Position numbers and translations under genes: made by a program. The notes under the pieces are model-generated. The model did not search any database. It saw only the letters and a list, made by a program, of their open reading frames with translations, and was not told the origin of the DNA. A DNA stretch of 64,000 nucleotides. Source: Xanthostigma xanthostigma. Its lineage: Eukaryota; Arthropoda; Insecta; Raphidioptera; Raphidiidae. Location of the stretch: assembly GCA_963575645.1 (NCBI GenBank), contig OY754475.1:20436509-20500508 (forward strand), read 5' to 3'. The stretch's first letter is position 1; the number at the start of each line of letters is the position of its first letter. Shown in pieces: positions 1-64,000 of the stretch.

Positions 1-933
1 TATTTAAACCTTTGTGAAGTTAAATTTTGATTGAAATGTAAAAGGAAAGACAATTTTGTTTACAAGCTGTCATTCAATATAGGTCTCAGATTGGCGTCGT
101 GATTTTTTTCATTACGACATTACTGTAAGATTATGTAATAGTTTCATATTAGACAGCGGTCATCAATGACTTGATTTGTTTAGTTTCAAGACGCTTGTCG
201 AATCGTGCGTTGCTTTTTAACGTGTAGTTTGAATTCGACGCGAGTGTATAAAAACGTGGACATTTTTAGTTATATCTCTTTATATTGATTATATTTGGTT
301 AAAAAACGAAAACATTTGTGAGTGAAATTTATGTGAGAGTATAAAAAGTGTGAATAAGTCTTAATGATTATTTGACGTAACTGCTTTTCTTAAATTTTCC
401 TGTGCGAGTATAAAAAGTGTGAATAAGTCTTAATAATTATTTGACGTAATTGCTTTTCTTAAACTTTCCTGTGCGAGTGAAAATGAAGAAGTTTTGCAAG
501 ACTAGGGGTGAGAAATATTTACTATTTTAATAGATTTTGTGCATCGATATAAATTATAGATATCAAATTATTATGTATGATGTAATTTTGTATCATAAAT
601 GGTAACTACGCTGTTTGTTTAATATTTTTAGGTTATGCAATAGCTAGTTTATTAGAGCGTAACAAAAGTTTAAACAAGCTTGCAAATATCTACATCTTTG
701 ATATCAACATTCAATTTTCGATACATTTTTAATATTGCTGTACAAAATGGCGCCGTACTTAACTGAATTGTTTGTTTCGTCTTGTTCGTTATAAAAATTG
801 TCAATTGAAATTATAGCATTCTAAGACGTTAATAAAAAACTGAGCCAAACAGTATGAAGTGCATATATTATTAATTTGTACAATTTTTATAATATTTTTA
901 ACAAAGCTATTTTTTTTATCTGTGTTGATCGGG
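1..933. other. Intergenic region left of the zinc-finger array, with a 69-bp tandem duplication
   Basis: No convincing gene is seen. A 69-bp unit beginning 'gagtataaaaagtgtgaat' occurs twice in tandem at 337-405 and 406-474 with few differences. A TATA-like string (tataaaaa) lies near 247. Just after the repeat, at 483, a short ATG reading frame (MKKFCKTR) runs into a GT donor-like site, so this could be the promoter and first exon of a plus-strand gene. No downstream exon was recognised, so this is only a possibility. The rest is AT-rich. Confidence 0.4.
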
Positions 934-2593
934 TTACAAATTTTTCTTGATAGTGTGTGAAGCGACGTGCGATTTTAAGATACTCGAACTGCTGAAATGT
1001 CTTTTACAAACATCGCACTCGTACGGTTTCTCACCGGTATGAATACGTTTGTGCGCTTTGAGACTCACAGAATGAGTGTAACATTTGTTGCAAATATCAC
1101 ATCGATACGGTTTCTCACCGGTATGTACGCGTTTGTGTACTTTCAAATGACCCAATTGAGTATAACTTTTATCACAGAGATCGCACTGAAACGGTTTCTC
1201 TCCAGTATGTACTAATTTATGTCTTTTTAAAACGCCCGCCGATGTGAACCCTTTACTGCACACGTCGCATCGAAACGGCTTCTCGCCAGTATGTTTCATT
1301 TTATGCGTTTTCAAATGCGTGATTTGCGTGAAAAGTTCACTGCAAACGTCACACTGGTACGGTTTCTCACCAGTATGTGTTAACATGTGTTTCTTCAAGT
1401 TGGACATTTGCGAACAGCCTTTGTTACAGTAGGAACATCGATACGGTTTCTCAACGGAATGAATAAGTTTGTGGGTCTTCAATCCAATAGATTGCATAAA
1501 ACTCTTGTTGCAAACGTCACACTTGAAGGGTTTATTTGTTTTATCCGATTTTTCGCCGATGTGTTGAAGTCTGTGTGTCCTTAAGCCGCACTGAGTGAAA
1601 CATTTGCCGCAAACGTCACACTGGTACGGTTTTCTACCCGTGTGAATTCTCTGATGTACTTTCAAGTGATCTTCTCTGCTGAAACATTTGCTGCAAACGT
1701 TGCATTGATACGGTTTCTCGCCGGTATGTAGTCGTTTGTGAGTCCTCAAATTATCTTCTCTGCCAAAACATTTGCCGCAAACGTCACACTGGAACGGTTT
1801 CTCACCGGTGTGAAGTCTTTTGTGCATTTTTAAATGAATAGCTTGCGTGAAATATTTGGTACATATGTCGCACTGAAACGAGTTTTTACGAACATGTTTC
1901 GGTTTTGGCGATTTATTTTTCGAACGTTTTTTTCTTCTACCGCTAACGTCGGGTGATGACACTTTTTTGGCTATTGTTTTTTGTTTTGCACTTTTTGCAT
2001 TGAGATTGTCTAATGTTTCTTGTAAATTGCTTTCCACTGATTCACATTTCATGACAAGATTTGAACATAAATTAGTACTTTGCTTTACTTCAATGTGTTC
2101 AAGATCTGATTTTGTTTCTCCCCAACTTCCGTTACTGTCGTCGTCGATGTCGTTTCGTTTTATGAAGTTGTTTTCTGTGTTTTCTTCATCCTTTAATGAT
2201 CCATTACTAAGATCAAAACGCCGAATATAGTTCTGTAAAGTTCTTTCCGATTCTAATGCCTTGCTCTGGAACTGCTGAACTTTTTTCAGTTCATTACAAC
2301 ATACGATGCAGATGAAACTGGGTAACTTATCGTGTCTGGTTATCTGTTTAAAATTAGTATATTTAAAAACTATTTTATAAAACTCAAGTAATTTTAGACT
2401 GTGTCGCGTTTAATACAAGCTACGATTATCGGAAATTACTTACGCGGACGGGAGCGCATTGTGTAAGTACATCCGCAATTTCTCCTCCTAATTTCGAACA
2501 ATGTGAAAATATGTCTGTTAAATTGGAATCTGCGCTGAGGCATACTCTACACAATTTGCTAACATCTCCACTGAGTGATTCAATTTCTTTCAT
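934..2593 (-). CDS. ZAD1: ZAD-domain C2H2 zinc-finger protein, 11 fingers
   Basis: Two exons: 2593-2444 (50 codons, start [10 protein letters not shown]) and 2343-934 (469 codons plus stop), about 519 aa, with a 100-nt GT-AG intron in phase 0. The ZAD domain (zf-AD) is an arthropod zinc-binding, dimer-forming module. Its first CxxC (CRVC) is in exon 1 and its second (CIVCC) is near the start of exon 2. A long acidic linker follows, then a basic stretch ([15 protein letters not shown]) that would serve as nuclear localisation signal. Eleven C2H2 fingers with TGEKP linkers fill about residues 206-512; the fourth is one residue short. Expected role: nuclear sequence-specific DNA binding. The target is unknown. 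The long second exon is certain; the first exon rests on its match in position, phase and length to the 14 neighbours. Confidence 0.9.
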
Positions 2594-3639
2594 TTTAAAT
2601 TATTTTTTGTTGCCTCCAGCGTAAATAGCCTAAGTTATTCAAAACAGCCTCCGCCAATTCAATGTTAATAATAACGATTACATTTTTAACCGACTTTATT
2701 CGAGGGGTGCATTTTTTTCTTTTAAAAAGATTGACAAATTATTTTTTCAATATCCGTGTCAAATTACAGACAGTGATCAACTGTCTGCGTGCATGGTATT
2801 CATAAAATGTCTGCGTCCCGCCCTGTCTAGCAGATTTTGTTAATGCGTTAAACATCTTAACTTATCGTCGTTGGTTCTGTAATAGCTCTTATGTGCATAG
2901 TTGGCAGATTTTACGTTTTTAGATGAAAAGATTCAGGAAACGGAGCTCTATACACTAGTAATACCTCCAAATTAATTTTACAGTAACCAACAAGGGGAAG
3001 TAACTGTTATGTGAAAAGTTGTAACAAATAATTCCTCCCATGTGCCAATAAATCCGAAATTGACGTTAAATATTTTTTAAGAAAATACTTCGTCTTAATT
3101 AAACATGTATAGTGAAGATAAGTATGAATTAGTAATATACCTCTAAAATTGCTAGTTCCTACCATCCATTGCTGAAATAACCACTTTTTGGCCTTTCCTG
3201 CAAATTTTACTTTTTGCACATAAGAGGTATTACAGAACCAACGACGTTATATTAAAAACCTAAATTGATTTTGAAAAATTTACGTTAATTTTCACTGTGT
3301 TTTGGGTCTAACAATTTTTAACGTCTTAAATATGACTCCTAAACCATTGCGTTCATTTTAAATATGCATCGTGCGACAAAGGAATACGATAATATACGTG
3401 TATTAAATTTCATTAAAATCGAACAAGTTTTAGTACAGGATCAGTCGCAACTAAGTCACATGTGCGGGGTGAAAAAGAAAATTTCCTGTGGTTCATTTAC
3501 AAAATCTTATTTTTGTTTTAATTAATATATACAGGTTACATGTCACATTTGAAAGACGCGTCTACAAATTATTATTTCAGATTTCTAATCAAACTGTGGA
3601 TAGTTTTTTGATAGCATCTAACACAAAAATGACACAAAA
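2594..3639. other. Intergenic region ZAD1-ZAD2, containing one inverted-repeat element
   Basis: Apart from the inverted-repeat element at 2866-3246, this stretch is AT-rich and I see no gene in it. It should hold the promoter of ZAD1 (near 2600) and the 3' end of ZAD2 (near 3640). Confidence 0.6.
2866..3246. mobile_element. MITE-like element with about 30-bp terminal inverted repeats
   Basis: The left end 'cgtcgttggttctgtaat' is the reverse complement of the right end 'attacagaaccaacgacg', and the match continues through 'ctcttatgtgca'. Both ends abut TTAT, which could be a 4-bp target duplication. No transposase is encoded. The superfamily is not assigned. Confidence 0.65.
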
Positions 3640-5578
3640 CTAAACATCAGAGTGTTCTTTACGCTTGTGGTATGCTAAACGTTTTAAGTGGGTGAAAGTC
3701 TTGTCACAAATGGGACACTGATGTCGTTTCTGAACAATATGGGTGCGTTTGTGACTGTTTAAAGTTGACAACCAGATGAAAGGCTTATGGCAAATGTCGC
3801 ACTGATATGGTTTCTCTCCAGTATGTATACGCTGATGTCTTTTTAATATGCTCGCTACACTGAAACTCTTGTCGCAAACGTCACATCGGTACATATTCTC
3901 CTCGGTATGCGTACGTTTATGAACGGCCAAGTGGTTCGCTACGGCATAGGATTTACTACACATGTCGCACTTATATGGTTTTACGCCCGTATGTATCAGT
4001 TTGTGAACATTTAAATTTGATACCTGGACGAAACATTTATTGCAAACGTCACACTTGTACGGTTTCTCTCCAGTGTGTACACGTTTATGCGTTCTCACGG
4101 TAGAAGAAGACGTGAAACACTTGTTGCAAATGTCGCACTCATAAGGTTTCTCTCCCGTATGTACCCTCATGTGACTTATTAAAAACGATCTCCGGATGAA
4201 ACTCTTATCGCAAATGTCGCACTTGTACGGTTTCTCACCGGTATGTGTGAATTTGTGAAGATTCAAATTTCTTATACCGTAAAACTGTTTGTTGCAAACG
4301 TCGCAATAGTACGGTTTCTCACCTGTGTGAGTACGTTTGTGGCGTTTTAAACCGTCTGATCGGCCGAAACATTTCATACAGACGTCGCACTCGTAAGGTC
4401 TATTAGCCGTATGCGATACTTGATGAAATTTCAATTGGCTATAATAAGTAAAGTTTCTATCGCATAGCTCGCACTTATACCTTGTTTCGTTCGCGTTTTC
4501 GGAGTCCTTACCCGAAGTATTTTGATCGTCGTCTTCGCGTTTGACGCAATAATCTGTTACGTCGACGAAATGACTTGCGAAGTTCTCCGTTTGTTCGTCG
4601 GTCGAGTTTTCACAGCTTATTTCACCACCGTCAATCTTAGTTTCAGTGTATTTCGTTGGAACTAATGTACTTTCATCTAGCGGTTCTTCTTTGATCTTTG
4701 ATTTGAAAGATATTTTGTGTGCTGACGTATAATTTGTAGACGCCTCTTTCGAGATAACATCCATATCAAGTTCACAACTTAGATAATCATTAGTACAATC
4801 CGTTGGATTTAACGAATTATCTGTAGGTTCTTGTTTGACTCTGACCTCGCTAATTTTGTTTGCTGAAATGTCATTTGTAGGCATCTTGTCTAGAAGTTCT
4901 GAAGATTCAGTGTTATCTGCATGGGTTTTACAGATTAAAGGGTCTTCAGAAGGCCCCTGAATGGTTTGTTTGACAGATGCGCGTTGTTGTAGATAGCGTC
5001 GCAGCGCTTTGTCGGACTGTACAATTTGTATCTGGAACTGGTGGCTTTTCTCCAGTTGAGTGCAACATGATTGGCAGATGAAATTTGGCATCTCATCGCG
5101 ACTCGTTATCTGAGATATGAAATTGTATTTATAAATAATTTATGCCATTTTGTAAAATCTTTGATAATCAGTACATGTACAGTGACATTAACGATCTATT
5201 TAGTTCACCAACGATTAAAGCATATGATGTATTTTAGACAAAAACAAAAAATGTTGAACGAAAATATTATAAGCCAATAACGCATTTTTTGTTATTAAAA
5301 GTATTCAAAGTCTTTAATCTGATTGATTTGGAACACAAATTAACTGTATACTAATAAAACGCACGGACATGTACATTTTGAAATGATTATAAACATTCTG
5401 AATCGCACATTCTTTTAATCAATCTTACCAGAACGGGAGCACATTTCATTATTATGTCAGCAACTTGACCCATCAGTTTGGTTGAAAAGGTAAAAATATC
5501 TAACGCCATAGCGTCACTCGATAAGCACAATCGGCACATTGTACTTAAATCCGAGTCAGTTATCGCTATTTCCTTCAT
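3640..5578 (-). CDS. ZAD2: ZAD-domain C2H2 zinc-finger protein, 10 fingers
   Basis: Exon 1 is 5578-5429 (start MKEIAITDSD, CRLC) and exon 2 is 5109-3640 (ITSRDEMPNF, CQSCC), giving about 539 aa with a 319-nt intron. The linker (roughly residues 95-260) carries two VKQEP/IKEEP motifs that fit the sumoylation consensus. Ten fingers start near residue 262. The last has a longer spacing between its two histidines (HKRKEH). The reading frame of exon 1 is open upstream to another ATG at 5722, which would add 48 residues. The MKEI start was chosen because it matches the length of exon 1 in all neighbours. The linker style places it with ZAD5-8 although its neighbours are of other subgroups. Confidence 0.9.
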
Positions 5579-6312
5579 TTTTTTTTCAAATGTGTCACCT
5601 TTGCACACGCCTATTTCTAAATTAAAGTCACTGTGCGATTGTATGTACAATTTGTTTATAGAAGCTTCGTTCAATGCCAAACATTTAAAATAGACTATGT
5701 GCAAGTGGGTGGAGCTAAACAATTTTAAATATCGAGCTCTCGGTGACGAAATAAGAGAAACTGTGCTTAGTTATTAAGTTCGGACCACGAAATCATAACC
5801 AGGAAAACCAGCTCGAGCGTAGCGGTGGACCGATATCTGTCGCATGAAATAATATGGCGTCAGCTACTGGGTAACGCATACACGTTCATGGCTTACATGT
5901 GTGTAGTGTCTGTGAAGTTAAACAACTTTGGTATTACTGTGGAGAAAACATGTGGAAAGAACTGAAGTTTTCCCAGGTAGTGATAACAGCGCCATCTCGC
6001 GTGCGCCAGAAAACGGTCCGTCTCGAAACACAGCAAGCATAGGAAGCTAGGTCTCCTGGTTAAAGACTTCGTGAGAATAATAAACCGATATCTTTTTAAT
6101 TTTGAGATATACCACCATGAAAATAGAGAGGAAATTTGATTTTATTAATTTTTAAATAAGTCATCTAAAATCATTAGCAAAACAACTAATAACTATAGAC
6201 AAAGTTATTTTATGTATTTGATAAAATACACGATTTCTCATTGGTCATCGGTATTAATTCGTTTTTATTAAAGTACCTCAACAATTAGTGTAACACTCGT
6301 TGTCTTTCACTG
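5579..6312. other. Intergenic region ZAD2-ZAD3, with a dispersed repeat
   Basis: Holds the repeat at 5811-6072 described separately. The rest is AT-rich with no gene seen. Confidence 0.55.
5811..6072 (+). repeat. Dispersed repeat, copy 1 (second copy inverted at 56221-56469)
   Basis: From 'gctcgagcgtagcg' to 'agacttcgtga' the segment matches the reverse complement of 56221-56469 closely, including 'cgccatctcgcgtgcgccag' and 'cggtccgtctcgaaacacag'. Both copies contain short open frames, but indels between the copies change the frame, so I read this as a non-coding mobile repeat. The family is unknown. Confidence 0.75.
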
Positions 6313-8017
6313 TTACGAAATCTCGTCGACGTGAACTTTTTTATGCACTGTTAAATGAACCAACTTTGAATAACTTTTATCACAAAGGTCACATTGAAAT
6401 TGGTTTTCGCGAGCATGTACACGTTTATGTTTTTTTAAACCATGCGGCAACGAGAAACTTTTAGAGCACACATCGCATCGAAACTTCTTCTCACCAGTAT
6501 GTTTCAGATTATGCGTTTTCAGATGCGATATTTGCGTGAAACACCTGCCGCAAATATCACACTGATGCGGTTTTTTACCGGAATGAGTTAACATGTGTTT
6601 TCTTAGTTGATCGTCTGTGCTGAAACATTTACTGCAACCGGTACATTTAAAAGGTTTCACACCGGTATGTAAACGTTTATGAAACTTCATATTGTCTTCT
6701 CGACCAAAAAACTTGCCGCAAGTGTCACACTGGAACGGTTTTGTGCCAGTATGAATACGTTTGTGTACGGTTAAATACTTGACTTTAGTGAAGATTTTGT
6801 TGCATACCTCACACTGTAATATTTTTGCTTCATTTGATGAATCGTTTTCCTCAGAAGATTTTAAAGTAGTTCTGCTGCCGGCGATAGATGGCAGTGCATT
6901 TGTCACGTCGTCTGTTTCTTGTTTAACGTCATTTACAGGAAGATTTTTGAAAGTTTCTCTGGAACTAGTTTTCAACAGTTGTTTGGATTTGGTGCCAGTA
7001 TGAATTCGTTTGTGTATGTTCAAATACTTAGCCTTTTTAAAAATCTTATTGCAGATTTCACATTGCAAGGTTTTGTTCTCTGGTGATTTGTTATCTTCAA
7101 AAGGTTCGAAAATAGTGCTACTGCCAGCGACAGATGTCAAGTCGTCTATTTCTTGTTTTACGGCATTTATCGGAAGAGTGTTGAAAGTTTCTTCGATGTC
7201 AGTTTTCACCAATTGTTCGGGGTATTCACATTTCAGTACAAAGTTTGGTGTGAAAGTGACACTTTCTTGGTTGGAAGTTGGCGCCGGTGCAGCGTCTTGA
7301 TCGGCGCTTGTTTCTTCCCAACTCCGATTCGTGTCGTCATCGTCGATGCTTTCGTGTTTTATGGAGACGTCTTTTGTATTTTCGTACCCAGGGTCTAACC
7401 GTTGTAAATAGTTTTCTAGTATTCTTTCCGATCGCAGAACTTTTTTTAGAAAGAACTGGACTCTGTCTAATTCTATGCAACACTGTTTGCAGATGACGTT
7501 TGTTAATTTCTCGTGTCTCATTCCGATCTGTTACAAAATTAAAAAAAATAACAATTTTCGTAAATAAAGAGGTCATCAATTTACCACATTAATACATAAA
7601 GTAGTACAAGCCATTATCCGCGGCTCCCTCGCATCAATATCCCTTATATTAAGCTATAAGATGCAGTGTACCAAATATAAAAATTAGTAGGACCGTTTTC
7701 CAGTGATGCTGGCAAAAAAAACAACAATATGAAGATAGGTTTTTCCTATCTGCATGTTTTACGAAGGTGCTAACGGGAAACAAGCTAATTTTGAAATCTC
7801 AGATTGCAACGTTCCTCTAAAAGCACTCGAAAGTGATATTTTATATTTGACAGCTAATATTACTTACGCGAACGGGGGTGCACATTTCAATAACGTCGAC
7901 TATTCGTCCTCCAAGTTTGTGTGAATGCGAATATAAATCAATTAAATTAGCACTTTTCTTGAGGCACAGTCGGCACAACTTTGTGATGTCTCCACTGAAT
8001 ATTGTAATTTCTTTCAT
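6313..8017 (-). CDS. ZAD3: ZAD-domain C2H2 zinc-finger protein, 7 fingers
   Basis: Exon 1 is 8017-7868 (MKEITIFSGD, CRLC) and exon 2 is 7527-6313 (IGMRHEKLTN, CKQCC), giving about 454 aa with a 340-nt intron. The protein has an internal duplication: a linker module ('EETFNTLPINAVKQEIDD') followed by a finger occurs twice, the second time as 'RETFKNLPVNDVKQETDD' plus finger 2. Five further fingers follow. TGEKP linkers are often degenerate (TGVKP, SGKKP, ARENQ). Exon 1 is base-for-base identical to exon 1 of ZAD4, while the second exons have diverged, especially in the fingers. The end is short: ZAD4 has two extra C-terminal fingers. Confidence 0.9.
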
Positions 8018-9187
8018 TTTGAAAGAAATTTTTTTAATTACTGTAGTGATAAAAGAATCAGTTTTTTTCTGTTTATTGAGAATAATAATAATAATAATAA
8101 TAATATAATATAATATATTTATAATGTACTACTGCGCATACAACCCGACAGGACAAAGAGGGCGATAAACACGGTATATGTCTGTTTCTGGCGTTGTCTC
8201 ATTGACTCTTTAATGTACATTATAGAAATAGATCTGTAGACAGTCCTGAGATCGAAAGGCAATTATCTATACGCTAGGAAAGTATCTTTTGACAGGCGAC
8301 TTTTGCGCCCTCTCGTGTTTTTTTTTAATCTGATTCAGTCAAAACCTTAGTGTCATATTATGTTATACGTGCATTTTAATAAGGATTAATTGTCAAATAA
8401 AATGGGGAAAAAAGCTATCAAATCGGAAGTGCTGATTTGTTGATTGTAAAGATACACCAACTAAACATCCAGAATTACAATTACACCGTTTTCCTGGATT
8501 TTATTATGAATTAGAGAGGAAAAAAATGGACTGCAGCAGTACGTCGTCAAGGGTAATTAAATTTGATTTTGCGTCTGTAAACATTATTAAATACATGAAA
8601 AATATCATAAGTCATTTTGTTGACAAAAATAAGATTTAAAAAATTTAGAAATTAAAAATGTATGTCATTTATGTAGTTTTTTTACTGACATTTTGCGTAA
8701 ATATTTTTTTATAATTAAGAATAATGCTGGTTTCCATGTGTTTGTAAGTTTTGGGTGAACCACTTTTGAAATAATCAAACACGAGATGGTGCGAAGGTCG
8801 CGTGTCAAAGATACTTTCCTAGCGTATGGTTACAATTTTGAAATTAGTTCATTAAAAAAATCATTTCTGATCCATTGTTACGGTTTTTACAATTAGTAAT
8901 TATTTATATTTTTAAAGAAATTATAAGCATTGACTAATTCTGCAACTTCTAAGGCACTAAATTAAATAAAGATGTAATGACTACTGCCAATATCGTTATC
9001 TCTTTCTCTGACATATTGCTGTCGCAGCCCAAACTAATCTCCTTATCTACGCTCATTGTAACAAAAACAACATGAAGGTCCTCCTGCCCACACAATGTTC
9101 ATATTAAGAAAATGTTTTAAATAAATATAAATCGACATCACATTTGATTAATTTTTTATTATATTTGCCAACAAAGTTTTCATAATA
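8018..9187. other. Intergenic region ZAD3-ZAD4
   Basis: Contains a short AAT/TAATA microsatellite at about 8081-8117 and the THAP-bearing inverted-repeat element at 8269-8831. From 8832 to 9187 nothing is recognised apart from AT-rich DNA and the 3' flank of ZAD4. Confidence 0.55.
8269..8831. mobile_element. P-element-like inverted-repeat element with a THAP-domain remnant
   Basis: The ends are imperfect inverted repeats of about 53 bp: 'tacgctaggaaagtatctt' on the left and 'aagatactttcctagcgta' on the right. Near 8453 a plus-strand frame reads CKDTPTKHPELQLHRFPGF, which fits the N-terminal THAP zinc finger (HRFP motif) of P-element transposases and THAP proteins. The upstream part of the frame is broken by stops (TGA and TAA near 8430-8450) and no catalytic region remains. 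It is a non-autonomous relic. No clear 8-bp target duplication was found. Confidence 0.6.
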
Positions 9188-11091
9188 TTAGGTAATTGAA
9201 TCGGAGCATGGTTCATTTTTAATCGAAACATCGGACTGTTCATTTTGCTTATTCGTGTGAGAAGAAAGGTGCAACTTCAAACTATTCGAATTAGCGAAGC
9301 ATCGCCCACATATCCCACATTCGAACGGTTTCTCGCCGGCATGTATTCGTTTGTGCGCCTTCAAACTAGCCGACTGCGTGTAAGACTTATTGCAGATGTC
9401 GCATCTGTACGGTTTCTCTCCGGTATGTGCAAGTTTATGTCTTTTGAGATGCCCCATCTGATTATAACTTTTGTCGCAGACATCGCACTGAAATGGTTTC
9501 TGGCCAGTGTGTACGACCGTATGTCTTGTCAAATTAGTCGCGTGGGTAAAACCTTTACCGCAAACTTTACATTGAAACGGTCTCTCCCCAGTATGCTTCA
9601 TTTTGTGCATTTTCAAATGCGTCATCCGTAAGAACAGTTTACTGCAAACGTCACATTGGTACCGTTTATCACCAGTATGCATTAACTTATGTCTCCTTAG
9701 ATAATCATCTGTGCTGAAACATTTACTGCAAACGCTACATTTAAAAGGTTTCACACCTGTATGCAATTGTTTATGATATTTCAAATTGTCTTCTCGGCCA
9801 AAAAACTTGCCGCAAGTGTCACACTGGAACGGTTTTCTGCCAGTATGAATACGTTTGTGAACGGTTAAATATTTGACTTTAGTGAAGATTTTGTTGCATA
9901 CCTCACATTGTAATATTTTTGTCTCGTTTGATGGATTATTTTCTTCAGAAGATTTTAAAGTAGTTCCGCTGCCAGCGATAGATGGCAATGCATTTATCAC
10001 GTCGGCTGTTTCTTGTTTAACGTCCTTTGCAGGAAGATTTTTGAAAGTTTCTTTGAAACGAGTTTTTACCAGTTTGGTGCGAGTATGAATTCGTTTGTGT
10101 GTATTCAAATACCTAGCCTTTTTAAAAATCTTATTGCAAATTTCACATTGCAAGATTTTGTTGTCTGGTGGTTTGTTATCTTCAAGAGGTTCGAAAATAG
10201 TGCTACTGCCAGCGACAGATGTCACGTCGTCTATTTCTTGTTTTACGGCATTTAAAGGAAGAGTGTTGAACGTTTCTTCGAAATGTGTTTTCACCAGTTG
10301 TTCGGGGTATTCGCATTTCAGTACAAAGTTTGCATTGAAAGTGACGTTTTCTTGGTTGGAAGTCGGCGCCGGTGCAGCGTCTTGATCGGCGCTTGTTTCT
10401 TCCCAACTCCGATTTGTGTCGTCATCGTCGATGCTTTCGTGTTTTATTGAGACGTCTTTTGTATTTTCGTAACCGGGGTCTAACCGTTGTAAATAGTTTT
10501 CCAGTACTCTTGCCGATTGCATAATTTTTTTTAGAAAGAACTGAACTCTGTCCAATTCTATGCAACACTGTTTGCAGATGACGTTTGTTAGTTTTTCTTG
10601 TCTCATTCCGATCTGTTACAAAATATTAAAAAATAAACATTTCCCTTTTTTTGCAACGAAGGCTTGAATATACCTACTTCTTAGATAAACGACCTCATCG
10701 ATGTACTGATAAGTACATAAATGTCGGTTTGGGATAAGAACCTTAACCTACAAATATCATAGACAGTAAACCCTAAAAATTAATGCTGACACAATTATGA
10801 AAACCCGTTTTTTCTTCTATGTGTCTGATCAAGATACTGACGACAAACAAATTAATTAAAGTTCTTAAATATTAAATTACAACGTTAATTCTAAAAGCAC
10901 TCGAAAGTGATATTTTATATTTGACAGCTCATTATACTTACGCGAACGGGGGTGCACATTTCAATAACGTCGACTATTCGTCCTCCAAGTTTGTGTGAAT
11001 GCGAATATAAATCAATTAAATTAGCACTTTTCTTGAGGCACAGTCGGCACAACTTTGTGATGTCTCCACTGAATATTGTAATTTCTTTCAT
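9188..11091 (-). CDS. ZAD4: ZAD-domain C2H2 zinc-finger protein, 9 fingers
   Basis: Exon 1 is 11091-10942 and exon 2 is 10612-9188 (IGMRQEKLTN, CKQCC), about 524 aa, with a 329-nt intron. It is a close duplicate of ZAD3: the N-terminal 200 residues, the duplicated linker-plus-finger module and the 5' end of the intron are nearly the same. Fingers 5-9 differ, and their last members (YNQMGHLKRH, YTQSASLKAH, FANSNSLKLH) resemble those of ZAD10 instead. The first finger ends TRTKL rather than TGEKP. A short acidic tail (SIKNEPCSDS) follows the last finger, as in ZAD10. Confidence 0.9.
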
Positions 11092-11738
11092 TTTGAATGG
11101 AAATTTTCTTATTACTGTACCATGAACGATTTAGTGTTTCTGTTTTTTGGATTAAATAGTGACGACTGATTTAATTCATCTGTCGGTAACAAAACAGGAA
11201 AAAATCCTTCAACCAACGAGTCGGAACACAAACCACAGCGTCTAGTTTTTAATTAGTTAGCGTGGCATATGTTACCATTGCATTTTGTTGATTCTAAAAT
11301 CGTCATCAACCTTGAAGATATTAAATTAAAATAAATTTGATATAAAAAGGATTTACAAACGAAACAAAGCAGTTGAAAAACATATTTTTGTTACTTTATT
11401 ATTTATTGATCTTAAAACATTTGTTCAAATAAATAAAATTGTCGACCAATTTTTTTCAGACTATATATTGACAAAAAATAATATTATTTTTTGTCAATAT
11501 ATAGTCTGAAAAAAATTGGTCGACAATTTTATTTATTTGAAGAGTTCTATTCAGACGTTAATCAAATATTTGTATAAAACATTTGTCGTGATAAAAATAA
11601 TTCATCATTGCTGGGACGAAAATATTCTGCCAAGATAAATCTCCAACTTTATTTTCACGGCCAAACATAATGTTTATATGCTTATGACTACATATTTAAA
11701 CCGCCAAATTGAACAAATTGCTTGTTACAAGCGTGATA
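11092..11738. other. Intergenic region ZAD4-ZAD5 with a perfect palindrome
   Basis: Contains the 118-bp palindrome at 11424-11541. The remainder is AT-rich, with no gene seen. Confidence 0.6.
11424..11541. repeat. Perfect 118-bp palindrome (two 59-bp arms, no spacer)
   Basis: The left arm starts 'ttcaaataaataaaattgtc' and the right arm is its exact reverse complement, meeting at aataat/attatt. One arm sequence, with mismatches, is found again at about 61186-61235. The following 'ttcagacgttaatcaaa' is found again at about 61690. The palindrome is therefore probably a collapsed or head-to-head copy of a dispersed repeat. Confidence 0.9.
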
Positions 11739-13610
11739 TTAATTTGGTTTCTCACCAGTATGTATGCGCTCATGTATTCTCAAAATGTCTGATCTACTGA
11801 AACACTTATTACAAACGTCACATTGATACGGTTTCTCACCAGTATGTACGCGTTGGTGATATTTCAAATGTGCTGATTCTCTAAAACACTTATGACAAAT
11901 GTCACATTGATATGGTTTCTCACCAGTATGAATACGCTGATGTCTCGCCATAGAACCATGTGTCGCGAAACATTTATTACAAACGTCACATCGATAGGGC
12001 GTCTCACCAGTATGTACAAGTTGATGTTTTTTCAAATAACCTGAGTCGCTGAAACTTTTATTACATACGTCACATAGATAGGGCGTCTCACCAGTATGTA
12101 GACGCTGATGCTTTTTTAAATTACGTGATTCGCTGAAACACATATTACAAACGTCACACTGGTATGGCTTCTCACCAGTATGTATGCGCTGATGTTTTTG
12201 CAAATCAATTGATCGAGTGAAACCCTTTTTACAAACGTCACACTGATATGGCTTCTCATCAGTATGTAACAGTTGGTGATTTTTCAAATGTTGTGATTGG
12301 GTAAAACACTTATTACAAACATCACACTGGTATGGTTTCTCACCAGTATGCACTCGTCGATGTTTTGCCAAATTACGTGCGTCGCTGAAACTCTTATTAC
12401 ATACGTCACACTGGTATAACCTCTTTCCAGTATGTCCACATTTGTGAAAATTTAATTTACTCAAAAAAGCAAATCCTTTATTACAGAGTTCACATTTATA
12501 TTTTAGAAATATTTTCGAAGTATTTTTGGTTCCATCATCACGTTTCGTAAAATTTTCTGTTAAATCAGGACGGGGCGTGAAGTTATGCGATTGTTTTTCG
12601 ATTTCTGATATTTTTGGCTCGACTTTAATTCCTTGGCCACCATCAGATGAAGTGTCTAATAAATGAGCAGTGCATTCCATTGTAATTGAATTAACATCTG
12701 TGGGTTCTTCTTTAATTTTACAGCTATCTTTACTGCCATCACTCCCAGATAAAATAGCCATTGAGTTATCAATGCATTCCGTTGAAATTGATGAATAATC
12801 GTCTATCGGTTCTTCTTTAATTTCAGATTTCAAATAGATTTCCTCGTTTCTTTTGTATACTGAAGTAATATTTGAAGGTATATCTTCTTGCAAGTTGACA
12901 TTAATATCAGACTCGTCTTGAAATTCTGAAGGTTCACGTTTTATCTTGATATCTGTACTAGTGTTATGAATTAAAGAATCCTCAGACGACCCCTGAATGG
13001 AACCTTCAACCCTGATTTGTTTGTTAGAAGTTCGTTGTCGCTGTAGATAGCGTTGCAGTGTCTGGTCAGACTGCACTATTTGCTGCTGGAACTGGTGGCT
13101 TTTCTCCAATTGAGTGTTGCATGAATTGCAAATTAAATTTGGCATCTCATCGCATCTCATTATCTAAGAATCGGAAATATATTTGTAAAATAATTTATTC
13201 AATTTTGTAAAACAAAAGAGTATGATAATAAGCACATATTTTTAGCCTAACGAACTATTCTATTCACTCACGACAAGCATAATTTATTGTTTAAAATTTG
13301 AAAAAATCTTTACATAATACAAAAAAATCAGAGTGCATTATTTATTTATTTTTTGGTAATAATACATTTTTGGGTACTAAAGTTTTCGTAAAAATAAGAA
13401 TTAACTGTACATTATACTATGATGATTTTTGTAATTGATAAATATTTAAAAGTGATTTACCTGAACCGGAGCACACTTCATAATGGCATTGACTACTTTG
13501 TCCATCATTACTGTGGAAAATGCAAATATATCTAACGTCGCAACGCCTTTTGACAAACACAGTCTACACGTTGTACTTAAATCGAACGTACTTGCTGATA
13601 CTTCTTCCAT
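11739..13610 (-). CDS. ZAD5: ZAD-domain C2H2 zinc-finger protein, 9 fingers
   Basis: Exon 1 is 13610-13461 (MEEVSASTFD, CRLC) and exon 2 is 13163-11739 (IMRCDEMPNL, CNSCN), about 524 aa, with a 297-nt intron. Here the last ZAD cysteine is followed by N instead of C. The linker holds several lysine-glutamate motifs (IKREP, IKEEP twice, IKVEP) that fit sumoylation sites. Nine regular fingers run from about residue 272 to the end, nearly all joined by TGEKPYQC. It is the fullest member of the young ZAD5-8 group and a good reference for the changes seen in the others. The frame upstream of MEEV is open and similar in ZAD5-7, probably because the 5' UTRs were duplicated too. Confidence 0.92.
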
Positions 13611-13912
13611 TTTGTGAATTTTAGGCTTCCACTTCGAGTCAGAATTTACTGACGGCAATAGAAAAAAAAGTGCCATTGAACACTGTCCTGTACTCCGGGT
13701 GGCACACTTAAAAGGGATTTACAAAAGAAAAAAATACAGTTGAAAAACATATTAATGTTACTTTATTTTTTATTAATCTTAATATAAAACATTTGTCCTG
13801 ATAAAAATAATTTTATATAATTTTATATTTTATAATTTTAACTTCATGGCCAATACTATAACACTGACGAGTGTTTGTCAAATAGAATAAATTACCTTAT
13901 TACAAGTGATAT
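13611..13912. other. Short intergenic spacer ZAD5-ZAD6
   Basis: About 300 bp shared, with small differences, with the spacers between ZAD6/7 and ZAD7/8. It is part of the unit that was tandemly duplicated with the genes. No separate feature is seen. Confidence 0.6.
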
Positions 13913-15642
13913 TTATGGTTTCTCACCAAAATGTACGCTAAGATGTTTTTTCAAAGAAACTGATTTGCTGAAACATTTATTACATACGTCACATTGATAC
14001 GGCTTCTCACCAGTATGTACACGTTTATGTCTTTTCAAAGCACCCGATTCGCTGAAACACTTTTTACAGACGTCACATTGATATGGTTTCTCACCAGTAT
14101 GAATACGCTGATGTCTTTCCATAGAACCATGTGTCGCGAAACATTTATTACAAACATCGCATCGATAGGGCGTCTCACCACTATGTACAAGTTGGTGTTT
14201 TTTCAAATAGCTTGAGTCGCTGAAACTCTTATTACATACGTCACATAGATAGGGCGTCTCACCAGTATGTATTCGTTGATGTTTTTTCAAACTACGTGAT
14301 TCTCTGAAACACATATTACAAACGTCACACTGGTATGGCGTCTCACCAGTATGTATGCGCTGATGTTTTTGCAAATCAGTTGATTGAGTGAAACCCTTTT
14401 TACAAACCACACACTGATATGGCATCTGAGCAGTATGTAAGTGTTGGTGATTTTTCAAATGTTGTGATTGCCTAAAACACTTATTACAAACGTCACACTT
14501 GTATGGTTTATCACCAGTATGCACGCGCTGATGTCTTCTTAAAACACCCGATTCGCTGAAACACTTATTACATACGTCACACTGGTATAACCTCTCTCCA
14601 GTATGTTTACGTTTGTGAAAATTTAATTTACACAAAAAAGCAAATTCTTTATTACAGAGTTCACATTTATATTTTTGAAGTATTTTCGAAGTATTTTTGG
14701 TTTCATCATCACGTTTAGTAAAATTTTTTGTTAAATCAGGACGAGGCGTGAAGTTATGCGATTGTTTATCAATTTCTGAGTTTTTTGACTCAACTTCAAT
14801 TCCGTGACCACCCTCAGCTGAAGTGTCTATCAAATTAGCAGTGCAATCCATTCCATTCCATTCTATGGGTTCTTCTTTAATTTCAGATTTCAAATAGATT
14901 TCCTCGTTTCTTTTGTATACTGAAGGATAATTTGAAGGTATATCTTCTTTCAAGTTCACATTAATTTCAGACACGTCTTGAAATTCTGAAGGTTCACGTT
15001 TTATCTTGATATCTGTACTAGTATTATGAATTACAGAAACTTCAGACGGTCCTTGATTGGAGCATTCAACCTTGATTTGTTTGTAAGTAGTTCGACGTTG
15101 TTGTAGATAGCTTCGTAGTGTTTGATCAGACTGCACTATTTGTTTTTGGAAATTGTGGCTTTTCTCCAGTTGAGTGTTGCATGAATTGCAAATTAAATTT
15201 GGCATCTCATCGCATCTCGCTATCTAAGAATCGGAAATATATTTGTAAAATAATTCATGCAATTTTGTAAAACAAAAGAGGTATGATAATAAGCACATAT
15301 TTTTAGTAATCCTAACGACCTATTTTATTCACTCACGACAAATATAATTTATTGTTTAAAATTTGAAAAAATCTTAACAAAAAAACAAATTAATGCTTTT
15401 GGGCACAGAAGTTTTCGTAAAAATAAGAGTTAACTGTACATTATTAAACTATGATGATTTTTGTAATATATAAACATTTAAAAGTGATTTACCTGAATCG
15501 GAGCACACTTCATAATGGCATTGGCTACTTTTTCCGTCATTGCTGTGGAAAATGCAAATATATCTAACGTCGCAACGCCTTTTGACAAACACAGTCTACA
15601 CGTTGTACTTAAATCAAACGTATTTGCCGATACTTCTTCCAT
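13913..15642 (-). CDS. ZAD6: ZAD-domain C2H2 zinc-finger protein, 9 fingers
   Basis: Exon 1 is 15642-15493 (MEEVSANTFD) and exon 2 is 15223-13913 (IARCDEMPNL), about 486 aa, with a 269-nt intron. It is a close paralogue of ZAD5 with the same finger order (helix regions LCKL, SGVL, SQHL, STDL, SRSL, SSYL, HGSM, SGAL, SVSL). It lacks about 35-40 linker residues present in ZAD5, including one IKEEP repeat, so the linker ends IKEEPIEWNGMDCTANL. Several finger linkers read TGETP rather than TGEKP. Confidence 0.92.
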
Positions 15643-16540
15643 TTTGTGAATTTTAGTCTTCCACTTCGAGTCAGAATTTACTGACAACAATAGAAAAAAC
15701 TGTTGTTGATCCTGTACCCCGGGTGGCACGATAAAAGGGATTTACAAAAGAAAAAAAATACAGTTGAATAACATATTAATGTTACTTTATTTTTTATTAA
15801 TCTTAATATAAAACATTTGTCCTAATAAAAATAATTCATCATTACTAGGACGAAAATATTCTGCCAAGAAAGAACTCAAACTTTTATCTTTATGGCCAAT
15901 ACTATACCACTGACGAGTGTTTTTGAAATATATGGAGGGTAGAGGTTAAGGAGAACCATCTCTGTGTACGAAAAAGTGTCCGTCAAAAAGCCGTAAATTA
16001 GGAGACCGCCACTGTTGCAAAAGGGTAAATTTTAAAGTATGGAATTATATAAGTTTAAAAGCGTTAATTGAATAAATATTTTGTAAAAAGTTATTTTACA
16101 TACTGTTGGCTGGAAAAAGGACACAGACTGAGGTGTATTATTTTTCATTTTACACTCACTTGGGCAACTTTTCACAGCACAAATTTTTTTCATTGTTGTT
16201 CTATTATTTTAAAAAATTTTATAAGAGTAAAAACTATAAAATGACTAATAAATTCTCACAGCAGTGTTATAAACTACTCTAATCATTACAAATACTAGAG
16301 ATACAAATACTAAATTTTCCAACTTAGAGCATTTCTTGTTTATAACTGTCATGAAGGGTAAACAACTGCAAAATTCATTTTATCCACAGATGCAGCGCTA
16401 GCGCCAGTCCGGACGATTTTTGAACTGTTATTCACTGCATTTTGATGGACACTTTTTCAACTTCTCCAATATAAGATTGTTCTCCTTACCTCCATCCTCC
16501 ATAGTCAAATAGAATAAATTACCTTATTACAATCGTGATA
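15643..16540. other. Intergenic region ZAD6-ZAD7, with an inserted MITE
   Basis: The duplicated spacer is interrupted by the element at 15933-16501. No gene is seen. Confidence 0.6.
15933..16501. mobile_element. MITE of about 570 bp with about 60-bp terminal inverted repeats, TA-flanked
   Basis: The left end 'tggagggtagaggttaagga' and the right end 'tccttacctccatcctcca' are imperfect inverted repeats. The match runs inward to 'aaaaagtgtccgtcaaaa' versus 'ttttgatggacacttttt'. TA stands on both sides. The spacers of ZAD5/6 and ZAD8 carry the same flanking sequence (gacgagtgtttgtcaaa) without the element, so the insertion came after the gene duplication. Internal sequence is non-coding. Confidence 0.8.
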
Positions 16541-18384
16541 TTAATATAGTTTCTCACCAGTATATACGCAATTATGTTTTTTCAAAGAAGCTGATTTGCT
16601 AAAACACTTATTACAAACGTCACATCGATACGGCTTCTCACCAGTATGTACACGTTGATGTCTTTTCAAACTACCTAATTCGCTGAAACTCTTATTACAT
16701 ACGTCACATCGATAGGGCGTCTCACCAGTATGTAGACGCTGATGTTTTTTCAAATTACGTGATTCTCTGAAACACATATTACAAACGTCACACTGGTATG
16801 GTTTCTCACCAGTATGTATGCGCTGATGGTTTTGCAAATCAATTGATCGAGTGAAACCCTTTTTACAAACGTCACACTGATATGGCTTCTCATCAGTATG
16901 TAAGTGTCGATGATTTTTCAAATGTTGTGATTGGCTAAAACACTTATTACAAACGTCACATTGATATGGCCTCTCACCAGTATGTATACGTTGGTGTTTT
17001 TTCAAATGAACCAATTGACTGAAACATTTATTGCAAACGTCACATTGATACGGCTTCTCACCAGTATGTACACGCTGATGTTTTTTCAAATAACGCGATT
17101 CTCTGAAACACATATTACAAACGTCACACTGGAATGGCTTCTCACCAGTATGTAGGCGCTTATGTTTTTGCAAATCAAATGATCGAGTGAAACCCTTTTT
17201 ACAAACGTCACACTGATATGGCTTTTCATCAGTATGTAAGTGTTGGTGATTTTTCAAATGTTGTGATTGGCTAAAACACTTATTACAAACGTCACATTGA
17301 TATGGTTTCTCACCAGTATGCACTGTTAATTCAGAACGGGGCGTGAAGTTATGCGATTGTTGTTCGATTTCTGAATTTTTTGACTCGACTTCTATTCCTT
17401 GGCCCCCCTCAGATAAAGTGTCTATTAAATTAGCAGTGCATAACATTGTAATTGAATTAACATATGTGGGTTCTTCTTTAATTTTACAGCTATCTTTACT
17501 GCCATCACTCCCAGATAAAATAGCCATTGAGTTATCAATGCATTCCGTTGGAATTGATGAATAATCGTCTATCGGTTCTTCTTTAATTTCAGATTTCAAA
17601 TAGATTTCCTCGTTTCTTTTGTATACTGAAGTATAATTTGAAGGTATATCTTCTTGTAAGTTGACATTAATATCAGACACGTCTTGAAATTCTGAAGGTT
17701 CGCGTTTTATCTTGATATCTGTACTAGAATTATGAATTAAAAAATCCTCAGACGACCCCTGAATGGAACATTCAACCCTGATTTGTTTGTTAGAAGTTCG
17801 TAGTTGCTGTAGATAATGTTGCAGTGTCTGGTCAGACTGCACTATTTGCTTCTGGAACTGGTGGCTTTTCTCCAGTTGAGTGTTGCATGAATTGCAAATT
17901 AAATTTGGCATCTTATCGCTACTCGTTATCTAAGAATCAGAAATATAAGTACTTATAAAATAATTTATGCTATTTTATGAAACAAAATAGTATAATAATA
18001 AGTACTTATTTTTAATAATGCTAACGACCTATTTTATTCACTCGTGACAAGCATAATTTATTGTTTAAAATTTGAGAAAATCTTCACATAATACAAAAAA
18101 ATCAGAGTGCATTATTTATTTATTTTTTTTTTTGTAATAATACATTTTTGGGTACGAAAGTTTTCGTAAAAATAAGAATTGTACATTACACTATGATGAC
18201 TTTTGTAATATATAAACATTTAAAAGTGATTTACCTGAACCGGAGCACACTTCATAATGGCATTGACTACTTTGTCCATCATTGCTGTGGAAAATGCAAA
18301 TATATCTAACGTCGCAACGCCTTTTGACAAACACAGTCTACACGTTGTACTTAAATCGAACGTATTTCCCGATACTTCTTCCAT
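16541..18384 (-). CDS. ZAD7: ZAD-domain C2H2 zinc-finger protein with rearranged finger array
   Basis: Exon 1 is 18384-18235 (MEEVSGNTFD) and exon 2 is 17929-16541 (ITSSDKMPNL), about 512 aa, with a 305-nt intron. The linker matches ZAD5 up to NFTPRSELT and then jumps straight into [10 protein letters not shown]. About 65-70 residues, including the first two fingers of ZAD5, are missing in frame. In compensation a three-finger block (SQSQHL, TRSFDL, RESRYL) is present again as fingers 5-7 (SQSQHL, TRSIDL, RESRNL). The ninth finger has lost its final histidine (HNCVYTGEKLY), so eight complete fingers remain. All changes keep the frame open. Confidence 0.92.
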
Positions 18385-18809
18385 TTTGTGAATTTTTGGC
18401 TTCCACTTCGAGTCAAAATTTACTGACAGCAATAGAAAAAAAATGTCTGAACACTGTCCTGTACTCCGGGTGGCACACTTAAAAAGGATTTACAAATGAA
18501 AAAAATACAGTTGGAAAACATATTAATGTTACTTTATTTTTTATAAATCTTAATATAAATCATTTGTCCTGATAAAAATAATTCATAATTGCTAGGATGA
18601 AAATATTCTGCCAAGAATCTCTTCTCTATGGCCAAGAAAGAACTCAAACTTTTATCTTCACTATACCACTGACGAGTGTTTGTCAAAGAGAATAAATTAC
18701 CTTATTACAAACGTGATATTAATATGGTTTCTCACCAGTATGTATGCACTGATGTTTTTTCATAGTACTAGATTCTTTAAAACTCTTATTACATACCGCC
18801 TAACTTATA
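18385..18809. other. Spacer ZAD7-ZAD8, including the decayed last finger of ZAD8
   Basis: Positions 18719-18809 still read, on the minus strand and in another frame, VCNKSFKESSTMKKH followed by a histidine, TGEKPY and a stop at the place where the paralogues stop. The rest is the duplicated spacer, with no other gene. Confidence 0.7.
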
Positions 18810-20512
18810 TCACTTCTCACGAGTATGTACACGTTGATGTTTTTTCAAATGAACCAACTGACTGAAACTTTTATTACAAACGTCACACTGATACGACTTC
18901 TCACCAGTATGTATCCGCTGGTGTTTTTTCATATTACCTAATTCGCTAAAACTCTTATTACAAACGTCACACTGGTATGACTTCTCCCCAGTATGCACAC
19001 GATGATGAGTCTTCAATAGACTCAACTGCCTGAAACTCTTATTGCAAATGTTACACTGATATGGCTTCTCTCCAGTATGTATACGTTGGTGTTTTTTCAA
19101 AGTATCTAAAATACTGAAACACTTATTACAAACGTCACACTGATATGGCTTCTCACCAGTATGTACGCGTTGGTGTGTTTTCAAAGTATCTAAAATACTG
19201 AAGCACTTATTACAAACGTCACACTTAAATGGTTTCTCACCAGTATGTATACGCTGATGTTTTTTCAAATTACTTGATTCGGCGAAACTCTTATTACAAA
19301 TTTCACAATGATATAACTTCTCTCCAGTATGTCTACGTTTGTGAATATTAAAATGACTTAGAAAATTAAACTGTTTATTACAAAGATCGCACTTATATTT
19401 TTGAAGCATTCCCGGAATATTTTTGGCTCCACCTTCAGGTTTAGTAAAATTTTCTGTTAAATCAGGACGGCGCGTACAGTTATGCGATTGTTGTGCGATT
19501 TCTGAATTTTTTGGCTCGACTTCAATTCCTTGGCCACCCTTAGATGAAGTGTCTATTAAATTAGCAGTGCATTCCATTGTAATTGAATTAACATCTGTGG
19601 GTTCTTCTTTAATTTTACAGCTGGCTTTACTGCCATCACTCCCAGATAAAATAGCCATTGCGTTATCAATGCATTCCGTTGAAATTGATGAATAATCGTC
19701 TATCGGTTCTTCTTTAATTTCAGATTTCAAATAGATTTCTTCGTTTCTTTTGTATACTGAAGTATAATTTGAAGGTATATCTTCTTGCAAGTTGACATTT
19801 ATATCAGACACGTTTTGAAATTCTGAAGATTCGCGTTTTATCTTGATATCTGTACTAGTATTATGAATTACAGAAACTTCAGACGGTCCCTGATTGGAAC
19901 ATTCAACCTTGATTTGTTTGTTAGTAGTTCGACGTTGTTGTAGATAGCGTCGCAGTGTCTGGTCAGACTGCACTATTTGCTTCTGGAACTGGTGGCTTTT
20001 CTCCAGTTGTGTGTTGCATGAATTGCAGATTAAATTTGGCAGCTCATCGCATCTCGTTATCTAAAAATCGGAAATATATTTGTAAAATTATTTATGCTAT
20101 TTTGTAAAATAAAAGCGTATGATAATTGTGATTCTAACAATCTATTTTATTCACTCACGAAAACTGTAATTTTTTTATTTTTTCTAAATTTGACTAATCT
20201 TGACATAATCCAAAAATAAAAATATTAGAGTGCATTTTTCATGGGTTGTACTAATAATGCTTTTTTGGGCAAAAATAAGAATTAACTGTGCATTATTGAA
20301 TTATGGTGATTTTTGTTATATACCAGACATTGTAAAAAGCAAACTATTTAAAAGCGACCTACGTGAACCGGAGCACACTCCATAATGGCATCGGCTACTT
20401 TGTTCTTCATCGCTTTTGAAAAGGCAAATATATCTAACGTCGCAACGCCTCTCGACAAACACAATCTACACGTTGTACTTAAATCGAACAAATTTGCCGA
20501 TACTTCATCCAT
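18810..20512 (-). CDS. ZAD8: ZAD-domain C2H2 zinc-finger protein, C-terminally truncated (7 fingers)
   Basis: Exon 1 is 20512-20363 (MDEVSANLFD) and exon 2 is 20060-18810 (ITRCDELPNL), about 466 aa, with a 302-nt intron (donor GTAGGT, slightly unusual for the set). The frame runs through the ZAD second half with no ATG, so it depends on splicing to exon 1. Seven fingers follow the IKEEP-rich linker. Two of them (SILDTLKTH and SILDTLKKH) are adjacent near-copies. The protein ends VHTREK at a TGA. Directly downstream lie the remains of an eighth finger, shifted in frame. The gene is probably still functional but shortened. Confidence 0.88.
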
Positions 20513-21129
20513 TGTGTGAATTATGGCTAAATCTATCTTTTCGCACGGTGGAGCAAATTTAATTTTTCGGACTGACAATTGTAAGGGAAGTGTTTGCAAT
20601 GTACAGATAGCGTATACATTATAAAAACCAGATGAGATGGCGTCGTGGTACAACTCTCGCTTTGTAAATAAATAACGCATTAATTAATTAAATAAAATAT
20701 TAATATTGAATATTTCCAGCGAATTGCTTTAAATTTTCTGCATAGAAGTTTTACTTCTGTAGTGTGTAGTGTAAAATACGGTCTCCTTTTTTTTGTTATT
20801 TTCACATAAATTGTATTTTCCTGCATCACTCTTCTTACTGCGTTCCAGTGCAAGACTGCTTTGTATCGTATTATACAATAATTTTTGGTCTAGATATCAG
20901 ATTAAGTTGTTTTTTTAATTTACAATTAGATAAAAATAAAGTCAGTTCTATTTTATTTGTATTGAATTTTTTAAATTACAAGGTTACAATTTACATTAAT
21001 TGTTAGAATCAAACACTAAACATTATTAATTTAAACATTAATTTGATATTTATTTTTTCTTGTTAGTGTGAAAAGCTATGTGCAATTTTACATTTATGGT
21101 CTTTCAAAAGTAGCGTGTCCAGTTTCATT
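20513..21129. other. Intergenic region ZAD8-ZAD9
   Basis: AT-rich. The part next to 21129 may be the decayed C-terminal finger of ZAD9 (the minus strand reads LLKDHKCKIAHS after the stop). No other feature is seen. Confidence 0.5.
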
Positions 21130-23355
21130 TCACTGAAACGAATTCTCCCCTGTATGAACTCCTTTATGTACTGTCAAATGAACCAACTGAGAATAACTTT
21201 TATCACAAAGGTCACACTGAAATTGGTTCTTGTCGGCGTGTACCAGTTTGTGTCTTTTTAAAACGCACGCGGACGTGAAACCTTTATAGCACACGTCGCA
21301 CCGAAACGGTTTCTCCCCAGTGTGTTTGAGTTTGTGTGTTTTCAGATGCGATATTTGCGTGAAGCACTCGTTGCAAACGTCACATCGGTACGGTTTCTCA
21401 CCAGTGTGTATAAACATGTGTTTCTTCAAGTTGGAAGTCTGCGAATACCCTTTATTGCAGTAAGAACATCGGTACCGTTTCTCGGGTGAATGAATCAGTT
21501 TATGGGTCTTCAATCCTATTGGTTTAGCGAAACTCTTGTTGCAAACGTCACACTTGTACGGCTTAATCGTTTTATCCAATTTTTCTCCTTCGTGTAGCAG
21601 TTTGTGCGTCTTCAAACCGCATTGCGTGAAGCATTTGCCGCAAACGTCACACTGGTAAGGTCTCTTACCGGTGTGACTTCGCATATGGGTTCTGACGTGA
21701 TCTTCTCTGCTGAAACACTTACTGCAAATGGTGCATTTAAAAGGTTTCACGCCGGTATGTAGACGTTTATGCGTTCGCAAATTATCTTCTCGACCAAAAC
21801 ACTTGCCGCAAGCGTCGCACTGGAACGGTTTTGCGCCGGTATGAATTCGTTTGTGTACTTTCAAATGCTTAGCTTGCGTGAAGATCTTGTTGCATATTTC
21901 GCAGTGTAATATTTTTTTCTCTTTTGATGTTTTATTGAAAGTAGTACTGCCGTCACCGGTAGATGGCGCTGAACTTGTCGTGTCGACTGTCTCTTGTTTT
22001 ACAGCACTTAGAGGAAGATTGTTGAACGTTTCTTCGAAATGTGTTTTCACCAATTGTTCGGGGTATTCGCATTTTAGTATGAGGCTTGAATTGAAATTGG
22101 CGCTTTCTTTGGTTGAAGTTGGCGCCGGCGCAGCGTCCTGATCGACGCTTGTTTCATCCCAACTCCTGTTTGTGTCGTCATCGTCGATGCTGTCGTTTTT
22201 TACGGAGGTGCTGTCTTTTGGACTTTCGTATCCGGGGTCTAATTGTTGTAAATAGTTTTGCAGTGCTTTTTCCGACTGTAGTGCTTTGTTTAGAAAGAAC
22301 TGAACGCGGTCCAGTTCGACGTAACACAATTTGCAGATGACATTTGGTAGTTTTTCGTGTCTTATTCCGATCTATTAGAAAATTAATAAAAATATGTATT
22401 TCGATTTTTTCTTTAGCTCATCATTTTTAGAACGCAATTAGAGCTCATATTAATTTCTGATTGATCGTAAAAAAGACATTAACAATTAACGGTCAGTAAC
22501 ATAGTGTCCGCGGTGAGAGTTGAAGCCAGGCACGTCATCAATAATATGGTAGTGAACGCCTACTTGCCCGCAGACAGTGGCGTGTGGAATAAATTCGACA
22601 TATCCATTTATAGCGGTAGAATAAAAATAAACACTCAACACACATGGATCTCCGAAACAAGCAAGCAAGAAGGCGGGCGCAATGCGTTCACGTCACTATG
22701 ACGCGGTGGCTTCATCTTTCGCCGCAGCTATTCTACTAGCCGTTACCCGCGAATTTGTACGCGTCAATGTCGGTTTTGATAAAAGTCTTATCTTAAGTCG
22801 ATACTGTAAGTACCAGTATAATGCTGGTAGAAACCAAAAAATCTGCAAGCATGTTTTTTTTTGTTACCTCGTAAAAAACAGTATTCATATAGGTGAAGCC
22901 ACGCCCTAGCTTCTTCCAATTTGGATTATTACTATAACTAAAGTTTATCCTGTGCACGATTTTATAAATACACCATTTCTGAAGTAATACAACGTTTCAT
23001 CAACAAATTTACAATAATTGATAAATGAATTAATAGATATTGTTGATCGTAATCACGCAGTTAAAAAAATGTTGTTTTTTGCAAGCGTTTTGTTGTAGGT
23101 ATTCTCAACAAGCAAATAGAATTTAAATTAAAAAATCAGTGGTTGCGATCTTCCCCGTAATAAGTGATAGCAATATTTTTAAAATTGACAGCTAATATTA
23201 CTTACGCGTACGGGAGTGCACCTTTCAATAACGTCGACTATTCGCCCTCCGAGTTTTAGTGAAAGCGAAAATAGATCAATTAAATTAGTACTTTTTTTGA
23301 GGCACAATCGGCACAGTTTTGTGATGTCTCCACTGAAGATTGTACTTTCTTTCAT
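21130..23355 (-). CDS. ZAD9: ZAD-domain C2H2 zinc-finger protein, 9 fingers
   Basis: Exon 1 is 23355-23206 (MKESTIFSGD, CRLC) and exon 2 is 22371-21130 (IGIRHEKLPN, CKLC), about 463 aa. The 834-nt intron is the longest in the array because it contains dispersed-repeat sequence. Exon 1 is close to that of ZAD3/4. The linker has the same KCEYPEQLVKTHFEETF and VKQE module, here once only. The fingers follow ZAD1 in order (GREDN, SREDH, a short TQCGLKTH finger, a spacer EGEKLDKTIKP, then five more), so ZAD1 and ZAD9 share an ancestor. The protein stops after a partial linker (TGENSFQ). Weak similarity to a lost final finger remains downstream. Confidence 0.9.
22500..22930. repeat. Dispersed repeat inside the ZAD9 intron
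   Basis: This GC-richer block includes 'ctagccgttacccgcgaa' and 'ttgtacgcgtcaatgtcgg', of a type I recognise as common interspersed sequence in Lepidoptera. Open frames on both strands are short and look unselected. Boundaries are approximate, and the class (SINE or MITE) is not determined. Confidence 0.45.
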
Positions 23356-24239
23356 TTTGAAAAGAAATTTTCTCACTGTACTATAATTATGATGTTTTTT
23401 TAAACAGCAGTTTTGTGGACAAATCCACAATTAATTTTTTTGTTGTGAACTTAAAAGTTAATTGTGTTTTCGTACACTATTAACTGCAACAAATTACTGA
23501 CAGATTGAGGGTGACCACAAACTTAGAAAAGGCAGGAAATTTCGTATAGATCAGGAATACAAATATTAATTCAAATCAAAGGAATATAATTAACAAAAGA
23601 TGCATTTTCCAAGCTTATATTTGATTTCATTTATTAATTAGGGTCACGCTTTGTAATTCAGTTTTGAACTACTTCCACAATGCAGTATTTTCTTGTCTTC
23701 GATCTGATTTAAATTTGAGAAGAAGAAAGATTAGTTACAGTATGAAACACGTTTTAAAAAAATGGGTTTTTGTTACTAGAAAAGTCGAGGATTTTTCCCA
23801 ACTACAGTGGATTCACTAATTCGACACGTGTGTCGGATTAATTATTGGAAGGTTACAATATAAACTATGTTTTTTATTAGTAAACTAATGGCCCAGTTCG
23901 GTTTGCTCGATTTTGTAGATTGCCATCGTTTTTTCATCGATTTACATTGCAAAATTGGTCTCCACGCGATAATATATATAAGCCTAATGTCTAATCTAAA
24001 TATTGGTGAACAAATTTTTGAAAGTCATATGAAAATCAGCAAATTATAATATGTATCTCGAACGTAATAATATGACTCGAGTGACTGTTAAAACTCGCTG
24101 GCACTCGCTTTTCACATTTTGTTACTCACTCATATACGCTCTAGATACATAAACGTTTTAATTGTTTTATAAAATAAAAGTCGACAACACAAAATTCGTT
24201 TAAGTTTTTATTATATTTGCCAGCAAAGTTGTTACAATA
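23356..24239. other. Intergenic region ZAD9-ZAD10
   Basis: Contains copy 1 of a dispersed repeat (23862-24030). A following block (24045-24160, 'aactcgctggcactcgct') has a diverged relative at about 46985-47095. No gene is seen. Confidence 0.5.
23862..24030 (+). repeat. Dispersed repeat family, copy 1 of 3
   Basis: Shares 'gcaaaattggtctccacg' and, further on, 'taaatattggtgaa' with 27830-28030 and, in its first half, with 34610-34722. The family looks like a retroelement or SINE fragment widespread in Lepidoptera. Confidence 0.6.
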
Positions 24240-26039
24240 TTAGCTAAATGGATCAGAGCATATTTCATTTTTAACTGAAACGTCAGACTGACTCTGATTT
24301 CGCTTATTCGTGTGAGAAGAGACGTGCGATTTCAAAGTGCTCGAGCTAGCGAAGCATCGCCTACATATCTCACATGCGTACGGTTTCTCACCGGTATGTA
24401 TTCGTTTGTGCGCCTTCAAACTAACCGACTGCGTATAAGACTTGTTGCAAATGTCGCATCTGTACGGTTTCTCTCCGGTATGTGAAACTTTATGTCTTTT
24501 GAGATGCTCCATCTGAGTATAACTCTTATCGCAGACATCGCATTGAAACGGTTTCTCGCCAGTATGCACAACTTTGTGTCTATTCAAACTGGCCGTCGTG
24601 GTAAAACCTTTGCCGCACACGTTACATTGGAACGGTTTCTCGCCAGTATGTTTCATTTTGTGCGTTTTCAATTGCGTCATCTGTATGAAGAATTCACTGC
24701 AAACGTCACATTGGTACGGTTTCTCTCCAGTATGCACCAACATATGTCTCCTTAAGTTGTATATTTGTGAACACGTTTTATTGCAGTAAGGACACGTGTA
24801 CCTTTCCTGAAAGGTATGGACACGTTTGTGCGTTTTTAAATAACTCGGTATGTGAAAGCTTTTGGGGCAAATGTCACATTTATAAATTTTTTTACCCGTA
24901 TGCATTGTCAGATGCAGTTTCAGATAGTCTGCTCTGCCAAAGGTTTTGTTGCAGACGTCACACTGATGCGGCTTCTCGCCGGTATGCAATCGTTTATGTT
25001 TTTTCAAATGATCTGGTCTGCCGAAACATTTGCCGCAAACGTCACATTGAAAGGGTTTCTCACCTGTATGAATACGTTTATGTGCTTTGACATTGCTAGG
25101 GTGTGTAAAGTACTTGTTGCAAATTTCACACTGGAACGAATCAGTATTAAAAACGCGTTTTTGTTTCGCCGTTTTATTCTTTGAAAGTTTCCTTTTGTTT
25201 TTATTGGCGGTAATAGGTTTAACTGCGACAGCTTCATCGTAATTCTCTTGTTTGACGCTCTTTTGTTTAATATCGAAAGTGTCTTCGATACAAGTTTCGT
25301 CCAGCGTTTCCGAAAATTCACACTTCACCGTGAAGTTTGTGTTCACAACGGACTTTTCTTTATCTGCAGTTGGCACCACTTCAGTGTCGTTAATGTCGAC
25401 TTTTGTGTCTACCCAACTGATGTTACTGTTATCGTCGATGCTATCTTGTTTTATCGAAATGTTTTCTTCTGAATCTTGTTTCAATATTTTCTCGCAATCG
25501 TCTGAACACCCGGGATGCAGACTTTGTAAATAGTTGTATAAAATTCTTTCGGACTGAAGCGCCTTGTCTTGAAACCTATGGACTCGTTCAAGTTCTTTGT
25601 AACACAATTTACAGATGAATTTTGGTAAATTGTCGTTCCTCGATATCTGTTAAAAATTATAAATTAAATCAAAAAAATAGACCTAAAACTTATCCATGAA
25701 CCGTTTATTATCTCTTCATTATTTCTACATTCAAATTGTATTATTTGTTATTGATTCTCATCAAAGTAGTCTTAAATGTTTCTAAGGAGACATCGTGAAT
25801 AATACACTTCACTTTCATTTCATATGTGACGGTATATTAAGTCATATATTTTTTCTTATTGTCATGTTAAAATGAATCATATAACTTACGTTCACGGAAG
25901 TGCACTTTATAACCATATCTATTATTTGTGTTCCGAATTTAGACGAGTGCGAGAATATATCTGTTAAAGTCGTATCTCTCGTAAGACATACTCGACACAT
26001 TTTACTTAGATCTCCACTGAGTATTACAATTTCTCGCAT
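24240..26039 (-). CDS. ZAD10: ZAD-domain C2H2 zinc-finger protein, 10 fingers
   Basis: Exon 1 is 26039-25890 (MREIVILSGD, CRVC) and exon 2 is 25646-24240 (ISRNDNLPKF, CKLC), about 518 aa, with a 243-nt intron. A start three codons upstream (MFIMREI, 26048) is equally possible. The linker contains FTVKCEFSE and VKQEN motifs, then a basic NKNKRKLSKNKTAKQKR stretch as likely nuclear localisation signal. Ten fingers follow. Finger 4 is followed by the unusual linker TFQERYTCPYC, and finger 5 uses CPYCNKTCSQ, a form shared with ZAD1, ZAD9 and ZAD11. The C-terminus (SVKNEICSDPFS) is like ZAD4. Confidence 0.92.
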
Positions 26040-26555
26040 TATGAACAATTTTTGTCAGTTCTGTTATATATTTTTTTACATAGAATAAGACAGACCATAT
26101 AAAATCTACTACGTACAAATTTGAAAGTTTTGTTATATAGATCAGTTTGAAGTGTCGGTTACGTGTGGATGGATACGTATATTAAAATGTTTATAAACTT
26201 TGCGATATAGGTATAAAGCAAACAAAAAAAATATTGATTGCTTAATACCTACTAATAATTGTCTGAATTACGTTTTAATAAAGGTTAACTTATATTGCAT
26301 AACGGCCTCTGTAGATCGTGTTTAGTATACTTTTCTGTTTTGAGGTGTTAACTACGATGCTATTTTTTCTCAAAACGCGTTTTATTAAAACAAAGTGTTG
26401 CGTTCCCGTGTTAGTGAATAATTAGTGGAAATGGTTTTTTGATACATTTTATGGTTTTATCGATATTAAATTTTTGCAAAATAAGTGTTTTATTAAAAAC
26501 AGTGCATATCAGTATTACGTAATCATGTATTTTTCATACATTTTTTTTGGATAAA

Positions 26556-26764
26556 ATGGAGTCTACTTCAAACAGTTTCTGTGAGTAATTTATTTTTATT
26601 TTTGAATTAATTTTTCGTATTGCCGTAAATTTTTAAATGTTTTTATTTGAATGTATATCGTAATAGATCCGAGCTACGACATAGTGCTGGGTTGCAGAAA
26701 AGACAAAAAATTTGATTTGGCAATGACCTTAGATTATAACCATACATGTTTCTCCATAATATGA
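26556..26764 (+). CDS. Possible small two-exon gene (about 40 aa), function unknown
   Basis: ATG at 26556 reads MESTSNSF and meets a strong donor (GTGAGT) at 26581. An acceptor (taatag) at 26665-26666 reopens the frame at 26667 with matching phase, and the frame continues (YPSYDIVLGCRKDKKFDLAM) to a TGA at 26762-26764. The joined product is about 40 residues. I recognise no family. It would be the only plus-strand gene in the first 38 kb. A chance ORF, or the 5' exon pair of a longer transcript, cannot be excluded. Confidence 0.25.
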
Positions 26765-27136
26765 AATGCACTTTAGAACTTTGAGTCCATCGTGCTCAAA
26801 AAATAATTGATCGATTGAAACGATATTTTCATCGTTTTTTGTTACAATTTCCACTTCGAAACAATGTTTTTCTACGCATTTTGATATAAATTTATCTTGA
26901 AAAGCGATCTTTTTCTATACAGATCAATCATTCGTTTTTATGCGAGTACGATCTAATGTTCTGTATTACAGGAAGTTTGCTAATTATAATTTTTTTGACA
27001 ATCCTTTCTGCAACTCATCATAGGTCTATTTTAAATTTCTCAAATCTCCGGGCAACCAATACATAGATTTCCACTAAAAAGGGTCAAATTGCGGGATAAA
27101 TAAAATGATAAAAGTAGATAAAAAAATCATCAATAA

Positions 27137-27413
27137 TATAATACGCGCCACGGATCTAAAAGGTTCGGAAGCTAGTCACAAACAGCGTCGCAAAGGCACA
27201 TTTTAGAGCCGTTAAGACTCCCACCACCTCCCAGCTACCTGCTCGTCGGTGATTGGCCACTTGTCACTTTCCTACTTTAAAGTACAGTCGAGTGCGCTAT
27301 TGTCACGTTGTTATTTTAGTTTTGTTGTTCGCGAGTTTGTAGTTTTTCAACAGACTGCAAGCCCGCATTCGCATCTAACTTCCGAGCCTTTTTGATTCGT
27401 GGCGCGTATTATA
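27137..27413. mobile_element. MITE, 277 bp, with about 35-bp terminal inverted repeats
   Basis: The left end 'tataatacgcgccacggat' mirrors the right end 'attcgtggcgcgtattata'. The match continues through 'aaaaggttcggaag' and 'cttccgagccttttt'. No coding capacity. Superfamily unassigned; TA at the ends suggests a Tc1/mariner-type target. Confidence 0.75.
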
Positions 27414-27829
27414 CGAGGGAAATATATTCAACATATATATTGAAAAGTAGTACATTCGCTGACTTATACACATTACATAATTGAATTTGACACTTCAGAA
27501 AAATTGCATAACATCAATTTACATCAAGAAACAACCGGATTTATTTTGTAAATAAATACTATGCACAAAACATTACAAACACGAATAATAGTTTTAAAGA
27601 CAATAAATACTGCACACACCGCTAGCGGCAGTGTACTCTATTATCATTTTCACTCTATCTACGTTAATTTATTCAATTTGTAGATTTCATAAAATTCCGT
27701 TCTCTAAAATGGAACCATTTTTCGATTGATTCGAGTCCTAAAATTGTAACTGAAAAACGCGACCAGCCGTTTTTAGTTGGTTTGTACTTTGTACGTCCGA
27801 ACTCAACAGATCTCAAATCTTGACGGTTC

Positions 27830-28075
27830 GACTTATTTTATAGCGGCCCGCTGCTTCGCCCGATGTTATAAAGTGCCACCGTTTTTTCGCCGACTTACGT
27901 TGCAAAATTGGTCTTCACGAAAAGCGCTTTTATTTTTAATATATAGCCTGTGTCTATCCTTAAGGTCCATTCTAAATATTGGTGAAATGATTTTTGAAAT
28001 CGGATAAGTAGTTCCGGAGATTACCTCCTGCACGCAAACTTTACCTCTTTATAATATGGGTATATTTGCATTGTT
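27830..28075 (+). repeat. Dispersed repeat family, copy 2 of 3
   Basis: The fullest copy: 'cggcccgctgcttcgcccga', 'ttacgttgcaaaattggtct', 'taaatattggtgaaatga' and 'agtagttccggagattacct' in order. The same order of blocks is partly present at 23862 and 34610. Confidence 0.6.
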
Positions 28076-28185
28076 TACTATGAGACTAGAACCCTGTAGA
28101 AATTTAATTCTTGGCGTCTGGGCAAATTAACGCATTAAACGTTCTCAAATTTGTATTCTAAAATTTGATCACAAAACTGTAAATA

Positions 28186-30196
28186 TTAGCTACGCAAGTC
28201 AGGACACAAATCAGCGTTTTCTGAAACATCGTCCTGATATCTCGTTGTTGTGTGCGACGATATAATGTGAGCTTTCAACGTCGTTGTGTTCGCAAAACAC
28301 CTACTGCAAATCTGACATTTGTACGGTTTCTCACCGGTATGTAGCCGTTTGTGATCTCTCAGTCCTTGTGAATGCCTGTAACATTTATCGCAAATGTCAC
28401 ACTTGTACGGCCTTTCTCCTGTATGTACACGTTTGTGTACAGTCAAATGACTCGACTGAGTATAGCTCTTGTCGCATTGATCACACTGAAACGGTTTTGT
28501 CCCGGTGTGCACTAGTTTATGTCGTTCCAAAAGTCCAGTTGCAGTGAAACCTTTACTGCACACGTCGCACTGAAATATCTTCTCGCCCGTATGCAACAGT
28601 TTATGTATTTTTAGAGTGTGCATGTAAGAGAACCGTTTGTTGCAAATTTCACACTGGTACCGTTTCTCACCTGTGTGTATTAACATATGAATTTTTAAGT
28701 TGCCCATTGTCGAACAACGTTTGTCGCAATAGCTGCAACTGTATGGCTTCACGACGGCGTGTTTCACTTTGTGCGTTTTCAAATGTCCCGCCATGCTGAA
28801 CGCCTTGCTGCAAACGTCACACTGATACGGTTTTTCGCCGCTATGCTGTAGTTTGTGTGCACTCAGACCGCACTGAGTGGTGTAACATTTGCCGCAAACG
28901 TCACACTGGTACGGTTTTTTACCCGTGTGCGTTTGAAGATGGACTTTTAAGTTGTCGTCTCGACTGAAACGTTTGTTACACACTTCACACTGGTACGGTT
29001 TCTCGCCGGTATGTCTGCGTTTATGTTTTATTAAGTTGAACTGTTGTGCGAAAAATTTGCCGCAAACGTCACACTGGTACGGTTTCTCCCCAGTATGAAG
29101 CAGTGTGTGTTTTCTCAAATGATATGCTTGCGTGAAGCCTTTGTTGCAAACGTCACACTGATACGGTTTTTCGCCGGTATGTCTTCGTTTGTGTCTAGTT
29201 AGGTCGCCTGATTGTGTGAAACACTTGTTGCAAACGTCGCATTGATACGGTTTCACGCCCGTATGTCGCATCGTGTGCGTTTTTAATTCCGACGACGTGC
29301 GAAAACTTTTGTTGCAAACGTCGCACTGGTATGGTTTACTTTCGCTGTCGTGTTTTAACTTATGCCTGATCAAGTCGCCTTGTCGCGTGAAACTTTTATT
29401 GCACACGTCGCACTTGTTCGTTTTATCGCCGCGGTTTCGTTTTTGTTTTGACAATTTCTTTTTTTTGCCGATCGATTTCTTCTTTGGGCCATTTGGAATC
29501 GTTGATGTTGATTTAACTTCAGAAGAGAGTAGGCTTTTGTCTTCTTTTATTTCTTGTTTCAAATCGTTGCCGCCCTTAACATCTAGTTTAGAGTCTATTT
29601 TTTCCGAAACTTCGCATTTTACAACAAGAAATGGCTCCAATGAACTGTAAATTTCTTTTATACTGGTTTTGTGGACTTGATCACTACTATCTACTTTAAT
29701 TTCTTCCGATTCGATGTCACTGTCGTTATTTTCTGAAACGTTTCCTGAGCAGTCGACTTCTTCGAATTGGTTTTTAACAGTTTCTAAGCCTTGCAAACAT
29801 CGATGCAAAGCTCTTTCAGATTGCACAGCTTTCGTTTGGAACTGATGAATGCGTTCTAATTCAGCGTAACACAATTTACAAATTGATTTTGGCAGGTTGT
29901 CGTCTTTTGTTATCTACGTAACAATATTGCAATGATTAATGTCTTTCTGGTTAAATTATAGAACATAAAAATTCCAAAACAAAATCGTTTAGTTACAATT
30001 TCTTTTGGAATAAGCAGTTTTCTTTTTTAATTGATATGTGATTACTTACGTGAACGGGGGCGCATTTTATAATTATTTCCGATACTTGGCCTCCCAGTTT
30101 TTCACAGTGCGAAAATATATCAATCAGAATGTCTTTAGAAAGACATAATCTACATGTAACATTGAAATTTTTACGCAGCAGCGATATTTTCTCCAT
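28186..30196 (-). CDS. ZAD11: ZAD-domain C2H2 zinc-finger protein, 14 fingers
   Basis: Exon 1 is 30196-30050 (MEKISLLRKN, CRLC; 49 codons, one fewer than most) and exon 2 is 29913-28186 (ITKDDNLPKS, CKLC), about 624 aa, the largest of the array, with a 136-nt intron. The short linker has an acidic part (VDSSDQVHK, LVVKCEVSEKI, LKQEIKEDK) and a strongly basic part (GPKKKSIGKKKKLSKQKR). Fourteen C2H2 fingers follow, with mostly canonical TGEKPYQC linkers. The first linker (DSESKPYQC) and the CSYC finger near the middle deviate. Many fingers and regular linkers suggest a long DNA contact. Confidence 0.93.
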
Positions 30197-30810
30197 TTTA
30201 TAAAGATTGTAACTTCTTCTGTCAACGCATCTTTGGTTATTCCTTCATATTTGCTGTATTGGATGTGTTCACTACTACACATGCGTCAATTGTTGGAAAA
30301 TATAGGAGCAGAATAATTTTTAGCGTTATTAAATCATTTCATATTATGTCGACTTATAGAAGTGATAGTAAATTTGAATTTAAAATATTCTGTGTGCCTC
30401 CATTATTAATTGGAATTGTTAATAATTTTAGATGTTTGATGCTACCATACTCAATTATTAAAATTAACATTGTTTATACATACTGCAAACACCGTATAAT
30501 GCATACATTTTCAGCAACGGTACAAATATTTTAAAGTATTAATTTTACGTAAATAAATGCATTTCTAATTATTTATTAATGTTAAAACAATATAATTCAT
30601 ATACCTATATACTTACAAACAAAATAGTTAGTCTAAATACTTATTAATTGAAACAAACCAAACAAAAATATTATTATACCTTCAAATGTTTTTAACTCGC
30701 TGGTTTCTGAATAATTTTTTTTATTCACGTTTAAATTCGCTTGATGTAACTGAGCCAGCGCTTACACCCTACTAAATACGATTGCAATCAATTTTGTCGA
30801 GTTCAAATAA
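30197..30810. other. Intergenic region ZAD11-ZAD12
   Basis: AT-rich; nothing recognised beyond gene flanks. Confidence 0.5.
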
Positions 30811-32739
30811 TTATTCACCGATATGTACTCTTTTATGAGTATTTAAATTACTCGAACTAGTAAAACACTTACTGCAAACTTTACATCGATATGGTTTTTC
30901 ACCAGTATGCGTCAGTTTATGAATTTTCAAGCTGAGTGTATGTGAAAAACTTTTATTACATATACTGCACTGGTACGGTTTCTCGCCCGTGTGTATACGT
31001 TTATGTCCGGTTAAGTGTGTAATTCTAGAGAACGTTTTATTGCAAACGTCACACCGATGCGGTTTTTCTCCAGTGTGTAGACGTTTGTGCGCATATAAAT
31101 TACTAGAATTTTTAAAGCATTTACTACAGACGTCACATTGAAACGGTTTTTCTCCCGTATGTACAAATTTGTGTTTGTTCAACGTGTGGGTTGTTGTAAA
31201 CGATTTGCTACAAACGTCACACTGATACGGTTTATCGTCTGTATGTTGAAGTTTGTGGCGATTTAAATTACTGGCGTTACTGAAAGACTTGCAACATATG
31301 TCGCACAAGTAAGGTTTCTCTCCAGTGTGTGAGAGTTTGTGGATTTTCAGACTATCAACGTGCGAGAAACTCTTTTCACAAAGGTCACATCTATAAGGCT
31401 TCTCTCCCGTATGAACACGTTTATGTCTTATCATGTGAGTCAATCTTGTAAAGCACTTGTTGCAAATATCACACTGAAACGGTTTCTCGCCGGTATGCAA
31501 TTTTTTATGCGAATTTAAATTGGTAGGATTCGAAAAACACTTGTCGCAAACGTCACATTTGAACGGTTTCTCTCCGGTGTGTAGAATTTTGTGTCGCTTC
31601 ACGTCCGCGGATGTAGTGAAACCTTTGTTGCAAACGTCGCATCGATGCGGTTTTTCGCCGGTATGTTTCAGTTTGTGTCGATTCAATTTACTGGAATCCG
31701 TGAAAGATTTACTACAGACATCGCATAAGTAGGGTTTCTCGCCTGTATGCACACGTTTGTGAATTTTTAACGAATTCGAATGAGTGAATCTTTTGCTGCA
31801 AACCTCACATTGGTACGATTTTGTACCGGTATGCTGTACGATGTGTTTTCTTAAATCAACAGATTTTAAGAAGCATTTGTTACAAATTTCACATTTGTTT
31901 TGTTTTTCCCTGGAGTGAAGCTGTTTGTGCATTTTGAAAAGAGCCAATTCAGTGAAATATTTTTTACAAATGCGGCATCGGTATTTAGATGTCGATGGCT
32001 TGTTGACAGATGTAATATGAGTGTCGCTAAAACAGGATGTTTCGTGATCATCTTTTAAACTTTCACTACTTTCTCTTTTTATATCTTCACTCAGCGTTTC
32101 CGTTATTTCGTCCGTATCAGAATTGAAATTTCGATTTGGAAATTCAAAAATTGAAATTTCCTGATTGATATCCATGCTTTTTTTGTTTTGATTTAAAGAA
32201 TCATCGTCACTATTTATTCCTTGCCAGTTGCAATCTTCCTTCACTGCAGACTGTACTGTGCCCCCACTTTCTAAGGTTTCACATTTTACGTACACCCAAT
32301 TTGGATCTTTTCCACTCGTTTCGTCGTTTTCAGATCCCAAGCCATGTGACCACTGCAAATAGTGGCGTAATGCTTTTTCAGATTCGACCGCCTGCTCTTG
32401 GAAATTACGAATTTCTTTTAGTTGAACGCAGCATGATTTACAAATTGAATTTGGTAAATTATCGTCTTTTGCTATCTGTAATAAATAATTTTTTAATGGC
32501 ATGTCTGTATCGAAGTAATTACACGCGATTTTTTAATAGAAATGACTGCCTTTCGTTATTATTTTACGTATCATTTATATTGTTCTTACCTGTACGGGAG
32601 CACATTTTATAATAACATCTGCTATTTGTTCTTCTAGCTCAGATGAATATGAAAACATATCGGTTAAAATAACATCTTCAGAAAGACACAGTCTACATAT
32701 TTTACTAAAATTATTTCCAGTTATCGTAATATTTCGCAT
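30811..32739 (-). CDS. ZAD12: ZAD-domain C2H2 zinc-finger protein, 14 fingers
   Basis: Exon 1 is 32739-32590 (MRNITITGNN, CRLC, ending IIKCAPVQ) and exon 2 is 32475-30811 (IAKDDNLPNS, CKSCC), about 604 aa, with a 114-nt intron. Exon 1 lies in a frame too short to show up as a long ORF. It was found by looking for the ZAD first half at the expected distance. The exon 2 frame stays open into the intron (an ATG at 32502), which could give a false start without exon 1. The acidic linker (about residues 100-230) includes IKRESSESLKDD. Fourteen fingers follow. Blocks such as TDSSKLNRHKLKHTGEKPHRC and FSHVDSLKIHKLSHTGEKPYLC also occur in ZAD13. Confidence 0.93.
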
Positions 32740-32956
32740 TTTGTTAAATTCTTTACATAATACAGTTGGAAAAAACTAGTTTGATTATTGCGTGTACCTA
32801 CTTATTACGTAACTATTTCATACGAGCTAAATTAATTCTTTTGGTTTTGCCATAAAATAAATAAATTATTATATGTTTATTTAAACTTTAAAAAATAATA
32901 CATCTATATAACATTTTAAAAAAAGCTTGTCAATGACCTGAACGAGTTAAATGACA

Positions 32957-34506
32957 TTATTTTCCATGTATATGTTGTATTTTATGTCTATTCAAATTGC
33001 TGGCATTAGTGAAACTTTTACAACAAATATCACATAAAAACGGCTTTTCACCTGTGTGTGAAAGTTTATGTATTTTCAAACTGTCAGCATGTGAAAAAGT
33101 CTTGTCGCATGTATCGCATTGATAAGGTTTCTCGCCTGTATGGACCCGTTTATGTCTGACCATATGCGTGAATCGCGTAAAACATTTATTGCACACGTCG
33201 CATTTGTGCGGTTTCTCACCAGAATGCAACAGTTTGTGAGCACACAAATTTGCACTCTTGTTGAAACGTTTATAACAAACGTCGCATTCGAACGGTTTTT
33301 CTCCGGTATGTAAAAGTTTGTGTCTGTTGAGACCCGTAGATGTCGTGAAACGCTTGCTGCAAGCTTCACATCGATGCGGTTTCTCGCCGGTATGTTTAAG
33401 TTTGTGTCTATTTAAATTACTCGAATCTGTAAACGATTTGCTGCACACGTCGCATAAATACGGTTTCTCACCGGTATGCATCAGTTTGTGCAGTTTTAAA
33501 GTGTTGGTATGCGAGAAAGTTTTATCACAAATGTCACACTGGTACGGCTTCTCACCAGAATGTTTACGTTTATGAATTTTTAAATTTGCCAGTCTTGTAA
33601 AATGTTTATTGCATACATTACAGCGGTGTACTTTTGTGAATTTAGTTGTTGGGGATGTTACGTTTAAAATAGCAAGACTTCTTACATTTTTATCGGGTGA
33701 TATTTCAGGACTATTTTTAGATTTGCTTGATTTAACTTTATTTGCGCTTTCGTATGTTTTTTGTATCATTTTCATTCGAGTGTCGATTTTTTTTCTAGGT
33801 ATTGCGTTGCTAGCTTCTTTAAAAATACAGATGTTTGGTTTATCTTCAAAATCAAATGAAATAAAATCATTATCGCCAGATTTTCTTACGTCGCTATCGT
33901 CGCCGTGATTTGAATCGTTCCAATTAATAATTTCAGTGTCGCCGTTTTTTGCCGTTTCATATTTAACACACACAATATTTGAATTTAATCTGTTTGTTTT
34001 AACCTCAGAAAATTCCGATGTTTCTAGAACGGATTTTTCTGAACTTAACTCGTTTTCAGATAAGCTTCCTGCACGATTTTTTAAATTATTGTCTATTTTA
34101 GAAGATTCTAGAACAAATGTTTCTAAATCTAACCGTTTATCAGTTGTTAATTGTTCGAGGTAGTCATGAAGTAGCATTTCAGACTTTAACGCCAGTGTTT
34201 GAAATTTTTGAATGGTTGATATTTGAACGTAGCATGCTTTGCAAATCGAATCTGGCAGCTTGTCGTATTTTGTTATTATCTATAAAAGGCAATAGAGAGT
34301 ATGAATATTTAAAAAGTGGCGATTTTAAGTCATTAACAATATTGCTGTTTTTTACTTACATTAACGGGAGCACATCTTATAATTATATCTGCGATTCGCC
34401 CTCCCAATTCCGACGAATACAAAAATATATTGTTTGTAGCACCTTCTGATAGACACAACCTGCATATTTGTTTAAAATGTATGCCCATGAACATTGATTT
34501 ATTCAT
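32957..34506 (-). CDS. ZAD13: ZAD-domain C2H2 zinc-finger protein, 8 fingers
   Basis: Exon 1 is 34506-34360 (MNKSMFMGIH, CRLC; MKYK-MNKS at 34518 is an alternative start) and exon 2 is 34279-32957 (IITKYDKLPD, CKAC), about 489 aa, with an 80-nt intron. Exon 2 starts with one extra isoleucine codon compared with the other genes, unless the acceptor is used three bases further in. The linker is long (about 170 residues) and poor in lysine-glutamate motifs. The eight fingers correspond in order to the middle eight of ZAD12, so one arose from the other by loss or gain of terminal fingers. The last finger ends KIQHIHGK. Confidence 0.92.
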
Positions 34507-34983
34507 TTTATATTTCATTCAATTACAAAATATTTTTTATCTTCAACCTTTGTTTATGAAGTTATACAGTGTGCTTCAAAACGATTATCTTTATTAATAT
34601 CTATATTTTTTAATAGCCGCTAGTGCGCCGGTCCGGCTTCGCTCGATTGGCACCATTGTGTCGTCGACTTACGTTGCAAAATTGGTCTCCACGAAAAGCG
34701 CTTTTATCATATAATATAAAACAATATTAAAACCCAAATTATAATTTTATTGTTAAAAAAAACAAACAACTACAATGATATCATTTATAATTAAGCACTC
34801 ATACTCTTACTATAAATTAATGCATATTATTATTTTTGAATTCAGATAACTTCATAGCTTTGCTTTAAACAATTAATTTTAATTATCACCGATTTTTATA
34901 CAATGTTTTATAATTTACTTGGCCAATATAATTTCCCAGGCTAAAACTAACAAGTGAATTTTTGGTGGACCGTCACAAAATAA
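34507..34983. other. Intergenic region ZAD13-ZAD14
   Basis: Contains dispersed-repeat copy 3 at 34610-34722 (from 'ccgctagtgcgccggtcc' to 'cacgaaaagcgcttttat'). The rest is AT-rich with no gene. Confidence 0.55.
34610..34722 (+). repeat. Dispersed repeat family, copy 3 of 3
   Basis: A truncated copy sharing 'cgacttacgttgcaaaattg' and 'gaaaagcgcttttat' with 27880-27935. Confidence 0.6.
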
Positions 34984-36501
34984 TTATGGCTTATCACTAG
35001 TATGAACTCGTTTATGAGTTTTCAAATGATTCGATTGTTTAAAACATTTGCCACAAACGTCACACTGATAAGGTTTATCGTCAGTATGTTGTAGTTTATG
35101 TCTAATTAAATTGCTGGCGAGGCTGAAACATTTACAACAAATATCGCACAAGTAAGGTTTCTCGCCAGTATGTACCAGTTTATGTCTTTTCAACGTGTTG
35201 CGAATACTGAAACATTTACCACACACGTCGCACCTGTACGGTTTCTGACCGGTGTGTAGAAATTTATGTTTATTCAGCGTGTCGATCGTGGCAAACGGTT
35301 TGTTGCAGACTTCACACTGGATCGGTTTATCGTATGTGTGCTGAAGTTTGTGTCTGTTTAAATCGCTCACCATTCTGAAACACTTACAGCAAATATCGCA
35401 TGTGTGAGGTTTTTCTCCGGTATGTAGCAGTTTGTGACGTTTCAAGTTATCATCACGTCTGAACCTTTTACAGCAAACTTCGCACTGATACGGTTTTTCG
35501 CCAGTGTGAAGTCGTTTGTGCGTTTTTAAGTGAATCGATTGAGTAAAGTTCTTGTTGCAAATATCGCAGTGAAGTGAATTCCTACGTGCGTGTTTCGATT
35601 TTAATGATTTGTTTTTTGAACGGTTCTTTTTACTATCTGCTGTTGACGGCACTGTTTCAGCAGAGCAGTCGACTGTCTCTTGTTTTATACTTTTTGGACT
35701 GAGATTTGCGAAAGTTTCTTCGAAATGAGTTTCAACTAACGTTGCAGGATATTCACATTTCACGACAACGTTGGTGCTAAAATTAGTGTTTTCTTTATTT
35801 GAAGTTGGCATTTTTTCGGTGCTTTTTGTTTCTTTCCAACTGTGATTACTGTCAACGTCGTCGTTATCTTGTTTTATAGAGATGTCTTCTGTTTTGTCGT
35901 CGTGCTTTAACAGTACGCCGTATTGTTCGGAACTGCCGGGGTATAGGCGTTGTAGATAATTTTGCAGGACTCTTTCTGATTGCAGGGCCTTCTTTTGAAA
36001 CCGTTGAACTCTTTCAAGTTCATTGTAACAATGTTTACAGATGAAATTTGGTAATTTATCGTCTCTTGTGACCTGTTTAAAATTAAAAATGCAATTTAAT
36101 CACAATTTCCGTATATACCTTTAGATATACAACAGCTAAGCTGTCGAAATAACATACATTCTAAAATAAAGTTTGGTCTAGTATCTACAGTAAAAATTGT
36201 GTCATATTTTATGTGTACAGTTCATCAACTTATTATACTTTACAATTTCAGTAATAATTAAAATAATATAATAAGAAAATTTTATGACTAATTGATCCGT
36301 ATTACACTAGTTTTAAGATCAAAATAATTTGTGAAGTTTGATTGTACTTACGCACACGGAAGCGCACTTTATAACTACATCCACAATTTGACCACCAAGT
36401 TTTGACGAATGCGAAAATATATCAGTTAAATTTACATCGTCAGTTAGACACAATCTGCACATTTTACTGAGGTCTCCATAACGTACTGTAATTTCCTTCA
36501 T
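34984..36501 (-). CDS. ZAD14: ZAD-domain C2H2 zinc-finger protein, 7 fingers
   Basis: Exon 1 is 36501-36352 (MKEITVRYGD, CRLC) and exon 2 is 36072-34984 (VTRDDKLPNF, CKHC), about 412 aa, with a 279-nt intron. The open frame of exon 2 continues 87 codons above the first internal ATG (35811), up to the acceptor. The linker has VVKCEYPATLVETHFEETF and IKQETVD, as in ZAD3/4/9, followed by a basic KKNRSKNKSLKSKHARR stretch as in ZAD1. Of the seven fingers, two (RMVSDLNRH and SLASNLIRH) are followed by QHT(Y/D)DKP linkers like those of ZAD12. The gene thus looks like a mosaic of subgroup features. Confidence 0.91.
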
Positions 36502-36796
36502 TTTGAATTATTTATTTCTCAAAATAGATATTACTATACTGTTCTTGACTGTATATCGTAAACAAAAAAAGTAATTCATCTTTTTCTATTTCTTTTCAAA
36601 GGATAGGATATACAGAATATGTATATATTTTGATTTTTAGTTGTGTACGAGTGGAACTGAAGGTAATTAAGAGGTAAATTAAATTGAAAATACTGATATT
36701 AATATATTTATTTTCAAATTCCAACAAAAGGTTTTGCTGTTATTGCGGTCTCTTAAACGTTTGTGCTCAAAAGAACAACTCGCCGATAATTTCCGC

Positions 36797-38108
36797 TTAT
36801 TGATTATCCCCAGTATGGACACGTTTATGTGTTTTCAAATGAATCGACTGATTGAAACATTTGCCGCACACATCGCACTGATACGGTTTCTCACCAGTAT
36901 GTACTCGTTTGTGTCTCTTCAACGTGTTGCCGTGACTGAAACACTTGCTGCAAACGTCACATTGGAACGGTTTCTCGCCGGTGTGGACTCGTTTGTGCGC
37001 CTTCAAGTGAACAGATTGCGTGAAACATTTGTTGCAGACTTCACACTGGTACGGATTCTCGTTGTGCTGCACTCGATGCGCATCGTACGTGTCTCGTTTA
37101 GTAAAACACTTGTAACAAACGTCGCACTGGAGTGGTTTCTCGCCTGTGTGCAACAGTTTGTGTTTGTTTAAGTGACTTGACGTCGTATAATACTTGTCGC
37201 AGACGTCGCATTGGTGACGTTTGACACCCGTATGTCGCTGTATATGCGTGTTGAAGTTACTCAGATTTGTAAAACGTTTGTTGCATATTTCACACCGGTA
37301 AGGCTTGTGGCCTGTGTGTAACAGTTTGTGTTGTTTTAGGCTGTTCGAACGCGTAAAACTATTTTTACAGACGTCACACTGATACGGCTTTTTTATGGGG
37401 TTTGCTTGATTTATATCGACAGATGGCGGTGACTTTTGAACGACGTTCTTTCGTTTTGGAAACTTTTTTTTTGTTTTAAACGGTTTAACGGTTTTTACAT
37501 GGTTTCCTTTTTTGACTCGGTTTGAATTATAACCGATATCAACCAGTCGCTCAGTACGTAAGTCAGTTTCAAGCAAATTTTCGGGATATTCGCATTTTAT
37601 AATTGGATCTAAATTTGAAGAAATGTTATTCCGCTCTGTATGGTCTTTTTTTGTTTCTTCCCAGTCGATTTTAACATCATTACTAATTTCTGTATTTACT
37701 CTATTGTTTTCTAAATTACTTTCTACAGAATCACTTGTCTTAAAAAATGTTGGCGCGCAGTCAGATTGTAGTCTGTCAAGATATTGTTGAAGCGTTTTTT
37801 CAGACTGTATTATTTGCAACTGGAATTGGTGAACTCTTTCCAGTTCACGGTAACACATTTTACAAATTGAATTCGGCAGTTGAACGTGTCGTATTATCTA
37901 CAAATATTACGGATTACAGTCGATATTAACCTATCGCAAAACTTACGCATTTACTTACACGAACGGGAGCACATTTTATAACTGCGTCAACTATTCGCTC
38001 TCCCAATTTTGAAGAAAATGTAAATATATCGATGAAATTCATGTCGTCACAAAGACACAGTCGGCAGATTTTACTGAGATCTTTATTGAGCATTGCCATT
38101 TTCTTCAT
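36797..38108 (-). CDS. ZAD15: ZAD-domain C2H2 zinc-finger protein, 7 fingers, 61-nt intron
   Basis: Exon 1 is 38108-37959 (MKKMAMLNKD, CRLC) and exon 2 is 37897-36797 (IIRHVQLPNS, CKMC), about 416 aa. The intron is only 61 nt, the shortest of the array, and still has GTAAGT and AG ends. The linker includes IIKCEYPENLLET and a lysine-rich KTVKPFKTKKKFPKRK block. Seven fingers follow; the fourth (TKRDTYDAHRVQH) has a short linker NENPYQC. It is the last gene of the array and faces the plus-strand LUBEL exons. Confidence 0.91.
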
Positions 38109-39048
38109 TTTGAAAACTTCTTAATTTTGTACTAATTATGCAATACATACGATGCAAAACAATGCTTTACCTAATAAGTCAAATAAAAGTCATGAGATTT
38201 TAATGTAGGTGTAATGTTTGTGAATGAAGAAGCGTTGTCTGTCAAGTTTTATATTATTTCTGAAATTTTGATTCACTTCGCGCTATCCACCATACAGTTT
38301 AAGATGTTACATCCTGACATCAAAAATCAAAAAATTGAAAAGAATATGTCTTTGACTGGAAATCCACACGAAAAAAGGTATTGTAAATTATAGACGTTGG
38401 ACAACACAGATCACAAGCGTTTTAAGGATTAAATATCTAGTCGGAAAACCAGTTATGCTGAATTGTTGGTAAATAAAATTGATACCGATTTATTTAAACG
38501 CTGCAAATTATGTTATTGCATAAGCGTTGCAAACGCTGAATCGAATGAAACTAATTCACCAACATATGTTTTAAAAGTTAAATACATTCGAAACAGTGCG
38601 GTCTTTTAAGCCCTAAGGCCTAGCACACATGAAGAGCGTTCAACGCGCGTTGGCCCAACGCGCGTTTACAATTTCTATACAATTGTATACGAGTATAACT
38701 GTTTATACGATAACGCGCGTTCAACGCGCCGCTAACGCGCGTTATCATATAAACAATTATATACAATTGTATAGAAATTGTAAAATTGGGCCAACGCGCC
38801 TTGAACGCTCTTCATGTGTGCTAGGCCTAAGGGACTTTGAATAAAATTTGTGAGATTCTTGTGCATGGTGCCTCATGACTTGTTATCTTTTTTCATCGCA
38901 ACAAAAAATGGAAGGATGGTTTAAAATGAATGAAATCAACTTCAAAGGCCACCAACAACAAGAGTTAATACCATTTCCTATTTTTAACTTGTATTTTTTT
39001 TGAAAAGTATCAAATAAATCATTCATGATGGGTCTTTCTTTTTTCCAG
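38109..39048. other. Gap between ZAD15 and LUBEL exons, with a 223-bp palindrome
   Basis: Contains the inverted-repeat element at 38611-38833. I searched it for the missing 5' RING1 exon of LUBEL and did not find one. The remainder is AT-rich. A polypyrimidine tract and acceptor (ttttttccag) end at 39048. Confidence 0.55.
38611..38833. mobile_element. 223-bp fold-back element rich in GCGCGTT motifs
   Basis: The left arm 'ccctaaggcctagcacacat' mirrors the right arm 'atgtgtgctaggcctaaggg'. The arms continue with gaagagcgttcaa / ttgaacgctcttc and 'acaatttctatacaattgta' / 'tacaattgtatagaaattgt'. The core repeats 'aacgcgcgtt' several times. Nearly the whole length is self-complementary. It is non-coding, with no clear target duplication. 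Confidence 0.8.
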
Positions 39049-42000
39049 ATGGTATCGATGCTGAAATGCACCCACTTCTGCTGTCGCGGCTGCGCACGAG
39101 ATTATTTCACGGTCCAGATCACCGATCGAAGCATCACCGACTGCGTGTGTCCGTTCTGCAAGGCTCCGGAACTGACCGACGTCGACGCGAGCGAGGATGA
39201 CATCTCCGAATACTTCGCCAATTTAGACATTCTACTCAAAGCCATCATCGATCCGAACGTGCACGAGCTCTTCCAGCGTAAACTTCGCGATCGTACGCTC
39301 ATGCAAGATCCGAATTTCAAATGGTGTGCACAGGTTTGTAAACAACTCGTTATTGTACTTTCCGAAATTCGTTTTTAGAGAGATAGAGAGAGGTGTCCGA
39401 CCTAACTTTCGATTTCGGCGAGTGTCGGAGTCAAAAGTCTCATACTATGACCGTAACGTGTCGTGGAAAAAATATTCTTTTGACGTGATAACGTCTTATA
39501 AATTGATGAAACACCAGCTGCACGCACGAAAAAGTGTAACGTTCCGCCTGACCCTGTGCGTGCAAGCGAGAGCGCAGTATGCTTCGGCCCAAGTTTGACA
39601 GCTACTAAAATTTAGGTTATGTATTACGGAATACGTTATCACGTAAAACTATCGTCCGTAAACCGACTTTACAATTTTTTTTTTACACTTTGTTGCAGTG
39701 TTCATCTGGATTCATTGCTAATCCACGCCAGAAGCGTTTTGTCTGTCCGGACTGTAAGGCGATCACGTGTGCTGGATGCAGAAAACCGGTGAGTTATTGC
39801 CGCTGTTTTTTATGACTCTATTACAAGCCCTCAGTTCCCACGTTGTAATGCGTGCACTGCTAAAAGTATCGATTATTTTCAATTTGTTATAAAAAAAAAC
39901 AATAGCGTGTGAGATTTTCCCACGCAGGGTCGGTCTGGCAACTAAAAAGTTACCGGGAAAATTGTCGAACGATTGTTCGAAATAAAGTAAATGACTTATC
40001 ATGCCTCTACGTGAAGCGTGTAACTAAGAAAAAAACCCGGACCGGCGGCCTACCGGGAAAAATCCCGGTATTCTCTTAGGCCAGACCGATGCTGTTCCCA
40101 CATAAGCACACGGGCGAAGTGGAACTTCTTTAAGAGTTATGAATTCGTTTCATGTTTAAATAGGTACATTTATTAATTAAATAATATGTTATAATATGGA
40201 ATAAAATGCAAACATTTATTCATTTATTGAATAAATTTAGAAATAAAAATTAAATGGCTTCTTAAAATTAGGTATTTAAGTTTCCATTAAAGATTACCCA
40301 GTAATACTGGCCAGTGCTAATGACGTCATAATTGTACTGGTGAGACAGATTTGAAATAGCATAAATATTTAACCGGGCGTCCGTGCATCAGACTTTGTAA
40401 AATGTTTTAATTTTATTTTTTGTTATTTGCAATAAAGTCTTCTTCAACAAAGTAAACAATTACTTTTGGTGGACGAGGGAAATAATAATTCGTCAACGCG
40501 CGGGCCAGTATATTTAGGAACGAATCAACAATATGGCATCGAATCATGACGTCATTAGCACTGGGTTATATTTTGGAACACACCCTTTATCTATTAATTC
40601 TATAATAACATCTTTTATGCAATATACATCGCAAATAAAATTGAAATTAGTTTTTTTATAATAAATCTGACGGAATCAGGTTTTTGGGCTTTACTTAGTA
40701 TACCTTATAAATTAAACATTAATTAAAATAATGGCTTCATAAGATTAATTAAGTTTTCATGGAGCTATTGATTCTATAATTTACTCGATGAGCCGAGTTG
40801 ACTCGGTGACTCGAGTGCAAGCGGACTCAAGTAAAATTTAAGTTTACTCGAGTACCGAGTTACACAAATGTCAAAACGTGGCTCTAGTCGTATCACTTAT
40901 TCGTATGCATGGAGTTCGTACTCATTGTGTAGCCATTAGTGATGTGCCGGATCGTTAAAAATGTATATCCGCAGATACGGATCTGAATACGGATATTTGG
41001 TTTCAAGATCCGCGGATACGGATACGGATCTTAACTTTCTTAGAGTACGCAACGGTAAATATTGCACATCGACCTTTGGAAAGAGATTATCTGTTATGGC
41101 AAAAAGTTATTGACCTCTTTAAGAGTTAACTCTCATAACAGATTGTCTCTTTCCAAAGATCGATGTGCAATATCTCATTATAAAGATAGTTTTTTAGTAC
41201 CTTTGAGTTATGTACTATTGGTATGGTACTCACTACGATAAATGTTTGCAATATAAAGGTGCCAAATACGATTTAAAAAAATAAAAAATAATCTGAATGG
41301 AATTTAACAGTTTTTCATTATTACCTAATCACCTATATATATAAAATTTCATCTATGAGTTGAAAATTAATAAGGTAAAAGATCCGTAAAAGATCCGCTA
41401 AAAAACTAACGGATACGGATACAGAGCTTTCTTCTCCCTTGTATATCCGCGGATACGGATACGGATATCCGGCACATCACTAGTAGCCATGTATTTGCAC
41501 TAAAGAAGTTTCACTTCAAAAACAATTGCAAATATGAATGACCGAGGTTGTTAGTGACTTTAAAAAAAAAAAACTTACGTTTGTTTTTTTTTTCTTTTAG
41601 TGGGAAATTCAACACGAAGGAATATCGTGCGAGAAATTCGCCGAATGGAAACAGGCCAACGATCCCGACATTCAGGAACTCGGGTTGGCCCAGCACTTGG
41701 CCGACAACGGCATCGACTGTCCCCGTTGCAAGTTCCGCTACAGCTTGGCGCGGGGCGGTTGCATGCACTTCACCTGTTCCCAGTGCAAGTTCGAGTTCTG
41801 CTCTGGTTGCGGCAAACCGTTCAGAATGGGCGCCAAGTGTGGCACGAGTCCGTATTGCGCTAAACTGGGACTCCACGCCCATCATCCGCGCAATTGTTTG
41901 TTCTATCTGAGGGACAAGGAGCCGGGCGAACTCCAGAAACTCTTACAGGTAAATAAGCAATCGTCAATTTGTTTAACACAAAATCGAAGACCTAACTAAA

Positions 42001-45000
42001 TGGTAGTGGAACGAACCAAGCCGTGAATCTTCGCGAAATGTTATTTGCAAGAAAACTCATTTTGAAATTTTTATACTTTCAAATTTTATACAGTGGAACT
42101 AAAAACCTCTGTAACTTAAACATTTTTTGAATTCCCTTCCCCTCAAAGCCTAAAACCTCTATTACTTAAAGCGCAAAACCAAATATTTTGAGCGATGGCC
42201 CTTGAAAACTTAAAATAATATTTTGGTGACCTCCAAAGTATTATCAGTGAGTCATCGTGAATAAGTATACAAACAAAAACTTTTTCCAAGAACTTTATTA
42301 ATTTTCACTATTAGAACAGTCGAACCTTGTTAAGTTAAAAATTGAACTTCGAAAATCTCTCTAACTTCAACTCTCGATAAGTAAAAAACTCGATAACTTA
42401 AATTTCTCAACGTTTCCCTTTAACTTTAATTTACCGAGGTTCTACTGTATTTAATAAAATAAAAAATAAATAATTCGGATCATTTAGTCGGGTCTGAAGT
42501 CTGTCGGTCGGTTATAAAGCTGTCTAATTGTACGTGAGTGCGAGTAAGACGCTACAGGTAGGTTGAAGTGTGAGAGAGCGCAGCACACTTCATCTCAACC
42601 CATACACACTTCCTCACACACTCAACCTACTCGTAGCGTCTTACTCGCAGTCACGTATAATGGACTGAGTTTTTTAACCGCCTGGAAGAATTTTTTTTTT
42701 TTTTTTTTTTATTGAGGAGGAAATGCATTTACGCACACCACGGGAAGATGCCCTAGGTAGTGTGGGACTCGGGCTAAGCCCCATACCCACTAAAACCTCC
42801 TCTATCCCGCTCCATATAATAGAGCCACACTGCCTATAAAAGCAAATACACTATATTGTCGGCAGGGTTTTTTTTTGTTTGTAAATATGTCATTTATTTT
42901 TTGTTTTAGGATCACAACATTGCGTTCGACACGGAGCCGCGGGTCAGCAACAAGTCGAATGATGGAGGACGCGTTCCAAAATGCGCCGTACAACTCCAAC
43001 GCGAGACTCCGGCGGGACTCGTGGATACGGTTTGCAGCAACGAGGTTGAAAATGGACAAGCTGGACTGTGCAGGTCAGACATAACAAAATTATTAAAATC
43101 GGAGATTAGAAAGCGCGACAAATACGGCAACGAATAATTAACAAGCAGGGCCGTAATTCGCTTTTTTGTTGAAAGGTGTACAATTTTTTTAATAAAATGG
43201 GAATTTTTTCTATCTTTCTGAGGTTTCTCTAGGCCCTGTTGCCCTTGCGTAGTTAGGGCTCTGTTAATTATTCTACATTTGTTATTTATTAATACTCGAA
43301 TTATCAAAAAAAGCTATCTATTGCGCAAAGATCTGGAACTCATAGTAGCTAAATATTTCGATTTTTGGCTGCTAGTGACGTCAGATGAAGTGATAGAACG
43401 CATGCGCTGTATAGTTTTGTTGTCATATTCTGTATCTGGAAAATTACCGTTCAAATTATTTACTTTGCCCTCTGTATTCTGTATCCTCGACTAAAAATGT
43501 AGTCAATTTAGACTTATAAAAAACAATTGCATTTACAATTGATCGAAATCCATCTAAAACTATTTTTTTTTATTGCCGCTGTCGTTTCGTAATAAAACCG
43601 TTACAAAATAATGACCGGTTTTGGTTAAGGATACAGAATATGGACACACTGAACTGAAATTAATAAAGAGTGGGACTTAAAAATAAATGGGGGACCGACC
43701 GCAATGCTGGTTATACGGAGTATCAATGTCTTCTAATCTAATACAAGCCCTCGGTTCGACATTTGGAAGCACGATGCTGGATTTCGGCCTCGCTCTCTTG
43801 CTTGATGTCTTGCAGACAGCTTTGCGCGCTGCGCTGCTAGATTGTGGCGTCACTGATTGGTCCGCTGCTCGCTATCTCGCTATATTTGGGTGATATGCTC
43901 AGTGCTATTTTTCATGCAGCGCTGCCTGCTAGTTTGAGATTTTGACCAATTATGGTGTTGTATTTTATCACGTGATATCGTCTGACATTCGTTAAATATG
44001 GTGCTGTTTGAAAAAGTTCCAAGTGAACAGCGATGGGGCCAAAAGTTGTAAAATCAAAATGTAAATGAACTCGACAAGAAATAAGTTTTCGTTTTGATTT
44101 TTCTCTTCTCTCCCGAAGCTTTTCAATCATTAAAGTCATAGTAGCAATTCGTCCATATTTAAATTTTAAATATAACTGTCAACCTAGCAAAACAGCGAGC
44201 AATCAAGCAAGCTACCAACCACCAAGCAGGCTACCATTCATGGCAGCCTGCAAGACTTCAAGCATGCAAGCGAGCTCGAAATCCAGCATCGTGTTAACGG
44301 GCCCTAAAGAATGTTGTTGCATACAGTATGTAAACGCGTAAGGTGCACATAGGGAAATTAGCATTGGGAAAAAATACTTGGATCAGAGTTAGCCATGACT
44401 GCATTAATTGTTATTTCTATTGAATTATCGTGGTAACCTTGAGGATTTCTATTTTATTTTGATTTATTTTTGTTTTACTTGGCTTTTTTAATACTAAAAA
44501 GCTCTTATAAATCATTATTTTATTTTTTTTGTACAAAAATAAAACAAAAAAACAACTCCATCTGTTTGGAAACATTTCATTCAAAAATTGTCTGACCGGT
44601 ATGACGTATGCGCATTGGTAAATCAGTGATCCAAATGTCTTTAGGTTCAACACGAATAGGCGGAGATATTTGATCTCGCACCATATTTAAGTATTTTTTG
44701 GGAATTTAATGTCCCATTAATAAAAAAAGTCCGATTATGTTGTAATCATTTGAATATTTTGTTCGGTAGTATACACATTTATTTTGCAAAAGAATATTAT
44801 CTGTCAAATTGAAAAACAAGATTTCAAAGCTCACTCTGATCCACTCATTTTTTCCCAATGTTAATTTCCCTATGTGCACCTTACGTGTTCACATACTGTA
44901 TATTATTACATTGTTTTTTATGGCCCGTAGCTTTCAGGTTCTAAATTGACAACTGTTGAGTTGCCCGTTCCTTTTTGTCCAGACCCCCTATCTTTTATAA

Positions 45001-46732
45001 GAATAACAGAATATGATGACGTCATTAGAGCGCGTGTCGTTTCTATTCGCTGTTGCAGGAGTCACTATATAGAATATCTGTCGTCGTTGGTGCGCCATTA
45101 CAAAATCGATCCGATCGACGTCTTGTCGAGCGACGACCTTGAGATAGCCGTCCGCCGCGCGGGTCTACGATTGCCGCCCAAACACTACGGCCTTCCCGAT
45201 AACGTCTACCGGCAATCGTTATTACAGGTAACTGCTATTTTCTCTTTTATAGATTGCACTATATTGAATATTTGGTCGCCGTTATCGGAAGACATCGGGT
45301 CGATCCGATTTCAATATTGGACTGTGTCGAAGTCGAACAGGAACTGCGCAGGCGCGGAAAGGTGCTGCCCGATCGTGCGCCCGGTGTCACCGAATTCCAG
45401 TATAGGAATTTGTGCGCTAAGGTATTTCTTTTTTTGTCCGGCGACGAAGAAAAGTGGAATTTTTTCGGTGATCTTGATTTTCAGATTATCGATATCGAAT
45501 TGTTGTTTTTGCATAAATATTGATGTGGCTTTTGGCGACCACGTGACTGCTTTGCTACGCAGTCACATTTACGAAACAGTCGAGTCCATATTTAATTGCG
45601 TTCAAATCGTAGTTTTATCAAAAGTAATCTGTTTTTAACCGACTTCAAAAAAGGAGGAGGTTCTATGTTCAACTGTATATTTTTTTTTATGTATGTTCAC
45701 CGATTTCTCTGTCAATTATGGACCGATTTTCAAAATTCTTTTTTTATTCGAAAGAGTGCACTTCCGACGTGGTCCCATCGGAACCAAGTCAGGATCTGAT
45801 GGTGGAATCCAGAGAAATCGAGGGAAACTCTCAAATTTCAAAGGCACGCATACTTGGCCTACCCATTGCAACACTTTATCTAGCACTAAAAAGAGAAAAA
45901 TAAAATATTTTTAACAAGAAAATTGAACCGACTTCAAAATATGCACTAAAAAATAAAAAATAATAGTTATTGTTATTTTTGGAGTCAGTGTCAGCCAAAA
46001 TGAAATCTATTCCGAGAACTAGAGACATGTAAGATTTAAATTGCTACTTTCGAATTCCGATGTGTCACCGACTCCAAAAATAACAATAATTATTATTTTT
46101 TACTTTTTAGTGCATATTTTGAAGTCGGTTCCAATTTTTTGTTAAAAATATTTTATATTTACAATGAAAATCCGGATTAACTGAACCCGTTTTCTCTGAG
46201 TTGGTACTTTACCTAGATTGTTAATACTAGAAAATTGATCTTAAAATAAAATTCCTACTTATTAAAACAATTAATGAATCATTTACTGTGATTTTCGTTT
46301 GTCAATTGAGATTATTATTTTGTTTTTGTTTATTTTGTACACTGTTTGGAACTTTCTGTTCCGTTGTGTTTATTGTTTTAAATAAATAAATAAATTATGC
46401 TTTTTCTTAATGTATTCATCAGATTTCTCAATCTTTTAACATTCAATTTTCCGGAGCAGTTAAGAAAAGTTACTCAACCCGTTAATCTATTGTTTTATGG
46501 CGTTTTCGGCGTCTAGAACCGCCCCGGGGCAGGTCAGACCGAATGGATTACAATTGGTTATAAACAAATGTCATTAACCAATAGTAACCCATTCGGCCTG
46601 GCCTGCCCCGGGGCGATTCTCGATGTCGAAAACGCCATTAGTTTAAAAATATTACAACGCCATTAGTTTAAAAATATTACAGCGTAATTTTTATTTTTAC
46701 AGATAGTCGTTGAAGAAATACCGCTCGAGTGA
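39049..46732 (+). CDS. LUBEL: LUBEL/HOIP-type linear-ubiquitin E3 ligase, 3' half (RBR and LDD exons)
   Basis: Exons seen: 39049-39333 (rest of RING1: [18 protein letters not shown], up to KWCAQ), 39699-39788 (IBR: CSSGFI, CPDC, CAGC), 41601-41948 (IBR end, and RING2: [20 protein letters not shown]), 42910-43073 (start of the LDD), then either 45059-45227 (exon A) or 45253-45421 (exon B), then 46703-46732 (IVVEEIPLE, stop). All junction phases agree. This RBR ligase passes ubiquitin through a thioester on the RING2 cysteine (the C of ARGGCMH) and makes Met1-linked chains; the LDD positions the acceptor ubiquitin. In flies LUBEL works in IMD/NF-kB signalling. The order of domains and the motif [22 protein letters not shown] match HOIP closely. 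The 5' half (start codon, ubiquitin-binding domains, first RING1 cysteines) is not found nearby. Confidence 0.9.
39481..39663 (+). repeat. Dispersed inverted-repeat element, copy 1 of 3, in LUBEL intron
   Basis: Runs from 'gacgtgataacgtcttataa' through 'gcacgcacgaaaaagtgtaa' to 'acgttatcacgtaaaactat'. Related copies in the opposite orientation lie at about 61330-61458 and 62408-62620. The ends 'acgtgataacgt' / 'acgttatcacgt' are inverted. Non-coding. Confidence 0.65.
39924..40094. mobile_element. Small inverted-repeat element in LUBEL intron
   Basis: The left end 'gcagggtcggtctggc' mirrors the right end 'ggccagaccgatgctg' imperfectly, and 'taccgggaaaa' recurs inside both halves. No coding sequence. 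Confidence 0.5.
40311..40565. mobile_element. MITE-like element in LUBEL intron
   Basis: The ends 'ccagtgctaatgacgtcat' and 'atgacgtcattagcactgg' are perfect inverted repeats of 19 bp. The 255-bp length and lack of ORFs fit a non-autonomous DNA element. Confidence 0.7.
40938..41482. mobile_element. hAT-type non-autonomous element, 545 bp, with 8-bp target duplication
   Basis: Perfect 16-bp terminal inverted repeats (tagtgatgtgccggat / atccggcacatcacta) are flanked on both sides by gtagccat (40930-40937 and 41483-41490). An 8-bp duplication and a short terminal repeat are the hAT signature. Inside, 'gatacggat' type repeats and a second hairpin (about 41057-41180, 'attgcacatcgacctttgga') fold on themselves. 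No transposase. Confidence 0.88.
42091..42447. mobile_element. pogo/Tigger-like MITE (possibly two nested) in LUBEL intron
   Basis: Starts 'cagtggaact' and ends 'ggttctactg', with TA directly on both sides. A second start 'cagtcgaaccttgttaag' lies at 42317, giving an inner 131-bp unit with the same right end. Many 'taacttaaa' strings match the AT-rich ends of this group. Confidence 0.65.
42531..42657. mobile_element. Hairpin element in LUBEL intron
   Basis: The left arm 'gcgagtaagacgctac' and 'aggtaggttga' mirrors the right arm 'tcaacctac' and 'gtagcgtcttactcgc'. The outer bases tacgtga / tcacgta also pair. Non-coding. Confidence 0.65.
42690..42830 (-). mobile_element. 3' end of a poly(A)-tailed retroelement, minus strand
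   Basis: A run of about 20 T at 42690 is followed by a GC-richer block ('acgcacaccacgggaagatg', 'actcgggctaagcc'). Read on the minus strand this is a unique 3' end with a poly(A) tail, as left by non-LTR retrotransposition. Too short for any ORF. Confidence 0.5.
43735..44305. mobile_element. Inverted-repeat element in LUBEL intron
   Basis: 'gcacgatgctggatttcgg' and 'gcttgatgtcttgcag' on the left mirror 'ctgcaagacttcaagc' and 'cgaaatccagcatcgtg' on the right. The arms are about 50 bp with several mismatches. Boundaries are approximate. Confidence 0.55.
44324..44898. mobile_element. Tc1/mariner-type MITE, 575 bp, TA-flanked, in LUBEL intron
   Basis: Left end 'cagtatgtaaacgcgtaagg', right end 'ccttacgtgttcacatactg', with TA immediately outside both. 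The inverted match continues through 'gtgcacatagggaaatta' to 'cattgggaaaaaa', about 50 bp in all. Internal DNA is AT-rich and non-coding. Confidence 0.82.
45059..45227 (+). CDS. LUBEL: LUBEL alternative LDD exon A
   Basis: This 169-nt exon completes the split arginine codon left by the exon ending at 43073 and reads [20 protein letters not shown] onward to VYRQSLLQ, ending in phase 0 at a GTAACT donor. Joined to 46703 it gives [13 protein letters not shown], which fits the C-terminus of the HOIP LDD. The acceptor is tgttgcag. Confidence 0.85.
45253..45421 (+). CDS. LUBEL: LUBEL alternative LDD exon B
   Basis: Also 169 nt and of the same start and end phase as exon A. It reads [20 protein letters not shown] onward to FQYRNLCAK. 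By eye about 19 of 56 aligned residues are the same as in exon A, with HYIEYL, DPI and RR.G conserved. Acceptor ttttatag, donor GTATTT. It starts only 25 nt after exon A. An A-to-B splice would put TGA in frame at the fifth codon, so the two are expected to be used one at a time. Confidence 0.8.
45634..46145. repeat. Lepidopteran 'accgacttcaaaa' repeat, with an internal inverted segment, in LUBEL intron
   Basis: Begins 'aaccgacttcaaaaaaggag', continues with 'tatgttcaccgatttctctg' and ends with 'attttgaagtcggttcc'. 'aaccgacttcaaaatatgca' at 45932 and 'tgcatattttgaagtcggtt' at 46112 are inverted to each other. I recognise the opening block as a very common interspersed sequence of moths and butterflies. 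It separates exon B from the last LUBEL exon. Confidence 0.7.
46496..46640. mobile_element. GC-rich hairpin MITE before the last LUBEL exon
   Basis: The left arm 'tggcgttttcggcgt' and 'gccccggggcaggtcag' mirrors the right arm 'ggcctgccccggggc' and 'cgaaaacgcca'. It is followed by a 25-bp direct duplication ('cgccattagtttaaaaatat') at about 46633-46682, only about 20 bp before the acceptor at 46702. Confidence 0.75.
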
Positions 46733-47165
46733 ACTATTGTCGTAGATTTTAGATACCCAAGAAAACAATTAAATAATTAATTTTTTTGCACGACCCCTTA
46801 AAAAATACTTTTCATGTCTGCATGGCGACAGGAAAATGATCCATTTCAAAGTAAAACAAAAGAAATGCGTGTTTTGTATTGTAAAAGTCTACAATAATAT
46901 TGTGAGCTTGTTGTTAATAATCTTGATAAAATTATTAAATATCAGCTATTTTATGAGGGGTACGTTGCAACAATTAATGTATATCTAGTGCGCGATAATA
47001 TAATGGCTCTTATGATTGTCAAAACTCGTTGTCTCTCGTTTTTAACATAGTGTCACATTCGCCATAATATGTATCATCACGCACTAGAAACATAACCCGT
47101 ATTGTTTTATCTTAAATTATTATCGTCAAATAACAATCGATTCCGTCGTTTTATACATGGATGTA

Positions 47166-47347
47166 CAGTGCAATCTCTTTAAACCGTCCTGCAAAGATCC
47201 GTTCAGATTACTGTATTTTTATATTTATTTATTTTAAACGTAAGTTTCAACAATTTTAAAGTCTCAGGTTTTCGTTTTGTCATTTTCAAGCACGCGTCTC
47301 ATTTTGTGCGTCTAAACAAGTGTGTTCCAATTAAAGGAGTTGCACTG
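47166..47347. mobile_element. pogo-like MITE, 182 bp, TA-flanked
   Basis: Left end 'cagtgcaatctctttaa', right end 'ttaaaggagttgcactg', with TA on both sides. Non-coding. Confidence 0.7.
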
Positions 47348-47369
47348 TACATACACGACGTGTAAGAGA

Positions 47370-48041
47370 GTATACACTTGCGAGCCGAACCTACCGTGAA
47401 CCGTTCGTGAACCGGTAGCTAACATAATTGAGACGGTTTTTTTGACGAACACACAGCGAACCTACGTCGTCGCTGAGTCGAATATTTATTTAGCCGCGTA
47501 TGATATTTTTATTTAAATTTTCTAATTACCTACATGAGTTATTTTTGAAGTGAAAACTTCTTTAGCGGCGTTGTACACTTTTTTTTGTAATCGGTAAAAA
47601 ATGTTAAACTCGCGTCAGGAAAAGTAAGAACTGGGTGAGCGAGAAAACTCTCTAAGTGATAGTAATTGTTTATACAACGTTAGACATCTAGCGTTGAAAT
47701 ATCGTACATAAAAATGCAATCTATGATACAAACCATTTTGATCGAAAATTCGTAAGACGTTAATATTCAAGTTTTCACTTCTGCCGGCACTCCCGGAGTG
47801 CAACCCGTCTTTTTTATTATGGAATGGTCAGAAGAAGAAACTATTCTTCTAATTGAAATTTACAAAAGTAAAGTTTTGTTATGGGACCCGAAACATAGTG
47901 ATTATTTTAAAAAGCATTTAAAAGAAGATGCGTGGAGGGAGATTGCAATCTTGGGATGACATCTCGGAAGATACTGACGATAGTTCGGTATCGGTTCGCT
48001 TTTCCCAATGGTTCGCGAGCGGTTCGGCTCGCAAGTGTATA
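47370..48041. mobile_element. Inverted-repeat element with a MADF-domain relic
   Basis: 'gtatacacttgcgagccgaa' at 47370 is mirrored by 'ttcggctcgcaagtgtatac' at 48041. At 47819 a plus-strand frame of 46 codons (MEWSEEETILLIEIYKSKVL, then AWREIA) fits the start of a MADF/Myb-like DNA-binding domain, as encoded by PIF/Harbinger elements, and ends at a TGA. The rest of the protein and the transposase are missing. A further repeat (47542-47800, shared with 61470-61633) sits inside. Confidence 0.6.
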
Positions 48042-48621
48042 CGCGCCTTTAAGTTTATCATTGGAATGTAAATGACAATAATTTTTTTGCGAATGAAAAG
48101 TTTCTCGCTATTTTGACCCGGTTTCATTGAATAACAGTTTAGAAAGCGCTTATTTAAACTTCATACTTGCTCGTTATCTGTCGAGCAATTGTTTATCCGT
48201 CTTCTTTTAATAATCGAAGGCAAAATGAAAAATTCTTTAATCCGCCGGCTCTGTGTAGAGATGGGCAGGTCCGAGATTTTTGCAACATTGTTTTTCAGTG
48301 ACGACATATCGGAGACACGATTGCTATGTCAGTCCGACATTTCGCGCAGTAAATAACAGTTCATCGGTTCCACGCTTTACGCAGTGTGTAAAATTGGACC
48401 ACCACAGTGCGCGGCGTGTATTTAAAGAACATTTTCTGATTTTGGTTCGAATGTTGCCCTATGAGTGTGAATAAAAAAATGTTTGTCATAAATAAATTTA
48501 TTACTACTATATTGAAATACAGAACTCAAACTCCGTCATCATTTCGATGCATCAGACAACACATTGAACCCATTCCCGCGTATGGGCAACATTTGACCCA
48601 AATTATATTGTAAAACGAGTA

Positions 48622-48944
48622 CAGTAGAACGCCGATTATCCGAACGCCGATAAACCGAATCGGCAATTATCCGAATCGGTCCTAAGCGAAATATAAGAAA
48701 TTAAAACCAAGTAATTTTTAAATAAAAACAAGTTTTGTGGGGACGCAAGAATACAAATATGCGAGTGATAATTGCCGTGTAGACGCTACAATGGTATCAG
48801 CATACGTCGAAGTTGGAACTCGCTGGAGTCCAGATATATTTCAACTGTTTGGTTGAAAGCTAGAGGCAAGACACTACATGTTTGGCGTCCGATTATCCGA
48901 ATCGACCCCGGTCCCAATTAATTCGGATAATCGGCGTTCTACTG
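48622..48944. mobile_element. pogo/Tigger-like MITE, 323 bp, perfect terminal repeats
   Basis: Perfect 23-bp inverted ends (left begins 'cagtagaacgccgattatcc'), flanked by TA on both sides. The motif 'gattatccgaa' recurs inside. The CAGTA..AACG..GATTATCCG end is typical of pogo/Tigger families. No ORF. Confidence 0.88.
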
Positions 48945-49464
48945 TAATGTTTTCTATATATTTAAAAAATGTAAATATCCCTTAAGTTTTTATTATTATG
49001 CATGTTTGTTTAGAAAAAGATTTGAAATATATGCCAAAAGAGTTTATGACATATGGTAAACTTTTTCCTATTTTCAAATCTTTTTCACGTATTTATATTA
49101 GGTATCGTGTCCATCGTGATAATAATATTAAGAAGAAACGTAGGTATGTGGACAAAAATATTAGATTTTTTTAATATACGACGTTTCGTCTATTGATTTA
49201 GACTTTTTCAAGTACATACAGACAATTAACATAGTACATTAAATAAATCTAATATTTTTTCCACATACCTGCGGTTTTTCTTGTTCTTTTTCAAGTAAAT
49301 ACAAAATAAAATAACTTAATAAATAATTATTTAGAAATTGTATTTAAAAATATATTTAATAAAGAAATCAATCAAACAATTTTGTATTTTATTTCTAAAC
49401 ATATCCACACTAAAATACTTATAATTAAAACTGCCAACTGGACGCGGCTGTGGCTGTGTCGATA

Positions 49465-49780
49465 CAATAAAGTTATATAAGGATGTTATATAATAATGTT
49501 ATATAATGATGTTATATAATAATGTTACATAATATAAGGATGTTACATAATGATGTTATATAATAATGTTACATAATGATGTTATATATAACAATGTAAG
49601 ACAGTAACAATGTTATATAATGTAAGACAGTAACAATGTTATATAATGTAAGACAGTAACAATGTTATATAATGTAAGACAGTAACAATGTTATATAATG
49701 TAAGACAGTAACAATGTTATATAATGTAAGACAGTAACAATGTTATATAATGTAAGACAGTAACAATGTTATATAACAAT
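49465..49780. repeat. AT-rich minisatellite leading into the 8-bp satellite
   Basis: An irregular part (49465-49596) of 'gttatataatgat' type units is followed by seven regular 26-bp units of 'taagacagtaacaatgttat' plus 'ataatg' at 49597-49780. Each unit contains TAAGACAG, the reverse complement of the neighbouring satellite unit CTGTCTTA. Confidence 0.92.
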
Positions 49781-52700
49781 CTTACTGTCTTACTGTCTTA
49801 CTGTCTTACTGTCTTACTGTCTTACTGTCTTACTGTCTTACTGTCTTACTGTCTTACTGTCTTACTGTCTTACTGTCTTACTGTCTTACTGTCTTACTGT
49901 CTTACTGTCTTACTGTCTTACTGTCTTACTGTCTTACTGTCTTACTGTCTTACTGTCTTACTGTCTTACTGTCTTACTGTCTTACTGTCTTACTGTCTTA
50001 CTGTCTTACTGTCTTACTGTCTTACTGTCTTACTGTCTTACTGTCTTACTGTCTTACTGTCTTACTGTCTTACTGTCTTACTGTCTTACTGTCTTACTGT
50101 CTTACTGTCTTACTGTCTTACTGTCTTACTGTCTTACTGTCTTACTGTCTTACTGTCTTACTGTCTTACTGTCTTACTGTCTTACTGTCTTACTGTCTTA
50201 CTGTCTTACTGTCTTACTGTCTTACTGTCTTACTGTCTTACTGTCTTACTGTCTTACTGTCTTACTGTCTTACTGTCTTACTGTCTTACTGTCTTACTGT
50301 CTTACTGTCTTACTGTCTTACTGTCTTACTGTCTTACTGTCTTACTGTCTTACTGTCTTACTGTCTTACTGTCTTACTGTCTTACTGTCTTACTGTCTTA
50401 CTGTCTTACTGTCTTACTGTCTTACTGTCTTACTGTCTTACTGTCTTACTGTCTTACTGTCTTACTGTCTTACTGTCTTACTGTCTTACTGTCTTACTGT
50501 CTTACTGTCTTACTGTCTTACTGTCTTACTGTCTTACTGTCTTACTGTCTTACTGTCTTACTGTCTTACTGTCTTACTGTCTTACTGTCTTACTGTCTTA
50601 CTGTCTTACTGTCTTACTGTCTTACTGTCTTACTGTCTTACTGTCTTACTGTCTTACTGTCTTACTGTCTTACTGTCTTACTGTCTTACTGTCTTACTGT
50701 CTTACTGTCTTACTGTCTTACTGTCTTACTGTCTTACTGTCTTACTGTCTTACTGTCTTACTGTCTTACTGTCTTACTGTCTTACTGTCTTACTGTCTTA
50801 CTGTCTTACTGTCTTACTGTCTTACTGTCTTACTGTCTTACTGTCTTACTGTCTTACTGTCTTACTGTCTTACTGTCTTACTGTCTTACTGTCTTACTGT
50901 CTTACTGTCTTACTGTCTTACTGTCTTACTGTCTTACTGTCTTACTGTCTTACTGTCTTACTGTCTTACTGTCTTACTGTCTTACTGTCTTACTGTCTTA
51001 CTGTCTTACTGTCTTACTGTCTTACTGTCTTACTGTCTTACTGTCTTACTGTCTTACTGTCTTACTGTCTTACTGTCTTACTGTCTTACTGTCTTACTGT
51101 CTTACTGTCTTACTGTCTTACTGTCTTACTGTCTTACTGTCTTACTGTCTTACTGTCTTACTGTCTTACTGTCTTACTGTCTTACTGTCTTACTGTCTTA
51201 CTGTCTTACTGTCTTACTGTCTTACTGTCTTACTGTCTTACTGTCTTACTGTCTTACTGTCTTACTGTCTTACTGTCTTACTGTCTTACTGTCTTACTGT
51301 CTTACTGTCTTACTGTCTTACTGTCTTACTGTCTTACTGTCTTACTGTCTTACTGTCTTACTGTCTTACTGTCTTACTGTCTTACTGTCTTACTGTCTTA
51401 CTGTCTTACTGTCTTACTGTCTTACTGTCTTACTGTCTTACTGTCTTACTGTCTTACTGTCTTACTGTCTTACTGTCTTACTGTCTTACTGTCTTACTGT
51501 CTTACTGTCTTACTGTCTTACTGTCTTACTGTCTTACTGTCTTACTGTCTTACTGTCTTACTGTCTTACTGTCTTACTGTCTTACTGTCTTACTGTCTTA
51601 CTGTCTTACTGTCTTACTGTCTTACTGTCTTACTGTCTTACTGTCTTACTGTCTTACTGTCTTACTGTCTTACTGTCTTACTGTCTTACTGTCTTACTGT
51701 CTTACTGTCTTACTGTCTTACTGTCTTACTGTCTTACTGTCTTACTGTCTTACTGTCTTACTGTCTTACTGTCTTACTGTCTTACTGTCTTACTGTCTTA
51801 CTGTCTTACTGTCTTACTGTCTTACTGTCTTACTGTCTTACTGTCTTACTGTCTTACTGTCTTACTGTCTTACTGTCTTACTGTCTTACTGTCTTACTGT
51901 CTTACTGTCTTACTGTCTTACTGTCTTACTGTCTTACTGTCTTACTGTCTTACTGTCTTACTGTCTTACTGTCTTACTGTCTTACTGTCTTACTGTCTTA
52001 CTGTCTTACTGTCTTACTGTCTTACTGTCTTACTGTCTTACTGTCTTACTGTCTTACTGTCTTACTGTCTTACTGTCTTACTGTCTTACTGTCTTACTGT
52101 CTTACTGTCTTACTGTCTTACTGTCTTACTGTCTTACTGTCTTACTGTCTTACTGTCTTACTGTCTTACTGTCTTACTGTCTTACTGTCTTACTGTCTTA
52201 CTGTCTTACTGTCTTACTGTCTTACTGTCTTACTGTCTTACTGTCTTACTGTCTTACTGTCTTACTGTCTTACTGTCTTACTGTCTTACTGTCTTACTGT
52301 CTTACTGTCTTACTGTCTTACTGTCTTACTGTCTTACTGTCTTACTGTCTTACTGTCTTACTGTCTTACTGTCTTACTGTCTTACTGTCTTACTGTCTTA
52401 CTGTCTTACTGTCTTACTGTCTTACTGTCTTACTGTCTTACTGTCTTACTGTCTTACTGTCTTACTGTCTTACTGTCTTACTGTCTTACTGTCTTACTGT
52501 CTTACTGTCTTACTGTCTTACTGTCTTACTGTCTTACTGTCTTACTGTCTTACTGTCTTACTGTCTTACTGTCTTACTGTCTTACTGTCTTACTGTCTTA
52601 CTGTCTTACTGTCTTACTGTCTTACTGTCTTACTGTCTTACTGTCTTACTGTCTTACTGTCTTACTGTCTTACTGTCTTACTGTCTTACTGTCTTACTGT

Positions 52701-54806
52701 CTTACTGTCTTACTGTCTTACTGTCTTACTGTCTTACTGTCTTACTGTCTTACTGTCTTACTGTCTTACTGTCTTACTGTCTTACTGTCTTACTGTCTTA
52801 CTGTCTTACTGTCTTACTGTCTTACTGTCTTACTGTCTTACTGTCTTACTGTCTTACTGTCTTACTGTCTTACTGTCTTACTGTCTTACTGTCTTACTGT
52901 CTTACTGTCTTACTGTCTTACTGTCTTACTGTCTTACTGTCTTACTGTCTTACTGTCTTACTGTCTTACTGTCTTACTGTCTTACTGTCTTACTGTCTTA
53001 CTGTCTTACTGTCTTACTGTCTTACTGTCTTACTGTCTTACTGTCTTACTGTCTTACTGTCTTACTGTCTTACTGTCTTACTGTCTTACTGTCTTACTGT
53101 CTTACTGTCTTACTGTCTTACTGTCTTACTGTCTTACTGTCTTACTGTCTTACTGTCTTACTGTCTTACTGTCTTACTGTCTTACTGTCTTACTGTCTTA
53201 CTGTCTTACTGTCTTACTGTCTTACTGTCTTACTGTCTTACTGTCTTACTGTCTTACTGTCTTACTGTCTTACTGTCTTACTGTCTTACTGTCTTACTGT
53301 CTTACTGTCTTACTGTCTTACTGTCTTACTGTCTTACTGTCTTACTGTCTTACTGTCTTACTGTCTTACTGTCTTACTGTCTTACTGTCTTACTGTCTTA
53401 CTGTCTTACTGTCTTACTGTCTTACTGTCTTACTGTCTTACTGTCTTACTGTCTTACTGTCTTACTGTCTTACTGTCTTACTGTCTTACTGTCTTACTGT
53501 CTTACTGTCTTACTGTCTTACTGTCTTACTGTCTTACTGTCTTACTGTCTTACTGTCTTACTGTCTTACTGTCTTACTGTCTTACTGTCTTACTGTCTTA
53601 CTGTCTTACTGTCTTACTGTCTTACTGTCTTACTGTCTTACTGTCTTACTGTCTTACTGTCTTACTGTCTTACTGTCTTACTGTCTTACTGTCTTACTGT
53701 CTTACTGTCTTACTGTCTTACTGTCTTACTGTCTTACTGTCTTACTGTCTTACTGTCTTACTGTCTTACTGTCTTACTGTCTTACTGTCTTACTGTCTTA
53801 CTGTCTTACTGTCTTACTGTCTTACTGTCTTACTGTCTTACTGTCTTACTGTCTTACTGTCTTACTGTCTTACTGTCTTACTGTCTTACTGTCTTACTGT
53901 CTTACTGTCTTACTGTCTTACTGTCTTACTGTCTTACTGTCTTACTGTCTTACTGTCTTACTGTCTTACTGTCTTACTGTCTTACTGTCTTACTGTCTTA
54001 CTGTCTTACTGTCTTACTGTCTTACTGTCTTACTGTCTTACTGTCTTACTGTCTTACTGTCTTACTGTCTTACTGTCTTACTGTCTTACTGTCTTACTGT
54101 CTTACTGTCTTACTGTCTTACTGTCTTACTGTCTTACTGTCTTACTGTCTTACTGTCTTACTGTCTTACTGTCTTACTGTCTTACTGTCTTACTGTCTTA
54201 CTGTCTTACTGTCTTACTGTCTTACTGTCTTACTGTCTTACTGTCTTACTGTCTTACTGTCTTACTGTCTTACTGTCTTACTGTCTTACTGTCTTACTGT
54301 CTTACTGTCTTACTGTCTTACTGTCTTACTGTCTTACTGTCTTACTGTCTTACTGTCTTACTGTCTTACTGTCTTACTGTCTTACTGTCTTACTGTCTTA
54401 CTGTCTTACTGTCTTACTGTCTTACTGTCTTACTGTCTTACTGTCTTACTGTCTTACTGTCTTACTGTCTTACTGTCTTACTGTCTTACTGTCTTACTGT
54501 CTTACTGTCTTACTGTCTTACTGTCTTACTGTCTTACTGTCTTACTGTCTTACTGTCTTACTGTCTTACTGTCTTACTGTCTTACTGTCTTACTGTCTTA
54601 CTGTCTTACTGTCTTACTGTCTTACTGTCTTACTGTCTTACTGTCTTACTGTCTTACTGTCTTACTGTCTTACTGTCTTACTGTCTTACTGTCTTACTGT
54701 CTTACTGTCTTACTGTCTTACTGTCTTACTGTCTTACTGTCTTACTGTCTTACTGTCTTACTGTCTTACTGTCTTACTGTCTTACTGTCTTACTGTCTTA
54801 CTGTCT
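49781..54806. repeat. Satellite array (CTTACTGT)n, about 5.03 kb and 628 units
   Basis: An 8-bp unit is repeated without any interruption that I can see over the whole stretch. Since 8 is not a multiple of 3, the three plus-strand frames are the same and all open, giving a false 1,700-residue ORF (repeating LLSYCLTV). The minus strand has TAA every 24 nt. The complete homogeneity points to very recent expansion or continuing slippage or unequal exchange. The true length in the animal may differ from the assembly. Confidence 0.97.
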
Positions 54807-55144
54807 ACCGCTTTTTGCTGCTGGTCTCTGTCGTTGGCTGCTGGTCTCGTCGTTGGCTGCGTCGTTCAGGTTAGGTTAGGTGAAGTGGGGGTTGAATTAT
54901 TGCGGCGCCGCTATGTTTGTGTGTGTGGGTGTGTGTTTGTTAATGTGTGTGTTTTGGATTAAAGGATGTTGGATAGGTAACTTCGATGTCGCAGCGCGTG
55001 GTGCCCTTACGAGCTGGTCTCCATGAAGTCGAGATGACCGTTGTTTCACTGTAATCAGAAATCGAATTGAGAAATTAGATAGATGCAGTAGAATATTATT
55101 AGAGGTATATAGGAAAGGAGATATTATAATCTAGGTAACCAAAT
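54807..55144. other. Flank of the satellite array
   Basis: Short GC-richer near-repeats 'gctgctggtctc' / 'gtcgttggctgc' (54815-54860), a small 'ggttaggttaggt' and a GT-rich tract at 54912-54955. No gene is seen. Confidence 0.5.
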
Positions 55145-55597
55145 AGTGCACCAATCCAACACCCCCTTACAAACCAACATATAACACACAATTACATACC
55201 ACACAAGACTTAGACGGACAGGGAGACATGCACAACACATTCACATACAGAGGCATCACATACACATATACATACAGAACATATACAGACAGTTTTGAGA
55301 CAGACTTGTAACACAGACAGTAGGCATACGGACCTTTAAGACAGACAGCAGACATACGGACCTTTAAGACAGACAGTAGACATACGGACCTTTAAGACAG
55401 ACAGTAGACATATGGACAGTTTTAAGACGGAGACAAATTTATAGGACATTTTTAAATGGACATTCATACAGACAGACATTAGACAGACACGTACGACAAC
55501 AATCAACATGAGAAAATCTCATGAGCAGAAGTGGGATTCGAACCCACGACTCTTTGATCGAGCGGCCAATACTATACCCCTAGGCCACGAGGGGACA
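55145..55597 (-). mobile_element. tRNA-derived SINE with a 28-bp tandem repeat tail
   Basis: The tRNA-like head is at 55525-55594, read on the minus strand. It has a perfect A box (TGGCCTAGGGG, 55577-55587) and B box (GGTTCGAATCC, 55534-55544) and a sound T-arm. However, the 5' cccctcg cannot pair with the 3' end ttctgct, so it is not a working tRNA. Downstream on the minus strand come 'ctcatgagattttctcatg' and about four units of a 28-bp repeat (55313-55425, 'agacatacggacctttaaga' on the plus strand), then more GACAG-rich DNA. The 3' boundary is approximate. Confidence 0.65.
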
Positions 55598-56220
55598 TGT
55601 CAGTTTATTCAAAATTCATTTACTTTAGATATCTAAACTTGCCAATGATAAACGTTGCATAAGCTATTTTATTTCTCAAAATATAAAGCTGATGTCACCC
55701 TGTTTATACAACGATAACGAATATTTTTACATGCAAAACCCGATATCCCAAAGACCAAAATTATAATTTCTGACTAAATACAAAAAACATGTCAGCCTTA
55801 CTCGCATAAGTTTACGGGGAAGTGAAACTTTTTTGGAGTTATAAATTCATTCATTTCAATAATTAATCTTTGATGAATAAAATCATATCGTAACGGTGTA
55901 ACACTGACCCTATGTTTGGAAAGTTATGAAACATTCGAACGCGTTAGGTAATGTTAGAATTCTCAGTAAAATTTTAGCATTCAACTGTGAAACAATAAAT
56001 TATTTTTGTGTAATTTTAATAAAAATATTTTAGTGCTTTTCGGGATCATCATAAATTTGTGAGTACAGACATAATATTTTAATTCTAATATAGGTATATG
56101 AAAAATATTCAAATATTCTCTTTTACAGATCAGACTGTAGATATTATATACGCATGTACATATCTAGTATCCGCATTTAATGTTTGGTTAATGGAAGTAA
56201 CTCCACGGATCGATTGAATC
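55598..56220. other. Non-coding stretch
   Basis: AT-rich. A segment near 55810 ('acggggaagtgaaacttttt') resembles one near 40110 in LUBEL intron 2. No gene or clear element. Confidence 0.45.
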
Positions 56221-56469
56221 ATGAAGTCTTTAATCAGGAGATTTGCTTGCTGTGTTTCGAGACGGACCGTTTTCTGGCGCACGCGAGATGGCGCTGTTAT
56301 TACTACCTGTGAAAACTTCGGTTCTTTCCACCTGTTTTCGCCATAGTTACCAAAGTTGTTTAACTTCACAGACACTACACACATGTAAGTTATGAACGTG
56401 TGTGCGTTACCCAGTTGCTAACGCCATATCGGTTCATGCGACAGATATCGGTCCAGCGCTACGCTCGAG
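56221..56469 (-). repeat. Dispersed repeat, copy 2 (copy 1 at 5811-6072)
   Basis: Near-complete inverted match to 5811-6072 from 'gctcgagcgtagcgctgg' (minus strand) to 'gattaaagacttcatga'. The most conserved block is 'cgtctcgaaacacagcaag'. The right end of this copy lies a few bases from the 410-bp fold-back. Confidence 0.75.
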
Positions 56470-56475
56470 TTGGTT

Positions 56476-56885
56476 AGAGCCTTTTCACATTATCCGATCC
56501 AATATCCGTGTCGGACGACGATAGCCGATATCCGATAGCTGACACCATGCGCTGTTTTCAGATATTTCCGACAAAATCGTTCCGATACGGCCCTTTGCTT
56601 GATAGCTTCGTGCGGGCAGGTCATCATGGCAGACTACAATAGAAAACTTTATTTGCTGTCTCCGTCATCATTTAAATATAATTCTAATATACCTAATAGA
56701 GACAGCAAATAAAGTTTTCTATTATAGTCTGCCATGATGACCTGGCCGCACAAAGCTATCGAGCAAGGGCCGTATCGGAAACGATTTTGTCGGAAATATC
56801 TGAAAACAGCGCATGGTGTCAGCTATCGGATATCGGCTATCGTCGTCCGACACCGATATTGGATCGGATAATGTGAAAAGACTCT
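56476..56885. mobile_element. 410-bp fold-back element (arms about 190 bp)
   Basis: Left arm 'agagccttttcacattatcc' and right arm 'ggataatgtgaaaagactct' are inverted. The arms continue almost unbroken through 'cgataccggcc'-like and 'agataagt'-free GC-mixed DNA to 'aaaactttatttgctgtctc' / 'gagacagcaaataaagtttt', leaving a loop of about 35 bp. Mismatches are few, so it is either young or maintained. No coding function. Confidence 0.85.
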
Positions 56886-57135
56886 GCGTACACCGAGACA
56901 ACGTATAGCACACATACAAACATTATCGTCCGACGGCTCACGGGCGTCCGATGGTGTTGGCTCCGATATCCGATATTAGCCCGGACAATATGAAAGACAG
57001 GTACGTATTTCATACATTTTACTTACCCTTACAATCCTTTTTCCTTACAAATATTTATACAATAAAGTACAATAAATTAATATTGTTTGCATGTATAATA
57101 TAAAAAAAATATTTCAATTAATTGTTTTAATGCAG

Positions 57136-57418
57136 GCAACAGCAATTTGACGCACGAATACGATCGAAGAAAGTCTTATCTGTAACAAAAAGGAATACGG
57201 TTATTTTTACCGTTTCGAAGAGAGACCCGTTCGAAATGATTGTCTGGAAAGTCAAGAATACGCATCGGATACATTTCAAATTCGCTGTTCTGATAGAAAA
57301 CGACACGCTGAATTCAATGAGCGCATCCGGAGGTCTGTATCTAATACCGTTTCAGAGATATAGGCGTTTAAATGTTTCATCTACATTTAAATTCACTATA
57401 AATACCCACAGGACCTAA
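57136..57418 (+). CDS. Possible orphan exon, unknown protein
   Basis: An acceptor-like tgcag at 57131-57135 opens a frame of 94 codons (QQQFDARIRSKKVLSVTKRN near the start, RYRRLNVSSTFKFTINTHRT at the end) closing at TAA 57416-57418. It is longer than chance frames in this AT-rich DNA usually are. I recognise no domain. It may be a terminal exon of a plus-strand gene or a relic of a transposon ORF. No upstream exon was identified. Confidence 0.3.
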
Positions 57419-57671
57419 ATCAATTCATCAATCAATCAAATTTATTAACCATAAGCTAGATACAGCAGGTGTTGTCACAGTAATAAAATTTTATAAAAGG
57501 CAACATGGCAATTTCAAGTTGATTTTTGCCTGTAGAAGTTTATTATTATTTCGTGTGTTATAATTATGCTTTGAACTTAAAGAATCATATTTGTCAATGT
57601 GTTTTTTTTATATAGCAGAGCAAATGAAAAATGTATATGGCGGAAATTGTAAGAATTTTGTTTTGTTGCAG

Positions 57672-57756
57672 CTGTCGCCTGTCACGTTGCCTTCTTTTGC
57701 AATAGGAGAACCCTGTGAAGACCTGAAAGACTACTACTCCAGAAAATAATGCGTCA
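57672..57756 (+). CDS. Possible terminal exon, unknown protein
   Basis: After a good acceptor (ttgttgcag) the frame reads LSPVTLPSFAIGEPCEDLKD then YYSRK and stops near 57750. An overlapping frame continues with ASTQASRISTARTQVSIDP to a stop near 57860, and that second frame is conserved in the duplicated block at 58150. Which frame, if any, is used cannot be told. Confidence 0.25.
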
Positions 57757-58275
57757 ACACAGGCGTCGAGGATATCGACGGCGAGGACACAGGTGTCCAT
57801 CGATCCGGCTACAGCCATCGACGCCGCCGATAATTATATGTCAATGGAACGACACTAATTTATCATTTTATATTTTTAAATTGTAAATTAATACCTATGG
57901 TTTCTTTTTACTTTTGATGAAGAAGTGGAATTTGTAATTTTCATTAATTAAATTAAAGTTCTTTTGTACCCGGATGAGTCCGGGACGCTAGTCATTAATT
58001 ACCTCCATTCAAATACAACTTCTAGGTACAAATTTATTTCAATACTACAAAAGATAACAGATTGAACAACGTTATAACTTGAAAACTACAACAGCTACAG
58101 AATTCTAGATACGCTCATTCAATTCAGCATGATTTTTTTGCATTTCCATGTCCTCTGCGTCGACATTGGCGTCGAGGACATCGACGGTGAGGACACAGGT
58201 GTCCATCGGCCCAGCCACAGCCTCGTTCATCGACCCGGTCACAGCCATCGACGCCGCCGATAATTTTATGTCAAT

Positions 58276-58637
58276 TAGAGCTGTAAAAATAACGAGAAAT
58301 TGTGTACCCGTATGTATTCGTTACTTAAAGAACCAGTACCCGTTACTTTCGTATCGTTACCTTACTCGTTACTTTTCATACGACATACAATCGTGTATAA
58401 CAGCATCAAGAAGTGTATGTTCTCTGGCATCAAGCATGTACCATCCCATCGTGATACGGTATGACTTCGTTCGTATAAAGTATAACCGCATCAAACGAGT
58501 CGAACTGACTCCATGTCAGTTCGGTACGACAGATGCGATTAACGAAATGAATATTTTGTAAGTAACGATTCGGTACTTCGAGTCAGACGATGTACCCGTT
58601 ACTCAGTAACGAATACATACGGTTTGTTACAGCTCTA
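58276..58637. mobile_element. hAT-type MITE, 362 bp, with 8-bp target duplication and paralogous empty site
   Basis: Inverted ends 'tagagctgtaa' / 'ttacagctcta' are flanked by atgtcaat on both sides (58268-58275 and 58638-58645). The duplicated block at about 57837 has a single atgtcaat and no insert. Internal 'cgttactt' / 'agtaacg' strings also pair. An apparent ORF across its left border is chimeric. Confidence 0.9.
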
Positions 58638-59248
58638 ATGTCAATGTAACGACACTAATTTATCATTTCATATTTTAAATTGTAAATTAATACCTATGGT
58701 TTCCTTTTACTTTCGATGCAGAAGTGTTTTGGAATTTGTAATTTTCATTAATTAAATTAAAGTTCTTTTGTACCCGGGTGAAACCGGGACGGACCGCTGT
58801 CCGCTAGTCATTAATTAGCTTCATTCAAATACAACTTCTAAAAATTTATTTCATTACTACAAAAGATAACAGACTGGATACATATACATAACCTCTCTTT
58901 TGTTAGGGCAAGGATTAAAGATATTGATCTGTTTTTTAAACGTTTTAAATAGGTACTTACTGGCATAAAAATACGCATAGACACTGAGGCAGGTGCCAGT
59001 ATAAAAGAAATCGTCGGTTATATAATGTAAACAAAAAGTAATTTAATACGGCATTTTATGGGGAATTTGTTTTGTAGTATGTTTTGGTGGCCAATCCCTC
59101 CCAACGTCACGGCACATAAAGTCGCGATTTGTCTATTTTTATTCAGAGCACGGAGCTGTCTGTTAGCGCAAACAAGTGTTTGATTATTAATTTATTTATA
59201 AATAATAGCTTCAACAATTATTATCGCAGCTGCATATAATCAGTGACA

Positions 59249-60125
59249 ATGGTGATCACGGTGTACGTAAGCGGTATCAGCGGAAATAAAGAGGTAAATA
59301 CTTCGCCACATTTTTCGCATTGACAATTTTGACGTATCACCTAGTGATATAAAAGATCATAATAACGACACTCCCACTTTGAAATAGTCATAGTTGATTC
59401 ACCATGTGGAAAAATCTGATTTATCTCATTGTTCTGGATTTGTTTAATTTTAACTTTTTGATAAATTATTTTATCTGACGCTTCCATTCGTGTCATTGAC
59501 ATCGGGGTTCATTAACCACGATTTGTAATTAAAATAATTCCAATTTAAAAACGTACGTGCCATGAATAAATTAATTAGCTCGCTTTCGATTTCATTCGCA
59601 TTGCTCAATTTGTTTTAATTAAAGATTAATTGTGTAATAACCTTCGACGATTGTTTTTATTGATCGGACTCGTGTGTGTTTTAGGTAAAAAAAAGACAGC
59701 AAAAATTAGTTCTGATCTTAGATTCGCGCGGAATCGAATACGAATCGATAGACATAGCGGAGCCCGGAAGGCAAACGGAACGCGACAGGATAAAAGAATT
59801 TGCCACAAAGCCGGCGCTGCCACCGCAGATATTCAACGGCGATAAATATTGCGGCGGATATGACCAGTTCGATTTGGCGAACGAAAATGACGAGATAGAA
59901 GCATTTTTAGGACTGCCTGCAGCGACGAACGGAGCGAGCGAAAGTGTAGTATCTTCTGCCGAAGTCACTTTAGGCAACGGAGTATCCGAAAACCATGTAG
60001 ACGAAGCCGTAGAGACGATAAAGACCGAAGAGGCCGAAAAACAAGTTGAAAGTGAAAAAGTCGAAGAAAAAGAAACCAACGGAGACGAAGAAGAGGAGGA
60101 GGAAGAAGAAGAAGAAGACGAATAA
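59249..60125 (+). CDS. SH3BGRL: SH3BGRL-family protein (SH3-binding, glutamate-rich, thioredoxin fold)
   Basis: Two exons: 59249-59293 (MVITVYVSGISGNKE) and 59685-60125 (VKKRQQKLVLILDSRGIEYE onward), 161 aa, with a phase-0 intron of 391 nt. The first about 95 residues form the small thioredoxin-like domain of this family, which lacks the CxxC redox pair. The proline motif ALPPQIFNG, near residue 65, is the usual SH3/EVH1-contact site, followed by YCGGYDQFDLANENDEIEAF. A low-complexity acidic tail (EEEEEEEEEEDE) ends the protein, as in longer members and the fly orthologue. Cytoplasmic adaptor role is inferred from the family. A poly(A) signal AATAAA lies at 60425. Confidence 0.94.
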
Positions 60126-61329
60126 CTCGTATCACATATAAATGACAAAATAGAATTTTGTAAGTCGATTACATTCGCGCTCATTTGGTTGTCCAATTAA
60201 TTTGAAACAGTATTTTTTTCGTTTTTACACAAGAAGATGTAACGTTGGGTTTTCATTTTTTTTTTTTTTTGAAATTTTTTTGAGAACGTTATTGATTTTG
60301 AGGTAAGTTCTAGTCAAATTATTCTTTTTGCCATTTAAATTGTTCAGTACGCCCGAACAAAAGAAAGAACACGTTTTATGAGCGCCAATGTAATTGAAAA
60401 TATTTTTTACGATCGGGTTTCCGAAATAAAATTTTTATACATCGGATATAATTCATCTTTAAGAGTATTTTATAATAAGTTCCAGAACTGTAATATTACG
60501 CTTTAAATGCATAAAATAACCGTAAGACATCCGACGACTCAATGGAAGTTGCTGTAGTTTCGGTGTGCGTTTTGTTAAAAATCAAATTAGAAGCTTGAAT
60601 TTTAATGCAGATTAAACAAAGCTTGAGTGTTTTGTTTAAAAAAAAAACGCAAAAACGATAATTTCACGTTTATATTGCCTTATTGTTATGCACCTAAATA
60701 TTTATAATTTTTCGGTTTAAAGAAAAAACTTGTTTAAAAAAGAGTAGTATTCCCGAAATTAATTTTATCGATGCGTAATAAAATTTATTTAATTTTGTTT
60801 TTCGATATGAAAAATATAAATATAGAAACAGATCATTTTGCTGTTTATTCTGTTATTCGTTTTCTTGTTAAGTATATTCACAAAAAGTTTTTATTGCAAA
60901 CACGATTATCGATTAAGTTTTATCACTTCTTTTAATGATTGTTAATTTGATTAGTTTATGGCCAAAAGCATATAATATAGGATAAATAGAGAAGATTGGT
61001 TTAAAAAAATAATACAAATATTTTTCATATTAATTAATAGTTTAATTTTATTTAAAAAATATGGATATATTATTAATTTTCTTTGTATGTATTGTTTATA
61101 AGCAAAAAAATACATTGAATTTCAATTTGTAAATATTTAAAAATAAAATCTTTTTAAACAAGCGTATTATTATTGACTAACAGTAAATAAAATTATCGAC
61201 CAATTTTTCAGACAACATATTAACAAAAAAAAACTGTTTAGGCAAATTCTGTTATACGAAATCTATGTAAAATGTTCTCCTCTTTCGTTTAAGACTGGTT
61301 TCAAACCGATCTGATTTAAATTGAGCGAG

Positions 61330-61458
61330 AAATTAGCAAACACAGGGTCAGGCGGAACGTTACGTTAGGAACGTTACACTTTTTCGTGCATGCAGCCGGT
61401 GTTTTATCAATTTATAAGATTGGTGATTCATCAATTTATAAGACGTTATCACGTCAAA
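61330..61458 (-). repeat. Dispersed inverted-repeat element, copy 2 of 3
   Basis: Shares 'cagggtcaggcggaacgtta' and 'acactttttcgtgca' with the reverse of 39500-39560, and ends 'gacgttatcacgtcaa'. A small internal duplication ('tcatcaatttataaga') is present. Confidence 0.6.
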
Positions 61459-61469
61459 AAAGACAAAAG

Positions 61470-61633
61470 CACTCAGGGAGTGCCGGCAGAAGTGAAAACT
61501 TGAATATTACCTCTACTCTCCATCCGTCTTACGAATTTTCGATCAGGTCACGTGTCCTGACGCGAGTTTAACATTTTTTACCCATTACAAAAAAAGTGTA
61601 CAACGCCGCTAAAGAAGTTTTCACTTCAAAAAT
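61470..61633 (-). repeat. Dispersed repeat shared with 47542-47800
   Basis: 'gggagtgccggcagaagtga' to 'aagaagttttcacttcaaaa' is the inverted counterpart of 47542-47800. The 47.5-kb copy has about 90 bp more in its middle. Non-coding. Confidence 0.65.
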
Positions 61634-62190
61634 ATATAATTAATACATTAACGTTTCAATCCGGATTTTATTTATTGAAGAATTCTACTCAGACGTTAAT
61701 CAAAGATTTGATTATTGACTTACGTTGACGTATTATGACTTCGCTATCGTCTGTCAAGTCATTTCAAATCGGTTCATCCGTCGTCTTTCAATGGCAAGCT
61801 ATTGTTACCTCGACGTGCATACTTTGTAAATTTAATTATAAAAAGCTCAACGCAGAATAAAAAAAAAAGTTTTTTAAGTGCCTTTATTACAATATATTTC
61901 TATCAATTTAAAATATGTATAATTTTGACAATATGTAATTGAATCTGCACATAACTTAAATACTAAATATACAAAACTCACTTTTTTCAGAAAATATTAC
62001 AAATCATAAATACTGTTCAACCTTTGCAGTTTTCAGCAAATAAAGATCTATACAAAAACCAAATCAGATTTATTTCTTACACGAAACTTACGAAAACTGC
62101 ATTTTATTCACAAATACATAATATTGTCTATGAATAATCTTTAAAATTAACTAGAACTAACAGATTTTCATTGTTCGAGCAGACGCGTAT

Positions 62191-63299
62191 TTAATCGGTT
62201 CCGAAATACTTCTGACCGAAATGATTGGGCGCTACGGGATGCAGTTCCGAAGTGAGAACTTTCATGCAAGGAAACGTGCTCAGAACTGTCTTTGCCGCGG
62301 CCGGCGTACAGAACAAGTTGGACAGTATTATGCAGTCTTCTTTTACTCCGTGTTCTTTTAGAACGGCGACGGCCTAAAAAAAAAAAAAAAAATTGGTTGT
62401 CTGTAGAGTCGGTTTACGGACGATAGTTTTACGTGATAACGTCATAAAGAAACATAGATGAACTCTCTGACGTCACGCGAGAAGAGAGAGAAATGCGTAC
62501 AAGCGGACGCTTGGGCCGATCGTGCCTCTCTACCGCTCTTGCTTGCACGCTCAGGCGGAACGTGACACTTTTTCGTGCGTGCAGCCGGTGTTTCATCAAT
62601 TTATAAGACGTTATCACGTCAACAAAACACTCTGTAAATAAAAAGTATACGTCGGCTTTCTTTTTCGACATCGCAGTAATTCTCACCTTCGACACGGTGT
62701 TTCCGGTCGACATAATCGGATACATCAGCAGAACTTGTCTCCGCGCAATATCGTCGGGGAACCTCGCGTAGACGACTCGAGCCTCGTGGGTATCGGCATC
62801 ACTCTCGACCAAGATCTTGCCGATTCGTATCGATCTGCAGCAGTCTCGCAAACCCTGTTCCATCGCTTCCCCTGAAAAAACTGATGTACTTATTTATCCG
62901 TCGTCGAAACAAACCGCTTAAAAAGCCGAACCTACCGGACCTTACTATCGAGACGCCGCAGTTGCCGGAACCATATTTCAGACCTTCGTAACAGCCTCCC
63001 GTCGGAGTGATGACTTCGCATTTGCTGAACGGAAGTTGATTCAAACTTTCTTCGATGACTAGTCGGATTAAGCGATCGGCGTAAAACTTAAAATCACTTC
63101 GAGTTGTGTTTCTAAAACAAAAACGGCCGCTATCAAAGACGGATCATCTCCGCACCGAATCGACCAAATATTTATTGATCACTTACTTGTCCCGCAAAAT
63201 CGTTTGTAATTCCTTGACTTGATCGTTCGGCGGCAGTATTTTCAAATTACCATCGTATTCGTTGTATATTGCATCGTTTGATGGATCGGGACTGCCCAT
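62191..63299 (-). CDS. UPRT: Uracil phosphoribosyltransferase homologue (animal UPRT family)
   Basis: Four exons, all with matching phases: 63299-63187 (MGSPDPSNDAIYNEYDG), 63111-62936 (FYADRLIRLVIEESLNQLPF, CGVSIVRSG), 62871-62687 (EAMEQGLRDCCRSIRIGKIL, MYPIMSTGNTVSK) and 62373-62191 (AVAVLKEHGVKEDC, ending HPVAPNHFGQKYFGTD), 218 aa. The fold is that of phosphoribosyltransferases, which in microbes join uracil and PRPP to UMP. In the animal branch the PRPP-loop region reads YPIMSTGNT, where microbial enzymes have an aspartate in place of the tyrosine, and enzymatic activity is doubtful. Length and the C-terminal HFGQKYFGTD fit the animal family closely. The third intron (62374-62686) holds a dispersed repeat and a 16-17 A/T run next to the acceptor. 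Confidence 0.94.
62408..62620 (-). repeat. Dispersed inverted-repeat element, copy 3 of 3, inside UPRT intron
   Basis: Starts 'gtcggtttacggacgatagt' and ends 'agacgttatcacgtc', with 'ttttacgtgataacgtc' near the left end. About 213 bp, and the fullest of the three copies. It occupies most of the 313-nt intron. Confidence 0.7.
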
Positions 63300-63633
63300 T
63301 TCAACTGAGTAATAAGAAACGAAATAGTCACGTCTTATTTTCTAGATGTGAATTCTTTCTAGGTTATGCGAGGTGCCAGGAGCTGTTAAAATGTAAACAT
63401 TAAGGACGTCACTGACGCAGATATTTGTAAATTGTTATTGAATATTTAAAATGAATAAACTTGTTCAAATTGCAATACTGAATTCACGAACAATAAATAG
63501 ACCGCTGTAATAGGAGTATAAAATAAATATTACCAGTTTTTTTATATCCTTCAAGGTTTCGAATGTATAATGTCAAATGTCAGTCGAATGGTTTGCATTT
63601 TGCAACTTTTTTGGGCCTTTGAAAATTTAAATT
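63300..63633. other. Presumed divergent promoter region of UPRT
   Basis: About 330 bp between the UPRT start codon and a candidate plus-strand first exon. No TATA box is obvious. No repeat is seen. Confidence 0.4.
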
Positions 63634-63672
63634 ATGCAAAAGCAAAAGAGGAGAGTCGATAACGTTCTCTAC
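63634..63672 (+). CDS. Possible first coding exon of a divergent gene
   Basis: ATG at 63634 opens MQKQKRRVDNVLY and runs exactly into a strong donor (GTAAGT) at 63673. The position, back to back with UPRT, suits a gene that continues past the window end. Thirteen codons are too few to name it. Confidence 0.3.
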
Positions 63673-64000
63673 GTAAGTAGAATTTAGAAACAAATGTTTG
63701 TGAACCCCGGCAATTCCCCACCTGATGTCGATACCTATTTCCAAAAACTAATGTCTAATTCTCACAGCTCGCCAACGAACGAGGAAGCTGTGGGTATTGA
63801 CATTAAATTGTGTTAATAGTTTTTGGAAATTGGTCTTTCACCGAAACCCTAAAAACCTATGTGCGAAAGTCGAGGTCCGCCTGTGGAAATGATTGGTAAG
63901 GATCGCTGCGTACAAAATTCCTCAAAGTTTCACTGGGCACCTATTCATCAGGCTGCTTACAGTAACAGGTCAGTGAATTCCACGCAAAATGCATAAAAGC
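63673..64000. other. Window end, no further gene seen
   Basis: Would be the first intron of the candidate gene. A short inverted pair ('atttccaaaaacta' at about 63738 / 'tagtttttggaaat' at about 63817) flanks a stretch of about 60 bp. Otherwise unremarkable. Confidence 0.4.

Follow-up and report, generated by a model that had tools for sequence, protein, structure and literature searches.

A putative mutually exclusive exon pair in the LDD of a HOIP/LUBEL-type ubiquitin ligase gene

The ligase gene and its surroundings

The 64-kb stretch of DNA analysed here (the window) carries on its + strand the 3' part of a LUBEL/HOIP gene, the visible exons of which start in the middle of RING1 at 39049. 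The features on which the following analysis turns are these:

39049..39333, + strand: LUBEL/HOIP exon running from the second half of RING1 to the start of the IBR, phase 0, with an open frame and AG/GT borders
39699..39788, + strand: LUBEL/HOIP exon encoding part of the IBR, with an open frame and AG/GT borders
41601..41948, + strand: constant exon encoding RING2 and the start of the LDD, equivalent to HOIP 832-947, with 71 of 115 aligned residues identical to HOIP
42910..43073, + strand: constant exon U, LDD, approximately HOIP 948-999, with 23 of 51 aligned residues identical to HOIP
45059..45227, + strand: alternative exon A, equivalent to HOIP 1000-1055, 1 nt plus 56 codons, assigned by alignment, PF18091 and frame
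45228..45252, + strand: spacer of 25 nt containing the A donor (GTAACT) and the B polypyrimidine tract and acceptor, as read from the splice signals
45253..45421, + strand: alternative exon B, equivalent to HOIP 1000-1055, 1 nt plus 56 codons, assigned by alignment, PF18091 and frame
46703..46732, + strand: last coding exon, IVVEEIPLE and stop, common to both forms and corresponding to KLTEEVPL of HOIP (4 of 8 identical)

The product spliced from these visible exons is 361 residues long and open to the stop whether A or B is used. The best PDB relative of the 236-residue part that starts at 41601 is human RNF31 (HOIP), with E-values of 1.8e-69 for the form containing A and 2.6e-68 for that containing B. 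Both forms score above the Pfam cut-off for PF22191 and PF01485, which are IBR models, and for PF18091 (E3_UbLigase_RBR), which represents the LDD. A PF18091 profile search of the animal's own genome identified this locus only, with three matches (the constant part, A and B) among five candidates. Compared with human HOIP, the one species used as partner for the exon blocks, the exon at 41601-41948 keeps the equivalents of the catalytic Cys and His (CMHF) and of R935/D936 (YLRD). By its IBR, RING2 and LDD, and by these conserved catalytic and acceptor residues, all of which are shared with human HOIP, the gene is identified from its sequence as a HOIP/LUBEL-type ligase, and Met1 chain formation is predicted. 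It is to the LDD that HOIP owes its Met1 specificity.

Genes for C2H2 zinc-finger proteins (named by eye) are clustered 5' of the ligase gene, and perhaps inside one of its introns, on the - strand of the window at 1000-38100, with long zinc-finger frames at 30811-37897 and 84-nt tandem repeats of zinc-finger kind further left. At window positions 49780-54806 an array of the 8-mer TCTTACTG extends over 5 kb, with approximately 628 copies and 100% matches. Both introns flanking the A/B pair contain long imperfect hairpins, at 44306-44916 (93 nt, 84% complementary), 45896-46160 (98 nt, 92%) and 46497-46638 (64 nt, 88%). We would guess that these are MITE-like insertions, and they could influence splice choice.

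The first-pass annotation had treated the DNA as lepidopteran, which is doubtful in view of a mitochondrial gene order that is trnI-trnQ-trnM and not M-I-Q. On the mitochondrial contig (C28), of which the first 9,000 of 17,745 bases were scanned, ARAGORN in mitochondrial mode places trnI, trnQ (minus strand) and trnM in that order before ND2, and trnL is found between COI and COII. Both arrangements are typical of insects and crustaceans, and the order in ditrysian Lepidoptera is M-I-Q. The mitochondrial mode lists 18 genes, some of which (His, Arg and an extra Lys) are probably false, and the bacterial mode reports tRNA-Gln only on the same DNA. Fragments of COX1 occur at C6:1195571-1196020 (with two TAA and three TGA) and at C2:16906869-16907126 (with one TGA), and are probably nuclear copies of mitochondrial DNA.

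Anatomy of the exon pair and selection on its two copies

Exons A and B are each 169 nt long, have GT/AG borders and the same start and end phases, and are separated by a gap of 25 nt; the coordinates, lengths, borders and phases proposed in the first-pass annotation are all confirmed. Exon U ends in 2 nt of a split codon, which A and B each complete at their 5' ends before finishing on a full codon. Either exon joins 42910-43073 upstream and 46703-46732 downstream, and both joins are open. Inclusion of both exons (U, A, B, last) produces the in-frame TGA that had been claimed, with the stop after IALY, and skipping of both (U, last) produces a stop after LCR. The pair thus has the near-equal length, the compatible splice sites and frame, and the sequence similarity by which mutually exclusive tandem exons are recognized in the available sections of an earlier study (BMC Bioinformatics 2011; PMC3228551).

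Such an arrangement stands alone in the window, where 171 frames of the form YAG-169 nt-GT occur over both strands; 12 of these are open at that phase, and A and B are the sole open pair no more than 60 nt apart. A search of the 623-Mb genome with exon A found two places among two first-look candidates, namely A itself and B. Viral contigs, scanned with A alone, gave 26 pattern matches, none of which is a relative. Duplication by assembly error or between haplotypes is ruled out by the nucleotide identity between the two exons, which is 74/169.

Both exons are homologous to the same LDD segment, as the first reading of the sequence had proposed. Each aligns without gaps to the 56 residues of HOIP 1000-1055, with 19 identities for A and 17 for B and with 12 positions common to all three, and each passes the PF18091 profile. 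With the last exon attached the scores are 31.0 bits for A and 34.1 bits for B against a cut-off of 23, the match spanning the first 33 residues of each exon, at which point the model ends. The two proteins are identical to each other at 19/56 positions, a divergence about the same as that of each from human HOIP. Their ungapped BLOSUM62 score of 95 exceeds the mean of 20,000 shuffles by 9.1 sd, and the best shuffle reached 17.

The codon positions differ in how well they have been preserved. Positions 1, 2 and 3 are identical between A and B in 21, 35 and 18 of 56 codons respectively, values that were reached in 644, 0 and 3,660 of 20,000 codon shuffles, and the difference between positions 2 and 3 gives a Fisher p of 0.0023. 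Since position 2 is far above random and position 3 near random, both copies seem to have been kept for the protein they encode; in an unselected copy the second-position identity should, over that time, also have gone. We infer that both copies have been maintained for what they encode.

It is distinctly unlikely, in our judgment, that a single exon is in use and that the other is a duplication relic, whether silent or occasionally recognized. The one feature that would suit such an account is that A ends in LLQ, as HOIP does, and B does not. Against it, both A and B are open, with intact borders and unchanged length, when an unselected 56-codon frame is expected to stay open in only some 6-7% of cases, and the pattern of second and third codon positions just described is not that of a decaying copy. 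B even scores slightly above A on the LDD profile. Furthermore, the HOIP residues kept by one copy only number 7 in A and 5 in B, and because these are balanced neither copy looks degenerate. The proposal that the LDD of this HOIP/LUBEL ligase is encoded in part by mutually exclusive exons is well supported by the combination of their predicted anatomy and apparent selection.

Splice signals and the exclusion mechanism

The spacer, GTAACTGCTATTTTCTCTTTTATAG, carries both the A donor and the B pyrimidine tract. Measured against a 9-position consensus, the A donor matches at 8/9 positions and the B donor at 7/9, the gene's other donors scoring 7 or 8. The acceptor tract of B has 14/16 pyrimidines, which places it second among the gene's seven visible acceptors, and that of A has 12/16. 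Adenines occur in the spacer at +3, +4, +10, +22 and +24 only, and since those at +22 and +24 are too close to the acceptor, a usable branch site for B should lie before the A donor or at most 10 nt past it. The best-scoring branch-like motifs by position weights are CCGAT and ATAAC, 54 and 51 nt upstream of B and inside exon A. They nevertheless seem poor branches for B because the first AG downstream of either is the end of A itself (45226-45227). By the same weights GTAAC, 22 nt upstream, scores lower; it comprises spacer bases 1-5 and so coincides with the A donor, and is one candidate among several for the B branch site. The motif CTATT was also considered and was dropped, its branch position being a T.

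In human extracts donor and branch must be about 50 nt apart, and assembly fails at 35 nt, according to the accessible portion of PMC6692369. The part of PMC7969005 available to us applies this threshold to OGDH exons 4a/4b as well. Both the OGDH pair and the exclusive pair of alpha-tropomyosin (cited in PMC6692369) resemble A and B in that the donor-branch distance is too short for joint use. They are not identical cases, since the OGDH intron is described as 118-131 nt long in birds and mammals, and it is the branch points alone that sit near the donor (PMC7969005), whereas in the present gene A and B are separated by 25 nt in all. A spacer of this size would put the B branch below the minimum distance from the A donor, as in steric exclusion of the tropomyosin type, with the threshold taken from human systems. 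Because the donor-branch spacing is so far below that limit, A is not plausibly spliced to B.

These signals suggest the following sequence of events. One LDD exon would have been duplicated in tandem long ago, giving rise to A and B. The 25-nt spacer would hold the A donor together with the branch site, polypyrimidine tract and acceptor of B, so that U1 and U2AF/U2 would compete for the same nucleotides. Binding of U1 to the A donor and of U2AF/U2 to the B acceptor should then exclude each other, a steric block by which A could not be joined to B. The reading frame would serve as backup, as double inclusion and double skipping would both run into stops. We consider it highly probable that an old tandem exon duplication in this LUBEL/HOIP gene results in productive mRNA containing exactly one of A and B, and A and B are very likely a mutually exclusive pair. 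Frame and spacing predict one exon per transcript, with the exception of a form that retains the spacer.

In that form A, the 25 nt and B remain unspliced as a single exon of 363 nt. Its frame is open through the spacer and B and runs into a stop by the fourth base of the last exon, yielding an A-type LDD followed by an unrelated, frame-shifted tail of 65 residues. The transcript may escape decay, its stop being in the last coding exon, and because this frame is open strict exclusivity is not enforced by the sequence alone. The A acceptor and the B donor could, moreover, pair by exon definition. That the 363-nt exon is what the gene has been keeping, alone or as a third form, is nonetheless highly improbable. 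Such a transcript would give up both the conserved EEIPL end and the frame in which B reads like HOIP, it leaves unexplained why B is under selection in that frame, and its 56-codon opening in a second frame would arise by chance at the same rate of about 6-7% given above. Equally improbable is that B (or A) serves as an alternative terminal exon and has a poly(A) site of its own, for although read-through of B is open for 33 codons past its donor, that donor is a good one (7/9) and the shared last exon continues the HOIP homology.

Consequences of the exon choice for the LDD

In HOIP numbering Cys885/His887 and R935/D936 fall in the constant exon 41601-41948. An assignment of R935/D936 to the PRD/PRN of HHPRDCLF is ruled out by the HOIP numbering, and they correspond instead to the conserved RD of YLRD. 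The equivalents of Cys969, Cys986 and Cys998, the three Cys of the CCCH set, are in exon U (42910-43073), and His1001 falls on residue 2 in A and in B alike, so the final His of the set is supplied by either exon. We take these four residues to be the LDD zinc ligands, which fits their conserved spacing. Structure modelling of both forms had been suggested as a check; single-exon models of A and B, which are of low confidence, contain helices only, in the same places, forming a three-helix stretch. Because the models are purely helical, the beta-hairpin of the LDD is probably outside the pair.

These positions can be set beside what the accessible parts of the HOIP literature report. R935 and D936 contact the acceptor ubiquitin, and their alanine mutants lose activity (PMC7125101); the equivalent fly residues are also important (PMC5090701). 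The beta-hairpin of the HOIP LDD touches the donor tail (PMC5413910), and S1066, just beyond the 1000-1055 segment, is well away from either ubiquitin (PMC12441119). The acceptor's helix is also contacted at its base by the LDD taken as a whole, through residues that are left unnamed in the text available (PMC5135002).

The first-pass suggestion that splicing switches the acceptor-binding surface is the weaker part of the proposal, R935/D936 being located in the constant exon and the predicted helix layout being the same in A and B. The swapped segment is best read as scaffold and outer surface, and an influence on acceptor presentation is possible. It seems rather unlikely, if not to the degree of the relic account above, that one gene produces two ligases whose LDDs present the acceptor differently (in rate, in the type of acceptor or in the fidelity of linkage) and that tissue or immune challenge regulates which of them is made. 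The two proteins would be alike in RING1-IBR-RING2, in R935/D936 and in most of the LDD zinc finger, and unlike towards the end of the LDD. The swap would most likely tune LDD stability, activity or partner binding, and not Met1 linkage.

Isoform diversity is already known for this ligase. For Drosophila LUBEL (CG11321), the available text of one study describes seven polypeptides, three of them without UBA2 or RBR (PMC5090701), and that of another nine mRNA variants, with the RBR in 4/7 isoforms (PMC6462001). We found no alternative LDD exon in these isoform descriptions, in so far as the two papers were accessible, and the partly available reviews on HOIP and linear ubiquitin mention no LDD variants. 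A mutually exclusive LUBEL/HOIP exon was likewise not found in a limited and partly accessible library on these ligases, and a report elsewhere is possible. The host of the present pair is a HOIP/LUBEL ligase, and CG11321 is absent from the main text of the study of mutually exclusive tandem exons (PMC3228551). Mutually exclusive exons are well known as a kind, and no report of them in this domain of a linear-ubiquitin ligase was found in the literature consulted.

The animal may therefore make two forms of its ligase that differ in part of the catalytic region. If the pair is used, it would constitute a ready-made natural swap experiment for learning which LDD parts determine activity and specificity, and splicing would be an added layer of control over linear ubiquitin in arthropod immunity or stress.
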